From contig JACDNV010000002.1 in assembly GCA_017656425.1 (NCBI GenBank), positions 186,001-250,000 of the forward strand: a stretch of DNA of 64,000 nucleotides. Direction: 5' to 3'. This stretch comes from Candidatus Neomarinimicrobiota bacterium. GTDB lineage: Bacteria > Fidelibacterota > UBA2242 > B5-G15. The stretch's first letter is position 1. Each line of letters opens with the position of its first letter. Positions 1-64,000 of the stretch are shown piece by piece. The translations under genes were made by a program, and so were the position numbers. The notes below the pieces were generated by a model. The model had not been told where the DNA came from. It made no database searches and saw nothing but the letters and a program-made list of their open reading frames with translations.

Positions 1-759
1 ATTTTTGACTAAGCATTCATTAACCTGAAATCCTCTAAAATTTTTAATCTTTTCTTCTCTTAAGGATTCCTGCCCCATACTTACCCAGACATCGGTATAG
101 ATTACATCTGCCTCTTTGACTCCAGTTAATGGATCATGTTCTATGTTTATTGTACTTATTCCTGATTTTATTGCATTATTTAAAATATTGTCTTCTGGCA
201 GGCAATTTTTGGGAGTTACTATTGTGAGATCAAGTGGGATACGGGAGGCTATATTCACCCAGGAATTTGCAACATTATTGCTGCCATCCCCAACGAATGC
301 AATTTTCAAGTTCTGGTATGTACCTTTATGTTCAAAAATAGTAAAAAGATCTGACATAACTTGGCAGGGGTGAGTAAGGTCAGTAAGACCGTTTATCACT
401 GGAACAGATGCGTATTTTGCCAGTTCTTCGATATGCCTGTGTTCAAATAACCGTGCCATAATAATATCATTATATCTTGAAATTACTTTTGCAATATCCT
501 TGATAGCTTCTCTTTTACCGATACCGATATCGGTGGGTGCAAGATAAAGTGCGTGACCTCCCAGTTGATACATACCCGTTTCAAAGGATATCCTTGTTCT
601 TGCAGAAGGTTTTGCAAAGATCATCGCCATCGTTTTATTTTTTAGAGGTTTGTATTCTTTACCTTCTTTTTGATATTTTTTTAGCATTTCTGCCATTTTA
701 AATGTTTCTGTTATCTCATCGGAGCTAAAATCAGTTATCATGAGAAAATCTCTTTTCAT
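1..759 (-). CDS. argF: Ornithine carbamoyltransferase, 3' end beyond the window
   Basis: Transfers the carbamoyl group of carbamoyl phosphate to ornithine to make citrulline in arginine synthesis. About 253 residues are visible of a family that is usually near 305-310; the C-terminus lies off the left edge. The phosphate-binding motif SARTR is followed by ISFE, and the downstream motifs HPCQ, GDGSNN and DVWVSMGQE are those of ornithine rather than aspartate carbamoyltransferases. The start at 759 is preceded by AAGGAG with six bases of spacing; an ATG four bases upstream stops after ten codons. It follows hslU by 15 bases, so it is probably the promoter-distal gene of the long run that begins with gatC. 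No other arginine gene is visible here. Confidence 0.93.
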   Translation of the reverse strand, partial: MKRDFLMITDFSSDEITETFKMAEMLKKYQKEGKEYKPLKNKTMAMIFAKPSARTRISFETGMYQLGGHALYLAPTDIGIGKREAIKDIAKVISRYNDIIMARLFEHRHIEELAKYASVPVINGLTDLTHPCQVMSDLFTIFEHKGTYQNLKIAFVGDGSNNVANSWVNIASRIPLDLTIVTPKNCLPEDNILNNAIKSGISTINIEHDPLTGVKEADVIYTDVWVSMGQESLREEKIKNFRGFQVNECLVKN

Positions 760-774
760 TCATGGCTCCTTACT

Positions 775-2127
775 TTATAATATGTATTTACTCAGGTCTC
801 TATCTTTAACCAGATCAGCTAATTTTTCTTTGACGAACTTTCTTGTTATTTTAATTTTTTTAATTTCGGAATTGGGGACTTCAAATAATATATCCTCTAA
901 TAGCGTGGTTAAAATAGTATGCAGCCTTCTTGCTCCAATGTTTTCAAGTTTTTCGTTTACTTCACAGGCAAGCTCAGCAATTTCCTCTATGGCTCCATCA
1001 TCGAATTCTATCTGTACTCCTTCTGTTTCTAATAGTGCTTTATACTGTTTTATAAGTGCGTTTTTTGGGTTTTTTAAAATTTTAACAAATTCTTCTTTTC
1101 CAAGGTTGTCCATTTCAACTCTTATAGGAAATCTTCCCTGTAGCTCCGGAATTAAATCAGAAGGTTTGCTCATATGAAAGGCTCCGGCTGCAATGAATAG
1201 TATATGATCGGTTTTTACGGGACCGTATTTAGTCTGCACTGTACATCCTTCAATTATAGGTAGTATGTCACGTTGTACTCCTTCTCGTGATACATCAGGT
1301 CCGCTTCTACCTTCTCCTCCTCGTGCTGCTATTTTATCTATCTCATCGATGAATACTATTCCAGAATTTTCAACTCTTCTTATAGCTTCTTTTATAACAG
1401 CATCCATGTCAATTAATTTCTGGGCTTCTTCCTGTGCAAAGATTCTGCGCGCCTCTTCAACAGTGACTTTCTGAACCTTTTTTCTTTTTGGGAAGGCACT
1501 CTCAAGAAGTTCACTCAAGTTCAGTCCCATTTCTTCAATTCCTGCTGGTCCAAACACCTGCATAACAGGTACTGCCGTCTGCTGAGTTGTTATCTCAATA
1601 ACTCTTTGCTCAAGCTCACCATTATTTAACATCTCTTTTAGTTTTTCTCTGGTTTTACGATATTGTACGTCTTCGTCTATCTGGAAATCGGTTGTAGCTG
1701 TTTTTCTGCGAGGTAGGAGAATATCAAGAATTCTTTCGTTTGCCATTCTTTCAGCCTGTTCTCGAACTTCTTCCATTCTCTCAGCTTTTACCATATTTAC
1801 GGCTATATTGGTCAGGTCTCTTATTATCGATTCCACATCTCTTCCGACGTAGCCCACTTCTGTATATTTTGAAGCTTCCACTTTTATAAAAGGGGCATGA
1901 GCAAGGTTAGCAAGACGGCGTGCTATTTCTGTTTTCCCCACTCCTGTAGGACCAATTAGAATGATATTGTTTGGAAGTATGTCCTCTTTAATATCTCCTT
2001 CTACGCGTTGTCTTCTCCACCTGTTTCTTAAGGCAATAGCAACAGCCTTTTTTGCTTTATCCTGACCTATTATGTATTGGTCAAGCTCATTAACAATTTC
2101 TTGTGGTGTTAACTCTTTTCTGTTCAT
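775..2127 (-). CDS. hslU: ATP-dependent protease ATPase subunit HslU
   Basis: Hexameric AAA+ unfoldase that feeds substrates into the HslV peptidase in the cytoplasm. The 450-residue length is normal. It shows the Walker A motif GPTGVGKT at residues 59-66, the pore loop GYVG at 92-95, an I domain of roughly residues 110-230 and Walker B IVFIDEID at 257-264. The last residues, LSKYIL, match the C-terminal tail that docks between HslV subunits in known complexes. The gene starts two bases after hslV stops, so the two are expected to be co-expressed. Confidence 0.97.
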
Positions 2128-2129
2128 TT

Positions 2130-2660
2130 TTATAGTTCCAGTATTGTAAACTTATTGTTTGTAAATACACATATTTCACTGGCTATTTTTAAAGATTCTT
2201 CTACGATTTCCTTGGCACTTAAATCAGTATATTTCATTAAAGCTTTTGCTGCTGCTGAAGCATATGGACCTCCTGAACCTATTGCTATGATGTTATCATC
2301 AGGTTCTATCACATCGCCGGTGCCTGAAATTATTAACATTTTCTCTTTATCCATTACAATTAATAAAGCCTCTAACCTTCTTAAGTATTTGTCTGTCCGC
2401 CACAGTTTGGCTAATTCAACGGCAGCTCTTTGAATATTTCCCTTGAATTCTTCAAGTTTACCCTCAAACTTTTCGAAAAGTGCAAAAGCATCGGCTGATG
2501 CACCAGCAAAACCAACAATTACCCTACCCCCATAGATTTTTCTAACCTTGCTGGCATTACTTTTCATGACTGTATTTCCGAATGTGACCTGTCCATCACT
2601 TCCAATAGCGACATTTTCGCCTTTTTTAACACCGACTATAGTTGTTGAATATATTTTCAT
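2130..2660 (-). CDS. hslV: ATP-dependent protease peptidase subunit HslV
   Basis: Threonine peptidase of the HslUV protease. The mature N-terminal threonine is expected at Thr6, in [10 protein letters not shown], after a short MKIYS propeptide. The conserved blocks [32 protein letters not shown] and AIGSGGPYA are all present, and the length of 176 residues is normal. An in-frame ATG at 2681 overlaps the hflC stop (ATGA) and would add seven residues. The start at 2660 is preferred because GAGG lies eight bases before it and because known propeptides are only a few residues long. It lies between hflC and hslU in one run. Confidence 0.95.
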
Positions 2661-2677
2661 TTTATTAACCTCAGTTT

Positions 2678-3643
2678 TCATTTAATCGATTCTAATAAAT
2701 TTAAGAGTTCATTGTCTGTTGAAAGGATAATTGTAGTAGTTGTATCAAATATCGTTTTATAGGTTTCCAAGGTTCTAAGGAATTCATAAAAGGACCTTGT
2801 ATCTTGATTCCTATCATAAGCGCTGGCATAGATTTTGACCGCTTCAGCATCAGCCTGACCTCTAATTTCCTGCGCTTTCCTGTATGCGCCGGATAAAATT
2901 TCCTTTGTTTTTTGAGCTTGCTTACCAAGGATACGCTGTTTTTCACCCTGTCCAATAGCTCTGTATTTTTCAGCTATTCTTTTCTGTTCTGAAATCATTC
3001 TTTCAAATACCTTTTCCTGTACTTTCGGATTATAGTCAATCCTTTTAAACTTTAAATCTACCACCTCTATACCAAAATTTAGTTCTTTGAGTTTCCTTGT
3101 AATGTTATACAGAATAATTCTGGCTATTTCTTCCCTCGCACCGGGGATTAAGGATTCTCTTTCTGAGGAAGAGTCTGACTGGGACAATATGTCCTGCTCA
3201 ATTTCAGGTATGGACATTGGTCTATTGGAATTCCTAACTATTTCCTGCAGAGCCCTATTGGCTATTTCATCTCTTATGGTACCATCAAGTATGTCATCAA
3301 GCCTTGATTGGGCAACAGCTTCATTCCTCACGCTTTTATAAAATGAAAGCGGATCTGTGATTTTCCATCGAGCAAATGTATCAATTTTTATAAATTTGTT
3401 GTCTTTCGTTGGTACTTCTTGAGGTTCACCATCCCATTCCAGTAATCGCTTATCGAATATAATTACCTTTTGTACGAACGGTATCTTGAAATGTATACCA
3501 GCTTTTTGAACAGCTCCGCCAATAGGTTTCCCAAATTGAGTAATTATTGCCTGTTGAGTTTCATTTAAGATAAAAATTGATTGGGTGATTAAAACTATTA
3601 AAATCGCGAGTATGATCAATGTCAATATTGCTTTTCCTTTCAT
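2678..3643 (-). CDS. hflC: Membrane protease modulator HflC (SPFH/prohibitin family)
   Basis: SPFH-domain membrane protein that in E. coli forms the large HflKC assembly around the FtsH protease. The 321-residue protein has one N-terminal membrane segment (about residues 5-25), then an SPFH domain with the HflC-like stretch TQFGKPIGG and a long charged helical region around 210-290. Its start overlaps the end of hflK by four bases, the usual translational coupling of this pair. Next to hslVU it forms a protein quality-control block. No ftsH is visible in the window. Confidence 0.93.
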
Positions 3644-4626
3644 TTTCCAATCCCCTTATTCTGAAGATTTAAAAAGGGTAAAAAACTTCTAATATCTTTG
3701 TCTACAATATAGAGATTTTTTGTCTTACTGAAGATCTCTTCAATAGTTTCGAGATAAAGTCTCTTTTTTGTTACATCTTTTGCTCTGGAATATTCATTGT
3801 AAATTAAATTAAAGAGAGCGGCATCTCCTCTGGCTCTATTTATTCTATTTATTTTATAACCCTCTGCCTCCTGAATGATTCTGTCAGCCTCACCCTCGAT
3901 CCTGTATATTTCTCTATTGTAAACCTGCATTGCCTCATTAATCATTCTTTCCTGCTCCTGCTTTGCTCTGTTAACTTCGTTGAATGAGTCCCTGACAGGG
4001 TCGGGAGGATGTACATCTTTTAACTGCACGAGCTGGACATCTACACCCACATCATAGAGATCAAATGTTTTTTGCATGTAATCTCTTACTAGATTGGCAA
4101 TTTCTATCCTGTCTGATTGAAGAACTTCATGAAAGGATCTGTCTCCTACTACTAATCTCATTGCTGCTTCAGATACATCTCTTATACTTTCACTTACATT
4201 TCTGACTTTAAATAGAAATTTATATGCGTCTTTAATCTTATATTGAACAACCCACTTTACATCGGCAATGTTCAAATCGCCAGTTAGCATCCAAGACTCT
4301 TCAGTAAATGTTTCTTCAGCATATCTTGTCTTTACGCCCGGTCTTAGTGTTCGAAATCCAAATTCTTCTTTATATTGGTAATCTACTTTCACTGTATATA
4401 CTTTATCTATACCCCATGGCAATTTCAGGTGTAGCCCGGGATAAGTTATCTTCTGAAATTTTCCAAATCTTAGAACTACTCCAACTTCGTTTGCATCAAC
4501 CGTATAGAATGACATTATAATTGTAACACCTGCAATTAAAATAATTAGTATTAAAATTGTTATATAAAAATACCCCGCAGGTATTTCATATTCTTCTTTG
4601 CCAACTTTTACTTTCCTCCAAGACAT
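3640..4626 (-). CDS. hflK: Membrane protease modulator HflK (SPFH/prohibitin family)
   Basis: Partner of HflC. The 328-residue protein has a short N-terminal stretch, a membrane segment at about residues 20-42 and an SPFH domain starting near VGVVLRFGKF. The conserved VQLKDVHPPDPV segment is the HflK signature, followed by the coiled-coil region. The glycine-rich N-terminal extension found in E. coli HflK is absent, as in many non-proteobacterial homologues. A strong GGAGGAG lies upstream, and 14 bases separate it from rpoN. Confidence 0.93.
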   Translation of the reverse strand: MSWRKVKVGKEEYEIPAGYFYITILILIILIAGVTIIMSFYTVDANEVGVVLRFGKFQKITYPGLHLKLPWGIDKVYTVKVDYQYKEEFGFRTLRPGVKTRYAEETFTEESWMLTGDLNIADVKWVVQYKIKDAYKFLFKVRNVSESIRDVSEAAMRLVVGDRSFHEVLQSDRIEIANLVRDYMQKTFDLYDVGVDVQLVQLKDVHPPDPVRDSFNEVNRAKQEQERMINEAMQVYNREIYRIEGEADRIIQEAEGYKINRINRARGDAALFNLIYNEYSRAKDVTKKRLYLETIEEIFSKTKNLYIVDKDIRSFLPFLNLQNKGIGK

Positions 4627-4640
4627 ATTTTATCTCCTCC

Positions 4641-6056
4641 TTATAGGGTTTTTCTTAGCCTTGCCACGGGGATATTCATCTGTTCCCTGTATTTTGCAAC
4701 TGTTCTTCTAGCCACTGGGAAACCTGCTTCTTTTAAAAGTTTAGATAACATCTCATCGCTATAAGGGTTATGTTTATCTTCATTGTCAATTAGTTCTTTC
4801 AGTTTTTCCTTAACCTGTTTTGTTGATATCTCTGTCCCGTTCTCAGAAACTATTCCTTCACTGAAGAAATATTTCAACTCGTAAACACCAGTGTCAAGCT
4901 GGACATATTTTCCGTTTGTAACTCTACTGATTGTGGAGATGTCCATACCCACATCTTCCGCAATATCTTTTAATACCATTGGTTTTAGTGGCTTTGTATT
5001 GTCTTCAAAAAAATCTCTCTGTCTGTTTATAATTGCTTTCATAACTTTTATCATTGTAACACGTCTTTGTTGTATAGCCTGTATAAACCACTTGGCTGAT
5101 TCAATTTTTTTCTTTATATAATTTCTGGCTTCATGGTTCAATTTTTTCTTATCAAATAGCATTTGCATATAGCGAGAATTAATTCGTAATTCTGGAATAT
5201 TTGTATCGTTAACTTCAACTACAAAGTCTCCTCCCATTTTGTATACAATAAGATCAGGAACAATATAAGAATTTTCCCCCGTAGAAAATGATGCACCTGG
5301 TTTTGGATTTAATTTTTGAATAACTTTTATAGCTTCTTCGAGAGTTTCTTTGTTCCAACTAAGGCTTTTTAAAATTTTATCAAAGCGTTTGTTAGCAAAA
5401 TCATCGAAATGGTCTCTAATTATCGTAATAGCATTTTTGACTGCAGGTCTTTTTGGGGACTCTTCAAGTTGAGCTAACAGGCATTCCTGAAGATTTCGAG
5501 CTCCGAGACCGGGTGGATCAAGATGTTGAATTTTCCTTAATACATTTAATGCAAATTCTAGATTTACCCCCTTTGCATAAGCAATATTTTCAATAGGGAT
5601 TGTGAGATATCCCTTATCATCAATATTCCATATAATTTCATTTGCTATTTCATACTCTTTATCATCTAGATGTAGTAGTTTTACTTGGTCGATTAAGTGG
5701 TCAATGAGGGTTCTTGGTGAGGGTTGAACTCGCTTGATTTCTTCTTTACTATTGTATACTACCTCACGAATTTTGTAGTCATCATTATCAGGGAGCATAT
5801 CTTCAATATCGAAATCATCTATTTTTTCCTCTTCTCCCTCCTTTTTCTGTTTGAGAGTTTCATCTAAAATTTCTTCAGTTTGCTGAGTTTCTTGTTCTAC
5901 TTCCTCAAGTACCGGATTTTGTTCAAGCTCCTGGTTTACCCTTGCCTCCAGAGCAAGTATATTGAGTTGAAGGATTGTAGATTGTAAAATCTGCTGTGGT
6001 GCTAATCTTAATTCCTGCGAAAGTTTTTGTACCTGGTGTTGATTAATTCCTGGCAT
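4641..6056 (-). CDS. rpoN: RNA polymerase sigma-54 factor
   Basis: Alternative sigma factor that recognises -24/-12 promoters and needs an AAA+ activator. At 471 residues it has the leucine/glutamine-rich region I (residues 1-48), an acidic region II (about 50-110), the core-binding domain, the helix-turn-helix region around TISRVTNGKYVQL and the RpoN box ARRTVAKYRE at 449-458. It sits directly after lptB, a widespread arrangement. An NtrC-type activator with its kinase is encoded near 59-62 kb in the same window, a plausible partner although not adjacent. Confidence 0.97.
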   Translation of the reverse strand: MPGINQHQVQKLSQELRLAPQQILQSTILQLNILALEARVNQELEQNPVLEEVEQETQQTEEILDETLKQKKEGEEEKIDDFDIEDMLPDNDDYKIREVVYNSKEEIKRVQPSPRTLIDHLIDQVKLLHLDDKEYEIANEIIWNIDDKGYLTIPIENIAYAKGVNLEFALNVLRKIQHLDPPGLGARNLQECLLAQLEESPKRPAVKNAITIIRDHFDDFANKRFDKILKSLSWNKETLEEAIKVIQKLNPKPGASFSTGENSYIVPDLIVYKMGGDFVVEVNDTNIPELRINSRYMQMLFDKKKLNHEARNYIKKKIESAKWFIQAIQQRRVTMIKVMKAIINRQRDFFEDNTKPLKPMVLKDIAEDVGMDISTISRVTNGKYVQLDTGVYELKYFFSEGIVSENGTEISTKQVKEKLKELIDNEDKHNPYSDEMLSKLLKEAGFPVARRTVAKYREQMNIPVARLRKTL

Positions 6057-6059
6057 ATC

Positions 6060-6791
6060 TTAATCCAATTTAAATCTATCCCCAAGGTATAATTTTTTAG
6101 CTTCTTCATCATTGGCTAAATAGTCTGAGTTTCCGGATTTGAGTATTCTTCCTTCGAACATTAAGTATGCTCTATCTGTTATAGATAACGTTTCCCTTAC
6201 ATTGTGATCTGTAATCAATACTCCGATCCCCTTTTGTTTCAAGCCTTTCACAATTTCTTGGATATCCTGTACAGCGATTGGATCGACGCCAAGGAAAGGT
6301 TCATCGAGTAATATAAAATCAGGATCAGTTGCAAGGGCTCGGGATATTTCAACCCTTCTCCTTTCTCCGCCGGATAGAGTGTTGGCTTTTTGTTTACGGA
6401 GATGAATAATTCCAAGTTCATTTAATAGCTTTTCCAGCTTTAGTTCCTGTTCTTTTTTTGTCAGATTCATCATTTGTAGAACAAGTAATATATTTTCTTC
6501 TACCGTTAATTTACGAAAAATAGATGGTTCCTGGGATAAATATCCGATTCCAAGGCGTGCCCTTTTATACATTGGGTAATTGGTAAGATCTACATCATCT
6601 AGATAAACTTTTCCATCGTTTGGTTTTATCATGCCTGTAAACATGTGGAAGGTAGTCGACTTACCGGCTCCATTGGGTCCTAACAGTCCCACAATCTCCC
6701 CCTTTTTGACATTTATGGATACACCATTTACCACTTTTCTTTTGCTATAGATTTTGGCCAGATTTTCACCACGTAAAACTTTTTCATCCAT
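6060..6791 (-). CDS. lptB: Lipopolysaccharide export ATPase LptB
   Basis: ABC ATPase that powers extraction of lipopolysaccharide from the inner membrane with LptFG. It is 243 residues long. Walker A GPNGAGKST is at 38-46, the signature LSGGE at 139-143, Walker B ILLDEP at 160-165 and the switch histidine in ITDHNVRETL. The GIGYLSQEPSIFRKLTVEEN stretch is typical of LptB rather than of other ABC ATPases. It lies between lptC and rpoN. The usual lptA gene between lptC and lptB is missing. Confidence 0.95.
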   Translation of the reverse strand: MDEKVLRGENLAKIYSKRKVVNGVSINVKKGEIVGLLGPNGAGKSTTFHMFTGMIKPNDGKVYLDDVDLTNYPMYKRARLGIGYLSQEPSIFRKLTVEENILLVLQMMNLTKKEQELKLEKLLNELGIIHLRKQKANTLSGGERRRVEISRALATDPDFILLDEPFLGVDPIAVQDIQEIVKGLKQKGIGVLITDHNVRETLSITDRAYLMFEGRILKSGNSDYLANDEEAKKLYLGDRFKLD

Positions 6792-7337
6792 CTATTCGGC
6801 TTTAATTTCCTTCTCTATTGATCCTTTTGGTTCTTTGATAACCCATTCTGTCAAATCAGTATTGGATTCAAAGCCTTTTCCTCTTAGTGTATCGCTTTCG
6901 GTAACAAGTATAATGTCATCATTTGAAATGATTTTTTCAATCTTATTATCCCATTTCAGATGGTTGGTAAATAAAGTTATCCCTGTATCAGAAATAACAA
7001 CTACATTCCCAAAAGCGATCATGTCGTTTGTTTTTTCATTTATTTCCGCGCTATCAGACTCCAAGTAGGATGTATGATTCCCGTATTTGTCGAAAAAGTC
7101 GACAGCAACACCCTGATTGAGTATAATTATTTTCCTGTCATCATATTTTATAAGGTGTCCAGCAGAAACGTCAGCTCTTTTTACATCATCTTTCATAATT
7201 GTGATTCGGGCGTTCCAACTTTCCTGCCCGACAAATTGGAGGCTGTCCACAAGATGCTTATCATTTCTATCTCTTATACATGATAAAAAAATAAATGTAA
7301 TCAGTGTATAGGTTATAATTATTTTCCCATTTTTCAT
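6792..7337 (-). CDS. lptC: LptC-family lipopolysaccharide export protein
   Basis: Membrane-anchored periplasmic protein that hands lipopolysaccharide from LptBFG to LptA. The 181-residue product begins with a hydrophobic segment ending in FLSC, which looks like a lipobox, so it may be a lipoprotein rather than the single-pass protein of E. coli. The beta-jellyroll repeats SDSAEINEKTNDMIAFGNV and DTLRGKGFE fit the LptC/YrbK family. It overlaps kdsD by four bases and abuts lptB. An LptA/OstA assignment was considered, but the GKGFE region argues for LptC. Confidence 0.82.
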   Translation of the reverse strand: MKNGKIIITYTLITFIFLSCIRDRNDKHLVDSLQFVGQESWNARITIMKDDVKRADVSAGHLIKYDDRKIIILNQGVAVDFFDKYGNHTSYLESDSAEINEKTNDMIAFGNVVVISDTGITLFTNHLKWDNKIEKIISNDDIILVTESDTLRGKGFESNTDLTEWVIKEPKGSIEKEIKAE

Positions 7338-8311
7338 ATACTTATGCCATATCTTAATATATCATGAATGTGGATAATTCCTATTGGGAGCCCTTTCTTT
7401 TCTTTCTCATATACAAATAAGTTTGTAATTGCGTGTGTCTCCATAACCTGTAATGCTTCTAATGCAAGTGCAGATGAAGTTGTCCATTTAGGATTGGTTG
7501 TCATTATTTCTTTTGTTTTACAATTGAGAAAATCATTTGTCCTTTCCAGTCCACGCCTTAGATCACCGTCAGTTATAACACCAACAAGTTCATCATGTTC
7601 ATCATATACACCGACTATACCCAGACCTTTAAAAGTCATGACAAAGAGGGCTTCTTTCATTGTTTTTTCAGTTGATATTAGAGGTATTTCTTCTCCTGTG
7701 TGCATTAAGTCGGATACAGTTGTTAAAAGCCTCTTTCCTATTGAACCTCCCGGGTGAAGTTCTCCAAGCTCTTTTTTATTTAGCCCTCTTTTTACCATTA
7801 GAGCGATTGCAAGGGCATCCCCAAGTGCATTGGTAACAATGCTGCTAACTGTTGGAACTATTCCGTGGGGACAAGCTTCCTCTTTAACATAAGTACTAAT
7901 AACTACATTGCATTTTTTGGTAAGTATTGAATTTTCTTTCCCAATAAACCCAATTATTGGTACACCTATTTTTTTTACATACGGTATTAAGTCAAGAAGT
8001 TCCTCAGTTTCACCACTGTTTGAAACAATAATCATTACGTCGTTTTTAGTTAAAACTCCAATATCACCATGACTTGCCTCACCAGCGTGCATAAATAGGC
8101 TCGGAGTTCCAGTACTCGATAGGGTTGCTGCTATTTTTCTTCCAATTATGCCGGATTTACCAAGACCTGATACCACTACTTTTCCACTGCTATTGCTTAT
8201 TATCTCTACGGCTTTTGTAAAATTATCATCGATTCGTGGTATCGCATTCTTTATAGCTTCTGATTCTTTCTCTAACACTTCAATAGCTTTTTCTAAGTAA
8301 TTGTTTTTCAT
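7334..8311 (-). CDS. kdsD: Arabinose-5-phosphate isomerase KdsD
   Basis: Converts ribulose 5-phosphate to arabinose 5-phosphate, the first step of Kdo synthesis for lipopolysaccharide. The 325-residue protein has an N-terminal SIS sugar-isomerase domain with GLGKSGIIGRKIAAT and SSTGTPSLFMHAGEASHGD, the conserved family blocks, then LHPGGSIGKRLL and two CBS domains from about residue 205 to the end. It lies between kdsC and lptC in the Kdo/Lpt block, which supports the Kdo role over a gutQ-like paralogue. Confidence 0.95.
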   Translation of the reverse strand: MKNNYLEKAIEVLEKESEAIKNAIPRIDDNFTKAVEIISNSSGKVVVSGLGKSGIIGRKIAATLSSTGTPSLFMHAGEASHGDIGVLTKNDVMIIVSNSGETEELLDLIPYVKKIGVPIIGFIGKENSILTKKCNVVISTYVKEEACPHGIVPTVSSIVTNALGDALAIALMVKRGLNKKELGELHPGGSIGKRLLTTVSDLMHTGEEIPLISTEKTMKEALFVMTFKGLGIVGVYDEHDELVGVITDGDLRRGLERTNDFLNCKTKEIMTTNPKWTTSSALALEALQVMETHAITNLFVYEKEKKGLPIGIIHIHDILRYGISI

Positions 8312-8313
8312 TT

Positions 8314-8854
8314 TTATTCCCTGTATGGGGCGTGTGTAACTTTTTCAAAAGATTTTTCAAATAACCCCTTTGCATTGAGTAATAGCTCAATGACTTCCCT
8401 TAATGCTCCCTCACCACCATTTTTCCTAGTGATATAGACCGCTAATTTTTTTACCTCGTCATTGGCATTGTTTACGGCTATAGGTATACCTACTTTTCTT
8501 AAAACTGGTATGTCTATTATATCATCGCCAATATATACTATTTCATCATCAGAAACCTTAAATTTTTCCTTAATTTTCTGGTATTCCTCTATTTTTGCAT
8601 GACCACTCTGGTATAAGTTATCCAATAGACCTAATTCTTCTGCTCTTGCAACTGTTGCTTTGGAATATCTACCGGAAAGAAAAACAAGTGGAATTGAGGC
8701 TGCTTTCAGTAATGCAATGCCAGCACCATCAAATACATTAAATTTTTTTAATTCTAGGTCATTGCTACCTATGTATAAGTAACCATCTGTCAGAACACCA
8801 TCGACATCGGTAATAATTATTTTAACCTTTTTAAGCTTATCCATCAGTTCGTCT

Positions 8855-8862
<8 letters not shown>
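8314..8862 (-). CDS. kdsC: 3-deoxy-D-manno-octulosonate 8-phosphate phosphatase KdsC
   Basis: HAD-superfamily phosphatase that releases Kdo from Kdo 8-phosphate. The catalytic DVDG motif gives nucleophile Asp19 and acid/base Asp21, followed by VLTDG; the other HAD blocks are FLSGR and YIGDDIIDIPVL. The length is 182 residues. The GTG at 8862 is preferred as start because AAGGAG lies eight bases upstream. An earlier in-frame GTG at 8871 falls inside that ribosome-binding site. The gene overlaps kdsA by eight bases. Confidence 0.94.
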
Positions 8863-12049
<3,187 letters not shown>

Positions 12050-12057
12050 GTTTTTCT

Positions 12058-12357
12058 TTAGTTTTTCTTAATAACTCCGGGAACTTTAAAAAAGCTACCC
12101 TCTTTTTCTGGCGCATTTTGTAATACCTCTTTTATATCAAGCGATTTTTTTACCTTATCTTCGCGAAACACGTTTACAACATTTTGTACGTGGGATACCG
12201 GCTCAACGTTTGTAGTATCCAGTTCGTTTAATTGTTCCATGTAATCAAGAATTTTTGACAACTGTGTTGCATACAATTCGACTTCTTCTTCCGTTAGGGT
12301 AATTCTTGCTAGATCGGCTATTTTTTTTACCAATTCTTTATCTACTTTCTCAGACAT
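12058..12357 (-). CDS. gatC: Asp/Glu-tRNA amidotransferase subunit C
   Basis: Small subunit that stabilises the GatAB amidotransferase, which converts misacylated Asp-tRNA(Asn) or Glu-tRNA(Gln). At 99 residues it has the normal length. The stretches VKKIADLARITLTEEEV and LDTTNVEPVSHVQN, then VFREDKV, are the GatC pattern. GGGGAG lies just upstream of the ATG. It is the first gene of the long minus-strand run. GatA and GatB are not in the window. Confidence 0.93.
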   Translation of the reverse strand: MSEKVDKELVKKIADLARITLTEEEVELYATQLSKILDYMEQLNELDTTNVEPVSHVQNVVNVFREDKVKKSLDIKEVLQNAPEKEGSFFKVPGVIKKN

Positions 12358-12541
12358 AATCTCCCCTGCTTTCAGTCAATTTTTGTGCCATTCAATTTAA
12401 CTATTTTGCTTTTCTAAAACAAGAGAGCTTAATTAATATATATATATATATAACTTCTATATCTGTTATTAGCAGATTTGGTGGTTTAATTAATTTTCAT
12501 TATTTTACAATGCCGGTCTGTTCACATGAAGGGGAAGGGAG
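12358..12541. promoter_or_regulatory. Divergent intergenic region between gatC and metE
   Basis: This 184-base AT-rich gap should contain promoters for the gatC-to-argF run on the minus strand and for metE on the plus strand. It holds a TA repeat at about 12,438-12,451. A GGGGAAGGGAG purine stretch directly before metE is its ribosome-binding site. No convincing riboswitch stem set (SAM, cobalamin) was found by eye. The presence of promoters is inferred from the divergent gene order. Confidence 0.4.
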
Positions 12542-14689
12542 ATGGATATAAAAGCCTATGCATATGGTTTACCAAGATTGGGAGAGAAAAGGGAGTATAA
12601 AAAATTAATAGAGGGATACTGGAAAGGGAAAATCGATGAGAAGTCTTTGCGGGAGGGAATTGAAAGTTTACAAAGATACATGATTGATAATTATAAAAAG
12701 TATGTGGATATGTATCCCGTTGGTGAGATAACTTATTATGATAATATGCTCGATATGGCGATAATTGTTGGTTTGTATGATGTACAGAATTTACAGGATT
12801 ATTATGACCTGTGTAGAGGGAAAAGAGCATTAAAGCTTACCAAATGGTTTGATACAAATTACCATTATCTCGCTCCTGATTTTTCAGGAAAAGATGTTAA
12901 AGAACTCGAACTAAAATGGAATAAACCATCTTTTTATAAAAGTAAATTTCCAGATGGCATACCATACCTAATTGGGCCATATACTTTTTTAAAATTATCC
13001 AGAGGAGTAGATAATAATTTTGAAGAACTTTTGAACAAAATTGGTGAAATCTATACAAAGATATGCTGTAATTTTGAAATTGTTCATATTGAAGAGCCTT
13101 CGTTTGTTACAGACATAAAAAAGTGCGAAATCAAAACCATAGAAGATTTATATAAAAAAATAGCAGAAAGTGGAGTGAAAATAAATCTTATAACATACTA
13201 TGATAGTATAGACTTTTTGAAGGATTTTTATGACTTACCTGTTAAATCGTTTGGAATTGATTTAATAAATGGTAAGGAAAATTTAATTACAATTGAAAAA
13301 TACGGATTCCCTGATGATAAGATTTTGATAGCAGGAGTTGTCAATGGTAGAAATATATGGCGTACTGATTTAGAAAGAACATTGAGGTTAATTGAAGATA
13401 TCTCAAAGCGGGTAAAAAATATATGGATTTCAAATGCTGGACCATTGTATCATTTACCGATTACGATAAAAAATGAAAATTTCCCAGAAAATATTAAAAA
13501 GTCATTGTCTTTTGCCAATGAGAGGCTTGAGGAATTAAAGGTTTTGAAGTTGTTGCTCAGTTCAGAGAAGGTAAATGAGGATATCATAAAAGATTATGAA
13601 AGAAAAAATTTGGAATATATTTATTTTGATGAAAGAAGCATGCCAAAGGTGGAAAAAAGAAAACATGTTCATTTAGATCTACCGCTTTTTCCAACAACCA
13701 CCATAGGTAGTTTTCCTCAAACGAAAGAGGTTAGGGTAATAAGAAATAAATACAAAAATGGATTAATTACAGATATGGAATATAATAATTTTATAAAGCA
13801 AAAAATAGGAGAAGTAATAGAACTCCAGGAAAAGATTGGTCTTGATGTTCTTGTCCATGGGGAGTTCGAACGCAGTGATATGGTTGAGTATTTCGCAGAA
13901 AAACTGGATGGTTTCTTAACTACAAAAAATGGCTGGATAATATCATACGGGACAAGATGTTATAAACCTCCAATTAATTTTGGAAATATTAAACGAACAA
14001 AACCTCTTGCTTTGAACGAAATAGTCTATGCAAGAACCCTTACAGAGAAACCTGTAAAGGCTATTCTGACAGGACCTGTAACTATGATTGCCTGGAGTTA
14101 TGTGAGAGATGACGTGCGAATAGATGTTATAGCAAATCAAATTGCCCTGTGTATAAAGGAAGAAATTGAGGATTTGGTAAAGGAAGGGGTTAAGATAATA
14201 CAAATAGACGAACCTGCTTTTAGAGAAAAGGCACCTCTTAAGAAAAGAAAGTGGAGAAATTATTTTAGATGGGCGGTAAATGCTTTTAACATAGCATCAT
14301 CTATTGACTCAGATATTCAGATTCATACTCATATGTGCTATTCCGATTTTGGAGAGATAATGGAATATATTCTGAAGATGAATTTTGATGTTATATCTGT
14401 AGAGGCAACTAGGAGTAGAGGAGAGATATTAGACAGCTTTGAAAAGGTGAATTTCGATAGAGAAATAGGGCTGGGAGTATGGGATGTACATTCTCCAAGA
14501 GTTCCGGAGATTGATGAAATGTTTAGAGTTGTCGATAGAGCGTTAAAAGTTATCCCACCTGATAAGTTTTGGATAAATCCTGACTGCGGATTGAAAACAA
14601 GAGGTTGGGATGAGGTAATAGCCTCATTAAATAATATGGTTAAAGTTGCAAATATATTAAGGGCCAGATTTCAAGATAGTAACAAATAG
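12542..14689 (+). CDS. metE: Cobalamin-independent methionine synthase MetE
   Basis: Transfers the methyl group of methyltetrahydropteroyl-triglutamate to homocysteine. The 715-residue protein is slightly shorter than E. coli MetE (753) but has both halves. The N-terminal half ends near residue 370, and the catalytic half begins at TTTIGSFPQTKEVR. The zinc ligands are all present, His597, Cys599, Glu621 and Cys682, with exactly the same spacing as in E. coli. The later blocks HGEFERSDMVEYF, TGPVTMIAWSY and QIDEPAFREKAP also match. It stands alone, divergent from gatC. Confidence 0.95.
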   Translation: MDIKAYAYGLPRLGEKREYKKLIEGYWKGKIDEKSLREGIESLQRYMIDNYKKYVDMYPVGEITYYDNMLDMAIIVGLYDVQNLQDYYDLCRGKRALKLTKWFDTNYHYLAPDFSGKDVKELELKWNKPSFYKSKFPDGIPYLIGPYTFLKLSRGVDNNFEELLNKIGEIYTKICCNFEIVHIEEPSFVTDIKKCEIKTIEDLYKKIAESGVKINLITYYDSIDFLKDFYDLPVKSFGIDLINGKENLITIEKYGFPDDKILIAGVVNGRNIWRTDLERTLRLIEDISKRVKNIWISNAGPLYHLPITIKNENFPENIKKSLSFANERLEELKVLKLLLSSEKVNEDIIKDYERKNLEYIYFDERSMPKVEKRKHVHLDLPLFPTTTIGSFPQTKEVRVIRNKYKNGLITDMEYNNFIKQKIGEVIELQEKIGLDVLVHGEFERSDMVEYFAEKLDGFLTTKNGWIISYGTRCYKPPINFGNIKRTKPLALNEIVYARTLTEKPVKAILTGPVTMIAWSYVRDDVRIDVIANQIALCIKEEIEDLVKEGVKIIQIDEPAFREKAPLKKRKWRNYFRWAVNAFNIASSIDSDIQIHTHMCYSDFGEIMEYILKMNFDVISVEATRSRGEILDSFEKVNFDREIGLGVWDVHSPRVPEIDEMFRVVDRALKVIPPDKFWINPDCGLKTRGWDEVIASLNNMVKVANILRARFQDSNK

Positions 14690-14777
14690 CTTATTTACTA
14701 ATATGTTATATTGAAAAATCAGTGTCCAACAGTTTCAATTTTAGCCCTTAATTACCTTGTGATTAGAATTAGTTCAA

Positions 14778-15433
14778 CTATAGTTTTTTATGGCAGAACC
14801 ACCAGTCGTAGCAGGTATATTTTTCTTTTCTCTTCTGGGCAGATTCCACATCAGATGCCGGCGGTATGATTACCTCGTCTTTAACAAGTTCATTTTCAGG
14901 CCAGTTGGCAGGTATTGCTACTTTATTTGCGTCGGCAACCTGAAATCCTTTGATCATACGTAAGATTTCATCGATATTTCTTCCCAGTTCCTGTGGGTAG
15001 TAGAGTATCGCTCTTATTTTCCCTCGGGATCTACCACAAATACAACCCTGACAGTGTTAGTGCCTTTACCAGGATGAATCAATCCCAATTTTTTACTTAT
15101 CTCACCGGTATCATCGGCTATTACAGAGAATTGAGTTTCAACTTCCAGATTGTCTTTTATCCACTCAACCCATTTAATGTGAGAAAAAACCTGGTCAATG
15201 CTTAGCCCTATAAGTTCACAGTTTAACTCCTTAAATTTTTCGTATCTTTCCTGGAAAGCGAAAAATTCTGTGGTGCAAACTGGCGTAAAATCTGCAGGAT
15301 GACTGAAAAATACAAACCATTTTCCTCTAAAATGTTCAGGAAGATTAAAAGTTCCTAAGGTAGTTTTTACTTTCAATTCAGGGAATTTTTCTCCGATTAA
15401 TGGAAACTTGTTTTCATTCATTTTGTTCTCCAT
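14778..15433 (-). pseudogene. Prx6-type peroxiredoxin, interrupted by a -1 frameshift
   Basis: Thiol peroxidase of the Prx6 (archaeal-type, about 215-residue) group. The first frame (15,014-15,433) carries the peroxidatic Cys53 in PVCTTEF and stops right after VVDPEGK. The next frame continues without a gap: [20 protein letters not shown], then VAIPANWP, and ends with the family motif YDWWFC and a stop at 14,778. Adding one A to the four-A run at 15,017-15,020 would restore a 218-residue protein. It may be a true lesion, a sequencing or assembly error, or recoding. ATG 15,421, with GGAG six bases upstream, is an alternative start. OsmC and the PerR-led cluster in the window serve related peroxide defence. 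Confidence 0.85.
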
Positions 15434-15693
15434 ATCTTTCTATTGTTAAAATTCATAATTATTTAGATAGATACATATGTGAAATGGTTACAATAATGTA
15501 ATTGTTATACTTATTAATTATATAATACATTATGTGGTATAAATATTTGTAGATGCAACTAAATAAAGTATTGATTTATTTTATACTATTTTATAAAATA
15601 GATTGTTAGTTCTAAAAACATTTTATACGTTGTATTTTATTATTAATTATTTAATTTTAATTCTAAATTTTCCTCTGAATGGGAGGCGTAATA
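15434..15693. other. AT-rich divergent intergenic region between peroxiredoxin and nrdD
   Basis: This gap of about 260 bases is very AT-rich. It should contain divergent promoters. Short AT palindromes occur, for example ATTTTATAAAAT near 15,588-15,599 and TTACA-ATAA-TGTAA near 15,490, but none matches a known NrdR box. No gene is seen. Confidence 0.3.
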
Positions 15694-17787
15694 ATGTTTG
15701 ATAAAATAAAAAAGCGAGATGGAAGGTTAGTTAAGTTTGATGCTGAAAGAATAACAAATGCTATAGCCAAGGCTGGTAAAGCGACAGGGGAGTTTGATCG
15801 CCAGACTGCTGAAAAGTTAGCCATTAGAGTATTAAATCTCGCTCAGCAAATTATAAAAGATGAAATTCCAACGGTCGAACAGATCCAGGATATTGTCGAG
15901 GATGTCTTACTAACTTCACCTTACAAAAAAACGGCAAAAGCTTACATAATATATCGAGAGCAGCACGCTCGGATAAGAGAAATTATAGCCAAAAGTGGGG
16001 TCGATCTGGTTGATCAATATCTGGAAAAAATAGACTGGCAGGTGAATGAAAACAGTAATATGAGTTTTTCTCTCCAAGGGCTCAATAACTATATTTCTTC
16101 TGAGATAAGTAAAACATATTGGCTTAATAAAATTTATCCGCAAGAGATAAGGAAAGCTCACATCGATGGTGATTTTCATATACATGATCTTGGAATACTT
16201 TCTGTATATTGTGTGGGTTGGGATCTATATGATTTGTTACTTGAAGGGTTTAGGGGTGCCCCTGGTAAGGTTGAAAGTAAACCCGCTAAACATTTTAGAT
16301 CGGCTCTTGGACAAATTGTAAACTTTTTCTATACACTTCAGGGTGAGGCTGCGGGAGCCCAGGCGTTTGCAAATTTTGATACATTACTTGCCCCCTTTAT
16401 TCGATATGATAACCTCAAATTCAGGGATGTAAAGCAGGCAATTCAGGAATTTGTATTTAATGTGAATGTGCCAACTCGCGTTGGTTTCCAGACCCCTTTT
16501 ACCAATATTACACTCGATCTAACTGTTCCTTCAAATCTAAAAAACACCCCTGTTGTTATTGGTGGAGAGTTAAAGGATGAGACCTATTCAGAATTTCAGG
16601 AAGAAATGAATTTATTTAATAAAGCTTTTTTTGAAGTTATGATGGAAGGAGATGCTAAGGGACGTGTCTTTACCTTTCCAATTCCAACATACAACATAAC
16701 AAAAGACTTCGATTGGAATAATGAGAATTTAAATGGATTATGGGAGATGACTGCTAAGTATGGCATACCCTATTTTGCTAATTTTATAAATTCAGATATG
16801 AATCCTGAGGATGCCAGATCAATGTGCTGCAGACTACGCCTTGATACAAGAGTTTTGTATAAAAGGGGTGGTGGACTTTTTGGTGCTAATCCTCTAACAG
16901 GAAGTATTGGTGTGGTGACAATTAATATGCCAAGAATCGGGTATCTTGCGAAAAATGAAGAAGATTTCTTTAATAGACTTGAGAGATTAATGGAGCTTGC
17001 AAAAGAAAGTCTTGAGATCAAGAGAAAGGTACTGGAAAGGTTTACAGCACAAAATCTCTATCCATATGCGAAATATTATCTCAGGAATGTGAAGGAGAGA
17101 TTTGGTGAATACTGGAAAAACCATTTTTCTACAATAGGATTGGTTGGGATGAACGAAGCTCTGCTGAATTTTTTAAAACAGAATATAACAAGTAAAGAGG
17201 GAATAGAGCTAACAATTAGAGTTCTTGACTTTATGAGGAAGAAGCTACTTGAATTTCAGGAGGAGACTGGCAACAACTACAATCTAGAAGCTACGCCTGC
17301 TGAGGGTGCTTCATATAGGTTAGCAAGAATAGATAAGGATAAATATCCTTTAATTATTTGTGCAAATGAGGAATACTATAAGCATGGAGCCGAGCCATTT
17401 TATACAAACTCTACATCACTACCAGTAAACTGTACCGATGACATATTTGAGGCACTTGAACTGCAAAATGAAATACAGACAAAGTATACAGGTGGAACGG
17501 TACTACATATTTATCTTGGTGAGAAAGTAGACAATCATGAGGCTATAAAATTACTTACTAAGAAGATATGTGAAAACTATAAATTGCCATATTTTACCTT
17601 TACCCCAACTTTCAGTGTGTGTGAAGAGCATGGATATATTGCAGGTGAGCATGAAAGGTGTCCAAGGTGTGGTAATGAATGTGAAGTTTACTCTCGAGTC
17701 GTGGGGTATTTAAGACCTACGAATCAATGGAATAAAGGAAAGAGAGAAGAGTTTAAACTCAGAAAATCTTTTAAAGTAAAACAGTGA
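15694..17787 (+). CDS. nrdD: Anaerobic (class III) ribonucleoside-triphosphate reductase
   Basis: Oxygen-sensitive glycyl radical enzyme that reduces ribonucleotides to deoxyribonucleotides. An ATP-cone allosteric domain occupies about residues 1-95 and is followed by the NrdD core with DGDFHIHDLG, SMCCRLRLD and ANEEYYKHGAEPFYTNS. Near the C-terminus are Cys-rich zinc-site residues (CPRCGNEC) and the radical-glycine region RVVGYLRP. The length of 697 residues is normal. ATG 15,694 is chosen because GGGAGG lies seven bases before it; the in-frame ATG at 15,679 lies upstream of that site. It is the only ribonucleotide reductase in the window. Confidence 0.96.
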   Translation: MFDKIKKRDGRLVKFDAERITNAIAKAGKATGEFDRQTAEKLAIRVLNLAQQIIKDEIPTVEQIQDIVEDVLLTSPYKKTAKAYIIYREQHARIREIIAKSGVDLVDQYLEKIDWQVNENSNMSFSLQGLNNYISSEISKTYWLNKIYPQEIRKAHIDGDFHIHDLGILSVYCVGWDLYDLLLEGFRGAPGKVESKPAKHFRSALGQIVNFFYTLQGEAAGAQAFANFDTLLAPFIRYDNLKFRDVKQAIQEFVFNVNVPTRVGFQTPFTNITLDLTVPSNLKNTPVVIGGELKDETYSEFQEEMNLFNKAFFEVMMEGDAKGRVFTFPIPTYNITKDFDWNNENLNGLWEMTAKYGIPYFANFINSDMNPEDARSMCCRLRLDTRVLYKRGGGLFGANPLTGSIGVVTINMPRIGYLAKNEEDFFNRLERLMELAKESLEIKRKVLERFTAQNLYPYAKYYLRNVKERFGEYWKNHFSTIGLVGMNEALLNFLKQNITSKEGIELTIRVLDFMRKKLLEFQEETGNNYNLEATPAEGASYRLARIDKDKYPLIICANEEYYKHGAEPFYTNSTSLPVNCTDDIFEALELQNEIQTKYTGGTVLHIYLGEKVDNHEAIKLLTKKICENYKLPYFTFTPTFSVCEEHGYIAGEHERCPRCGNECEVYSRVVGYLRPTNQWNKGKREEFKLRKSFKVKQ

Positions 17788-18473
17788 AAATTGGCGGTTT
17801 CCAGAAGTTTTCTCTTATTGACTATCCAGGTTTGGTAAGTGCGATTATATTTACCTACGGTTGTAATTTTAGATGTTCATATTGTCAGAATCCAGAACTA
17901 ATTAATGAAAGTTTTCAAGATTTTATTAGTGAGGATGAAATTTTTGATTTTTTGAAGAAAAGGAAAAGTAAGATCGATGGGGTGGTCATTACCGGTGGAG
18001 AACCTCTAATACAAAATGATCTGCCAAATTTTATATATAAAATAAAATTATTGGATTACAAAGTAAAAATTGATACAAATGGGAGTATACCCCATGTTAT
18101 TAAGGATTTAATTAGTAAACGTTTAATAGACTATATTGCAATGGATGTGAAGGCTCCATTTGATAAATACAATTTCGTCATAAATGTAAAAACAGATTAC
18201 ACGCAGATGATAAAAGAAAGTATAAAGTTAATTATGAATTCTGGCTTGCCCTATGAATTTAGAACAACATATATAAAGCAATTTCTTTCATATGAAGATG
18301 TAATCAGAATTGCAAAAAGTATATCCGGAGCAGATTTGTTTGTAATACAAAAATTGCAAATAAGAAAGGTTTATATGCCTGATTTAATTGTTCCGTCAGT
18401 TTATGAAGAGGATGAATTAAAGAATTTGAAAAATCAAGTTCTAAAATATGTTAAAAGGTGTTTAATTCGCTAA
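17784..18473 (+). CDS. nrdG: Anaerobic ribonucleotide reductase activating protein (radical SAM)
   Basis: Radical SAM activase that installs the glycyl radical on NrdD. The 229-residue protein has the CNFRCSYC cluster motif (CxxxCxxC) at about residues 26-33. It begins MKIGGFQKFSLIDYPG, as in the NrdG/PflA-like family found beside nrdD. VITGGEPL and DTNG follow as SAM-binding motifs. The GTG start overlaps the nrdD stop by four bases, so the pair is translationally coupled. Confidence 0.93.
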   Translation: MKIGGFQKFSLIDYPGLVSAIIFTYGCNFRCSYCQNPELINESFQDFISEDEIFDFLKKRKSKIDGVVITGGEPLIQNDLPNFIYKIKLLDYKVKIDTNGSIPHVIKDLISKRLIDYIAMDVKAPFDKYNFVINVKTDYTQMIKESIKLIMNSGLPYEFRTTYIKQFLSYEDVIRIAKSISGADLFVIQKLQIRKVYMPDLIVPSVYEEDELKNLKNQVLKYVKRCLIR

Positions 18474-18613
18474 TTCAAATGGGATATAGGTTAAAATGTA
18501 GTTTTTTATTTTACTAATTTTCATTATTATAATTGAGTAATTTTATTGTTTCCTGTTATTATATCTTATAAAAAATTATTTCAATATTCTGTGCAAATTA
18601 TTAATCTTTAGCG

Positions 18614-19504
18614 ATGAGGAAAATTAAGATAAAGTTTAGTGATGAGTCTATCAAGTTCTTACTGAAATCTCAACGGCAGGAGTTAACTCAACACTATATT
18701 TATAAACGATTTATTCCAAGGATAGATGATTTTTATAATCAACGTCTTTTAGAAATGATTGCTAATGATGAGTTGACTCATCATAATTATTTAAAAAGGC
18801 TTACAGCAAGGGATGTAAAACCGAATATTTTCAAAATCATCTGGTATATTTTTATGTCCTATGTTTTTGGTATTTCGTTTATTCTAAAACTGATGGAAAG
18901 AAAAGAAATGTACGGGAGAATAAGATATAAAAAGTTCCGGTACAAAGTAGATGAGGTAGGCCGAATAATAAAAGATGAGTACTGGCACGAGATAAAGTTA
19001 CTTGATATTCTTAACGAAGCAAAAATCAGATTCCTAAGTTCAATCTTAACTATATTAAATGATGCAATGGCGGGAATAACAGCTATTTTACTGGGATTAA
19101 CCATGGTTTTGATGGATAGTAGACTAATTGCAGCTGTTTTTCTTTCAATCGGGTTTGCGGTTGCTATATCAATGATTTCATCTGATATGTTGAAAAGAAA
19201 GAAAGAAAGATTTGAGAAAAAGACTTCCTTAAAGATGATTTTATTAAAGGGTATTTTTTATATAATTACTATTGCATTTTTGATTATTCCATTTTTGATA
19301 ATTAAAAATCCACTTATTGCTCTAGCTGTTGCCGTTCTTCTTATCGTTTTTGTAATTGATGTTTTCAATTTCTATATCTCAGTTGTTGAAAATAAAAATT
19401 TTAAACGACAGTTTACAGAAACAATCTTGTTAAACTTGTCCGTAGGTACTATTAGTTTGGTGATCGGGTTTGTAATCAGAAGAATTTTTAGTATAAATGT
19501 TTAA
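18614..19504 (+). CDS. Ferritin-like/VIT1 membrane protein (erythrin-VIT, MbfA-like)
   Basis: Fusion of an N-terminal rubrerythrin-like diiron domain to a CCC1/VIT1-type membrane domain; such proteins are implicated in iron or manganese export and iron homeostasis. All six likely diiron ligands can be placed: Glu23, Glu53, His56 (ELTH), Glu95, Glu122 and His125 (EYWH). The second half, residues 140-296, has four or five hydrophobic segments, including NDAMAGITAILLG, which resembles the VIT1 first helix. The substrate is inferred, not shown. It stands alone between nrdG and PDO, and no strong ribosome-binding site precedes the ATG. Confidence 0.8.
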   Translation: MRKIKIKFSDESIKFLLKSQRQELTQHYIYKRFIPRIDDFYNQRLLEMIANDELTHHNYLKRLTARDVKPNIFKIIWYIFMSYVFGISFILKLMERKEMYGRIRYKKFRYKVDEVGRIIKDEYWHEIKLLDILNEAKIRFLSSILTILNDAMAGITAILLGLTMVLMDSRLIAAVFLSIGFAVAISMISSDMLKRKKERFEKKTSLKMILLKGIFYIITIAFLIIPFLIIKNPLIALAVAVLLIVFVIDVFNFYISVVENKNFKRQFTETILLNLSVGTISLVIGFVIRRIFSINV

Positions 19505-19630
19505 TTTATTTCCTTTCCAACTCGATAAATATAAAATTGCCCGATAGTTGTAACCATAATATAACAATTAATATCAAAAAGTTGAGATTTTTGGTGTTCA
19601 AATAAATGTAAAAAAAACGGAGGTACGGAG

Positions 19631-20275
19631 ATGTTTTTAAGAGAAGATGATAAGGAATTCGTAAAGGGCAAACTTAGTCAAATGGATTCCAGGGTAAAAA
19701 TAGTATATTTTACACAGGAACTCGAATGCCAGTTTTGCAAGGAGACTAGACAACTTTTGGAGGAGATAGTTGAACTCTCGGATAAGCTTGACCTTGAAGT
19801 ATTCAATTTCCAGATTGATAAGGATAAAGCTCAGAGGTATGGTATTGACAAAATTCCGGCAATCGCAATGGTAAAAGAGGATGGTATGGATTATGGCATT
19901 CGGTTTTATGGAATCCCAAGCGGTTATGAGTTCATGTCTCTGCTTGAAGATATTATTGATGTTTCAAATGGTGAGCATAGTTTCAATAAAGAACAGCTTG
20001 AAGAGATCACGTCAATTACAAAACCAGTTCATATTCAGGTGTTTGTCACACCGACCTGCCCCTACTGTCCATCTGCAGTAAGAATTGCCCACAGACTCGC
20101 TATAGCAAGTGATGAAATTAAAGCAGATATGGTTGAGGTTACTGAATTTCCGTACTTGGCTACAAAGTATAATGTCAGAGGTGTGCCTAAATCAATTATA
20201 AATGAATCGGTATCGATCGAAGGTGCAGTTCCTGAGAGTGTATTTATTTCAAAAGTAAAAGAAGCTGTTTCATGA
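19631..20275 (+). CDS. Protein disulfide oxidoreductase (two-thioredoxin-fold, PDO type)
   Basis: Cytosolic dithiol-disulfide oxidoreductase with two thioredoxin folds in tandem, like the PDO of Pyrococcus. The first domain has Cys33-Gln-Phe-Cys36 and cis-proline Pro76 (KIPAIAM). The second has Cys143-Pro-Tyr-Cys146 and Pro186 (RGVPKSI). The length of 214 residues is typical. This family is mostly found in thermophiles, where cytosolic disulfides are common. A clear GGAGGTACGGAG precedes the ATG, and a strong terminator follows, so it is probably a single-gene unit. Confidence 0.92.
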   Translation: MFLREDDKEFVKGKLSQMDSRVKIVYFTQELECQFCKETRQLLEEIVELSDKLDLEVFNFQIDKDKAQRYGIDKIPAIAMVKEDGMDYGIRFYGIPSGYEFMSLLEDIIDVSNGEHSFNKEQLEEITSITKPVHIQVFVTPTCPYCPSAVRIAHRLAIASDEIKADMVEVTEFPYLATKYNVRGVPKSIINESVSIEGAVPESVFISKVKEAVS

Positions 20276-20290
20276 TCTTATTTTTTGATG

Positions 20291-20324
20291 GGGGAGATAG
20301 AATATTCTCCCCTTTTTGTTTTTT
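20291..20324 (+). terminator. Rho-independent terminator after the PDO gene
   Basis: A perfect seven-base-pair stem, GGGGAGA (20,291-20,297) with TCTCCCC (20,306-20,312), closes an eight-base loop. It is followed directly by a T-rich tract (20,313-20,324). It lies 15 bases after the PDO stop codon. It is the clearest intrinsic terminator seen in the window. Confidence 0.88.
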
Positions 20325-20376
20325 CACATCCGTAGTAAGTTAGTGAATGTTTCCCTTTTATTGCTTAATTTTTTAT

Positions 20377-20967
20377 ATGGTTGATATATCCAAGGAAAAA
20401 CCACTTGTAGAAAAGGCGAAGGAAGGGAATAGGGCAGCTTTCGCAGAGCTCGTTAGACTTTATGGCGATAGAATTTATAGGCTAGCTTTAAGAATTACAG
20501 CTAATGAAAAGGATGCAGAAGATGTGTATCAGGATACTTTTTTGATGGCTTTTAAAAAAATTGACCAGTTCAAGAGAGATTCGTCCTTTTTCACATGGAT
20601 TTATAGGATTGCGATTAATATGGCTTTTACGAAAATTAAACAGAGAAAGAAAAATTTTTATGAGGAGAGTCTGAATGAACCTGATTTTGATAGGATTGAG
20701 CTTAAGGAAACCGATTCATGGCAGGAAGTGGATATTTCAAAGCTTGATAGCGATAAATTTAAAAGGAAGTTAAATGAAACTCTTGAGAAATTACCGGAAT
20801 TTTATAGAACAGTTTTTATATTGCGAGATTTACACGGATTATCTACGGAGCAGACAGCCAATATCCTCGGTATTACACCTTCAAATACCAAGGTGAGATT
20901 AATGAGGGCAAGGAGAATGTTGAAAAATGAATTGGAAGATTTTCTTAAGAAAGAAGGTATTATATGA
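20377..20967 (+). CDS. ECF (RpoE-like) RNA polymerase sigma factor
   Basis: Extracytoplasmic-function sigma factor. Region 2 spans about residues 10-85, with AEDVYQDTFLMAFKKI and FFTWIYRIAINMA. Region 4 is near the C-terminus, with LPEFYRTVFILRDLHG and a helix-turn-helix around TEQTANILGITPSNTKVRL. Neither candidate start (20,377 or an in-frame ATG at 20,347) has a good ribosome-binding site. 20,377 is chosen because it gives the usual short lead into region 2 (196 residues). It overlaps the anti-sigma gene by four bases. Confidence 0.9.
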   Translation: MVDISKEKPLVEKAKEGNRAAFAELVRLYGDRIYRLALRITANEKDAEDVYQDTFLMAFKKIDQFKRDSSFFTWIYRIAINMAFTKIKQRKKNFYEESLNEPDFDRIELKETDSWQEVDISKLDSDKFKRKLNETLEKLPEFYRTVFILRDLHGLSTEQTANILGITPSNTKVRLMRARRMLKNELEDFLKKEGII

Positions 20968-21227
20968 AAAAAGAAAATCGCAATTATATGTTCAAAGATA
21001 TATGTAAGTATCTTGGTGAAGATTTGGATTCTCTGCCCTGTAAATCTATAAAAAGGCATCTGGAAAAGTGTAAAAATTGTGAAATTTTTGTTGATAAGCT
21101 TAAGAAAATTGTAACTATTTATAAAAAGCTAGATGAGGAGATAAAGGTTCCTGAAAAAGCCAAAAGGGAGCTTTTTGCTAAAATAAATTTTAATCCAGAA
21201 GATTTTGAAAAGAATAATTTGTCCTAA
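20964..21227 (+). CDS. Zinc-binding anti-sigma factor (zf-HC2 type)
   Basis: An 87-residue putative anti-sigma factor for the sigma factor it overlaps (ATGA). It carries the HxxxCxxC motif of the zinc anti-sigma family, His32-Cys36-Cys39, with a further Cys26 upstream. No membrane segment is present, so it should be cytosolic, which suggests direct redox or metal sensing rather than regulated proteolysis. The redox-related neighbours (PDO and OsmC) make a thiol-stress response plausible, but this is inference. Confidence 0.8.
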   Translation: MKKENRNYMFKDICKYLGEDLDSLPCKSIKRHLEKCKNCEIFVDKLKKIVTIYKKLDEEIKVPEKAKRELFAKINFNPEDFEKNNLS

Positions 21228-21416
21228 TGACACAATTGAAAGTATCATCACGTTCTATCCTTAACTTATAGGAGTCTTTGAAAAATTAAAAATAGCATGT
21301 GTAGTTTGTAGTGAGCCAGTATTTATAGGGTATGCTAAAGAGAGATAGTATCTAAAATCGGATATATTTTCGAATAGATATTAGGTATTTTGAGTGATTC
21401 GATTAGGAGGTAAAAA

Positions 21417-21833
21417 ATGAAAGTTATAGTACAGCGAACAAGTGGCAATACTTTTATTGCAAAGGGGGAATCCAATCACTGGGTCGTAATGGATACAGAT
21501 GAGAAATTTGGTGGTAATTCTGCCGGGAGTAAACCAGTAGAGCTATTACTAATGGCACTGGGTGGCTGCACAGGTATGGATATCGAAAGTCTTGTAAATA
21601 AAATGCGTACACCGGTGGATGATTTCAGAATAGAAATCGAGGGAGAAAGAGTCGATGAACATCCCAAAGTTTTTACGAGAATTGAAATAGTTTATAAGTT
21701 TTGGGGTAAGAATCTAAATGAGGATAACATTAAGAAAGCTGTTGAGCTTTCCCATACGAGATATTGTACAGTAAGTGCGATTCTAAAAAAGACTTGTGAT
21801 ATAAGTTATAGAATAGAGATAAATTCTGACTGA
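21417..21833 (+). CDS. OsmC/Ohr family peroxidase
   Basis: A 138-residue OsmC-fold protein; characterised members reduce organic hydroperoxides through a cysteine pair. The two conserved cysteines are Cys51 in GGCTGMD and Cys117 in RYCTVSAIL, and NSAGSKPVELLLMALG is the family block before the first. A perfect AGGAGG lies before the ATG. The 189-base gap upstream, after the anti-sigma gene, should hold its own promoter. It converges with the TPR gene, with one base between the stops. Confidence 0.9.
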   Translation: MKVIVQRTSGNTFIAKGESNHWVVMDTDEKFGGNSAGSKPVELLLMALGGCTGMDIESLVNKMRTPVDDFRIEIEGERVDEHPKVFTRIEIVYKFWGKNLNEDNIKKAVELSHTRYCTVSAILKKTCDISYRIEINSD

Positions 21834-21834
21834 T

Positions 21835-23037
21835 CTATTTTTCTTTTTCCTTCTCCTTAAGTTCTGCAATTTGTTTCCGATATTCTTCAACTTTATCTAT
21901 ATCTTTTTTCCTTTTTTCGAGTACTTTTAAAACCTCAAGTGCCTGATCGTAGAGTTTTTGTTTTATCAATACTTCCACAAGGGTAAAGGTGGGTACCGGT
22001 ATTTTTAATTCCAGGGATTCTCTTTCATCAGAGGTTACTTCCTCTATCTCTGCACCCGGATGTCTTTCTTGCACTTTTACTTCTTCCACTTTTTCTTCTT
22101 TGAACACCTTCTTTTCTTTTTCTTCTAACTCAACCTCCGTTTTTTCTTCGATTTCTGTGGGTTTTTCTGTTTTTCCCTGCGCTTCTTTAGTGATTACCTC
22201 TTCTGGTTTTTCTGATGGTTCTTTTACTGCAGATTTTTCCTCCTCCTTTAATTGAGATTCTATCATTCTTTCGGTATCCTCTTCCTCGTGACTTTCAGCG
22301 AGTTCTATATCTTTAAATTCTTCTATATCAAGCGGACCCAATGAACCATAGGGTGCTGATTTTAATTTCTCAATTATTGAGGTAAGTCTGTCCTTACTCT
22401 GCGATGGTTGTGGTTTTTCAGTGGATTCATGTTCTTCTATCTCTTTTTTTTCTTCTATTTTCTTATTTATTTCTTCGGTTTCCTTTGTGATATCCTCTAC
22501 AGGACCGAGATGTGCTTCCTCTTCTGGAATTACCTCTTTTTCAACAATGTCAAATGATGGTTCCCCTTCTATAGCTTCATCTTTTTCTTCTGTTTCAGTA
22601 GTTTTTAACTCACCTTCCTCTTCGTGAGTCTTCTTTTCTTCAAAATAATCTTTTTTTTCAAAGGGATTTAGTAATTTTATCCTTTCAAGATAATGTTCAG
22701 AATCTTTTTCGCTTAAGTTGTCAATGCCGTATTCTATAATATCATAGAGGGCATGTAGAAAATCTGGATCATATTTTATTGTTAATTTCAATTCCTCAAT
22801 AGCATTATCAATATCGCCCTGTTTAAGTAAAACCTTTGATAAAACATAGTGACCATATGCATAATCTGGATGGTAATTTAATCCCTGATTCAAAATTTCC
22901 AGAGCCTGTTCTATATTATCTTGTTGTAACTCAAAATCTGCTATAATGGGAAAGGTTAAACTATCAGGATTTGATTCAAAGAATTTTATCAAATTTGCTT
23001 TTGTTTCTTCTTTCAATTTTTCCCCCATTTTTTTCAA
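21835..23037 (-). CDS. TPR protein with a long glutamate-rich linker
   Basis: A 400-residue protein of unknown function. Residues about 25-125 are tetratricopeptide-like repeats (EQALEILNQGLNYHPDYAYG). Residues 130-345 are low complexity and rich in Glu and Lys. The last 55 residues form another helical pair with the motif PTFTLVEVLIKQKLYDQALE. No signal peptide is seen, so it is probably cytosolic. The start is a TTG at 23,037; the ATG three codons later (23,028) is equally plausible. It is the last gene of the rpmE-dnaE run, 35 bases after dtd. A scaffold role would be a guess. Confidence 0.75.
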   Translation of the reverse strand: MKKMGEKLKEETKANLIKFFESNPDSLTFPIIADFELQQDNIEQALEILNQGLNYHPDYAYGHYVLSKVLLKQGDIDNAIEELKLTIKYDPDFLHALYDIIEYGIDNLSEKDSEHYLERIKLLNPFEKKDYFEEKKTHEEEGELKTTETEEKDEAIEGEPSFDIVEKEVIPEEEAHLGPVEDITKETEEINKKIEEKKEIEEHESTEKPQPSQSKDRLTSIIEKLKSAPYGSLGPLDIEEFKDIELAESHEEEDTERMIESQLKEEEKSAVKEPSEKPEEVITKEAQGKTEKPTEIEEKTEVELEEKEKKVFKEEKVEEVKVQERHPGAEIEEVTSDERESLELKIPVPTFTLVEVLIKQKLYDQALEVLKVLEKRKKDIDKVEEYRKQIAELKEKEKEK

Positions 23038-23072
23038 TGAAGTTTAAAGAAAAATATTAAAAAGGGAAATAG

Positions 23073-23519
23073 CTATTTGATTTTGCTGTCAAGGATGAAT
23101 GTCACTGGGCCACAATTTACAAGATGAACATCCATCATAGCTCCAAATATACCATGTTCTACAGGGATATCATATTCAGATAATTTATCAATAAAATACT
23201 CATATAATTTTTTCGCCTTGTCTGGAGGAGCTGAATTTACAAAACTAGGTCTTCGACCTTTCTTCCAATCAGCACAAAGAGTGAATTGTGAGATTACCAA
23301 AATCTGACCATTGATATCCTTTATAGAAAGATTCATTTTGCCTTTATCATCATTAAAAATTCTAAAATAGGCTATTTTGTTGGCAAGGAAATCAGCGTCT
23401 TCTTCTTTATCATCGTGTAAGATTCCAAGGAGTATGACCAGTCCAAAATCTATTTTCGCTACTGTGTTTCCGTCAACTTCAACATAGGCATTTTTAGCTC
23501 TCTGGACAACAGAAATCAT
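23073..23519 (-). CDS. dtd: D-aminoacyl-tRNA deacylase
   Basis: Hydrolyses D-aminoacyl-tRNAs and mischarged glycyl-tRNA(Ala). The 148-residue length is normal. The catalytic-site motif SQFTL and the cis Gly-Pro of NCGPVTF, which enforces chirality, are both present, and the N-terminus MISVVQRA is typical. Its start overlaps the dnaE stop by four bases. Confidence 0.95.
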   Translation of the reverse strand: MISVVQRAKNAYVEVDGNTVAKIDFGLVILLGILHDDKEEDADFLANKIAYFRIFNDDKGKMNLSIKDINGQILVISQFTLCADWKKGRRPSFVNSAPPDKAKKLYEYFIDKLSEYDIPVEHGIFGAMMDVHLVNCGPVTFILDSKIK

Positions 23520-26500
23520 CCCTCAACCCATACATTGTTGTCACCATAAAGTTTTTTTAAATGTGTAAGTAGCTTCATACTGGGATCAACTTTTACTTTG
23601 TGGGATAAAATTACTACTTCACCATTACCTGGTTCAGTTAAGTGTAGATATAGTTCGCACTCACCTTTATAATTGTTGAGAAAATTAAACAGGTTTTCGA
23701 CAAATATCTGATCAATTTCGCTTTTGTTTAGCCTGAGATGAAGACTACGAGTTTCCTCATCGATCAAATTATCAAGAGAGATAATCTTTTCTGCTATTAT
23801 TTTAACGTTACCTTCAGTCTGTACACTTACCCTTCCATAGATAAAGACGGGTAGTTCCTCGACAATATAGTTCATAAAATCACTATAGGTTCTGCTGAAT
23901 GCCATTACATCTATGGATCCGTTTAAACTCTCGAGTGTAAAAATTGCGTATGGTTGTTTATTTTTATCATATTTTATTTTTAAGTTAGTTATCAGTCCTC
24001 CAAGCTTAATAAAAGGTTCGTTAAAATCTTCAAGATCCTCAGTAAAATCATAGTTGGAGAAATTTTCTATTTCTTCTGCGTATTTAGATAAGGGGTGGCC
24101 TGATAAATACATACCAAGTAATTCCTTTTCATCCGATAGCATTTTCATATCATTCCATGGCTCAACTTCTGGCAACTGTGGTTCTGAAACAATCGCTGGT
24201 AGTCCATTTGATGCTGTTCCAAATAGACTTACCTGATTATTATTTTTTTCAGCTTGAATTTTCTGTGCATATTGAATTGCTGTATCTATGGATTCGTACT
24301 TTTGCGCTCTTGTTCCCTCCAAAGAGTCACATGCACCAGATAAGACCAGACTTTCGATTGTTTTTCTATTTACAATTTTGAGGTCTACTGAAGATACAAA
24401 ATGAAAGAAACTCTTAAATTTGCCTTCTTTTTTTCTTGCTTTAACGATAGATGTTGCTGCCTTTTCTCCTACATTCTTTATAGCGTACAATCCGTATCTG
24501 ATTGATTTACCATCGGTAGAGAAAAACACTTCGCTTTTATTAACGTCTGGCGGTAGTATTTCCAGCCCCATATGTTTAGCTTCATTAGAGAGAATAGTGA
24601 TTCTATCTGTCTTGTCAATTTCGCTTGAAATATTTGATGTCATAAAGTATGCAGGATAGTGAGCTTTCAGATATGCTATTTTATAGGCGAGTACGGCATA
24701 TGCTGTACTATGACTCTTGTTAAAACCGTACTCTGCAAATTTTTCTATTAATTTAAAAATTTCTATGGCTGTCTTTGTATCTATTCCGTTATTTATTGCC
24801 CCTTGAATAAAGTTATCCATCAAAGATTTCATTGTTTCTTTATCTTTTTTTGCCATTGCACGTCGCATGATGTCAGCTTTTGCCAGTGAGAATCCTGCTA
24901 TTTTATTGGTAATCTGCATTACCTGTTCCTGATATACAATAATGCCGTAGGTCTCTTTTAATATTGGCTCAAGGCTTGGATGCAGGTATTCGATTTTTGA
25001 TTTACCATGTTTTCTTCTGATAAATTCGTCGATCATCTGCATAGGACCAGGTCTGTGAAGTGCGTTCATTGCGATCAGGTCTTCAATACAGGTTGGTTTC
25101 AGCTTCATTAAGTATTTTCTCATTGAGGCTGATTCAAACTGGAAAACTCCAATTGTATTTCCTTCACCAAATAATTGAAATGTCTTTTCGTCATTTTCTG
25201 GAATTTTATCCATATCTAATTTTATTCCCTCTTTTTCCAGAAGCTTTAAGGTGCTATCAATTACAGTTAGATTTCTTAGACCGAGGAAGTCAACTTTTAG
25301 TAGCCCTATCTTATCTATATATTTCATCTCATATTGAGTAGTAATATCACCATTGGTTGATTTATATAGAGGGACATAATCGGTCAATTCTCCAGGGGCT
25401 ATAACCACACCTGCAGCGTGTGTGGATGTATGTCTATTCATACCCTCGAGTGTTATAGATATTTCAAAGAGTTTCTTATGTAGCTCGTCAATCTCAGAAG
25501 CTCTTTTTAATTCAGGTATATCTTCAATGGCATCTTTTAGCTTTACTCCTGGACTCGCAGGTATAAGCTTTGCAATGCGATCAACCTCAGCAAGGGGGAT
25601 ACCCAACACTCTTCCAACATCTCTTATTACAGCTCGAGCTTTTAGTTTTCCAAAAGTAATAATATGAGTTACATTTTTCTCACCGTATTTTTTCTTTATG
25701 TAGTCAATTACCTCTCCCCGACGAACTTCACAAAAATCTATATCTATATCAGGCATTGAGACTCGTTCGGGATTCAGAAACCTTTCAAAAAGGAGATTAA
25801 ATTTTAATGGATCTATATCAGTAATACCAAGTGCATACGCTACAAGGCTACCAGCTGCAGAACCTCTCCCTGGACCAACAGGTATATTTTTACTTTTGGC
25901 AAATTGTACGAAATTTTGAACGATTAAAAAGTAGCCTGTAAATCCCATGTTTTTGATGGTATTAAGTTCAAAATCAGCTCTTTCCTTTATCTCGGAAGAG
26001 ATTTCACCGTATCTTTCACGTAACCCTTCGTAGACAAGTTTTTTGAGATATTCATCGGGATCGGTTATACCAGAATTTTCAGGTATTGTATACTCGGGTA
26101 GATAGACCTTCCCAATCTCAATTTCTAAATTGCATTCATCGGCAATTCTTAATGTATTTTCTAAAACCTCAAAATCGCCTGGAAAAAGCTTTTCCATTTC
26201 CTCGGGGGTTTTGACATAATATTCGTATGGTTCGTATTTTCTCCGGTTGGGATCACTTATTTCTTTCCCTGTTCCAATACAAAACAATGCATCATGGGCT
26301 TCCCAGTGTTCTTTTAGTGTATAGTGAGTATCGTTGGTTGCTACTCTCGGTATTCCGAGCTCTCTGGATAGTTTCTTGGATGCTTCATACCATACTTTTT
26401 CTTCCTGTAGAAAGTGGTTTTGCACTTCCAGATATAGTTGTCCATTGAAAATTTCCATGTATTCTCTGGCAACTCTTTTAGCATCATCATAGGAACCATT

Positions 26501-26947
26501 TATAGCATATTCCTGGATTTCTCCCTTTATGCAAGCTGTCAATGCGATTAAACCATCGCTGTATTTTTTCAAAATTTCCTTTGTTACGCAGGGCTTGTAA
26601 TAAAATCCCTCAAGATAACCGTAAGTGGATATTTTTATTAGATTTTTATAGCCTGTTAAGTTTTCTGCAAGTAAAACAAGATGATTATAGTTGGGTCCTC
26701 TTGTAGCCCTGCTATTTTCATTTTTATTATCTTTTGAAACATATATTTCACAGCCGATGATTGGTTTTATGTTATTTGCCTTTGCAGTAGTATAGAGTTC
26801 AATTGCACTGAATAGATTACCGTGTTCTGTAATAGTGACAGCAGGCATACCAAGCTCTTTAACCCTATTAACAAGTGATTCCACCGTTTGTGCTGCATCA
26901 AGAAGGCTGTAATCGGTATGATTGTGAAGGTGAACGAACTCTGGCAT
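23516..26947 (-). CDS. dnaE: DNA polymerase III alpha subunit
   Basis: Main replicative polymerase. The 1,143-residue protein has an N-terminal PHP domain (HLHNHTDYSLLD, residues 6-17, and ITEHGNLF), then the C-family polymerase core with GPGRGSAAGSLVAY and the catalytic aspartates in MPDIDIDF (400-404). A helix-hairpin-helix region and an OB-fold (about 1,000-1,080, IKLGGLITNLKIKYD) follow. It is the DnaE rather than PolC type, since no exonuclease domain is inserted. It lies four bases from the UbiA gene and overlaps dtd. Confidence 0.97.
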   Translation of the reverse strand: MPEFVHLHNHTDYSLLDAAQTVESLVNRVKELGMPAVTITEHGNLFSAIELYTTAKANNIKPIIGCEIYVSKDNKNENSRATRGPNYNHLVLLAENLTGYKNLIKISTYGYLEGFYYKPCVTKEILKKYSDGLIALTACIKGEIQEYAINGSYDDAKRVAREYMEIFNGQLYLEVQNHFLQEEKVWYEASKKLSRELGIPRVATNDTHYTLKEHWEAHDALFCIGTGKEISDPNRRKYEPYEYYVKTPEEMEKLFPGDFEVLENTLRIADECNLEIEIGKVYLPEYTIPENSGITDPDEYLKKLVYEGLRERYGEISSEIKERADFELNTIKNMGFTGYFLIVQNFVQFAKSKNIPVGPGRGSAAGSLVAYALGITDIDPLKFNLLFERFLNPERVSMPDIDIDFCEVRRGEVIDYIKKKYGEKNVTHIITFGKLKARAVIRDVGRVLGIPLAEVDRIAKLIPASPGVKLKDAIEDIPELKRASEIDELHKKLFEISITLEGMNRHTSTHAAGVVIAPGELTDYVPLYKSTNGDITTQYEMKYIDKIGLLKVDFLGLRNLTVIDSTLKLLEKEGIKLDMDKIPENDEKTFQLFGEGNTIGVFQFESASMRKYLMKLKPTCIEDLIAMNALHRPGPMQMIDEFIRRKHGKSKIEYLHPSLEPILKETYGIIVYQEQVMQITNKIAGFSLAKADIMRRAMAKKDKETMKSLMDNFIQGAINNGIDTKTAIEIFKLIEKFAEYGFNKSHSTAYAVLAYKIAYLKAHYPAYFMTSNISSEIDKTDRITILSNEAKHMGLEILPPDVNKSEVFFSTDGKSIRYGLYAIKNVGEKAATSIVKARKKEGKFKSFFHFVSSVDLKIVNRKTIESLVLSGACDSLEGTRAQKYESIDTAIQYAQKIQAEKNNNQVSLFGTASNGLPAIVSEPQLPEVEPWNDMKMLSDEKELLGMYLSGHPLSKYAEEIENFSNYDFTEDLEDFNEPFIKLGGLITNLKIKYDKNKQPYAIFTLESLNGSIDVMAFSRTYSDFMNYIVEELPVFIYGRVSVQTEGNVKIIAEKIISLDNLIDEETRSLHLRLNKSEIDQIFVENLFNFLNNYKGECELYLHLTEPGNGEVVILSHKVKVDPSMKLLTHLKKLYGDNNVWVEG

Positions 26948-26950
26948 TTT

Positions 26951-27802
26951 TTAAAATTTCCCAACGTAGATAGCAATCAAACCAAAGAATATATCGTATT
27001 TTAATAATGTTTGAAGCTTTCTACAATTCTTTGATGAAAAATTTCTATTGATAGAAACAATTGTATAAATAACAGCTGGTAGAATGAAAAGTATTATAGT
27101 AACAATGTAATAAATGCCGTAAATATTACTAAAGTAAGGGTAAAAGATTGTTATTGTCAGTAAAGTTAATACAATTGTTACTATTTTCGAAGACTTTTTC
27201 AACCCCAATATAGCAGGCAGTGTTCTTGCCCCTACTTTTGTATCTCCCTCGACATCCTCCATGTCCTTGATTATTTCTCTAGCAATGGTAAAAAAGAACG
27301 TAAGAAAGAATGGTATTATACCTTTATGATAGTCTCCGTAGACTTCGGTTGAAAAAATAAATGCGAGTCCAAGAATGAATGATACAACTATATTTCCAAT
27401 TATTGGAAGTTTTTTAAATAGCAGACTATATCCAATCAGGGAAATAAGAGTTATGAGTATTATCATGAAAATTCGCCGATTCATTATTATAGTTGATAAT
27501 GATGTGCTCGATATAAATAAAATGCAGGATAAAGTCAGTGCCTCAGTTTTTTTGACTCTTCCCGATGGTATAGGTCTTGATGGACGATTTATCTTGTCAA
27601 TTTTATAATCACAATAATCGTTTAGGCTATTACCTGCTGCCATGAATAGCACAATAATCCCGGTAGCAATTAGGATTTTTTCTAGTGACGGAAGGCTGTC
27701 CATTATAAGGGCTGAGATTATTGCAGAAATACTTCCCTGGAGTAGGTTTAATGGTCTTGCCAGTTCTATATAAGAGGTGATTTTAGCCAATATTTTTTGC
27801 AA
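26951..27802 (-). CDS. UbiA-family prenyltransferase, DGGGP-synthase-like
   Basis: Integral membrane prenyltransferase with about eight hydrophobic helices in 283 residues. The two Asp-rich motifs are NDYCDYKIDKINRPSRPIPSG and DMEDVEGDTKVGARTLP. The second, with DxEDxEGD, resembles digeranylgeranylglyceryl phosphate synthases of archaea more than MenA or UbiA of quinone synthesis. The substrate cannot be settled from motifs alone; chlorophyll-synthase-like or quinone roles remain possible. The start is a TTG at 27,802 with GGGG upstream, overlapping prmC by 20 bases. No other ether-lipid gene is visible. Confidence 0.75.
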   Translation of the reverse strand: MQKILAKITSYIELARPLNLLQGSISAIISALIMDSLPSLEKILIATGIIVLFMAAGNSLNDYCDYKIDKINRPSRPIPSGRVKKTEALTLSCILFISSTSLSTIIMNRRIFMIILITLISLIGYSLLFKKLPIIGNIVVSFILGLAFIFSTEVYGDYHKGIIPFFLTFFFTIAREIIKDMEDVEGDTKVGARTLPAILGLKKSSKIVTIVLTLLTITIFYPYFSNIYGIYYIVTIILFILPAVIYTIVSINRNFSSKNCRKLQTLLKYDIFFGLIAIYVGKF

Positions 27803-28664
27803 TTATTCCCCTTGCTTCACCCGTATAATCAAAAATTGTTTCAATAACATTTAGGTTAGCCATCTCAAATATACTTTTTACATTTTTAAGTTGATAATCT
27901 CCACCAATTTCTACAACGATGTGGCCATTGTGTTTTAAAAATTTTTTATAAGAATTGGTGATTGCCTTATAGAAAATTAGCTCATCCTCCCCTGGATATA
28001 AAGCGATCTTTGGCTCCCATTGCTTAATCTCTTCTGGTAGATTTTCGTAATGATTATTTCCTATATAAGGTGGATTTGAGATGATGAGATCGAAAGTTTC
28101 ATCAAGATCGCTATTTTTAAGAAAATTTTTCTCTATGAATCTTATTGAATCTTCAACTTTATTTAATTTTGCATTCTCTCTGGCAACTTTTAGAATATCA
28201 AGGGTGATATCGATTGCAGTAATCTGAGTGCCAGTACAATATTTTGCAATTGAAATCGCAATATTACCAGAACCAGTACCTATATCAAGCACTTTTGTTT
28301 TCCTATTTTTGAACTGTTTTAAAATTTCAATTGCCTTCTCCACAATAACCTCAGTATCGGAACGTGGAATTAATACCTTAGGTGTCACAATGAAGGGTAG
28401 TCCCATAAATTCTGTTTTCCCCAGTATATACTGGATGGGCTCTTTCTTCCCCCTTCGAGAGATGTAGTTTCTAATTTTTTCTACCTCATCTTTTGAGATT
28501 GGTCTATCAAAATTTAGATAAAGATCAATCCTGGATAATCCAAGAACGTTCTGGAGGATCCATTCAGATTCAATGCGAGCTGATTGTACGCCTTTAGATT
28601 TTAAATAATTTTCGGATAATTTTAATATTTCTATTAAAGTGCGAACCCGTAAACTATCATCCAT
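27783..28664 (-). CDS. prmC: Release factor glutamine methyltransferase PrmC
   Basis: Methylates the glutamine of the GGQ motif in release factors. The 293-residue protein has a helical N-terminal domain, SAM-binding VLDIGTGSGNIAISIA and the catalytic NPPY motif in IISNPPYIGNN. It lies 48 bases after prfA, which encodes its substrate, the classical arrangement. Confidence 0.95.
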   Translation of the reverse strand: MDDSLRVRTLIEILKLSENYLKSKGVQSARIESEWILQNVLGLSRIDLYLNFDRPISKDEVEKIRNYISRRGKKEPIQYILGKTEFMGLPFIVTPKVLIPRSDTEVIVEKAIEILKQFKNRKTKVLDIGTGSGNIAISIAKYCTGTQITAIDITLDILKVARENAKLNKVEDSIRFIEKNFLKNSDLDETFDLIISNPPYIGNNHYENLPEEIKQWEPKIALYPGEDELIFYKAITNSYKKFLKHNGHIVVEIGGDYQLKNVKSIFEMANLNVIETIFDYTGEARGIIAKNIG

Positions 28665-28712
28665 AGTTTCAATTTAATGAAATATGAGTTTTATTACTAT
28701 TTGTAATTTTAT

Positions 28713-29780
28713 TTATTCTGTCTGTTGTAGTAATTCGTTATTATAAGCTATTCTCAATGCATCGATTAATTCATCAAGATCACCATCCATTATTTCATTT
28801 AATTTATATAAAGTAAGGTTTATCCTATGGTCGGTTACTCTGCCCTGAGGAAAATTATAAGTTCTGATTTTTGCACTTCTGTCTCCAGTGGAAATCATTG
28901 ACCTTCTTTTTTCAGCCAGTTCTTTTTCCTGTTCTTCCTGTTTTAACTGCAAGAGTCTTGTCTTTAAAATCTTCATTGCTTTTTGTTTATTTCTGAATTG
29001 AGATTTTTCATCCTGGCATGTTACGACAATACCTGTAGGAATATGGGTTATTCTAACTGCTGTTTCTACTTTATTGACATGCTGACCACCATGTCCACTT
29101 GCTCTATAGGTATCGATTCTTAAATCATCCGGGTTTATATCTATATCAACGTCTTCTGCTTCTGGAAGGACTGCAACTGATGCTGCGGAAGTGTGTATTC
29201 TTCCACTTGTCTCGGTGATCGGGACTCTTTGAACTCGATGAACACCACTTTCGAATTTCATAGTTCCGTATATATCATCACCTGATAATAGAAATATGAT
29301 TTCTTTATAACCGCCTATACCTGTTTCATTGCTGGATAGAACTTCTATATTCCATCCTTTTTTTTCTGCAAACTTTGTGTACATTCTGTAAAGGTCTGCT
29401 GCGAATATTGCTGCTTCTTCACCTCCTGTGCCTGCTCTAATTTCCACAACAGCATTGCGGCTATCATTTGGATCTTTAGGAAGGAGTAGTATTTTTAGTT
29501 CTTCTTTTAATTTTTCTTCTTTTTCTTCAAGTTTTGCAAGTTCTTCTTTTACCAGTGCTTTAAGTTCCGGGTCACCTTCTTGAAGAATTTCTCTATCTTC
29601 TTTGATTTGCTTTAATAGCTTGATATACTCTTTGCCCTTTTCGACAATTGGAAAAAGCCCTTTATGTTCCTTGGCAAGGGCTTTGAACTTTTCAGGATCG
29701 GAAGCAATTTCAGGATTTGATAATTGAGAGGAGATTTCATCATATCTTTTTATTATGCTGTTAATTTTTTCTTCAACCAT
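28713..29780 (-). CDS. prfA: Peptide chain release factor 1
   Basis: Reads UAA and UAG stop codons. The 355-residue protein has the GGQ peptidyl-hydrolysis motif in [16 protein letters not shown]. The RF1-type codon-recognition loop [16 protein letters not shown] carries P-I-T, a conservative variant of PAT/PVT, not the SPF of RF2. It is located between DUF1385 and prmC. Confidence 0.96.
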
Positions 29781-29783
29781 ATT

Positions 29784-30731
29784 TTACTCGATTGCTTTTG
29801 CAGTAAATTTTTTGCCGCTGTACTTCTCGAAATTATCGCCGAAGCTACTTTTAAGCGCCGTTATTGCTACTTCTAACTGATCATTACTGGGTTTATGTGT
29901 CGTAATTCTCTGAAGTGCCAGCCCGGGGAAAGATAAAATTTTAATAAATATGTTATTTTGATTTCTTGATGTTATTTTAAGAAGTTCATATGAAATACCC
30001 AACACAGGTAAAAGTAGTATAAAATGATAAAATAACCTGTTATAAATCGTAATATTTCCCTTAATTAGAATAATAATGGTATCAATAATTGCAAAGGTTA
30101 CTATGGAAAATATTAGCATTACAAAAATAAAGCTCGTGCCACATCTGGGGTGATGGGTCGAGTATTTTTTCGCATTTTCTACATTCAATTCCTCTCCATT
30201 CTCGAAAGCAAATACTACCTGATGTTCAGCTCCGTGGTATTGAAATATTCTTTTTATATCCTTAAGAAAGTTTATAAATATTAGATAAGCTACAAAAAAA
30301 CCAATTCGTAGAAGCCCCGAGCTCAGGTTAAAGAGAGCAGCCTTTTGTTCTATATTGAATAATTTGGTTGTAAGAAGTATAGGTAGGTAGAAAAAGAATA
30401 CAAAGGCAACAACGATTGCAATAGAAAAAGATAGAAAGCTGTAGATTTTTTCTTTCAAACTTTCTTTTTTTATATCGGATTTTTCTTCAAAAACTTTGGC
30501 TGAAAATTGTAATGCTTCAAGTCCAATTTTTAGTGACTCATATAAAGAGATTATACCTCGAATTAAAGGTAGTGATAGGAATTTATATCTTTTTGTAAGG
30601 GATTTATAATCTTTTCTAATAGTTTCGATTTCGCCATTTGGATTTCTGACTGATACTGCGTATCCATCGGGTCCTCTCATCAAAACCCCTTCTATCACAG
30701 CCTGACCGCCAACTAAAATAGGTTCGTTCAT
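29784..30731 (-). CDS. DUF1385 family membrane protein
   Basis: A 315-residue protein of unknown function. The N-terminal block GGQAVIEGVLMRGPDGYAVS is the DUF1385 signature. Several hydrophobic segments lie at about residues 100-125, 140-160 and 195-245, with the conserved YHGAEHQVVFAFE and HPRCGTSF between them. It is widely linked to rpmE and prfA in other bacteria, as here, but its role is not known. It is three bases from prfA. Confidence 0.85.
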   Translation of the reverse strand: MNEPILVGGQAVIEGVLMRGPDGYAVSVRNPNGEIETIRKDYKSLTKRYKFLSLPLIRGIISLYESLKIGLEALQFSAKVFEEKSDIKKESLKEKIYSFLSFSIAIVVAFVFFFYLPILLTTKLFNIEQKAALFNLSSGLLRIGFFVAYLIFINFLKDIKRIFQYHGAEHQVVFAFENGEELNVENAKKYSTHHPRCGTSFIFVMLIFSIVTFAIIDTIIILIKGNITIYNRLFYHFILLLPVLGISYELLKITSRNQNNIFIKILSFPGLALQRITTHKPSNDQLEVAITALKSSFGDNFEKYSGKKFTAKAIE

Positions 30732-30787
30732 TTTAAATTATCCTGATAGTTTGGATTTTATTGGTTGAAATTTATGTCTATCGGGTG

Positions 30788-31009
30788 CTAACCCTTGTTA
30801 CTGTTTTCCTTGTTTAAATTGTATTTACGTAGAAATTTTTCAATTCTTCCTGCGGAATCGACAAGTTTTTGTTTGCCCGTGAAAAATGGGTGACAATTAG
30901 AACATATTTCCACTTTTATTTCAGACCTTATTGACCTTGTTATAAAGGTATTACCGCATGCACAGGTTACTTTACAAATTTTATATTCTGGATGTATTCC
31001 TTTCTTCAT
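30788..31009 (-). CDS. rpmE: 50S ribosomal protein L31 (zinc form)
   Basis: A 73-residue ribosomal protein starting [10 protein letters not shown]. The zinc ligands CACG and CSNC mark the C+ type, and [20 protein letters not shown] is the family's C-terminal block. It is the first gene of the minus-strand run that leads to dnaE and dtd. Its promoter should be in the gap upstream (31,010 onward). Confidence 0.95.
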
Positions 31010-31212
31010 TTCCGTCCCTTCATTGTTTTAAAAGCTGTTGAATTTAATGAATTTATCTTGTTAAATGCAATATGGAAGAAGAAAGTGATTGAAAAATTCT
31101 CCTTAAAAATCATAGGAAAATGTGATTATTCTAAATTTATAATGAGGACCAAAACAGGGAATTCTTCAAAAAAGTTATGTGTAAATTTGGTAAAATGATC
31201 TATATCTGAGAA

Positions 31213-31394
31213 TTATATAACTACATCTATATCAGAAGACATGGTTCCATAAAGCCTTAATCCCATATTTATCCACTCTTTATAAATTTTTATGTTATTA
31301 TCAGATAAATTTTCTGGAATTTTTCCCGAACTTCCATGAAGGTTTACAAATAATGAAAATGAAATTAAGATTAAAAATATTTTAGTTTCATCAT
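31213..31394 (-). pseudogene. Fragment of an exported protein with a frameshifted signal peptide
   Basis: GGGAGG at 31,397-31,402 is followed by two adjacent ATG codons (31,394 and 31,391) whose frame stops after MMKLKYF. In the next frame the reading continues as FLILISFSLFVNLHGSSG, then about 40 more residues to a stop at 31,213. One extra T in the TTTTT run would join both parts into a good signal peptide followed by a short mature part. The remaining protein is too short to identify. It may be the remains of a secreted protein, or a genuine short peptide with an assembly error. It lies beside another broken exported-protein gene. Confidence 0.5.
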
Positions 31395-31474
31395 TTCCTC
31401 CCAATTTTATTTTTCAATTATAATTTTTCACTTACTGTCACAACCCGAAATGAACACCTCATACCCACTATTTT

Positions 31475-31912
31475 CTAATAATTGAAAGCTTTTATTTTTT
31501 GATATGCTATGCCATACATGTCATAAATGATTGTACCAACTATTGAAAGCTCTGATATTTCAAAAGCTACTCACATCCAAGGAATGAAAGGATCAGGATA
31601 ATTTTGATATAGTTTATATCCAAGTAGAGTGTTTTGCCCTTTTTTATCCCCAATTTCTATTATTGAAAAATTTATTGTATAATTACCCTCATTATCGGAA
31701 TAAGTTGAAAATGTATCTTTGTATTCATTTATAAAACTAACCTTTGCTCCTTGAATACCGATTTTAGAGTAACTATCAAGTACTTTACCTTTTACTATTA
31801 CTGAAGTTTGTGGACGTGATTTGGCAATTAAAAGTATTGTAAAAGTGGCAATAGTTATTATTTTAAAGGAACGGCATACAAATAGATGTAATCTCCCCAC
31901 TGAATTAATCAC
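31475..31912 (-). pseudogene. Degraded secreted protein with T9SS-type sorting motif
   Basis: The first 113 residues (31,571-31,912) hold a hydrophobic N-terminal segment, a CarboxypepD-reg-like stretch (KGKVLDSYSKIGIQGAKVSF, later TYSDNEGNYTINFS) and the start of a type IX sorting domain, YKLYQNYPDPFIPW. An in-frame TGA then interrupts it. The same frame continues for 31 residues, FEISELSIVGTIIYDMYG, to a TAG at 31,475. The usual sorting domain runs YQNYPNPFNP-TT-I-FE-IYD--G, so spacing is intact and only the stop and a missing last 50 residues spoil it. Most of the passenger domain also appears deleted. It is probably a relic of a surface protein. Confidence 0.72.
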
Positions 31913-32235
31913 GAAGCTTATTTCCTTAATAACACTTCATTGTAAATATTTATTTATTACATTAAAGATTTTAATATCAAAATAATTTTATGTCAACTCC
32001 TTTCTTAATTTTTACTAAATTCTTTTAACATCCTTTATGCCATTAATCTATTTAAGATATTATAGCGATTATGTTAATTTAGTTACATATACATTCTGTA
32101 TAATTTTGTTAGTTTAAATTAAATTTTTATAGATATATTGAATAATCGGCCAGTAGAACTTACTCTTGTATTAAACGTCACTTAAGTGTAATTTTACTTT
32201 TGATAGATTATGGTGTTTAAGGAATTTATTAAAAT
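31913..32235. other. AT-rich intergenic region upstream of the DUF502 gene
   Basis: This gap of 323 bases has no convincing coding sequence on either strand. It includes a perfect ten-base palindrome, CACTTAAGTG at 32,179-32,188, about 47 bases before the DUF502 start. That could be an operator but matches no named regulator that I recognise. The promoter for the DUF502-fakAB-plsY run should lie here. Confidence 0.35.
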
Positions 32236-32865
32236 ATGAGCAGTTTTTTAAAAAAGGTAAGAGTTCAGATACGCAATAAGATTCTTACCGGTGTTCTGGC
32301 GTTAATACCGATTGCTGTCACAATTTATCTGATAAGACTTTTTGTAGAGTTTTTTGATAATATAGTAAGTCCAATTATTGATCCTTATATTGGTTTTCAT
32401 ATACCAGGTCTAGGGATAGTAGTGTTCTTCATTATTCTTTATATCCTCGGACTCTTCGTATCCAATCTATTAGGTAAGAAGCTATTATTACTTATTGAAA
32501 AATGGTTGAATTACATACCTATTGCTGGAACGATTTACAGAACTGCAAAGCAGATTGTATATGCTTTTTCTGTTCAGGGAAAGGGTTTCGAAAAAGTAGT
32601 TTTTATAGAATACCCGAGGAGTGGAATTTGGACTATAGCTTTTGTTACTGGTGAATCAGTGGGAAAAGATGGCGCCGAATTTTATAACCTGTTTGTTCCG
32701 ACAACACCTAATCCAACTTCTGGATGGGCTCTTTTTATTCCAAAGGAAGATGTCATCCCATCGGAGATGACCATTGAGCAGGGTTTAAAAGCATTGATAT
32801 CTGGAGGTGCCGTCGCTCCTCAAAAAATGAGTTTTATAAGGAAAAATAAAAAGGGAAATGAATAA
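32236..32865 (+). CDS. DUF502 family membrane protein
   Basis: A 209-residue membrane protein of unknown function. Two hydrophobic segments (about residues 17-36 and 55-80) precede a soluble part with the family motifs IPIAGTIYRTAKQ, VVFIEYPRSGIWTIAFVTG and VFVPTTPNPTSGW (here LFVPTTPNPTSGW). It starts a plus-strand run and overlaps the fakAB-like gene by eight bases, so co-translation is likely. Confidence 0.88.
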   Translation: MSSFLKKVRVQIRNKILTGVLALIPIAVTIYLIRLFVEFFDNIVSPIIDPYIGFHIPGLGIVVFFIILYILGLFVSNLLGKKLLLLIEKWLNYIPIAGTIYRTAKQIVYAFSVQGKGFEKVVFIEYPRSGIWTIAFVTGESVGKDGAEFYNLFVPTTPNPTSGWALFIPKEDVIPSEMTIEQGLKALISGGAVAPQKMSFIRKNKKGNE

Positions 32866-34660
32866 CACCACAAAGCTCGAATATCTCGATGGGAGAAGAT
32901 TCTTAATCAGTGTACTGGCTGGTGCCAATGAGGTATTCAATAGAAAAGATTATCTTGATAAAATAAATTATTTTCCTGTGCCTGATGGCGATACTGGAAC
33001 TAATATTTCAGGTACCTTTCAGGGGATTGTTGAGCGCATTGGGTCGTGGAATATAAAGAAAATAGGCGAATCAATCAGTGAGGTGGCAAATATTTCACTG
33101 GAGACTGCCAGAGGTAATAGCGGTGTAATATTTGCTCAATATTTTCATGCACTGGCTAAGGAATTAAAAAATGAATTCAAGGTATCCACAGAAAAATTTG
33201 GTCTGGCTGTTAAAAATGCTATAAATAATGTTTATAGTGCAATTTCCGATCCCCGTGAGGGGACAATCCTGACAGTTATGAGGGAGTGGGCAGACTTCGT
33301 GTGTGAACAAAGCTCAAGGATAAAAGATTTTCCAACATTACTTTCCAGATCGCTGGAAATTGCAAAAATATCTTTACAGTCAACGCGATATAAAATAGAA
33401 GTACTAAGGAAAAACAATGTTGTTGATTCAGGAGCATTGGGATTTGTTCTATTTATAGAAGGTATAGTCAAATTTTTAAAAAGCGGCAGGATAAGTGATC
33501 TAAGGAAAATGAAGAAAGGGAATTTAGAAGTTGATATTAAGAGCTATGAGAATATTGATATTAATAGTATGAATTATAGATGGTGTACAGAGTGTATTAT
33601 CAGCGGAGAGAACATTGATCATGAATTAATTAAGAATAAAATACGTGAATATGGTGACTCTGTTGTGGTTGCTGGTTCTGATGATAAAGTTCGTGTGCAT
33701 ATACATACCGATAACCCGGCAGGTGTGATGTACGCTCTAAAGGATTTTGGAGAGATAGTTTACCAGAAAGCCGATGATATGTATATGCAATATAAGGTAG
33801 CCCATAATCCCCATCCGGATGTTGCGATTGTTACTGATTCTGCTTGTGACCTGCCACAGAAAGTTATAGATAAATATATGATAAATACTGTTTCATTAAA
33901 GATATCTTTTGGGAATACGACCTATATTGATAAAGTGACAATTACTCCAAATATATTCTATAAAATGGTGGATTCGGCGAAAGATTATCCCGTTACGTCT
34001 CAACCTGCACCCGGCGACTTTTTAAACCTATTCGGGTTTTTACTTTCCCATTATAAATCAATTATTGGTATTTTTTTACCTGATAAGTTGAGTGGTACTT
34101 ATCAGAATGCAGTGAAAGCATCTCAACATTATTCTGATGGAAGAATAACAATAATAGATTCAGGATTTGCTACAGCTGCGCAGGGTCATTTAGTAAAAAT
34201 TGCCTCAGAGCTGGCATATGCGTGGGAAAAACATAAAGAAATCATAAAAGAAGTTAAGAAATCAAAGTCTCGAACGAGATTAATCGTTTATGTTGATACG
34301 TTCAAATATTTGATGAGGAGTGGGCGGGTCGACCCGATTAGAGGAATTATGGCAAAAATATTAAATGTAAAACCTATCCTTTCGTTAAATGGTGATGGGA
34401 GTGTAAGTCATATTGATAAAGCTTTTCTAAGGAAGACAGGTTTAAATAAACTAATCAAGCATACTATAAAGCTGATAAAAGGCAAGACTATAAGGGAAAT
34501 TACAGTAATTCACGCTGATTGTATTAAGCTGGCAAGTTTTGTCAGGGATAGATTGATTTATCATTTAAAAGTTACGAATATAGAAATTTTACCTGCTACG
34601 CCAGCCCTTGGTGCCCATGCGGGAAGAGGAGCTGTCGGAGTAGCTATTACCTGGGTGTAG
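32858..34660 (+). CDS. Fused DAK2/FakA-like and DegV/FakB-like protein (putative fatty acid kinase)
   Basis: A 600-residue fusion. Residues 9-210 form a DhaL/DAK2 ATP-binding kinase domain with PDGDTGTN (42-49) and ARGNSG (84-89). Residues about 225-315 match the FakA middle domain, with Cys243, His281 and His283 at the places of the zinc ligands of staphylococcal FakA. Residues 321-600 form a DegV fatty-acid-binding domain with VTDSACDLP, TSQPAPG (380-386) and SGTYQN (412-417). In Gram-positives FakA phosphorylates a fatty acid bound by a separate FakB; here both seem to be one chain. plsY, which uses acyl-phosphate, starts one base later. Function is inferred. Confidence 0.85.
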   Translation: MNNTTKLEYLDGRRFLISVLAGANEVFNRKDYLDKINYFPVPDGDTGTNISGTFQGIVERIGSWNIKKIGESISEVANISLETARGNSGVIFAQYFHALAKELKNEFKVSTEKFGLAVKNAINNVYSAISDPREGTILTVMREWADFVCEQSSRIKDFPTLLSRSLEIAKISLQSTRYKIEVLRKNNVVDSGALGFVLFIEGIVKFLKSGRISDLRKMKKGNLEVDIKSYENIDINSMNYRWCTECIISGENIDHELIKNKIREYGDSVVVAGSDDKVRVHIHTDNPAGVMYALKDFGEIVYQKADDMYMQYKVAHNPHPDVAIVTDSACDLPQKVIDKYMINTVSLKISFGNTTYIDKVTITPNIFYKMVDSAKDYPVTSQPAPGDFLNLFGFLLSHYKSIIGIFLPDKLSGTYQNAVKASQHYSDGRITIIDSGFATAAQGHLVKIASELAYAWEKHKEIIKEVKKSKSRTRLIVYVDTFKYLMRSGRVDPIRGIMAKILNVKPILSLNGDGSVSHIDKAFLRKTGLNKLIKHTIKLIKGKTIREITVIHADCIKLASFVRDRLIYHLKVTNIEILPATPALGAHAGRGAVGVAITWV

Positions 34661-34661
34661 T

Positions 34662-35342
34662 ATGATAGTGGTAATCTTAAATATTTTATTGGTTATGATA
34701 ATTAGTTATATATGTGGTTCTTTCCCGACCAGCATTGTTGTAAGTAAACTGGCAAAGGGCATAGACATAAGAAATTATGGTTCAGGAAATGCTGGTGGAA
34801 CAAATGTTTTTAGAGTGTTGGGATGGCAGTACGGAATTTTAGTATCTATAGTTGATATAGGGAAAGGAGTCATTGCAACTTTACTTGTCTCGCAAATTCG
34901 AATAGAACAACTTTCTTTTGAATGTGATATGCTTTTCAAAATAGTTGCAGGATTATCGGCAGTTATTGGTCACAGCTTCACAGTCTTTGCTGGGTTTCGG
35001 GGTGGAAAAGGCGTAGCTACAGGTGCGGGGATGCTTATATCATTAACACCTGTGGTTTTTATCGCCTGTTTGATAATCTTTGCACTGGTTTTATTTTCTA
35101 CAGGGATAGTATCTGTAGCTTCAATCACAACTGCTATTTGCTTCCCTATAGCCTTAGTCCTATATTCAGTAATAAGGGGAGTGAGTATAGATCAGACACT
35201 CTTAATATTTAGTCTTGTAATTCCACTCTTTATCATCTTTACACACAGGCATAATATAATTCGAATATTCAGAGGACAAGAAAATAAATTTGAAAAAATA
35301 GCTATTATAAAAAATCTATTTAAGAAGCGAAAAATTACTTGA
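34662..35342 (+). CDS. plsY: Acyl-phosphate:glycerol-3-phosphate acyltransferase PlsY
   Basis: Inner-membrane enzyme that acylates glycerol 3-phosphate with acyl-phosphate, the first step of phospholipid synthesis. The 226-residue protein has about five hydrophobic helices and the family motifs GSFPTSIVVSK, YGSGNAGGTNVFR and GGKGVATG. It follows the FakA-FakB-like fusion by one base, which places a likely producer and a user of acyl-phosphate together. Its 3' end overlaps the convergent tlpA-like gene by eight bases. Confidence 0.95.
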   Translation: MIVVILNILLVMIISYICGSFPTSIVVSKLAKGIDIRNYGSGNAGGTNVFRVLGWQYGILVSIVDIGKGVIATLLVSQIRIEQLSFECDMLFKIVAGLSAVIGHSFTVFAGFRGGKGVATGAGMLISLTPVVFIACLIIFALVLFSTGIVSVASITTAICFPIALVLYSVIRGVSIDQTLLIFSLVIPLFIIFTHRHNIIRIFRGQENKFEKIAIIKNLFKKRKIT

Positions 35343-35862
35343 GATATTTTTTTACCTCTTTCATAAAGTCATCTTTGCTTCTTGCGCCTATCCATTGGTG
35401 TCTAACGATTCCATCCCTATCTATTAGAAAAGTAGTAGGAACTGCTCTGACGCCGCCATAACTGGTTGCAATAGTCATTATTTCTATATTTGAGCCTGTA
35501 ACAAGGATATAATTTATTTTATACGATTCAGCGAATTTTTTTACCTGCTCTGGAGTACCTGAAGACGGTATAGTTATTCCTATAATTATAAGTCCGTCTT
35601 TTTTATGTTTCTCCTGAATGTTAATCAAATCAGGTATTTCCATCCTGCAGGGACCACACCATGAAGCCCAGAAGTTCAACATAACAACCTTCCCTTTAAA
35701 ATCAGATAGCTTTACTTTATTTCCATTTAAATCATTAAGTTCAAAATCGGGTGCCTTTTTACCTATAATTTCCTGGGAATATGTGATATTTATTAAAAAC
35801 ACCATTGATAGTATAGCGAGTGCTATTATTCTAATACCGGTTGTTGATTTCAATATTAACAT
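35335..35862 (-). CDS. TlpA/ResA-like periplasmic thioredoxin
   Basis: Exported thiol-disulfide reductase with a hydrophobic N-terminal signal or anchor (about residues 11-29) and an AhpC/TSA-like thioredoxin fold. The active site is Cys69-Gly-Pro-Cys72 in ASWCGPC, and the cis-proline is in RAVPTTFLID. It is 175 residues long. It follows dsbD by one base, so it is probably reduced by DsbD in the periplasm. Cytochrome c maturation and general disulfide reduction are both possible roles. Confidence 0.9.
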   Translation of the reverse strand: MLILKSTTGIRIIALAILSMVFLINITYSQEIIGKKAPDFELNDLNGNKVKLSDFKGKVVMLNFWASWCGPCRMEIPDLINIQEKHKKDGLIIIGITIPSSGTPEQVKKFAESYKINYILVTGSNIEIMTIATSYGGVRAVPTTFLIDRDGIVRHQWIGARSKDDFMKEVKKYLK

Positions 35863-35863
35863 T

Positions 35864-37648
35864 TTAACCTCCCTGGTTTTTAATTAATGCCTTTTTCATT
35901 CTTTGTACGAATTTCTTGGGATCTTCAAATCCAAAGAGCCTTAGTTCTTTTATCTCTTTTCCTTCTGGTGAGATAAATATTATAGTTGGGACACCTTTTA
36001 TGTCATACTTCTTTTTCAACTCCTTTTTAATCGGGTCATCCCCAATGGTTAAGTCTACTTTTATCAATGTAAAGTTTTTTGCCAAATTAATAACCCTTTC
36101 GTCAGTGAAGGTTATACTTTCAAGTTCCTTACAGGGGATACACCAATCTGCATAAAAATCTATGATAACGGGTTTCTTCCACTGTATTGATTGTTCCAAA
36201 ATGGTTTCGTTATAATCAAACCATTCCAGTTTTTCTTTTTGCTCTACGGGTTTTATCATCCAACCGGAGATAAATATGAGAATGATAGCTATAATATTTT
36301 TTATGTAGTTGAAGGCTTTAGATTCAGGAGCAGTTTTATTAAAGAGAATTAAATAAATTCCAATTCCAAGTGCGTATAATGAGTAGATAAGTTTTGATAA
36401 TGTGCTTCTTAGTAAGGGGGAAAGAAAGTATATTGCCATTGCTACTAATATGAATCCAAAAAACATTCTAATTCCAACCATCCATCTCCCAGACTTAGGT
36501 AAACTTGAAATTTTGCTGGAAAAGAAAGCGAGTATCATAAATGGTATTCCAAGACCAAGAGAAAGTGTAAAAAACATTGCAAACCCGATAAAGGGATTCC
36601 CAGTAGTAGCTACATAAGTCAACAGTCCGATTACAAAAGGACCGATACAGGGAGCAGCTACAAGTCCCATGGTCATTCCAATGAGTAAAGCTCCAAAATA
36701 ACCCTCTCCAATATTTGCTCCCAGCCTCAAAATAAAAGCAGGTTGCTGTATTTCATAAAGACCAAACATACTTAGGGCAAGAGTAATCATAACAAGTGCA
36801 ATAAAAACAAGTACTACTGGATTTGCAAGAAAACTGCCCAGCATTCCTCCTGTAAGAGCAGCGACAGTACCGAGTGTTGAATTTACGAGAGTCATTCCCA
36901 TGATATATAAAAATGCCATAAGAAGCTTCTTCCCTTTTTTGCTTGCTGCCTGACCGCCGAAATAGCCTATGGTTATGGGAATAAGAGGATAGACGCAGGG
37001 TGTCAGATTAAGTCCAAGACCTCCAATGAAAATGAGAATCAAGCTTATAAGTAATCCTTTTTCTTCAATGCTGTCCATGAATGAGGAATTTTTGTTGTTT
37101 TTCTGTACACTTTTTGAAATGATTTGATTATCAAAATTTATGAAATATTCTTTATTTATATTTTCAAATTGGGATTCGTTATTCAAAATTGGGAGTGTTA
37201 TACCAAACTCTACCTCTTCGGGTGGTTTGCATACCTGGTCATTACAACCCTGGTATTTCAAAGAGCCCTTTATCTTTAAGTTATTTTTTATGCTTCTATC
37301 TATTAATAGTATTGCATATACTGTATCTAACCCCTCATAGACTTTTAAAGGATTATTATAAAAGGGTGGTTCGATTTTCTTTGGGTGTGGATAAATGATT
37401 TTTTCTACTTTGAAATTGACCTCGTTAAAGTGGATTGAAGTTGGTATTAATAGTTCATCATCTGGACTCACTGAGTTGATATGCCAGCCTTCTTTTATGT
37501 CAAGTACTAAAGCGAGCATTAACTTTTTTCCTGGGATGACACCATTAGCATTGGGATAGAGTTTAATTTTAACCAATTGCGCTGAGGCAGATGTATAGAG
37601 AAAAATTAAAATTGCCATAAGCAGGATTGTTCTTATTGCCTTTTCCAT
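35864..37648 (-). CDS. dsbD: Thiol:disulfide interchange protein DsbD
   Basis: Transfers electrons from cytosolic thioredoxin across the inner membrane to periplasmic partners. The 594-residue protein has a signal peptide (about 1-23) and an N-terminal DsbD alpha domain with Cys135 and Cys140. The eight-helix CcdA-like domain has Cys217 (LTPCVYP) and Cys333 (APCIGP). The C-terminal thioredoxin domain has Cys502-Ile-Pro-Cys505. All six redox cysteines are thus present. It overlaps the patatin gene by 16 bases and precedes tlpA, a likely client. Confidence 0.95.
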   Translation of the reverse strand: MEKAIRTILLMAILIFLYTSASAQLVKIKLYPNANGVIPGKKLMLALVLDIKEGWHINSVSPDDELLIPTSIHFNEVNFKVEKIIYPHPKKIEPPFYNNPLKVYEGLDTVYAILLIDRSIKNNLKIKGSLKYQGCNDQVCKPPEEVEFGITLPILNNESQFENINKEYFINFDNQIISKSVQKNNKNSSFMDSIEEKGLLISLILIFIGGLGLNLTPCVYPLIPITIGYFGGQAASKKGKKLLMAFLYIMGMTLVNSTLGTVAALTGGMLGSFLANPVVLVFIALVMITLALSMFGLYEIQQPAFILRLGANIGEGYFGALLIGMTMGLVAAPCIGPFVIGLLTYVATTGNPFIGFAMFFTLSLGLGIPFMILAFFSSKISSLPKSGRWMVGIRMFFGFILVAMAIYFLSPLLRSTLSKLIYSLYALGIGIYLILFNKTAPESKAFNYIKNIIAIILIFISGWMIKPVEQKEKLEWFDYNETILEQSIQWKKPVIIDFYADWCIPCKELESITFTDERVINLAKNFTLIKVDLTIGDDPIKKELKKKYDIKGVPTIIFISPEGKEIKELRLFGFEDPKKFVQRMKKALIKNQGG

Positions 37649-38538
37649 ATCCTTCTCCAGAGGCTTTTTCTCTTTTTTAGAACCTTTTTCAGCTCATCAA
37701 TTTTTTCTTCTGCTTCCTTAATTCCAGCCTCTATAAATTCATAATATCTCATGAATTCACTCCAGTGAGCATCTTTCAAGTCAGGGTAAAATAGAAAATC
37801 AGCGTCTTTAATGATTTCGCTGGATAGAATGTTTCCTCGGATTGTTTCTGCCCTTGTTATAATGTCTATTATATTTGGATTTTTTAAAGGATTTAGTTCC
37901 TTAACGTTAACAGAGATTGCGATTACGAAATCAGCTCCCATCTTTCTAACAGCATGGACAGGCACTGGCTCTGTAACGCCACCATCTACTAGAACGCTTT
38001 CTTCTACTATCTCAGGGGGAACTATCCCGGGTATAGATGCACTGATTCTTACAGCCTTTCTTATATCGCCTTCTCTTATTACAACTGTTTTGCCACTTGA
38101 GATATCTGTTGCCACAGCTGCGAAAGGTATAGCTGTATCTTCAATGTTACCCTGATTTAAAAGTATTTTTAGCGCTTCTTCCAGTCGGTTTTTCTTTAAT
38201 AGTCCGCTTCGTCTGGATGAGATTTCCATCGAAAATCTTTCCCACAATCCTTTATAAAGAAATTGAAGGAAGGATAATGTCTTTTCTGCTTTGACTTGTC
38301 TAGGTACAAAATGCTTTATCCCAAGTGATTTGTAATCATTTGATTCAAGGTATATCTGAATTCTATTAATAACACTATGAGCACTGGGATTCTGAGAATA
38401 CATCGCTCCTATAATTGCTCCCATTGATGTTCCTGCTATAAAATCTATTGGTATTTTTTCTCTTTCCAGTACTTTAAGTACTCCTATGTGTGCTATACCT
38501 CTTGCACCACCTCCGCCAAGTGCTATTCCTATTTTCAT
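37633..38538 (-). CDS. Patatin-like phospholipase (RssA/NTE family)
   Basis: Serine hydrolase of the patatin fold, 301 residues. The oxyanion motif GGGGARG is at residues 8-14, the nucleophile Ser38 lies in GTSMG, and the catalytic Asp185 in DGG. No signal peptide is seen, so it should be cytosolic or membrane-associated. Members hydrolyse phospholipids or lysophospholipids, but the substrate is unknown here. It lies between the cyclophilin and dsbD genes. Confidence 0.9.
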   Translation of the reverse strand: MKIGIALGGGGARGIAHIGVLKVLEREKIPIDFIAGTSMGAIIGAMYSQNPSAHSVINRIQIYLESNDYKSLGIKHFVPRQVKAEKTLSFLQFLYKGLWERFSMEISSRRSGLLKKNRLEEALKILLNQGNIEDTAIPFAAVATDISSGKTVVIREGDIRKAVRISASIPGIVPPEIVEESVLVDGGVTEPVPVHAVRKMGADFVIAISVNVKELNPLKNPNIIDIITRAETIRGNILSSEIIKDADFLFYPDLKDAHWSEFMRYYEFIEAGIKEAEEKIDELKKVLKKRKSLWRRIWKRQ

Positions 38539-38552
38539 TTTGAGAAACCTCG

Positions 38553-39200
38553 CTACCTTTGATTTGTTTTGTTTTTAATGGTTACATAGACTTTTTTCAT
38601 TATAACAGGTTTGATGGGTTTATTCATTTTATCGGTTTTTACCATTGCGATTCTATCTACCACATCCATGCCTGTTACTACCTTTCCGAAAATAGTGTAG
38701 CTACCATCAAGATGTGGTAAATCTTTGAGGCATATATAAAACTGGCAGGCAGAGGATTCCATCCTCGGATTTATATTGTCAGGAAGTCTTGCTGCGCCTA
38801 CCATTCCTCTCTTATGTTTAAGAATTATCTCAGCAGGTATTGTATACCCCAGACCACCTGTACCATCATTTGATGGGTTTTCATCTCTTGAAAGAATATC
38901 CCCACCTTGAATGACAAAATTTGGGATGACTCTGTGAAATGTTGTTCCATTATAAAATCCTGCTTTTACCAGCTTTTTGAAGTTCATACAATGTAGTGGG
39001 GCCTGCTCTTCTAGCAGGTCAATCATTATTTTTCCATAGTCTGTATCAATGACTACTATATCTTCGGAAGTTACGGGCTCTACGGGAAGGTTTTTTACTT
39101 TGTTTATTATGCTATCAATTTGAGTGTTCGTGATAGGCTGAGGTAATACCAAAGCTGATAAAATTAATAGAATAGTAGGAAAAACCATAAAATTTTTCAT
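38553..39200 (-). CDS. Exported cyclophilin-type peptidyl-prolyl isomerase
   Basis: A 215-residue protein with an N-terminal signal peptide (about residues 1-21, ending near ALVLPQP), a 30-residue linker and a cyclophilin domain. The domain shows FHRVIPNFVIQGGD, SSACQFYICL and LDGSYTIFGKVVTGMDVVD. The proline isomerase role in periplasmic folding is inferred from the signal. It lies in the pyrF-to-tlpA run alongside dsbD, so this part of the run looks like an envelope-folding set. Confidence 0.9.
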   Translation of the reverse strand: MKNFMVFPTILLILSALVLPQPITNTQIDSIINKVKNLPVEPVTSEDIVVIDTDYGKIMIDLLEEQAPLHCMNFKKLVKAGFYNGTTFHRVIPNFVIQGGDILSRDENPSNDGTGGLGYTIPAEIILKHKRGMVGAARLPDNINPRMESSACQFYICLKDLPHLDGSYTIFGKVVTGMDVVDRIAMVKTDKMNKPIKPVIMKKVYVTIKNKTNQR

Positions 39201-39212
39201 TTCTTCTCCATT

Positions 39213-39977
39213 TTATATCTTTATTACATTTGATGGATAATTCTGTCGCGCTATTTCTATTTTTATTCTTTTATTATTTTCTTTTGAAAACATTTCGTTG
39301 ATAATCATTGGATCATTATTAGTTTCGCTTATATGCCCAATGACTATATATTTAGTATTAGTGTTTTGGCTGACTTTTCTGAAAAAATATAGAGCCTGAT
39401 CATTGGATAAATGTCCCAAACGGGATTTTATTCGCTGTATTACATTTAGTGGATATGGACCATTTAAAAGCATAAATAGATCATGATTACTTTCGAGAAG
39501 GAGTAAATTTACATTATCAATATGTTGAAAAAGAGATTCAATAGGGCTACCTATGTCTGTTAAAATGCCAATGGATTTGCCACCAGATGATATTACTAGA
39601 CCGATGGGATCAGCTGCGTCGTGAGGTATTTTGAATGTTTTTATTCCTAAATCAAAAATTTTGAAAGATTCGCCCGAGGTAAATGTTTTAATATGAACAT
39701 TATTAAATTGATTTTGTTTTATTACCCGGTAGGTTAATTCTGTCATATAGACAGGTATTTTATATCTCCTTGCAAAGGGAGCTACACCTGAAATATGGTC
39801 TGAATGTTCATGGGTGAGAATTATAGCTTTGATATCTAAAGGGTTCAAATCCCTTTGATTCAATCTTCTTACTATTTCTTTAATACTGAAGCCCTGATCT
39901 ATGAGTACGGCTGTGTTGTTGTATTTTATAAATGTTGAGTTTCCCTTACTACCACTACCCAGATTGCAGAAGATCAT
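39213..39977 (-). CDS. Metallo-beta-lactamase-fold hydrolase (YycJ/WalJ-like)
   Basis: A 254-residue cytosolic metallohydrolase. The metal motif THEHSDH is at residues 55-61, after the N-terminal GSGSKGNS pattern typical of the YycJ group. Later metal-site elements, PHDAADPIG and GHLSND, are present. YycJ relatives are thought to be exonucleases or nuclease-like enzymes, but the substrate is not established. It overlaps pyrE by four bases. Confidence 0.85.
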   Translation of the reverse strand: MIFCNLGSGSKGNSTFIKYNNTAVLIDQGFSIKEIVRRLNQRDLNPLDIKAIILTHEHSDHISGVAPFARRYKIPVYMTELTYRVIKQNQFNNVHIKTFTSGESFKIFDLGIKTFKIPHDAADPIGLVISSGGKSIGILTDIGSPIESLFQHIDNVNLLLLESNHDLFMLLNGPYPLNVIQRIKSRLGHLSNDQALYFFRKVSQNTNTKYIVIGHISETNNDPMIINEMFSKENNKRIKIEIARQNYPSNVIKI

Positions 39978-40549
39978 TTTTTACCAGTTCTACCTCTTAT
40001 TTCGAGCGGTATACCCTTTTTACACAGGGGACAATCATCTGGGTTATAAGTTGGAATATTTAATTTGACAAGCGGGAAATAGGGGAGGCTAAATTTAACG
40101 TTTCCCATGCTTCTATCTATAAATACCCCTATACCCACAATGACTCCGTCCTGTTTAACTACAAGGTCAATTAATTCATAAAGAGAGCTTCCTGTTGTTA
40201 AAATATCGTCAACAATTAGTACTCTCTCCCTTGGATTGATTTTGAAACCTCTACGAAATGTTAATTTATCTGATACTCTCTCTGCAAAGATACTTCGACA
40301 AGCGAGAAACTTTGCTACAACGTGACTAATTATAATACCACCTGTGGCTGCTCCTACAACAACATGTGGTTTTTTACTTTCAAAGTAAGTAGCAATTGAT
40401 CTACAAAGTTTTTCAGTAAGCTTAGGGTATTCCAGTATTCTGAATTTCTCTACATATGTGTCGCTGTGTAGACCACTTGTCAGTAGGAAATGTCCTTTGA
40501 GAATTGCCCCTGTGTCTAGGAGATAATTTTCAAGCGTTTCTTGTTTCAT
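39974..40549 (-). CDS. pyrE: Orotate phosphoribosyltransferase
   Basis: Adds phosphoribosyl pyrophosphate to orotate in pyrimidine synthesis. The 191-residue protein has FLLTSGLHSDTYVEKF at the N-terminus, the flexible-loop region and the PRPP motif VLIVDDILTTGSS. The C-terminal extension contains CPLCKKGIPLE, seen in the group of shorter PyrE proteins with a Cys pair. It follows pyrF by four bases, so the two late steps of UMP synthesis are coupled. Confidence 0.95.
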   Translation of the reverse strand: MKQETLENYLLDTGAILKGHFLLTSGLHSDTYVEKFRILEYPKLTEKLCRSIATYFESKKPHVVVGAATGGIIISHVVAKFLACRSIFAERVSDKLTFRRGFKINPRERVLIVDDILTTGSSLYELIDLVVKQDGVIVGIGVFIDRSMGNVKFSLPYFPLVKLNIPTYNPDDCPLCKKGIPLEIRGRTGKK

Positions 40550-40553
40550 GATT

Positions 40554-41342
40554 TTACTCTTTATTTAGTAATTTTCTAAATTCTATTGCTTTTGTCTTAA
40601 CCTCATTAATCTTGTTTGAATCAGGATAAAGAATTGCACGTGAGATATTAATAAGTCCAATATCTGGTTTACATACCGATCTAGATGCTTCAATATCTCC
40701 TCCTTGAGCTCCGATCCCTGGGATTAGAAATGGCAGAGAAGGAAATTTATCTCTTAACTCAAGGAGTTTTTTAGGTTTTGTAGCACCAACAACAAGACCA
40801 AGATTACACTTCGTATTTAAATTATTTACAATTTCAGCAACGTGTACATATAGAGGTTTACCGTTTTCTTTGAAGTTTTGTATTTTACAAGCGGATTTAT
40901 TTGTTGTGACGCAGAGTACAAAAGCTCCCTTCTTTTCACTCTCAATAAAAGGGATAATGGAGTCAGTGCCTAAGTATGGGGATACAGTGACAGCATCAAA
41001 AAAGAGGTTTTCCAGCAGTGCCTTTGCATAAAATCGGGCACTGTTTCCAATGTCGCCTCTTTTCCCATCGGCAATTAAAAAAATATCTTCTGGAATTAGG
41101 TTTCCTATTTTTTCTATGATTTTCCAGCCGCGGGAACCCCAGACTTCGAAAAAAGCCATATTGAATTTGTATGCGGCGGTTATGTCCTTGGTGAGATTTA
41201 TGACCTCTGTAACATAATCCATTATCCCAGTAACATTTTTACTAAAATCAGGAGGCAATTTTTCAGGATCGGGGTCAATTCCTATACAGAGATATGTTTT
41301 TTTGGTGTTGATCGAATTCTTTAGCTTTTCTATAAACTTCAT
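40554..41342 (-). CDS. pyrF: Orotidine 5'-phosphate decarboxylase (type 2)
   Basis: Makes UMP from OMP. The catalytic block DGKRGDIGN places Lys94 and Asp97, and CIGIDPDPEKLP near the N-terminus marks the type 2 subfamily of about 260-280 residues. It is the first gene of the minus-strand run. The 185-base gap upstream, shared with the divergent TPR lipoprotein gene, should contain its promoter. Confidence 0.95.
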   Translation of the reverse strand: MKFIEKLKNSINTKKTYLCIGIDPDPEKLPPDFSKNVTGIMDYVTEVINLTKDITAAYKFNMAFFEVWGSRGWKIIEKIGNLIPEDIFLIADGKRGDIGNSARFYAKALLENLFFDAVTVSPYLGTDSIIPFIESEKKGAFVLCVTTNKSACKIQNFKENGKPLYVHVAEIVNNLNTKCNLGLVVGATKPKKLLELRDKFPSLPFLIPGIGAQGGDIEASRSVCKPDIGLINISRAILYPDSNKINEVKTKAIEFRKLLNKE

Positions 41343-41527
41343 AATACGCTGGAAAAATACTTACTTTTAAAAACCTAAGCAAATTGTTTTATCTTAATTT
41401 ATTCAGGGATGAACTGCATTAGAGGAAATCCTGTTTTTATATCAAAAGGGTGGTAATTAATAATTGGATTAGTGAATTTTAAAAAATAAATTTTGGCGGA
41501 GTTTGAGAACCAATAAGGAGTAATAGG

Positions 41528-42595
41528 ATGAAGTTATTGAAAATTTCAAACATCATTTTAGTTGTTGTATTGTTTATAGGCAGTTTAATTTTTAATATCT
41601 CCTGTCAGAGTCCAGAAGTCACGTCCGCAAAGGTTTATCTCCAGCAGAATAACCCGGATGCAGCTGAAGAACAGCTTTTAATAGCTCTTGAAAGAGAGCC
41701 TGAAAACCCGGAGGTTACGTATCTTCTTGCTATTGGTGTTTATGCACAGAAAAAGGATTGGGAAAAAGCGAGGTATTACTTAGATGAGACGATAAAAAGA
41801 GATACCACATATAGGGCAAAGGTTGATGATGCTAAGAAAAGAATATGGAATGAAATCCATAATGAAGGTGCAAATTATTTTAACGAAGCCCTAAATGCAA
41901 TACTGGACATAGAAAAGGATTCATTATTAGAGGAAGCTGCGAATAGATTTGAAAAGGCATTGCTTTTTTCCGGTACAGAGGCACCTACATATAATGGATT
42001 GATAAAATGCTATTATATGTTAGGAGATACAGATAATGTTATAAAGACTGGTCAGAAAGCTCTCGAAAATGGGATATTTGACAAGGATGTATTCTTCTAT
42101 TATTCGCAGGCTTTATGGAGTAGAGGTCAGCAGGATATAGTTCTTGAACAGCTTGATAAAGCCTTGGAAGAGCATCCGGATATTCGCGAGTTATATGTGC
42201 TAAAGATTCAGTTTCTTGCTGATTTAAATAGAAACGAAGAGGCTTTGAAGTATGCCAAAATTCTCGCTGATAAGTATCCCGATGATTTGGATGTGAAGTT
42301 CATTCTAGCTCAATTGTATGCGAGAGCTGGTTATTTAGATGAGGCAAAGGTAGAATATCAGAAAATACTGGCGGAAAATCCGGAGGATCTTGAAGTCCTT
42401 CAGAGAATCGCAAAAGCCTATTTTGATTCTAAGGATTGGCCTATGGCTGAGATGTATGCAAGGAAAATAGTTGAATTAGAACCAAATGACCCATACGGTT
42501 ATGAGGTTTTATGGAAGTCGATATATAATCAGGGTAGACTTGAAGAAGCTCAAAAATATAGAGCTATAGAAAAGAGTTTACGAGGTCAACAATAA
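41528..42595 (+). CDS. Tetratricopeptide repeat lipoprotein
   Basis: A 355-residue exported protein. The N-terminus is a hydrophobic signal ending in FNISC, a plausible though not ideal lipobox (lipid-modified Cys at residue 26). The rest is a chain of about eight TPR units, for example AEEQLLIALEREPENPEV and DEAKVEYQKILAENPEDLEV. GGAG lies before the ATG. The role is unknown; TPR lipoproteins often serve outer-membrane assembly or secretion. It is single, convergent with the DUF58 gene. Confidence 0.85.
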   Translation: MKLLKISNIILVVVLFIGSLIFNISCQSPEVTSAKVYLQQNNPDAAEEQLLIALEREPENPEVTYLLAIGVYAQKKDWEKARYYLDETIKRDTTYRAKVDDAKKRIWNEIHNEGANYFNEALNAILDIEKDSLLEEAANRFEKALLFSGTEAPTYNGLIKCYYMLGDTDNVIKTGQKALENGIFDKDVFFYYSQALWSRGQQDIVLEQLDKALEEHPDIRELYVLKIQFLADLNRNEEALKYAKILADKYPDDLDVKFILAQLYARAGYLDEAKVEYQKILAENPEDLEVLQRIAKAYFDSKDWPMAEMYARKIVELEPNDPYGYEVLWKSIYNQGRLEEAQKYRAIEKSLRGQQ

Positions 42596-42601
42596 TTTTT
42601 A

Positions 42602-43498
42602 TTATCTTAACTTAGCACGTTTTTTGAGAAATTCAGTCAGTGCAATACCTACGTTTTGGTCAGTTCTTAATTGTGCAAAGTCTATTTTATTCTGACTTAA
42701 TTCTTTTTTATAAAAAGATATAATACCAAAAATAGTTTTTATATATGAATCTCTTATATACCATGGTTGGCTTATAATCGAATCACCTGTTTCTCTATCC
42801 ACAAATTTTATGTTATCTTTGTAACGAAAGTTTAGCTCCTGTGGATCTAATATTTGAAAAACTATTACCTCATGCTTTTTGTGTTTGAAATGTTTTAGCC
42901 CCTGTACTATTTCATAGGGATCATCCATTAAATCTGAAATAAGAATAATTAATCCTCTTTTTTTGATTTTTTCTGCCATTTCATGAATGATTGGGGCTAC
43001 TTTTGTCTCCCCACCCAATTTAGCATTTTGTATTTCAACAAGAATATTATCCAGATGTCCAAATTTAGCCGATGGGGGTATATATCTATTAATTTTTGTA
43101 TCAAAAAGTATTAGCCCAACCGCATCCTGCTGTTTTAACATCAAATATGAGAGTGCGGAAGAAATGATACCTCCGTATTCAAATTTAGATATTTCATTGG
43201 ATTTAAATTCCATTGATCCACTTTTATCAAGTATTATATAGCATTTAAGATTTGTTTCTTCTTCGAATTGTTTGACGAAGAATCTATCGGTTTTTCCGTA
43301 AAGCTTCCAATCTATGTGTTTTACCTCATCTCCTGCCATATAGGGTCGGTGCTCTGCAAACTCCACTGAAAATCCATGGTAGGGACTTTTATGGAGACCA
43401 ATAATAAAACCCTCTACTGCAAGCCTTGTTCTCAGTTTTATATTATCGAGTTTTGCAAGTACTTGTGGATCAAGATATTTTAGTTTTTCATTATTCAT
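42602..43498 (-). CDS. DUF58 protein with von Willebrand A-like domain
   Basis: A 298-residue cytosolic protein. The DUF58 block spans about residues 40-80 (HRPYMAGDEVKHIDWKLYG). The metal-ion-dependent adhesion site DKSGS is at 91-95. Members act with MoxR AAA+ ATPases, and the gene overlaps moxR by four bases here. In many FCB bacteria this pair continues with VWA-type Bat genes; none follows here, since the next gene is convergent. Confidence 0.9.
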   Translation of the reverse strand: MNNEKLKYLDPQVLAKLDNIKLRTRLAVEGFIIGLHKSPYHGFSVEFAEHRPYMAGDEVKHIDWKLYGKTDRFFVKQFEEETNLKCYIILDKSGSMEFKSNEISKFEYGGIISSALSYLMLKQQDAVGLILFDTKINRYIPPSAKFGHLDNILVEIQNAKLGGETKVAPIIHEMAEKIKKRGLIILISDLMDDPYEIVQGLKHFKHKKHEVIVFQILDPQELNFRYKDNIKFVDRETGDSIISQPWYIRDSYIKTIFGIISFYKKELSQNKIDFAQLRTDQNVGIALTEFLKKRAKLR

Positions 43499-44490
43499 AT
43501 GGTTTTTATTAGCCTTTCTATTATATGATCAGTACTAATTCCTTCCGCTTCTGCATTAAAATTCTTGATAATTCTGTGTCTTAAGACTGGAAGTGAAATT
43601 TTAATAACATCATCTATTTCTGGGGAGGGTCTACCATCGAGTAAAGCTACTGCCTTTGCTGCAAGAATAAGATATTGACTTGCTCTTGGGCCGGCTCCCC
43701 ATTCAACCCACTCATTTATGAAATCAGGGCAGCCATCTCTGCCTGGGCGAGAATTTGCTGACAATTTGACGGCAAAATCGATAACATTATCCGAAACAGG
43801 GACCTGCAGGATCAGACCCTGAATTTCAATTATTTCATCCTTTGAAACGATTTTTTCTAAGGTTGATAGAGGAGCTGAAGTTGTTGTTTTTACAATTTCT
43901 TTTTCCTCTTTAAAAGAAGGATAGTCTACATTGAGACAGAACATAAACCTATCCAATTGAGCCTCTGGTAATGGATATGTTCCTTCCTGTTCAATCGGAT
44001 TCTGAGTGGCAAGTACAAAAAATGGTTCCTCCAGGATGTATGTTTTACCAGCTGCCGTTACACGATGCTCCTGCATTGCTTCTAGGAGGGCAGATTGAGT
44101 CTTGGGTGGCGTCCTGTTTATTTCATCCGCAAGGATAATATTGGCGAAAATGGGTCCTTTATAGAATTTAAATGATCTTTTACCACTTGCTTTATCCTCT
44201 TCAATAATTTCAGTCCCTACGATATCACTGGGCATCAGATCGGGAGTAAATTGAATTCTTGAAAACTTTAGATCCAAGATTTCGGATATTGATTTTATTA
44301 TCAATGTTTTGGCAAGTCCAGGGACACCTATTAGCAGGCAGTGTCCGCGGCAAAAGATTGCAATAAGTATTTTTTCAATAATTTCCCTCTGACCTACGAT
44401 TCTTTTCCCTATTTCATTAAATATTCTTGCTTTTATATTGATAATCTTATCTAAAATGCCAATATCGTTATTTAATTCTACTTTTTTCAT
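43495..44490 (-). CDS. MoxR family AAA+ ATPase
   Basis: A 331-residue AAA+ ATPase of the MoxR group. Walker A GVPGLAKT is at residues 55-62, Walker B region ANIILADEINRTPPKTQSAL, and sensor region ATQNPIEQEGTYPLPEAQLDRF. MoxR proteins work as chaperones with VWA or DUF58 partners, and the DUF58 gene overlaps its end. The target complex is not visible. Confidence 0.93.
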   Translation of the reverse strand: MKKVELNNDIGILDKIINIKARIFNEIGKRIVGQREIIEKILIAIFCRGHCLLIGVPGLAKTLIIKSISEILDLKFSRIQFTPDLMPSDIVGTEIIEEDKASGKRSFKFYKGPIFANIILADEINRTPPKTQSALLEAMQEHRVTAAGKTYILEEPFFVLATQNPIEQEGTYPLPEAQLDRFMFCLNVDYPSFKEEKEIVKTTTSAPLSTLEKIVSKDEIIEIQGLILQVPVSDNVIDFAVKLSANSRPGRDGCPDFINEWVEWGAGPRASQYLILAAKAVALLDGRPSPEIDDVIKISLPVLRHRIIKNFNAEAEGISTDHIIERLIKTI

Positions 44491-44493
44491 AAA

Positions 44494-45315
44494 TTATTCC
44501 TTTCTGTTTGGTTTATCCAGTTGTTCTGGTTTTTGTAATCTATGTACGGCTCCAAGCACGAATTTACTTATCTGTGCTCCATCAACTATTCTGTGATCGA
44601 AAGTACCTCCAAAAGGTAAAATTGAACGTATTTTTATTTCTCCATTTATCACTACAGGCTTATCCTGTATTTTCCCTATCATTATCACAGCCGGAACTCT
44701 CCCCAATGGAAATAGAGCTCCCAGACCTACCGTAAGTCCCAGACTACCGATATTTGAAAGTATCAAACTACCAAAGGGGTCACTGGGTATATTAAGAAAT
44801 GGAAATTTTAAACCCAGATCATACACCCAGAACTTGATCAGTTTAACGAACCACGTTCTGAAAGGCCATGGAATTTTTGATAGAAACTTTTTAGCATCAA
44901 ACCCCTCTAATTCTTCTCCTTTTAATCGTATTTTTTCAACCTCTTCATTTAATTTATCACAGATTTCGCTTACTGAGAGCTCATTAGCCTTCTTTATAAT
45001 AACAGCAGTCATTTCTGTTCCCTCGTCTATTGACACCGATATACAAATATTAACATTTTTTCTGAACTTGAATTTCCCCCTTGTTATGTAGCAGTTTATT
45101 TCAGGTACATCCTCATGCAGAGTCCTTGCCAGGGCCGCTATCACAAAGTGTGTGATAGTGAGTTTTTTACCCTTTCCCTTGGCTTTTTCAATATAGTTTA
45201 AAACATCTGTGACATCGACTTCAAAAGTACCATATATTTTGCTATCGGATGGTGCTTTGTATGCTGATATTGCAAGTAGTCTCCATGGACTTATATAGTT
45301 TTGTTTTTCATTCAT
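44494..45315 (-). CDS. Stand-alone 2-oxoacid dehydrogenase E2-type acyltransferase domain
   Basis: A 273-residue protein of the chloramphenicol-acetyltransferase-like E2 catalytic fold. The C-terminal catalytic motif DHRIVDG gives His241 and Asp245, and LTITHFVIAALARTL and LSNIGSLG match E2 blocks. The lipoyl and subunit-binding domains of true E2 proteins are missing, and a hydrophobic stretch is inserted at about residues 145-180 (FRTWFVKLIKFWVYDLG). It is therefore unlikely to be part of a classical dehydrogenase complex. It could acylate a small molecule or a lipid. It precedes moxR by three bases. Confidence 0.78.
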   Translation of the reverse strand: MNEKQNYISPWRLLAISAYKAPSDSKIYGTFEVDVTDVLNYIEKAKGKGKKLTITHFVIAALARTLHEDVPEINCYITRGKFKFRKNVNICISVSIDEGTEMTAVIIKKANELSVSEICDKLNEEVEKIRLKGEELEGFDAKKFLSKIPWPFRTWFVKLIKFWVYDLGLKFPFLNIPSDPFGSLILSNIGSLGLTVGLGALFPLGRVPAVIMIGKIQDKPVVINGEIKIRSILPFGGTFDHRIVDGAQISKFVLGAVHRLQKPEQLDKPNRKE

Positions 45316-45546
45316 AAAGTTACCTCGTCACAATTAACAGTGTAATTTAAGATTACATTGTTATAATCTCCATTAAAAACAGGTAATTTTAGTTTGATTT
45401 GGAATTTTATCGATGATGGGGGATATTTTTACTACCGTAGTATCTATAATATTGTTGAAACTTAAAAAAATGTATATCATAAATTATTTAGTGTATGATT
45501 AAAGAATTTTAGTAAATTATATTAAAATTGTTAGTGGAGATTATTT

Positions 45547-45624
45547 GTGAGTTCAGAATGTATTTTAAGAGCAGTTAAAGAGGCAGGCTGTTCTAATATA
45601 ACTATTTCTGAGTGGTGGGTATGA
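45547..45624 (+). CDS. Possible 25-residue peptide upstream of the radical SAM gene
   Basis: A GTG-started ORF of 25 codons, beginning SSECILRAVKEAGC after the start and ending ISEWWV. GGAG lies seven bases before the GTG, which is a good ribosome-binding arrangement. Its TGA overlaps the ATG of the radical SAM gene (ATGA), which would couple translation. It contains two Cys and two adjacent Trp. It may be a leader peptide, a small precursor peptide or a chance ORF. No homologue was recognised. Confidence 0.3.
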   Translation: MSSECILRAVKEAGCSNITISEWWV

Positions 45625-47147
45625 ACATTCTACTCCTTTCTATGCCCAATGTGATAATAGCCTTTAATAAGGCGTGTCGGTTTCCTTCTCTTGGATTATC
45701 CTCAATTGCAGGTAATCTAGAAGGTAAGCATAGGGTTTTAATTGTGGATTTAGTCATGTTGAACAAGGGTGATATAAAAGCCTTCTTATATAGAATGTGT
45801 AAAGATTTCCAACCGGATATTGTTGGTTTAAGCTGTTTTAGTTTTCAGTATAGAACTGCATTAGAAATTGCAAAATTAATCAAGCGCACGAATAATAAAG
45901 TAATAACGGTCTTTGGCGGATACCACCCTACGCTAGCATATAAAATGATACCTGAAGAAGAATTTCAATATATCGATTTTATTGTAAGGAATGAGGGGGA
46001 AAAAACGTTTAATAAACTGGTAAATCTTTTAAAAAGAGATGAGGTTTATGATATCCCTGGAATATCTTATAAATATGAAGGTAAAATTATCCATAAACCT
46101 CCAGTTAAAGTTCTTGATACTGAAGAAATAAATTTACCCAATAGGGATGTAAGATTTTTTAAAAATTATAAAGCATGGGGGCTAAAAGCCGATGTCGCTG
46201 AAACCTCACGAGGGTGTACTTTTAACTGTGATATATGTTCAATTACTGGGATGTACGGTAGAACCTTTAGGAAGTTTTCTGTCAAAAGAATTATTGAAGA
46301 TTTAAAACAGATGAAGAAAATGGGGAACAGAGTAATATTTTTTGTTGATGATAATATAACACTTGATTTGAATCATCTTGAACAGGTTTGTGATGCTATC
46401 ATATATGAAAGATTAAATGATATTCATTATATAACGCAGGCAAGTGTATATGGAATAGCTTCAAGTGCGAAGATCGTTAGAAAAATGGCAAGAGCTGGTT
46501 TTAAAACGATCTTTCTTGGTATTGAAAATGTATCCCGGAAAAATCTTAATTTTATAAACAAGAATACTCTTGTAACAGAGGAATTGACCGTCCAGGCTGT
46601 AAGGTACCTAAAAGAGAATAAGATCATAGTTTTAGGTTCGGTAATTGTGGGTAATCCTGATGACACTGAGGAGGATATATGGGAAAACTTTAGATTTCTT
46701 AAAAGACTTAATGTTGATGCACCTCTTATTTTTACTCCTACACCTCATATTGGAACAGCTTTGAGAGGAAAACTCATACATCAGGGTTATATAACAAATC
46801 CAAATGACTTAACATGGTATAATGGAGTTAAGGCGAATATAAGAACAAAGTTTTTAACAACAGAAAAGATTAATAAATTAGTACTGAAAATGTACCGATA
46901 TTACCCTGGATTTAAATATTTTTTTACGAATAATATTTTAAGAAACTATCCAGGATATTATATCAGAAGATTTTTTATCGAACTATATGAGATAATTAGT
47001 GATTATATAAAAGTTATATTTGGAAAGTTAAGCGTAGATTTATTAAAAAGAGCATTTCAAAAAGATTATGAAAGAAGAAAAAGGTGGTTACTGGATGATT
47101 TTCAAAAAAAATGCGACTGCTGCAATTGCGTTTATTACAGGGGTTAA
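45621..47147 (+). CDS. B12-binding-type radical SAM protein
   Basis: A 508-residue enzyme of unknown substrate. Residues 1-140 resemble a cobalamin-binding (Rossmann) domain, with PSLGLSSIAGNL and VFGGYHPT, although the DxHxxG cobalamin motif is not evident. The radical SAM domain has Cys199, Cys203 and Cys206 (CTFNCDIC). The C-terminal part is Arg/Tyr-rich and ends with a Cys cluster, CDCCNC. The ATG at 45,621, with GGTGGG just before it, is preferred over GTG codons upstream. The related fold serves methylations, cyclisations and tetrapyrrole or hopanoid chemistry. era follows by two bases. Confidence 0.82.
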   Translation: MNILLLSMPNVIIAFNKACRFPSLGLSSIAGNLEGKHRVLIVDLVMLNKGDIKAFLYRMCKDFQPDIVGLSCFSFQYRTALEIAKLIKRTNNKVITVFGGYHPTLAYKMIPEEEFQYIDFIVRNEGEKTFNKLVNLLKRDEVYDIPGISYKYEGKIIHKPPVKVLDTEEINLPNRDVRFFKNYKAWGLKADVAETSRGCTFNCDICSITGMYGRTFRKFSVKRIIEDLKQMKKMGNRVIFFVDDNITLDLNHLEQVCDAIIYERLNDIHYITQASVYGIASSAKIVRKMARAGFKTIFLGIENVSRKNLNFINKNTLVTEELTVQAVRYLKENKIIVLGSVIVGNPDDTEEDIWENFRFLKRLNVDAPLIFTPTPHIGTALRGKLIHQGYITNPNDLTWYNGVKANIRTKFLTTEKINKLVLKMYRYYPGFKYFFTNNILRNYPGYYIRRFFIELYEIISDYIKVIFGKLSVDLLKRAFQKDYERRKRWLLDDFQKKCDCCNCVYYRG

Positions 47148-47149
47148 TA

Positions 47150-48064
47150 ATGGATAATGAAAAAATTGTTGGGAATAATTTTAAAGCAGGTTTCGTTTCT
47201 ATTATAGGGAAACCAAATGTTGGCAAATCTACGCTTATTAACAGATATATTGGTGAAAAAGTTTCGATTGTATCTTCCAAACCACAGACAACAAGAGATA
47301 GGATTCTTGTTATTCTTACCGAAGAAAACTATCAGATTATTTTTATTGATACACCAGGTATTCACAATCCAAAGCATAAACTTGGTGAACGTATGGTAAA
47401 GGAGGCGGAAAGGGGGATGGAGAATTCCGATGTAGTGGTAGTCCTGCTTGATGCTACAACAGGGATTGCCGAAGAAGATAATATGATATTGAAAGCTGTA
47501 TCCAGATTGAACACTAAGAAAATTCTAACGATTAATAAGATTGATACAGTAAATAAAAAGGATGAATTATTGTCTATTGTTGATAGATCAAAGGCAATAT
47601 GTGAATTTGATGAATATATCCCAATAAGTGCTCTTACAGGGGAAAATACTGATGTATTATTGGAATGTATTGTCAATATGCTGCCTGAGTCCCCTCCTTA
47701 TTATCCAGTTGATCAACTAACGGATAAAACGGAAAGGTTTCATGTGGCGGAAATAATAAGGGAAAAAATACTATTGAATACTCGCGATGAGATTCCCCAT
47801 TCTATCGCCGTGGTAATAGAGGATTTTAACGATGAAGAAAGTCCCGATAGAGTGAACATAAGAGCAGTTATATACGTTGAAAGAGAAAGTCAAAAAAAGA
47901 TAATCATAGGAAAGCAAGGTTCAATGCTGAAGAAAATCGGTACAGAGGCGAGATTGGATATAGAAAAGTTCCTTGGGAGACATGTTTACCTTGAACTATG
48001 GGTAAAGGTATATGAAAAATGGAGAAAGAATGATTATGCATTGAGACTGTTTGGCTATAAATAA
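47150..48064 (+). CDS. era: GTPase Era
   Basis: Essential GTPase that binds 16S rRNA and helps assemble the small ribosomal subunit. The 304-residue protein has the G1 motif GKPNVGKS at residues 20-27, G3 in FIDTPG, G4 NKID and a C-terminal KH domain with IIIGKQGSMLKKIG. The ATG at 47,150 with GGGG upstream is preferred. An ATG at 47,111 would add 13 residues overlapping the radical SAM gene. Confidence 0.96.
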   Translation: MDNEKIVGNNFKAGFVSIIGKPNVGKSTLINRYIGEKVSIVSSKPQTTRDRILVILTEENYQIIFIDTPGIHNPKHKLGERMVKEAERGMENSDVVVVLLDATTGIAEEDNMILKAVSRLNTKKILTINKIDTVNKKDELLSIVDRSKAICEFDEYIPISALTGENTDVLLECIVNMLPESPPYYPVDQLTDKTERFHVAEIIREKILLNTRDEIPHSIAVVIEDFNDEESPDRVNIRAVIYVERESQKKIIIGKQGSMLKKIGTEARLDIEKFLGRHVYLELWVKVYEKWRKNDYALRLFGYK

Positions 48065-48158
48065 ATAATAGTTTTTAGATTAAGCAAAATTATAAATTGT
48101 TTAAAATATTTATTGCATTAGTAGAATTAGAATTTTAAAATAAAGCATATTTGATACT

Positions 48159-50645
48159 ATGTTAATAAAAAGAATCCTTTTTATAATAGTTTTTTTGCAA
48201 AGTATTGTATTTGCTCAGAGTAATGCAAGCATTTATGGCTTTGTGCGTGAGAAAGCTACAGGCGAACCGTTATCTTATGTTAATGTTTTTTTGAAGGGGA
48301 CTGACTTTGGAGCTCCTACCAATAGTGAAGGCTACTATTCGATTTCATTTGTTCCTGCTGGTGAATATGAAATTGTTGTCTCTATGATTGGTTATGAAAC
48401 TATCACAAAAAAGGCGAAAGTTGAAGCAGGGAAGGATTATAGATATGATTTTTTTATGAATATATCGCCTGTAGCTGGGGAGAAAATTACAGTAGTTGCT
48501 GAGAGAGAAAAGTTTAAGGAATCTCTAACAGTAAGTGGTTTTACATTCTCCATGAAGAGTATAAATAGTATCCCAGGGTTTATGGAATCGGATGTATTAA
48601 GAGCTATACAGCATCTCCCAGGAGTGCAATCAATTACTGATTATACGGCGGCGTTGTATGTTAGAGGTGGTACTCCAGATCAAAATCTTGTTATGATAGA
48701 TGGGATCCCTATCTATAATCCATTTCACCTGGGCGCGATTTTTTCAACTTTTAATACCGATGCAATAAAGGAAGCCGAATTTATTGCAGGTGGATTTCCT
48801 GTGGAGTATGGTGATAGGATTGGTTCAGTTATTAATATTGTTCAAAGGGATGGAAATGCTAACCAGATAAAAGGAAATGCCAATGTTTCACTAATTTCAA
48901 GTAAGATACTTTTGGAAGGACCTCTAAAAATTTCTAAAAATATAACAGGTACGTGGATGATAGGAGGCAGGAGAACATATTTTGATAAAATGTTTGATGG
49001 GGTAAATTTCATAGTTGAAAAAATATCAGGGGAAGAAAATAGTTTAAAATTTCCATATTATTTTTATGATTTTAATAACAAGATAAATTTAAATATAGGA
49101 AATAACTACAGAATCACTTTGATATCGTTTTACGGAGATGATGTGTTTTACTATAAGCATAGAGATGAATATAGCTACGAATACCCGGAATTTAATGAGT
49201 ATTCGTATCATAAAGAGAGTGGTGAATTTACAGTAAAATGGGGTAATCGGGCAAATGGAATCATATGGCGGTGGTTACTGAGCCCAAGATTAGTTGTTAA
49301 GAATTATTTGTACAACACAAGGTTTAGATTTTTCGTTGATGTATGGGGTAGGGAAAGTGAATATTATATAGCTGAACGAGATACAAATAGATCAAAAGTA
49401 AATTATGGTTTTAATACTTATGATTACATATCTGAAAACTCCTATAATATATCATTTTCCTATAAGTTATCTCCAAAGCATTTGGTATTATCTGGATGTG
49501 ATATTAAATGGTATGACTATAATCTTGGAATGGAGATCTATGGTAAGGAATGGGAAGATACTTTATTATATTCAAATATTTATATGAAACCGTTAGATAT
49601 GAAATATCATCCATTTGAGTATCATTTTTACATACAGGACAAATGGGAGATAAATCCTTTATTATTCTGCCAATTTGGGTTGAGGAGTTCGAAAAACACA
49701 AACCAAACAAAATTTTATAATGATCCACGTTTTAATATCAAATACATGATAACAGAAAACTTATCAACAAAGTTTTCATGGGGGATTTATCACCAGTATT
49801 TAACAACGGCTAATCCGCCTGATGAAACCCTTAGACTTCTTGATGTGTGGTTACCTGTGGCTCGTGGTCATTTACCTATTAAAGCAATTCATAATATACT
49901 TGGGTTTGAATATCTACTGCCTAATAATTCATATTTCAGAATTGAAGGCTACTATAAAGATTATAAGAATCTACTTGAATTAAAAGCAGAAAAAATAACT
50001 GTAGAAGAAGAGGATGAAGGTATTGTTTTTAAACATGTTAATGAGTTTAGAAATGCAAAGGCTTATTCTTATGGTCTGGAAATATTGTACAAGAAAACGT
50101 CTGGCAAAATCCAAGGCTGGATTGGTTACAGCTATGCAGTTGTAAAGAAAAAATTGGAAGATGGGAATAAATGGTTTTTCCCTAAGTATGATAGGAGACA
50201 CTCATTAAATATTGTGGGATTTATTAAACTGAAAAATAATTTAAAATTAGGTACAACTCTGACATATTGCAGTGGTAATCCATATACTCCGATAGTTGGT
50301 AAGATTAAGGAATTTTATATATTAATGGGAGGTGGTTATTACAGATATTTTGATTTATATGTCAATAATTTGTGGTTATTGGGAGAAAAAAATAGCGCAA
50401 GGTATCCTTATTATTTTAGACTGGATATCGGGATAATGAAAAGGAAGGAAAAAAGTTGGGGTTCTTATGAATGGTATTTCCATATTATAAATGTTACAAT
50501 GAGGTTAAATGTGATGACTTATATATATGAAGAACCTTATTATGAAGATGAAGTTATATATGAGGGGAAAAAACCTACTGTTGTAAAGTATCCAATACCA
50601 ATGTTTCCGATTATGCCTACATTTGGAGTGAAATTTGAATTCTAA
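48159..50645 (+). CDS. TonB-dependent outer-membrane receptor with carboxypeptidase-like N-terminal domain
   Basis: An 828-residue outer-membrane receptor. A signal peptide (about 1-19) is followed by a CarboxypepD-reg-like domain (residues 22-105, GFVREKATGEPLSYVNVFLK), a plug domain (about 115-230, LYVRGGTPDQNLVMIDG) and a beta-barrel rich in aromatic residues that ends in phenylalanine (GVKFEF). No SusD gene is next to it. Instead a DUF4249-like lipoprotein overlaps it by 11 bases, the usual partner type in Bacteroidota for this receptor class. The ligand is unknown. Confidence 0.92.
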   Translation: MLIKRILFIIVFLQSIVFAQSNASIYGFVREKATGEPLSYVNVFLKGTDFGAPTNSEGYYSISFVPAGEYEIVVSMIGYETITKKAKVEAGKDYRYDFFMNISPVAGEKITVVAEREKFKESLTVSGFTFSMKSINSIPGFMESDVLRAIQHLPGVQSITDYTAALYVRGGTPDQNLVMIDGIPIYNPFHLGAIFSTFNTDAIKEAEFIAGGFPVEYGDRIGSVINIVQRDGNANQIKGNANVSLISSKILLEGPLKISKNITGTWMIGGRRTYFDKMFDGVNFIVEKISGEENSLKFPYYFYDFNNKINLNIGNNYRITLISFYGDDVFYYKHRDEYSYEYPEFNEYSYHKESGEFTVKWGNRANGIIWRWLLSPRLVVKNYLYNTRFRFFVDVWGRESEYYIAERDTNRSKVNYGFNTYDYISENSYNISFSYKLSPKHLVLSGCDIKWYDYNLGMEIYGKEWEDTLLYSNIYMKPLDMKYHPFEYHFYIQDKWEINPLLFCQFGLRSSKNTNQTKFYNDPRFNIKYMITENLSTKFSWGIYHQYLTTANPPDETLRLLDVWLPVARGHLPIKAIHNILGFEYLLPNNSYFRIEGYYKDYKNLLELKAEKITVEEEDEGIVFKHVNEFRNAKAYSYGLEILYKKTSGKIQGWIGYSYAVVKKKLEDGNKWFFPKYDRRHSLNIVGFIKLKNNLKLGTTLTYCSGNPYTPIVGKIKEFYILMGGGYYRYFDLYVNNLWLLGEKNSARYPYYFRLDIGIMKRKEKSWGSYEWYFHIINVTMRLNVMTYIYEEPYYEDEVIYEGKKPTVVKYPIPMFPIMPTFGVKFEF

Positions 50646-51591
50646 GAATATATTAGTTAGTAAAATATTATGTTTGTTTATTTCAATTACATTACTTATG
50701 ATAAGTGATTGTTTTAATTATAAACCTGAAGAGGTTACAGCAGATTATGAACCTGAGCTCTTAATCGCAGGCTTTATACGTGTTGATACAATGCCGAGTT
50801 TTGTTGTTGTAAATCGCACATTAAGATTAGATGAGACTGAATCCGTTGTTGTAGATACGGATACAGTATACTGGAATGGATATCGCTATACTGTTTATAA
50901 GAAGAAAAGCACATGGGATGTTGATAGCGCAGAAGTTATTGTATATGACGGAGATAAAAATTATAGATTTAATCCTTTATGTATAGATGAATTGAGGTAT
51001 GATAAAGAGGATTCTCTTATCTATGAGAAATTAGGAGATTTAAAAGGTTTTTATAGTGTTGATGTAGTCTATGTTGATACTACTTTTAACTTTAAACCTG
51101 AAGGAAATAAGACATATTACTTAGAAGTAAAGACTAAAGACGGTAAGATAGCTACAGGACAGACGACAACTCCTTCTGAGATATATGTAGATGAAAGCCT
51201 TATCCCTGATACTCTTTACTATGGTGATGTCGTAAAACTAAAATTCAGAGTAAAAAATGCTAGTTATGTAGAGATTGATGCAGGTTTTTATTATTACGCT
51301 ACTTACAGACCTTTTAATTCAGATACGACTATTAATATTTTATTAAAAGATCCCGGATATGATATATATAGTTATTCTTCAACTGATACAATTTATTTTG
51401 ATATATCGATTTTTGCTTATGACGAGAATTATTATAAATATTTTATTGAAAGGCCAATAAATGACCTTTTTGTCAGTTTGTTTTTAGGCGAAGGACAACC
51501 GGGGTATTCAGCGGGAGTAGAGGGCAGTTACGGCTTTTTTGCAAGTTACTCTTGTAAATTTGTACTAAGAACCCTTATTAAATCTTATTAA
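50635..51591 (+). CDS. DUF4249-like lipoprotein, partner of the TonB receptor
   Basis: A 318-residue exported protein. The N-terminal signal runs to a cysteine at about residue 27 (LLMISDC), which may be lipid-modified, although the residues before it are not an ideal lipobox. EPELLIAGFI then fits the start of the DUF4249 domain. The start is a TTG at 50,635, supported by GGAG six bases upstream; no ATG is nearer. It overlaps the receptor gene by 11 bases. The exact family is a judgement from its start and its neighbour. Confidence 0.65.
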   Translation: MNSKNILVSKILCLFISITLLMISDCFNYKPEEVTADYEPELLIAGFIRVDTMPSFVVVNRTLRLDETESVVVDTDTVYWNGYRYTVYKKKSTWDVDSAEVIVYDGDKNYRFNPLCIDELRYDKEDSLIYEKLGDLKGFYSVDVVYVDTTFNFKPEGNKTYYLEVKTKDGKIATGQTTTPSEIYVDESLIPDTLYYGDVVKLKFRVKNASYVEIDAGFYYYATYRPFNSDTTINILLKDPGYDIYSYSSTDTIYFDISIFAYDENYYKYFIERPINDLFVSLFLGEGQPGYSAGVEGSYGFFASYSCKFVLRTLIKSY

Positions 51592-51607
51592 ATGTAAAGA
51601 ATACCAG

Positions 51608-52987
51608 TTATGAACAGATCTCTAAGTTTTTTCTGCATTTATGCATGATTATTGTTGCTATAGTCAGGCTAAGAAGACCAGCTGTTGCATTGCCTAATAC
51701 AATGCCCCACCATACCCCTGGAGAACCCAATTTGATTACTATACTGAGTATATACGCCAATGGTACATTCAAAAGGATCGTTCTTGTTAATGTTATAATT
51801 AAAGCAAGAAAACCTCTTCTTATTCCCTGAAACATTGCTGAGGTTAGCATCCCAAGTGGTATAAAAGGGTAAAAGGCACACATTACCTTTAGAAAATGAA
51901 TCAGGTCTTCTGAAATTCTCCTTGTTTCCGGAGCATAGGTAAAAATAAAGGATACTGGTTTTGCAAAGGTAAAAAGTAAAATTCCAGCTATCACTTCTAT
52001 AATGAGGCCAGTTCGTATAGCGTAAAAATATGCAGTTTTTAATTTTTTATACTCTTTTGCTCCATAGGCAGCACCTGTAACAGCTGTTACTCCCATTGCC
52101 ATTCCGATCATTGGTAGTGTGCCTATCATTACGATACGCCAGCCAGAGGTGAATACGGCAACTCCGTCTGTCCCCCCTGCCTTAATAGCGATTAGATTGA
52201 TAAAGAACATTGAAAAAGCATTCCCCATTTGAATCATTGACGATGGTATACCAACAGAGAATATTTCCCTTAAAATTTCCTTTGTAAATTTAAATTCATT
52301 GAAATGTATTGACACAAAAGTTTTTTTCTGAAAGAAAAGCCAATATATGAATAGTGCGGAAACCAGAGCCATCGATAAAATTGATGCTAATGCTGCCCCA
52401 ACTACACCAAGTTTTAAAACATAAATGAACATCGGGTCAAGGATTATATTCAATATTGAGCCGGAAACCATTGCCCACATTGCCTTTTTAGTGTCACCTT
52501 CCCCTCTTAAAATTGCATTTGAAATATTTGAGAAGAAGAGAAATATAGTACCAGCTAGTATGACTCTACCATACTGTGTTGTAAGAAAAGATATGTTTTT
52601 AGCACCAAGATTTCTTATAATCGTCTCAAGAAAAGGCAGTAGTGGAATGCTTATTATTAGACTTGCAATAAAGGAAAGAACAATTGATTGTATTGCTATT
52701 TTGTCTGCAGAGGCTTTGTCTTTTGCACCTATTTTTCTTGAAATGGCGGAGCTTGCCCCCACGCCTATGCCACCAGCTAGCGACATTAAAATGAAATAAA
52801 TAGGAAAGAAGAACCCTATTGCGGCGAGGGAATCAGGTCCCAATCCGGATACCCAGATTGCATCGGCAACATTATATGCAGTCTGTGCTATCATACCTAT
52901 TGTCATAGGTATGGATAGTTTTATTATCGCTTTTTTGGGATTCCCAAGGAGTGTTTTTACTCCAATGGTGATTTTTTCACCTTCCAT
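51608..52987 (-). CDS. MATE family multidrug/sodium efflux transporter
   Basis: A 459-residue transporter with about twelve membrane helices. It carries the MatE domain pattern twice, with LSIPMTIGMIAQTAYNVADAI near the start and SVGIPSSMIQMGNAFSMFFI in the second half. It exports cationic compounds in exchange for sodium or protons in known members. It follows the rhodanese by 57 bases on the same strand and may be the last gene of the PerR-led cluster, though this is not certain. Confidence 0.9.
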   Translation of the reverse strand: MEGEKITIGVKTLLGNPKKAIIKLSIPMTIGMIAQTAYNVADAIWVSGLGPDSLAAIGFFFPIYFILMSLAGGIGVGASSAISRKIGAKDKASADKIAIQSIVLSFIASLIISIPLLPFLETIIRNLGAKNISFLTTQYGRVILAGTIFLFFSNISNAILRGEGDTKKAMWAMVSGSILNIILDPMFIYVLKLGVVGAALASILSMALVSALFIYWLFFQKKTFVSIHFNEFKFTKEILREIFSVGIPSSMIQMGNAFSMFFINLIAIKAGGTDGVAVFTSGWRIVMIGTLPMIGMAMGVTAVTGAAYGAKEYKKLKTAYFYAIRTGLIIEVIAGILLFTFAKPVSFIFTYAPETRRISEDLIHFLKVMCAFYPFIPLGMLTSAMFQGIRRGFLALIITLTRTILLNVPLAYILSIVIKLGSPGVWWGIVLGNATAGLLSLTIATIIMHKCRKNLEICS

Positions 52988-53044
52988 CTTTCTATTATTG
53001 AATAGGGTAATAATTAAAAAATCGGGTAATTTATGGAAAAATTT

Positions 53045-53488
53045 TTATTTTTTATATGGTAATCCAGATTTAACCCAAGCCTCAAAACCGCCTTCTATAT
53101 TATATATTCTATTAAAACCTAATTCACTCATTATCTCGCATGAAAGTGCACTTCTTCCCCCTGATTTGCAGTATAAGATATAAATTTTATTTTTATCAAG
53201 TCCAGATACATCCTTTTTAAAATTGTCACTATAGTAATTAATATTTATAGCACTATCAATGTATCCTTCAGAGTATTCTCTCTTTGTTCTTACATCAAGA
53301 ACGATTATTGAGTGTGAAAGTTTTGGATTTGTGAGCATTTGATAGGCACTGTCTGGTGAAATATTAAAGTATTTTTGCTCTGATTCAACCTCCTTCTTTT
53401 TTTCGATATTTTTTTCGCAATTAATTAATATTAGAGATGTAGTAACAATTAAAGAAATGAAAGTCAAAATAAATTTTGAATTTCTCAT
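53045..53488 (-). CDS. Exported rhodanese-domain protein
   Basis: A 147-residue protein with a signal segment (about residues 5-23) ending in LINC, so probably a lipoprotein, although Asn before the Cys is unusual for a lipobox. The rhodanese domain has VLDVRTKREYSEGYIDSA and the active-site loop with Cys107 (YCKSGGRS). It could carry sulfur or sense thiols in the periplasm. It is 48 bases after the ferritin-like gene. Confidence 0.88.
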   Translation of the reverse strand: MRNSKFILTFISLIVTTSLILINCEKNIEKKKEVESEQKYFNISPDSAYQMLTNPKLSHSIIVLDVRTKREYSEGYIDSAININYYSDNFKKDVSGLDKNKIYILYCKSGGRSALSCEIMSELGFNRIYNIEGGFEAWVKSGLPYKK

Positions 53489-53536
53489 TTTCTCCCCCTA
53501 TTTCTTGATGGATTTTCCGTTTAAATTTTTAATAGT

Positions 53537-54007
53537 CTACTTTCGAGATGCTTTTGCTTCTGATAGACGGATGAAATGTTTTCTTTCTTCATTGATTATA
53601 TCATTGATTAATTTTTTATCAACTTCGGAGATAAGCTCAATTATCTCTTTGTAATAAAGAATTGATTTTAATTCAACCTCTATTGCATAATTCAGTGCCC
53701 TATCAAGAGTATCAACTTTTTCTATTTCTGATTCGACTGATTCAGGGAAGATAACTTCTTTTAGGTATTCGTCTATGTAATTGAAGAACTCACCGGGATA
53801 AGATTCAGATATTTTTATATTTCCAAGTCTTGCTTCCATATTCTCAAAAACTTTTTTATGTTCTAGTTCCTGATTTGCAAGATCAACAAATAAACTTTTG
53901 ATATTGGTATCGTCAAATTTTTCCGAGACTTTGCGGTAAAAATATTCACCATTTTCTTCGATTTTGATTGCAAATTCGAATACTTCTTTTGCTGTTAAAA
54001 GTCCCAT
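53537..54007 (-). CDS. Ferritin-like diiron protein (rubrerythrin family, no rubredoxin domain)
   Basis: A 156-residue four-helix protein of the COG1633 type. The diiron ligand pattern is complete: Glu in IEENGEYFY, ExxH in QELEHKK, Glu in AIEVELKSILYY, and ExxH in EERKHF. It has no C-terminal rubredoxin domain, so it may take electrons from the separate rubredoxin encoded nearby. It follows the flavodiiron gene by 21 bases. Confidence 0.88.
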   Translation of the reverse strand: MGLLTAKEVFEFAIKIEENGEYFYRKVSEKFDDTNIKSLFVDLANQELEHKKVFENMEARLGNIKISESYPGEFFNYIDEYLKEVIFPESVESEIEKVDTLDRALNYAIEVELKSILYYKEIIELISEVDKKLINDIINEERKHFIRLSEAKASRK

Positions 54008-54028
54008 TATCTCCCCCTATTTTAAATC

Positions 54029-55201
54029 TTACAATGTATTTAGCTTTTCAATAATTTTGTTTGCAAGTTCCTCAATTTTTGTAAAATCTTCTTTTTTAGG
54101 ATACCCTTTTATTAAAAATGGATCAATTATTTCTGCTTTAAGATTACTCATCATAGAGGTAGCTACTTCAAGTGCTTTGCCGCCCCATCCGTAGGAACCG
54201 ATAATGGATATATACTTTGTCTTTGGTCTAAGAGCGTTGATCAGGTATAGTGCATAAGCTGCAGGTGGATGTAAACCTGTTAGTACAGTCGGTGTTGCAA
54301 GTATAATAGCTGCGGCATCTACAAGTTTTATTGCAAGTTGACCGATATCAGCTACTGTAAGATTTATGGGAGTTACTGTTACCCCTTTATTTAATAGATA
54401 ATCTACAAGATATTCTACAATTGCTTTTGTACTACCATGCATAGATACATATGGTATCAGTATCTCTTTTTTTACATTGTCAGAGATCCAGTCTTTATAT
54501 GCATTTATTATAAAATCTGGATTATTATAAATAGGGCCGTGACTTGGTGCGATAATATCAAATTTGAATTTTTCGATTTTTCTAAGATTGTTTTTAATAA
54601 TGCTTCTAAAAGGCATCATGATCTCTGCATAGTATCTTTTTGCTGGTTCATGTATAGTTTCTTCATCAGTATAAAGATCTGAGGTGGCAAGGTGGGAGCC
54701 GAAGAAATCGCAGGTAAACAGGACCTTATCTTCCTTTAGATAGGTAACCATTGTTTCTGGCCAATGGACCCATGGAGTTAATATGAATTGCAAAGTTTTA
54801 TTTCCAAGGTTTAGTTCATCCTTGTCGTCTATTACAATGAATCTGTTATCCGGAATTAAAAGAAGGTCTTTTAAAAATACAACGTTTTTGGCATTCGTAA
54901 CTACTTTAGCATCAGGGAATTTTTCAAGTATATGGGGAATTAGTCCAGAATGATCCTGTTCTGCGTGGTTCGAAATTATATAATCAATTTTGTCGGCACC
55001 TGTTCGTGAAAGCTGTGAGAAAAAATTTTTCTCCATAGATGGGTCGGCTGTATCTATAAGGGCTATCTTGTCACTTCCTTTAATAAGGTAAGCATTGTAC
55101 GAGGTGCCATCGGGTAGTGGGATAAGCTCATCAAATAGTCTTCTATCCCAGTGCCTTACCCCAATATAGAATATATCATCTTTTATCTTCTGGATTGTCA
55201 T
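54029..55201 (-). CDS. Flavodiiron protein (A-type, oxygen/NO reductase)
   Basis: A 390-residue cytosolic enzyme that reduces oxygen to water or nitric oxide to N2O in anaerobes. The N-terminal metallo-beta-lactamase-fold domain carries the diiron motif His79-x-Glu81-x-Asp83, followed by further ligand blocks WVHWPETMV and TCDFFGSH. The C-terminal flavodoxin domain begins at about residue 255 (ILIPYVSMHGSTKA). Electrons would come from the rubredoxin gene 33 bases upstream. Confidence 0.95.
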   Translation of the reverse strand: MTIQKIKDDIFYIGVRHWDRRLFDELIPLPDGTSYNAYLIKGSDKIALIDTADPSMEKNFFSQLSRTGADKIDYIISNHAEQDHSGLIPHILEKFPDAKVVTNAKNVVFLKDLLLIPDNRFIVIDDKDELNLGNKTLQFILTPWVHWPETMVTYLKEDKVLFTCDFFGSHLATSDLYTDEETIHEPAKRYYAEIMMPFRSIIKNNLRKIEKFKFDIIAPSHGPIYNNPDFIINAYKDWISDNVKKEILIPYVSMHGSTKAIVEYLVDYLLNKGVTVTPINLTVADIGQLAIKLVDAAAIILATPTVLTGLHPPAAYALYLINALRPKTKYISIIGSYGWGGKALEVATSMMSNLKAEIIDPFLIKGYPKKEDFTKIEELANKIIEKLNTL

Positions 55202-55234
55202 GTATGTTTCCTCCTTGGAATTAGTCCTGAACGA

Positions 55235-55399
55235 TTAATCTTCTACAGGTTCAAATTCCTCTTTTCCTGCGCCACATACGGGGCATACCCAATCATCAGG
55301 TAATTCTTCGAAAGGCGTCCCGGGATCGATATCACCATCCGAATCGCCTACTTCTGGATCATATACGTAACCGCATACTTTACATTCATACTTTTTCAT
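55235..55399 (-). CDS. Rubredoxin
   Basis: A 54-residue iron protein, [15 protein letters not shown] at the N-terminus, with both iron-binding pairs CKVCG and CPVCG and the conserved DWVCPVC. AAGGG lies seven bases before the ATG. It is the likely electron donor for the flavodiiron protein encoded directly downstream, and perhaps for rubrerythrin. It sits between the DUF438 gene and the flavodiiron gene. Confidence 0.96.
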
Positions 55400-55411
55400 T
55401 ATTTTACCCTT

Positions 55412-56602
55412 CTAATCGTCCAGTAGTCTTTTTTCACCTTTTAAGTTTTTTATCTTAGTTACATCCTGAGTCACCTCAATTACTCCAAGATACCGTCCGT
55501 TTTTATCCCTGACAGGGAAATATCTAATATAAATCAATCTATCATTCATATTAATCCAAAAGTCAGCAGATTCTCTTCTATTATTTTTAAAGTCCTCAAT
55601 AATCTTATTCACAATGTGGATACTCTTCTGAGGATGACATTGCTGTACTTTTCGTCCTATTACTGCTTTAGTCCTTGCAAAAATTCTTTCTTTTGATTGG
55701 TTGAAATACCTTACTTCATCATTTGCGTCAACAAATGTTATATCAATAGGTAGGGAGTTCAATATTGCTTCTATCTCTTCTTTTTTAAATTTACCAGTGT
55801 CAAGTTGAATCCACCCCTCATCCCCGCTTGATTTGGCAACAACTGCTTCTTCAATATCTATTTTAAATTCACCAGGTTCCGGTGTGAAACAGCAGTAGCC
55901 TATCTTATCAAAATCTTTTCTTATAGTGACCCATTCATTATCTGTTATTACTCGAAGAGCAGTTGGAAAGAGGATGTTGTTTTCTTTATAAAAGTGGCTT
56001 GATAGTAGTTCGTGTAGTTGTTTCGTGAGATTTTTTAATTCTTCAGTAGCTATGTACTCTTTTTTATCTGCAATAGAATAAATTTGTTTTTTTAAAGCTC
56101 TAATATTATCGTGTTCCATCCACATTATAGCTGGAGGTTGTGTTATACCATGCTTCTCTAAAAATGGGAAGAGAGCATTTTCCTCTCGAATGTAGTGCTT
56201 TTCCGATTCCTTTAAATGTTCGATTATATGGTCAAATTTTTCCGGGGCAATGTTTCCTGAGTTAATCATTTCTTTTAATTTTTCAGAGAAATCAATAAGA
56301 CGATCGTGTTCATTATACAGAATTTGTATGGGGTGGCTATTATCGAGATTTTTAGGCTTTGATTTTTCTAATGACTCTTTCATTAACGCTATATGGGCAT
56401 CGCATAATTTATGAACCTCATCAACTGGCATGCCGTCTCTAATAAGTTCCTCCTCAATCTTTGCCAATTGATCGGGATTTATATCGCCAATGTATTTTGA
56501 GAATTCCTTTTTTGCTTCTTCTAGTGGATATCCCTGATGTAGTTTTTTTATTAACTCTTTAATCTTTTCTTTTTTACCCTCGATGCCGAAGATATCACTC
56601 AT
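55412..56602 (-). CDS. DUF438-hemerythrin-PAS protein
   Basis: A 396-residue cytosolic protein. The N-terminal DUF438 domain is at about residues 1-75. A hemerythrin-like HHE domain (about 90-225) has several His/Glu pairs, for example NEHDRLIDF, HYIREENALFPFLEKHG, MEHDNI and HFYKENNILFP. A PAS domain spans about residues 270-390, with no output domain after it. Diiron oxygen binding together with PAS suggests oxygen or redox sensing, or oxygen scavenging; this is inference. It lies between nfu and rubredoxin. Confidence 0.88.
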   Translation of the reverse strand: MSDIFGIEGKKEKIKELIKKLHQGYPLEEAKKEFSKYIGDINPDQLAKIEEELIRDGMPVDEVHKLCDAHIALMKESLEKSKPKNLDNSHPIQILYNEHDRLIDFSEKLKEMINSGNIAPEKFDHIIEHLKESEKHYIREENALFPFLEKHGITQPPAIMWMEHDNIRALKKQIYSIADKKEYIATEELKNLTKQLHELLSSHFYKENNILFPTALRVITDNEWVTIRKDFDKIGYCCFTPEPGEFKIDIEEAVVAKSSGDEGWIQLDTGKFKKEEIEAILNSLPIDITFVDANDEVRYFNQSKERIFARTKAVIGRKVQQCHPQKSIHIVNKIIEDFKNNRRESADFWINMNDRLIYIRYFPVRDKNGRYLGVIEVTQDVTKIKNLKGEKRLLDD

Positions 56603-56641
56603 AGATTTTTCTCCTTACGTTGCTTGATGTTTTTATTTTAA

Positions 56642-56866
56642 CTAAAAGACCTGTTCGACCCTTTTTACTTCTGGCACCTCTTCCTTTAGTCTGTTTTCGA
56701 TGCCCATTCTTAAAGTGTAGGTGCTCATGGGACAGCCTCCACAGGCACCGGTTAAACGGAGTTTTACTATACCGTCTTCAGTTACTTCAACAAGTTCCAC
56801 ATCCCCTCCATCTGCCTGGAGATATGGCCTTAGGGACTCAATTACTTTTTCTATTTTTTCTTTCAT
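56642..56866 (-). CDS. NifU-like C-terminal domain protein (Nfu, iron-sulfur carrier)
   Basis: A 74-residue stand-alone NFU domain. The cluster-binding Cys42 and Cys45 are in ACGGCPMS, and the N-terminal [14 protein letters not shown] is the family block. Nfu proteins pass 4Fe-4S clusters to apo-enzymes. Its place between rubrerythrin and the hemerythrin-PAS gene suggests repair of iron-sulfur proteins after oxygen exposure, which is an inference. Confidence 0.93.
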
Positions 56867-56887
56867 GATTTTTGCTCCTGTTTAATT

Positions 56888-57394
56888 TTAAAATTTTTTA
56901 AAGATTTCTTTTTTTGCTTTGCATATTGGACATTCATCAGGTGGTATTCCCACATGTGTATAACCGCAGACAGGGCAGATATAAATATCTTCTATTTCGA
57001 TATCCTGCTCTTTTTCAACAACTGTTTTTGAATCTCGGTACATTTTCTCGTGAATTTTCTCAGCCTCTAGTGCATAGTGAAAAGATTGGACAGCTAGATT
57101 TTCATTTTGAAGCTGAGCAGAATTTTTAAAAACCGGGTACATTTCGGTTACTTCATAATGTTCACCCTCTATGCAGGATTGTATATTAGCTGGTAAATCA
57201 TCAGTGAAGATTCCTAGGATTCTTGCATGATTTGTTGCATGAACCTGCTCTGCATAGGCAATAGCTTTAAACATTCTTGCGAGATTTTTATATCCCTTTT
57301 TCTCGGCTATTTCGCTATAAATAATATATTTCATATGAGCCATGGACTCCCCGGCAAAGGCGTCCTTTAGAAATTGTTCTGTCATTTTTTTCAT
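56888..57394 (-). CDS. rbr: Rubrerythrin
   Basis: Peroxide-reducing diiron protein of anaerobes. The 168-residue protein has the ferritin-like domain with AFAGESMAHMKY and the ExxH pair in AEQVHATNH, and a C-terminal rubredoxin domain with CPVCG and CPIC. An upstream in-frame start at 57,451 would put the first 57 bases inside perR. The ATG at 57,394, right after the perR stop, is preferred. Confidence 0.95.
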   Translation of the reverse strand: MKKMTEQFLKDAFAGESMAHMKYIIYSEIAEKKGYKNLARMFKAIAYAEQVHATNHARILGIFTDDLPANIQSCIEGEHYEVTEMYPVFKNSAQLQNENLAVQSFHYALEAEKIHEKMYRDSKTVVEKEQDIEIEDIYICPVCGYTHVGIPPDECPICKAKKEIFKKF

Positions 57395-57395
57395 T

Positions 57396-57827
57396 TTATT
57401 CACTTTCTTCACTTTTCTGGCAGTCTTTGCATATGCCTTTGAAATATCCATGTATTTCCTGTATTAGATGACCTCTGACTTTTGCATATTTTCCCTCAGC
57501 AAGCGGGCATCTTACGTTAATGTCAAAAATTCTTCCACACTTTTTACATAAAAAATGGTGATGATTTTTGCGTTTTATTTCATATCGAGCTTCGCTACCT
57601 GTGATTAGAATTTCATCTGCTATCCCCGCTTCGACAAATCCGGCAAGGGTGTTGTATACAGTAGTTCTACTTGCTGTCGGGATATCTTTTCTTATTTCTT
57701 TAAAAATGTTATCGACAGTCGGATGATCCTCATTTTCAGATAGTATCTGGTATATTCTCACTCGCGGGTAAGTTGGCTTAATTCCCTTTTCACTTAATAT
57801 TTTCTTAACTTCATCAATTGTAATCAT
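57396..57827 (-). CDS. perR: PerR-like peroxide-sensing regulator (Fur family)
   Basis: A 143-residue Fur-family repressor, probably controlling the downstream oxygen-defence genes and itself. The winged helix contains RTTVYNTLAGFVEAG. Four zinc cysteines are Cys94, Cys97, Cys133 and Cys136. The regulatory metal site can be aligned to PerR as His35, His89, His91 and Asp102. The Asp (rather than Glu) at 102 is the feature that in Bacillus separates PerR from Fur; Glu83 replaces the usual Asp. The assignment is good but not proven. Its start codon lies in a palindrome. Confidence 0.85.
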   Translation of the reverse strand: MITIDEVKKILSEKGIKPTYPRVRIYQILSENEDHPTVDNIFKEIRKDIPTASRTTVYNTLAGFVEAGIADEILITGSEARYEIKRKNHHHFLCKKCGRIFDINVRCPLAEGKYAKVRGHLIQEIHGYFKGICKDCQKSEESE

Positions 57828-57832
57828 TACAA
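57818..57832. promoter_or_regulatory. Candidate PerR operator over the perR start codon
   Basis: A perfect 7-1-7 inverted repeat, TTGTAAT-C-ATTACAA. It has the size and shape of the Bacillus PerR box (TTATAAT-N-ATTATAA), with two substitutions. It covers the first bases of perR (ATG at 57,825-57,827), so binding there would give autorepression and control of the genes behind it. Function is inferred from position and symmetry. Confidence 0.65.
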
Positions 57833-57838
57833 AAGTAT

Positions 57839-57860
57839 ATTAATTACAAATATAATTAAT
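57839..57860. promoter_or_regulatory. Second palindrome upstream of perR
   Basis: ATTAATTA and TAATTAAT form a perfect eight-base inverted repeat around the spacer CAAATA. It lies in the 44-base gap between ogg2 and perR, seven bases from the first operator candidate. It may be a second Fur/PerR-type site or part of the promoter. AT-rich palindromes arise easily, so support is weaker. Confidence 0.4.
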
Positions 57861-57871
57861 GTCAAGAAATT

Positions 57872-58537
57872 TTATTTAAATATGTCTCCTGTCTCATTAT
57901 ACCAGAATATAAAATCAATATAATAAATTGGTATACCCAGGTTTTTTGAAAAATTATAAATCCTTTTTTCAATATATAAATAATGACGTCGGCTCATGCT
58001 ATAATCAATACTATCTATTATACCGTATTTTTTTAAATTTTTCAATATATGTCTGTCAAGTATTGCAAGTTTTCTGCCTATCCAAATATTTCTTAGAAAA
58101 TGACTTGCCTCTTTATAACCAAACCCTTTAATGTTTTTTACAAGTATCTCTCTTATTCTCTTTACATCATTATCTGTTTTTATTATTTCTAAAATCTTAT
58201 CTATTTTCCCATTATCTAAGTCTAATCTCAGTTGAGATAGGTAGCTGAGTTTGTTATTTGGAAATCTTACACCATACAGACAATTTTTTAAAGTGCTTTT
58301 GTTCAAGTTTATAAATGCGTTGGTTTCTTTTATCTTTTTTACCGTTTCCCAGCAGACCCTTGCTTTCGATTGAGGGGTCAAAATGCAAAATATTAGTTCA
58401 AATAAAATTTCATATTTATCAAATCTATCCCAGATATTTTTAAATTCCAGCAGACGGTTATCTATTTGTAGTTTTAGCTTTTTGTATAATTTTTGAAGAG
58501 TATCGAATTCACCCACATTATACTCAAAGTTTAACAT
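57872..58537 (-). CDS. 8-oxoguanine DNA glycosylase/lyase (Ogg2 type)
   Basis: Removes oxidised guanine from DNA. The 221-residue protein has the helix-hairpin-helix motif NIKGFGYKEASHFLRN with the catalytic Lys142 and the Asp161 of AILDRHIL, spaced as in Ogg2 enzymes of Methanocaldococcus and Thermotoga. CILTPQSKA near residue 51 is also conserved. It lies just upstream of perR on the same strand, so it fits an oxidative damage theme. Ogg2 is most common in thermophiles and archaea. Confidence 0.88.
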   Translation of the reverse strand: MLNFEYNVGEFDTLQKLYKKLKLQIDNRLLEFKNIWDRFDKYEILFELIFCILTPQSKARVCWETVKKIKETNAFINLNKSTLKNCLYGVRFPNNKLSYLSQLRLDLDNGKIDKILEIIKTDNDVKRIREILVKNIKGFGYKEASHFLRNIWIGRKLAILDRHILKNLKKYGIIDSIDYSMSRRHYLYIEKRIYNFSKNLGIPIYYIDFIFWYNETGDIFK

Positions 58538-58880
58538 TAATATTATGAATAAATCACTGATTTATAAACTTAAAACTGAGCAATCTAAAAATTTATTACT
58601 CATTAATCCGAGGATATGATTTAGTTTAAATATTCTCTCAGTATATAATCCCGTGAAGTAAATAGGGGGCTTAAAAATCAAAATGGATATTTCATGTCCT
58701 CAAGCTTGACATATGTTTAAATTAGAAATGTTGTAAATGTTGTGTTACTGTAAACCTATACTGGTTTGGATCAGTTTTGAAAATCTGATGCAATATAATA
58801 TTATGTACTTTTTATTTTAATTTTTATATTAGCCTATAAAATGAAATCTATGAGTGCTAATATGGAGGAGATGAATAAAA
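58538..58880. other. Divergent intergenic region between ogg2 and the small membrane protein
   Basis: This region of 343 bases lacks a convincing gene. A TTGACA at 58,706-58,711 could be a -35 element for the plus-strand gene, but no good -10 sequence sits at the right distance. No tRNA-like or clear RNA stem structure was found. A GGAGGAG at 58,863-58,869 serves the gene at 58,881. Confidence 0.3.
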
Positions 58881-59204
58881 ATGAATAGTCGTATAACAAT
58901 TGGTATAATATTAATAGCGATTGGAATTGTTTTTCTAATTGGAAATTTTGATATTTTTGATTTTGAGAATATATGGCCAGTTGTGATGACTATCCCGGGT
59001 TTTGTTTTATTATATCTTACATTTATGAAAAAAGAAAAAGGTTTTGCTGTACCGGGAACAATACTAACAGTTCTGGGAATATATTTTCTTTACGAATCCT
59101 ACAATAACTGGAATACTATTGATGAGCTGTGGCCTATCTTTATAATAACACCTGGTCTTGGATTTATAGTTATGCATTTTGTGGAAAAGATGAAGAAGGA
59201 TTAA
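58881..59204 (+). CDS. Small membrane protein, DUF5668/LiaF-TM-like
   Basis: A 107-residue protein with four hydrophobic segments arranged as two similar halves (GIILIAIGIVFLIGNF ... IWPVVMTIPG and ILTVLGIYFLYESY ... LWPIFIITPG). This is the pattern of the LiaI/LiaF-like transmembrane DUF5668 family. The role is unknown, although relatives are linked to envelope-stress responses. Its end overlaps the convergent ntrC-like gene by four bases. Confidence 0.75.
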   Translation: MNSRITIGIILIAIGIVFLIGNFDIFDFENIWPVVMTIPGFVLLYLTFMKKEKGFAVPGTILTVLGIYFLYESYNNWNTIDELWPIFIITPGLGFIVMHFVEKMKKD

Positions 59205-60544
59205 ACTTCTATGCCAAGCTCATCGATTTTTCTATATAGCGATGAAAGTCCGATTCCTAAAATTTTTGATGCTTTCACTTTATCATTTCCTGTTCTTCTC
59301 ATGATAGCAAGTATATGTTGTCTTTCAAATTGTCTTACAGCGGATTTAAGCTCATCAGGATAGCCTTCATGTACCTGACTTGCTGTATGTGGTGGTAAAT
59401 CTTTCAGTGTAATATAGTCACCTTCACATAAAAGAACTGCGCGTTCTATCATATTTTCCAATTCTCTTACCTCACCTTTGTAATTATAGTTCATCAGAAC
59501 TTTCATTGTTTCGTTATCAACTCCACGTACTTTTCTTTTTAATTCATGGTTGTATTTTCTGATGAAGTGTTCAATTAGAAGAGGTATGTCCTCTCTTCTT
59601 TCGTTCAGTGAAGGAAGATGTATTTCTATAATATTTAATCTATAGTAGAGGTCTTCCCTGAAATTTCCTTCTTCAATTTCTTTCTTGAGATCCTTGTTGG
59701 TTGCAGATAAAACTCTTACATCTACTTTTAATGTTGTATTACTTCCTAGAGGTTTTATTTCCTTTGATTCAATAGCTCTTAGAAGCTTTACCTGTATATG
59801 AATGGGTATTTCTCCAACCTCATCAAGAAAAAGAGTTCCGCCATTAGCAGCACGAAAAACCCCGTCTTTATCCATAGTAGCACCGGTGAAGCTACCTTTT
59901 TTGAATCCAAACAGCTCGCTTTCAAAGAGATTTTCTGGTATAGCGCCACAATTAATCGGAATAAAAGGTGCATTCGCTCTCGGACTTGCTTGGTGAATAG
60001 CTCTGGCAACCAGTTCTTTCCCGGTTCCACTTTTTCCTGTTATCAATATGTTTGAGTTTGAATTTGCTACTTTTTTTATAAGTTGAAATACATTTTGAAT
60101 TGCGGGACTTTTTCCAATTATTATGTTTTCATTGAATTTAGAATGAATTTCCTTTCTTAGATATTGTACTTCAAGATTAAGTTGCTGATATTGCTTTATC
60201 CTTTTTACTCTCATAATGACTTCATCGAAGTCCACCGGTTTAATGAGATAATCGACAGCACCGCGTCTTAGAGCTTCTATTGCAGTTTCTACAGTTGCGT
60301 AGGCAGTGATTATTATTGTCAGAGTTTTGGGGCTTATTCTATTGGTTGTTTCTAAAACTTCCATTCCATTTTTCTTTGGCATTTTAATATCCACGATCAA
60401 TATATCGAAATTTTCTTTTTCGATAAGTTTTATTGCCTCTTCTCCATCTGCTGCTGTATTACATTCAAATCCTTCTTCAGAGAGTACAGTATACAATGAG
60501 TTCCTTAGCTCTCTTTCATCATCAGCTATAAGTATTCTTGTCAT
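59201..60544 (-). CDS. NtrC-family sigma-54 response regulator
   Basis: A 447-residue transcription activator. The receiver domain (1-115) has the phospho-acceptor Asp52 in [10 protein letters not shown]. The AAA+ domain has Walker A GKSGTGKE (168-175) and a GSFTGA loop at 215-220, a variant of the usual GAFTGA that contacts sigma-54. The C-terminal Fis-type helix-turn-helix is near [17 protein letters not shown]. It overlaps the kinase gene by four bases. It should work with the RpoN protein encoded in this window; the target genes are not known. Confidence 0.93.
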
Positions 60545-61794
60545 TTAATTACCTCACTTTTATCTATTGGGATATTTATAGTAAACTTTGTGCCTTCACC
60601 AGGAGTGCTTTCTACCTTTATATTTCCACCTATACTAGAAATTATACCGTGACTCACAGAGAGACCCAATCCAGTGCCGTAGCCGACATCCTTTGTTGTA
60701 AAGAACGGTTCAAATATTCTATCAATTATATCAGGATTTATACCTTCACCATCATCAATAATTTCTATTGAGACATAGCTGTCATTTGCATAAGTGTTTA
60801 CATGGATATTTCCACTTTCTTTGTCTTTACACGCATCAATAGAATTTAGAAGCATATTCATAACAACCTGGTGTATCTGATCAGGGACAAGATAAATCAG
60901 AGGAACATCCGGGTTTAGATTTATATGAAAATTTATTTTTTCACATCTAACGTCATATTTTAAAAGACCGACGGCAGAGCTTATTATTTCATTAATCTGA
61001 ACTTTTGTTTTTTCTCCAGTTGTTGGTCTTGAAAAATCAACGAGCTCTTTTACTATTCTGTTTATTCTATTTATGTTTTCTCTAATCTTCTTTAGGCTTT
61101 CCTGTATGAAGTTATCAGTGGTTTTTCTTTGTATAAGCTGAACAAGTGACTGAATTGATGATAAAGGATTGCTAACCTCATGTGCAACCCCAGCGGCAAG
61201 ATGGCCAAGAGTTGCAAGTTTTTCTGACTGCATTAGTTTGCCTTCAACAGCAGATATTTCCAGTAAGTCCCTTATTATTATAATTCTTTCTGAGATTTTT
61301 TTCATACTCTTATTAAGAAATATATCAGTTAGTTCCATTCTTCTCATTTTTCCGTTTTTCAATTGCATATCTGTTTCACATATTTTTATGCCAGATGGAT
61401 TTATGGTACAAATTTCTGCGATTACACTACTTGCTTTCCCAGGAAAAAGTATTGAAATATCTTTATTGATAATTTCACTCTTTTTCCATCCGAATATTTC
61501 TTCAGCCTTTTTATTCCAGAATTTTATATTGTTTTTTTCATTCACCAGTAAAACTCCACATGTAAGGTTATCAGCAAGCTGTTCAAATAATTTCATATTA
61601 TGCAAATTTTTTTGTGGTAGCCTCTTAAAAATGGTCATTATAAAATATAGAAGAGCAGATATCTGGAATAGAATCCCTAGTATTAAAAATGTTGGCTCGC
61701 TAATTTTTACTTGAAAGAAGTATAGTAATTCTATGGATAAGCCTGAAACAAATAGAACGGTAAAAATTATAATGAACGTTTCTTTGACTTTCAT
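60541..61794 (-). CDS. Sensor histidine kinase with two membrane helices and a PAS domain
   Basis: A 417-residue kinase. Two N-terminal membrane segments (about residues 8-28 and 35-56) are separated by only a short loop, so there is almost no periplasmic sensor. A PAS domain lies at about 68-180, the phospho-acceptor His205 in GVAHEVSNP, and the ATPase domain ends with ELIDDGEGI-type (here EIIDDGEGINPDI) and GYGTGLGLS motifs. It probably senses inside the cell or in the membrane. It is the likely partner of the NtrC-type regulator that it overlaps. Confidence 0.93.
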   Translation of the reverse strand: MKVKETFIIIFTVLFVSGLSIELLYFFQVKISEPTFLILGILFQISALLYFIMTIFKRLPQKNLHNMKLFEQLADNLTCGVLLVNEKNNIKFWNKKAEEIFGWKKSEIINKDISILFPGKASSVIAEICTINPSGIKICETDMQLKNGKMRRMELTDIFLNKSMKKISERIIIIRDLLEISAVEGKLMQSEKLATLGHLAAGVAHEVSNPLSSIQSLVQLIQRKTTDNFIQESLKKIRENINRINRIVKELVDFSRPTTGEKTKVQINEIISSAVGLLKYDVRCEKINFHINLNPDVPLIYLVPDQIHQVVMNMLLNSIDACKDKESGNIHVNTYANDSYVSIEIIDDGEGINPDIIDRIFEPFFTTKDVGYGTGLGLSVSHGIISSIGGNIKVESTPGEGTKFTINIPIDKSEVIK

Positions 61795-61965
61795 ATTACC
61801 GCCTAAATTTATTTATTTTTATCATTTTTAAAAATTAAGAAAGCTTAATTTCAACCAGCTTTTTCAGAAATGAGATTTCATTGTTTATTGAAAGAGGTAT
61901 TATAAATTTATTTCCATTGACTTTATAGAGTATTGAATTTAATTTCACAGGGCATTTAGGTGATT

Positions 61966-62733
61966 ATGAGCGAGAAGGAAGAATTAGAAAAACTACGAAA
62001 AGAAGTACTTGAGCGAGGCGATCTTCCGCGCCATATTGCTATAATAATGGATGGTAATGGAAGATGGGCGAAGGAAAGGGGCTTGCCAAGAATAGCCGGG
62101 CACAATGAAGGGATAAATTCTGTTCGAGAGGTAACCAGAGAATGTGGACAAATTGGTATTGAAGTCTTAACTTTATATACTTTTTCAGTTGAAAATTGGG
62201 CAAGACCAAAAAGTGAGGTAAATGCTCTTATGAATCTATTATTGAGAACTATTCAGAATGAGATTGGTGAGTTGATGGAAAACAATGTTAAACTGGTGAC
62301 TATAGGGCACTTAGAGGATTTACCTGAAAAACCGAAGCAGGGTTTGCTTGAGGCAATAGAAAAAACCAGCAATAATACAGGTTTGATTTTAAATCTTGCA
62401 ATATCCTATGGTGGAAGGCTTGAGATAATCGATGCGGTAAAGCAGATTGCAAAAATGGTTAAAGACGGAAGGTTGGAACCAGAAGATATTAATGATAACA
62501 TTTTCTCTCAATATTTGTATACAAGAGACTTGCCTGACCCTGATTTGCTAATTCGGACAAGTGGTGAGTCAAGGGTCAGTAATTTCCTATTATGGCAAAT
62601 TGCCTATACGGAGCTATACATAACGCCGGTCTACTGGCCAGCTTTTAGAAGGAAGGAGCTTTTAACTGCTATTCTTGATTTTCAGAAAAGGGAAAGAAGG
62701 TTTGGTAAAATAAGTGAACAACTAAGGCCGTAA
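61966..62733 (+). CDS. uppS: Undecaprenyl diphosphate synthase
   Basis: Makes the C55 lipid carrier for peptidoglycan and lipopolysaccharide. The 255-residue protein has the catalytic Asp29 in IIMDGNGRWA, YTFSVENWARP and the C-terminal LIRTSGESRVSNFLLWQ. The ATG at 61,966 with AGGTGA upstream is preferred over the GTG at 61,960. bamA follows directly. Confidence 0.95.
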   Translation: MSEKEELEKLRKEVLERGDLPRHIAIIMDGNGRWAKERGLPRIAGHNEGINSVREVTRECGQIGIEVLTLYTFSVENWARPKSEVNALMNLLLRTIQNEIGELMENNVKLVTIGHLEDLPEKPKQGLLEAIEKTSNNTGLILNLAISYGGRLEIIDAVKQIAKMVKDGRLEPEDINDNIFSQYLYTRDLPDPDLLIRTSGESRVSNFLLWQIAYTELYITPVYWPAFRRKELLTAILDFQKRERRFGKISEQLRP

Positions 62734-64000
62734 ATGAAAAGAATTATTTTTGTTATTATTTCAATTTTTATTATGTATGCATTTCCACAGGAGAAAGCTA
62801 AAATTTTAGGTATTACTGTTAAAGGTAACAAAACCATTAAGGAGGAAAGTATAAAACTTCAATCAGGATTATTTGAGGGGAAAAGTATTGGAATTGAGGG
62901 TATCCAGAATGCAATAAAGCGATTATGGAATTTAAAGTTATTCTCTGATATTAAAATTTATCTTGATAAAGCGACAAGTGATGGGGTTTTTCTAATAATA
63001 GAGGTTAAAGAATATCCAAGGCTTGGTAATGTAAGTATTACAGGAAATAAAAAAATAAGCAAAAATAAGATAAAGGATCAAATAAAACTGATTAAGGGAC
63101 AGGTATTATCAAATAGTAGAATTTTTTCAGTAAGAAAGAAAATTATTGATCTGTATAAAGAGGAAGGGTTTTTGAACGCTAAAGTTGAAATTGAGACTAA
63201 AAAGACTGCCGATGAAAATGTTGTGGATCTGGTGGTCAGGATAAGAGAAAACAAAAAAGTAAGAATTGGTGATATAGTATTTACAGGAAATAAAGCTTTT
63301 TCCGATTCACGATTAAGAAGGGTGATGAAAGAGACCCACAAAAGGAATCTTTTTCTATTAAGAATTGGTGAGTTTAAGAAAGATAAGTATGAAGAGGATA
63401 AGGAAAATGTTTTAAAATTTTACAGAAATCATGGGTATAGAGATGTTGAAATATTATATGATACAATTAAGTATGCTAAAAATGGAAAGAGGATGATCAT
63501 AGAAATAGGGATATATGAAGGTCCTCAGTATAAATACAGAAATTTTGAATTCGTTGGAAATAGACTTTATTCGGACAGCGAGCTAATGAGAGTTTTAAAT
63601 TTAAAGCGAGGTGATGTTTATAATGAAGAAGAATTTCAACGGGCAATTTATGAGAGACTGAACGGTCTATATATGGATCAGGGTTATCTATTTTTTCAGG
63701 TAGATCCCAAATTAATACCTGTTGATGATGATAGCCTCGATGTAAATATATTCATAACAGAAAATAAAATTGTTAAGGTTAATAAGATAAATATATATGG
63801 TAATGATAAAACCCATGAGAATGTTATAAGAAGGGAGCTTTTTATTTATCCCGGTGACATTTTTAGGAGAGATGTCTTAATACGAAGCCAGCGAAATATA
63901 TTCTTACTTAATTATTTTAGTAATGTTGAGCCAAATATAATACCAGTAGATGAAGATAAGGTTGATCTGGAAATCAAGGTTGAGGAAAAATCATCTGATA
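62734..64000 (+). CDS. bamA: Outer-membrane assembly factor BamA, 5' part
   Basis: Outer-membrane beta-barrel assembly protein; only the first 422 residues are in the window and the frame is open to the right edge. A signal peptide (about residues 1-18, ending near MYAFPQ) is followed by POTRA domains. Repeats such as ILGITVKGNKTIKEESIKLQ, LGNVSITGNKKISKNKIKDQ, IGDIVFTGNKAFSDSRLRRV and VNKINIYGNDKTHENVIRRE, together with the FEFVGNRLYSDSELMRV repeat, mark five POTRA units. The barrel lies beyond the edge. The ATG directly abuts the uppS stop. Confidence 0.93.
   Translation, partial: MKRIIFVIISIFIMYAFPQEKAKILGITVKGNKTIKEESIKLQSGLFEGKSIGIEGIQNAIKRLWNLKLFSDIKIYLDKATSDGVFLIIEVKEYPRLGNVSITGNKKISKNKIKDQIKLIKGQVLSNSRIFSVRKKIIDLYKEEGFLNAKVEIETKKTADENVVDLVVRIRENKKVRIGDIVFTGNKAFSDSRLRRVMKETHKRNLFLLRIGEFKKDKYEEDKENVLKFYRNHGYRDVEILYDTIKYAKNGKRMIIEIGIYEGPQYKYRNFEFVGNRLYSDSELMRVLNLKRGDVYNEEEFQRAIYERLNGLYMDQGYLFFQVDPKLIPVDDDSLDVNIFITENKIVKVNKINIYGNDKTHENVIRRELFIYPGDIFRRDVLIRSQRNIFLLNYFSNVEPNIIPVDEDKVDLEIKVEEKSSD

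Follow-up and report, generated by a model that had tools for sequence, protein, structure and literature searches.

A FakA-FakB fusion encoded next to plsY in Neomarinimicrobiota/Fidelibacterota, a candidate one-chain fatty acid kinase

Two published models disagree on how FakB presents the fatty acid to FakA in the two-component fatty acid kinase (Fak), and the active complex is without a structure; for S. aureus, a model of transfer across the dimer has been proposed (PMC11617999). The domains of S. aureus FakA rotate freely in solution, and FakA_NL, from which FakA_C is missing, is still an active Fak, with a KM for FakB1 that is 11-fold higher (PMC9136124). The catalytic roles and the S. 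aureus numbering of the FakA positions and of the FakB arginine used below are those of the same work (PMC9136124).

We analysed a window, i.e. the whole stretch of DNA under study, of 64,000 nucleotides from a 2.8 Mb genome of the phylum Neomarinimicrobiota/Fidelibacterota. This genome encodes Omp85 proteins, and the host is therefore Gram-negative, as a sequence-only reading of the window had assumed; the fused chains described here, on the other hand, occur in many phyla, some Bacillota included. The window encodes a single polypeptide of 600 aa (roughly 66 kDa) that joins FakA-type domains to a DegV domain, directly before plsY. The features of the locus, all on the plus strand, are as follows.

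32236..32865 (+), DUF502 membrane protein, 209 aa, overlapping the start of the fused gene by 8 nt
32858..34660 (+), fused FakA(N-M)-FakB gene, 600 aa, ATG start, single open frame
32975..33469 (+), DhaL/FakA_N ATP-binding kinase domain, residues 40-204 (Pfam Dak2, 6.5e-34)
32984..32992 (+), D43-G44-D45, Mg-binding Asp pair (S. aureus FakA D38 and D40), both Asp invariant
33494..33577 (+), flexible linker, residues 213-240 (pLDDT under 50 at 218-229)
33575..33796 (+), FakA middle domain, residues 240-313 (Pfam FakA-like_M, PF21645, 7.5e-19)
33584..33586 (+), C243 (S. aureus FakA C240), kept in 41 of 42 fused chains
33698..33706 (+), H281-x-H283 (S. aureus FakA H282 and H284), both His in 42 of 42
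33797..33820 (+), short linker from the middle to the DegV domain, its length conserved across phyla
33821..34648 (+), predicted DegV/FakB fatty-acid-binding domain, residues 322-597 (Pfam DegV, 1e-69)
34325..34327 (+), R490, equivalent of the catalytic FakB Arg (FakB1 R173) by alignment to FakB, 42 of 42
34658-34660 (+), stop codon of the fused gene
34662..35342 (+), plsY, acyl-phosphate:glycerol-3-phosphate acyltransferase, 226 aa (PF02660, 7e-51)

One base separates the stop codon of the fused gene from the start of plsY, exactly as had been read from the sequence, and the plsY product passes the PlsY equivalog model TIGR00023 with 166.8 bits against a cut-off of 137.2. DUF502, the fused gene and plsY are the sole plus-strand genes between opposite-strand neighbours on either side, so they probably share one transcript. 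Scans for promoters and terminators gave signals no more than those in shuffled sequence, and no tRNA or Rfam match was found in the window. At 35335-35342, plsY overlaps by 8 nt with a convergent gene for a TlpA-like thioredoxin, which is followed by a DsbD-like gene. A short GTG reading frame at 31571-31912 (-), ending in LYQNYPDPFIPWM, resembles the truncated start of a type IX secretion sorting domain and is probably a gene remnant. The sequence-only reading had suggested that DUF502 overlaps the fused gene and may belong to its process. The overlap held; a shared process with the fused kinase is weakly supported, with DUF502 lying upstream in 20 of 77 fused loci and its linkage confined to part of the window's phylum.

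The proposed make-up of the chain, with DhaL, the FakA middle domain bearing its Cys and two His, and DegV in one polypeptide, was recovered by the Pfam matches listed above. By homology, the middle domain would be the dimerisation and zinc domain. FakA-like_C (PF13684) had no match in the 600-aa chain, in agreement with the claim that DegV replaces the FakA C-terminal part, whereas FakAs from split loci of the same phylum (L115, L117 and L119) do match it. The chain scored 186 of the 975 bits set for the NCBIfam FakA equivalog NF038248 and 256.8 of the 396.1 bits set for the YloV subfamily TIGR03599, did not reach the NCBIfam cut-off for FakB1, and was above that of TIGR00762 (DegV). Its DegV part aligns over the full length with FakB2 (4x9x) with single-residue gaps, and the elements of the tunnel roof are present.

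Conservation was scored in 42 aligned fused chains from many phyla. N37, D43, D45, T46, N87 and D190, which correspond to S. aureus FakA N32, D38, D40, T41, N82 and D185, were invariant (42/42). In the DegV part we placed by alignment the positions of FakB2 T61, S93 and H266, which we take to be head-group positions. The first (T380) is Thr or Ser in all 42 chains and the second (S412) is Ser in 41, while the third (H587) is His in just 30 of 42, which counts against the kinase reading. The DegV pocket, whose ability to hold a fatty acid had been put forward as a check, is thus predicted by alignment and model to have the full FakB fold, the tunnel-roof elements and the head-group residues.

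The AlphaFold model of the fused chain had a mean pLDDT of 90.9 and a pTM of 0.86; a canonical FakA from Thermobrachium celere (L078), modelled as a control with a similar alignment depth, had a pTM of 0.53. The DhaL domain appears to be placed with confidence in this model, since an unplaced DhaL would hardly allow a pTM above ~0.6 (our own estimate from the domain sizes), and all domains are thus predicted to be packed confidently, although pTM is an indirect measure. In the superpositions that the sequence-only reading had called for, the DhaL domain matched S. aureus FakA_N with Z 33.7 (rmsd 1.1-1.7), and the DegV domain matched FakB/DegV structures with Z 34-36 (rmsd 1.9-2.7 over 267-280 residues). 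Many of the latter carry a bound fatty acid, and the descriptions of most solved DegV relatives among the matches name a FakB or a protein that binds lipid or fatty acid. The C-terminal domain of the control L078 gave Z 24.4 to S. aureus FakA_C (6w6b). According to the models, the fused chain carries a real FakB fold where classical FakA has a degenerate one.

The linkers also set the fused chains apart. The spacing between the fixed columns M308 and D327 was 18 residues in 29 of 42 fused chains (sd 1.7), while the same spacing from the middle to the C-terminal domain in canonical FakA had a mean of 36 (sd 9.2). The linker from DhaL to the middle domain is of similar length in fused and canonical chains. 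The short, near-constant middle-DegV linker and the canonical-like DhaL linker suggest that the DegV domain is held in place while the DhaL domain can move.

Only one DegV domain was found in the window's genome, namely that of the fused chain; a separate FakB gene was not found there, nor thus the pair that makes up a two-component Fak. A single, fused DegV domain was likewise the only one in 25 relatives, which makes 26 of the 61 genomes surveyed. Among 12 further genomes with fused chains, tested via named loci, the fused DegV was the sole one in 6, among them that of Labilibaculum filiforme. Provided that the enzyme acts as a Fak, the built-in DegV must therefore be the carrier in genomes without a separate FakB. 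It could be argued instead that the fused DegV is a mere docking platform like FakA_C, and that the real fatty acid carrier is another protein. In classical FakA, the same position holds a FakB-like fold that docks FakB and has no tunnel (PMC9136124), FakA_C takes part in receiving the fatty acid according to one published model (PMC11617999), and each of the three Bacillota hosts of the fused chain has four other DegV proteins. However, the window's genome and the 25 relatives have no other DegV that could act as the carrier, the fused domain can be aligned with FakB from end to end and has the catalytic Arg in all chains, and it reaches Z ~36 to FakB, the fatty-acid-loaded form included, against ~16 for the canonical C-terminal domain of L078. 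We consider such a platform very unlikely.

The fused chains form an old and widespread family rather than a local oddity. In the window's genome and 60 relatives, matches were found in 43 of the 61, mostly full-length fused chains at 34-75% identity. In named genomes, a single-protein query gave no match and an alignment-based query recovered fused chains from Bacteroidota, Chlorobiota, Calditrichota, Acidobacteriota, Aminicenantota, Spirochaetota and Pseudomonadota; they were also present in Gemmatimonadota, Bipolaricaulota, Bacillota, Actinomycetota and other lineages. In total, 78 fused loci from ~17 phyla were read, a few of which end at contig ends. As these are draft genomes, the fusion might be an artefact of assembly or annotation, or the chain might be inactive. 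In one genome of the set (G034; L124:1725-3450 (-)), a DegV frame directly before plsY is preceded only by a fragment of the middle domain and lacks an intact kinase part, which seems to have been lost or misassembled. Nevertheless, the fused length is retained in relatives from 75% down to 27% identity, which argues against a frameshift or assembly artefact; the same chain in independent genomes of ~17 phyla contradicts the artefact reading, and a single open frame with invariant active-site residues speaks against an inactive chain. We therefore give this explanation almost no weight, and read the fusion as genuine and the chain as probably active.

A survey of plsY linkage, proposed with the first reading, was made among the fused loci with enough downstream sequence. 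In the window's phylum, 29 of the 36 informative loci have a same-strand plsY immediately after the fused gene. It is also adjacent in some loci of six other phyla, namely Calditrichota, CSSED10-310, Bipolaricaulota, Parcubacteria, Spirochaetota and Pseudomonadota (3/8 in the last), and 2 of 7 Bacteroidota loci have it no further than 2 kb away. The linkage, whose absence from relatives would have spoken against the first reading, is thus widely conserved. No plsY was found beside the Bacillota fused loci, or in any of 34 Bacillota canonical fakA loci with flanks of up to 5 kb. The nearest relative (L003, 75% identity) has no plsY adjoining the fused gene, and several clades are likewise without the linkage. 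Within the window's phylum, split fakA and fakB genes lie beside a PlsY-family gene at seven loci, in both gene orders, with an eighth locus broken up; the FakAs of L115-L117 have a long insertion between the DhaL and middle domains. The fused and split forms thus take each other's place beside plsY. These operons in relatives, together with the sole DegV of the genome and the confident packing of the model, support the suggestion of a possible one-chain fatty acid kinase.

The host probably has other means of acyl activation, as plsX (on another contig), FadD-like ligases and a second, more divergent PlsY-family gene (G000:C18:18490-19014; L134:3964-4569) were found in the window's genome. 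The fused kinase is thus probably one of several acyl-activation routes, and need not be the only or main one for fatty acids. The second PlsY-family gene precedes genes that we judged by eye to be glycosyltransferase-like and RNase HII-like. At L018, L123, L040, L048 and L061, DegV or fused genes without an adjoining plsY lie beside DUF1295 (steroid-reductase-like), and some of these loci are also beside lipocalin, redoxin or DUF2177 genes. Such neighbours suggest lipid metabolism, and the DUF1295-type loci may belong to a further lipid pathway that draws on acyl-phosphate. A one-chain acyl kinase might accordingly deliver its main product to PlsX for acyl-ACP, or phosphorylate a special carboxylic acid destined for another lipid, rather than serve PlsY. 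The plsX gene of this genome and the neighbours seen in clades without plsY linkage fit this reading, and Fak products can reach PlsX in Gram-positives (PMC10146087). We find it improbable, given that plsY directly adjoins the fused gene in the window, as at most loci of the phylum, that plsX sits apart from the locus, and that fatty acid or other lipid binders and FakBs predominate among the solved DegV relatives matched.

Taken as a whole, it is highly probable that the fused chain unites a whole fatty acid kinase in a single polypeptide, with tethering in place of docking through FakA_C. The domains, catalytic residues, fold, lack of other DegV and plsY linkage were obtained by computation, and the fatty acid binding, phosphotransfer, dimer and membrane exchange are carried over from the Fak literature by analogy. 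A free fatty acid would leave the membrane and enter the DegV tunnel, its carboxylate staying at the tunnel mouth close to Arg490. Carried by its flexible linker of ~28 residues, the DhaL domain would bind ATP-Mg2, dock on this mouth and pass the gamma-phosphate to the carboxylate, giving acyl-phosphate, either within one chain or between both chains of the dimer. The middle domain would hold this dimer, and the short linker would set the position of the DegV domain. FakA_C, which holds the separate FakB in classical FakA, would be unneeded with a tethered FakB. As FakA_NL is active without FakA_C, tethering can plausibly stand in for that domain, and FakA_C could be missing because the tether would remove the KM penalty. 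PlsY, encoded by the adjoining gene, would then use the acyl-phosphate for the first acylation of glycerol-3-phosphate.

In the unrooted kinase tree, a single, weakly supported branch (69 and 87) parts the fused from the canonical chains, which is compatible with one switch of architecture between them. We distrusted a root obtained via E. coli DhaL, which fell among the fused chains, as the outgroup branch was 10 changes per column long. A profile of canonical FakA_C showed weak similarity to both the fused and the separate DegV sets (3-4% identity), slightly better to the fused. As a tentative idea, which we hold to be somewhat doubtful, the fused chain may be the older form and FakA_C the decayed remnant of a built-in FakB, which lived on as a docking stump once separate FakBs had assumed its role. 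If true, the Gram-positive two-component system would be derived from a one-chain enzyme.

No description of a fused FakA-FakB was found in the open-access literature searched, so the one-piece enzyme seems undescribed there; an earlier mention may exist elsewhere, and the domain combination itself is visible to any Pfam scan. With a true FakB in place of FakA_C, the partners would be joined in a set ratio, and crystals of the active state could come within reach. Should the fused chain prove active, a tethered FakB would be shown to make FakA_C unnecessary.

The two-component Fak (S. aureus FakA/VfrB with FakB1/FakB2; B. subtilis YloV/DegV) is like the fused chain in its DhaL and middle domains, its catalytic residues and the FakB fold with the catalytic Arg, and by analogy the same reaction is presumed. 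It differs in being made of two proteins, with FakA_C (PF13684) and several exchangeable FakBs, whereas the fused chain has one built-in FakB on a short, near-fixed linker and an adjoining plsY. The split fakA-fakB-plsY and fakB-fakA-plsY operons of the window's phylum (L115-L118 and L119-L122) have the same enzymes beside a PlsY-family gene, but their FakA keeps FakA_C, their FakB is separate, and they belong to a distant branch of the kinase tree.

A permuted chain of 787 aa (L113:1390-3750 (+) and L114:1717-4077 (-)) also holds the FakB and kinase domains in one polypeptide, with the C and HxH motifs after DhaL as in the fused chain. However, its DegV precedes DhaL, it has no adjoining plsY and it is far more divergent, with a long C-terminal region without a Pfam match. 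It is possibly a second, separately formed one-chain kinase. The genomes in which it was found carry the fused chain as well. Dihydroxyacetone kinase of E. coli (DhaK-DhaL) has the DhaL fold in common with the fused chain, at 19% identity, and a substrate domain of related fold, but acts on another substrate and has no middle domain. The dihydroxyacetone kinase of C. freundii is fused, so a kinase that occurs both split and fused is already known.
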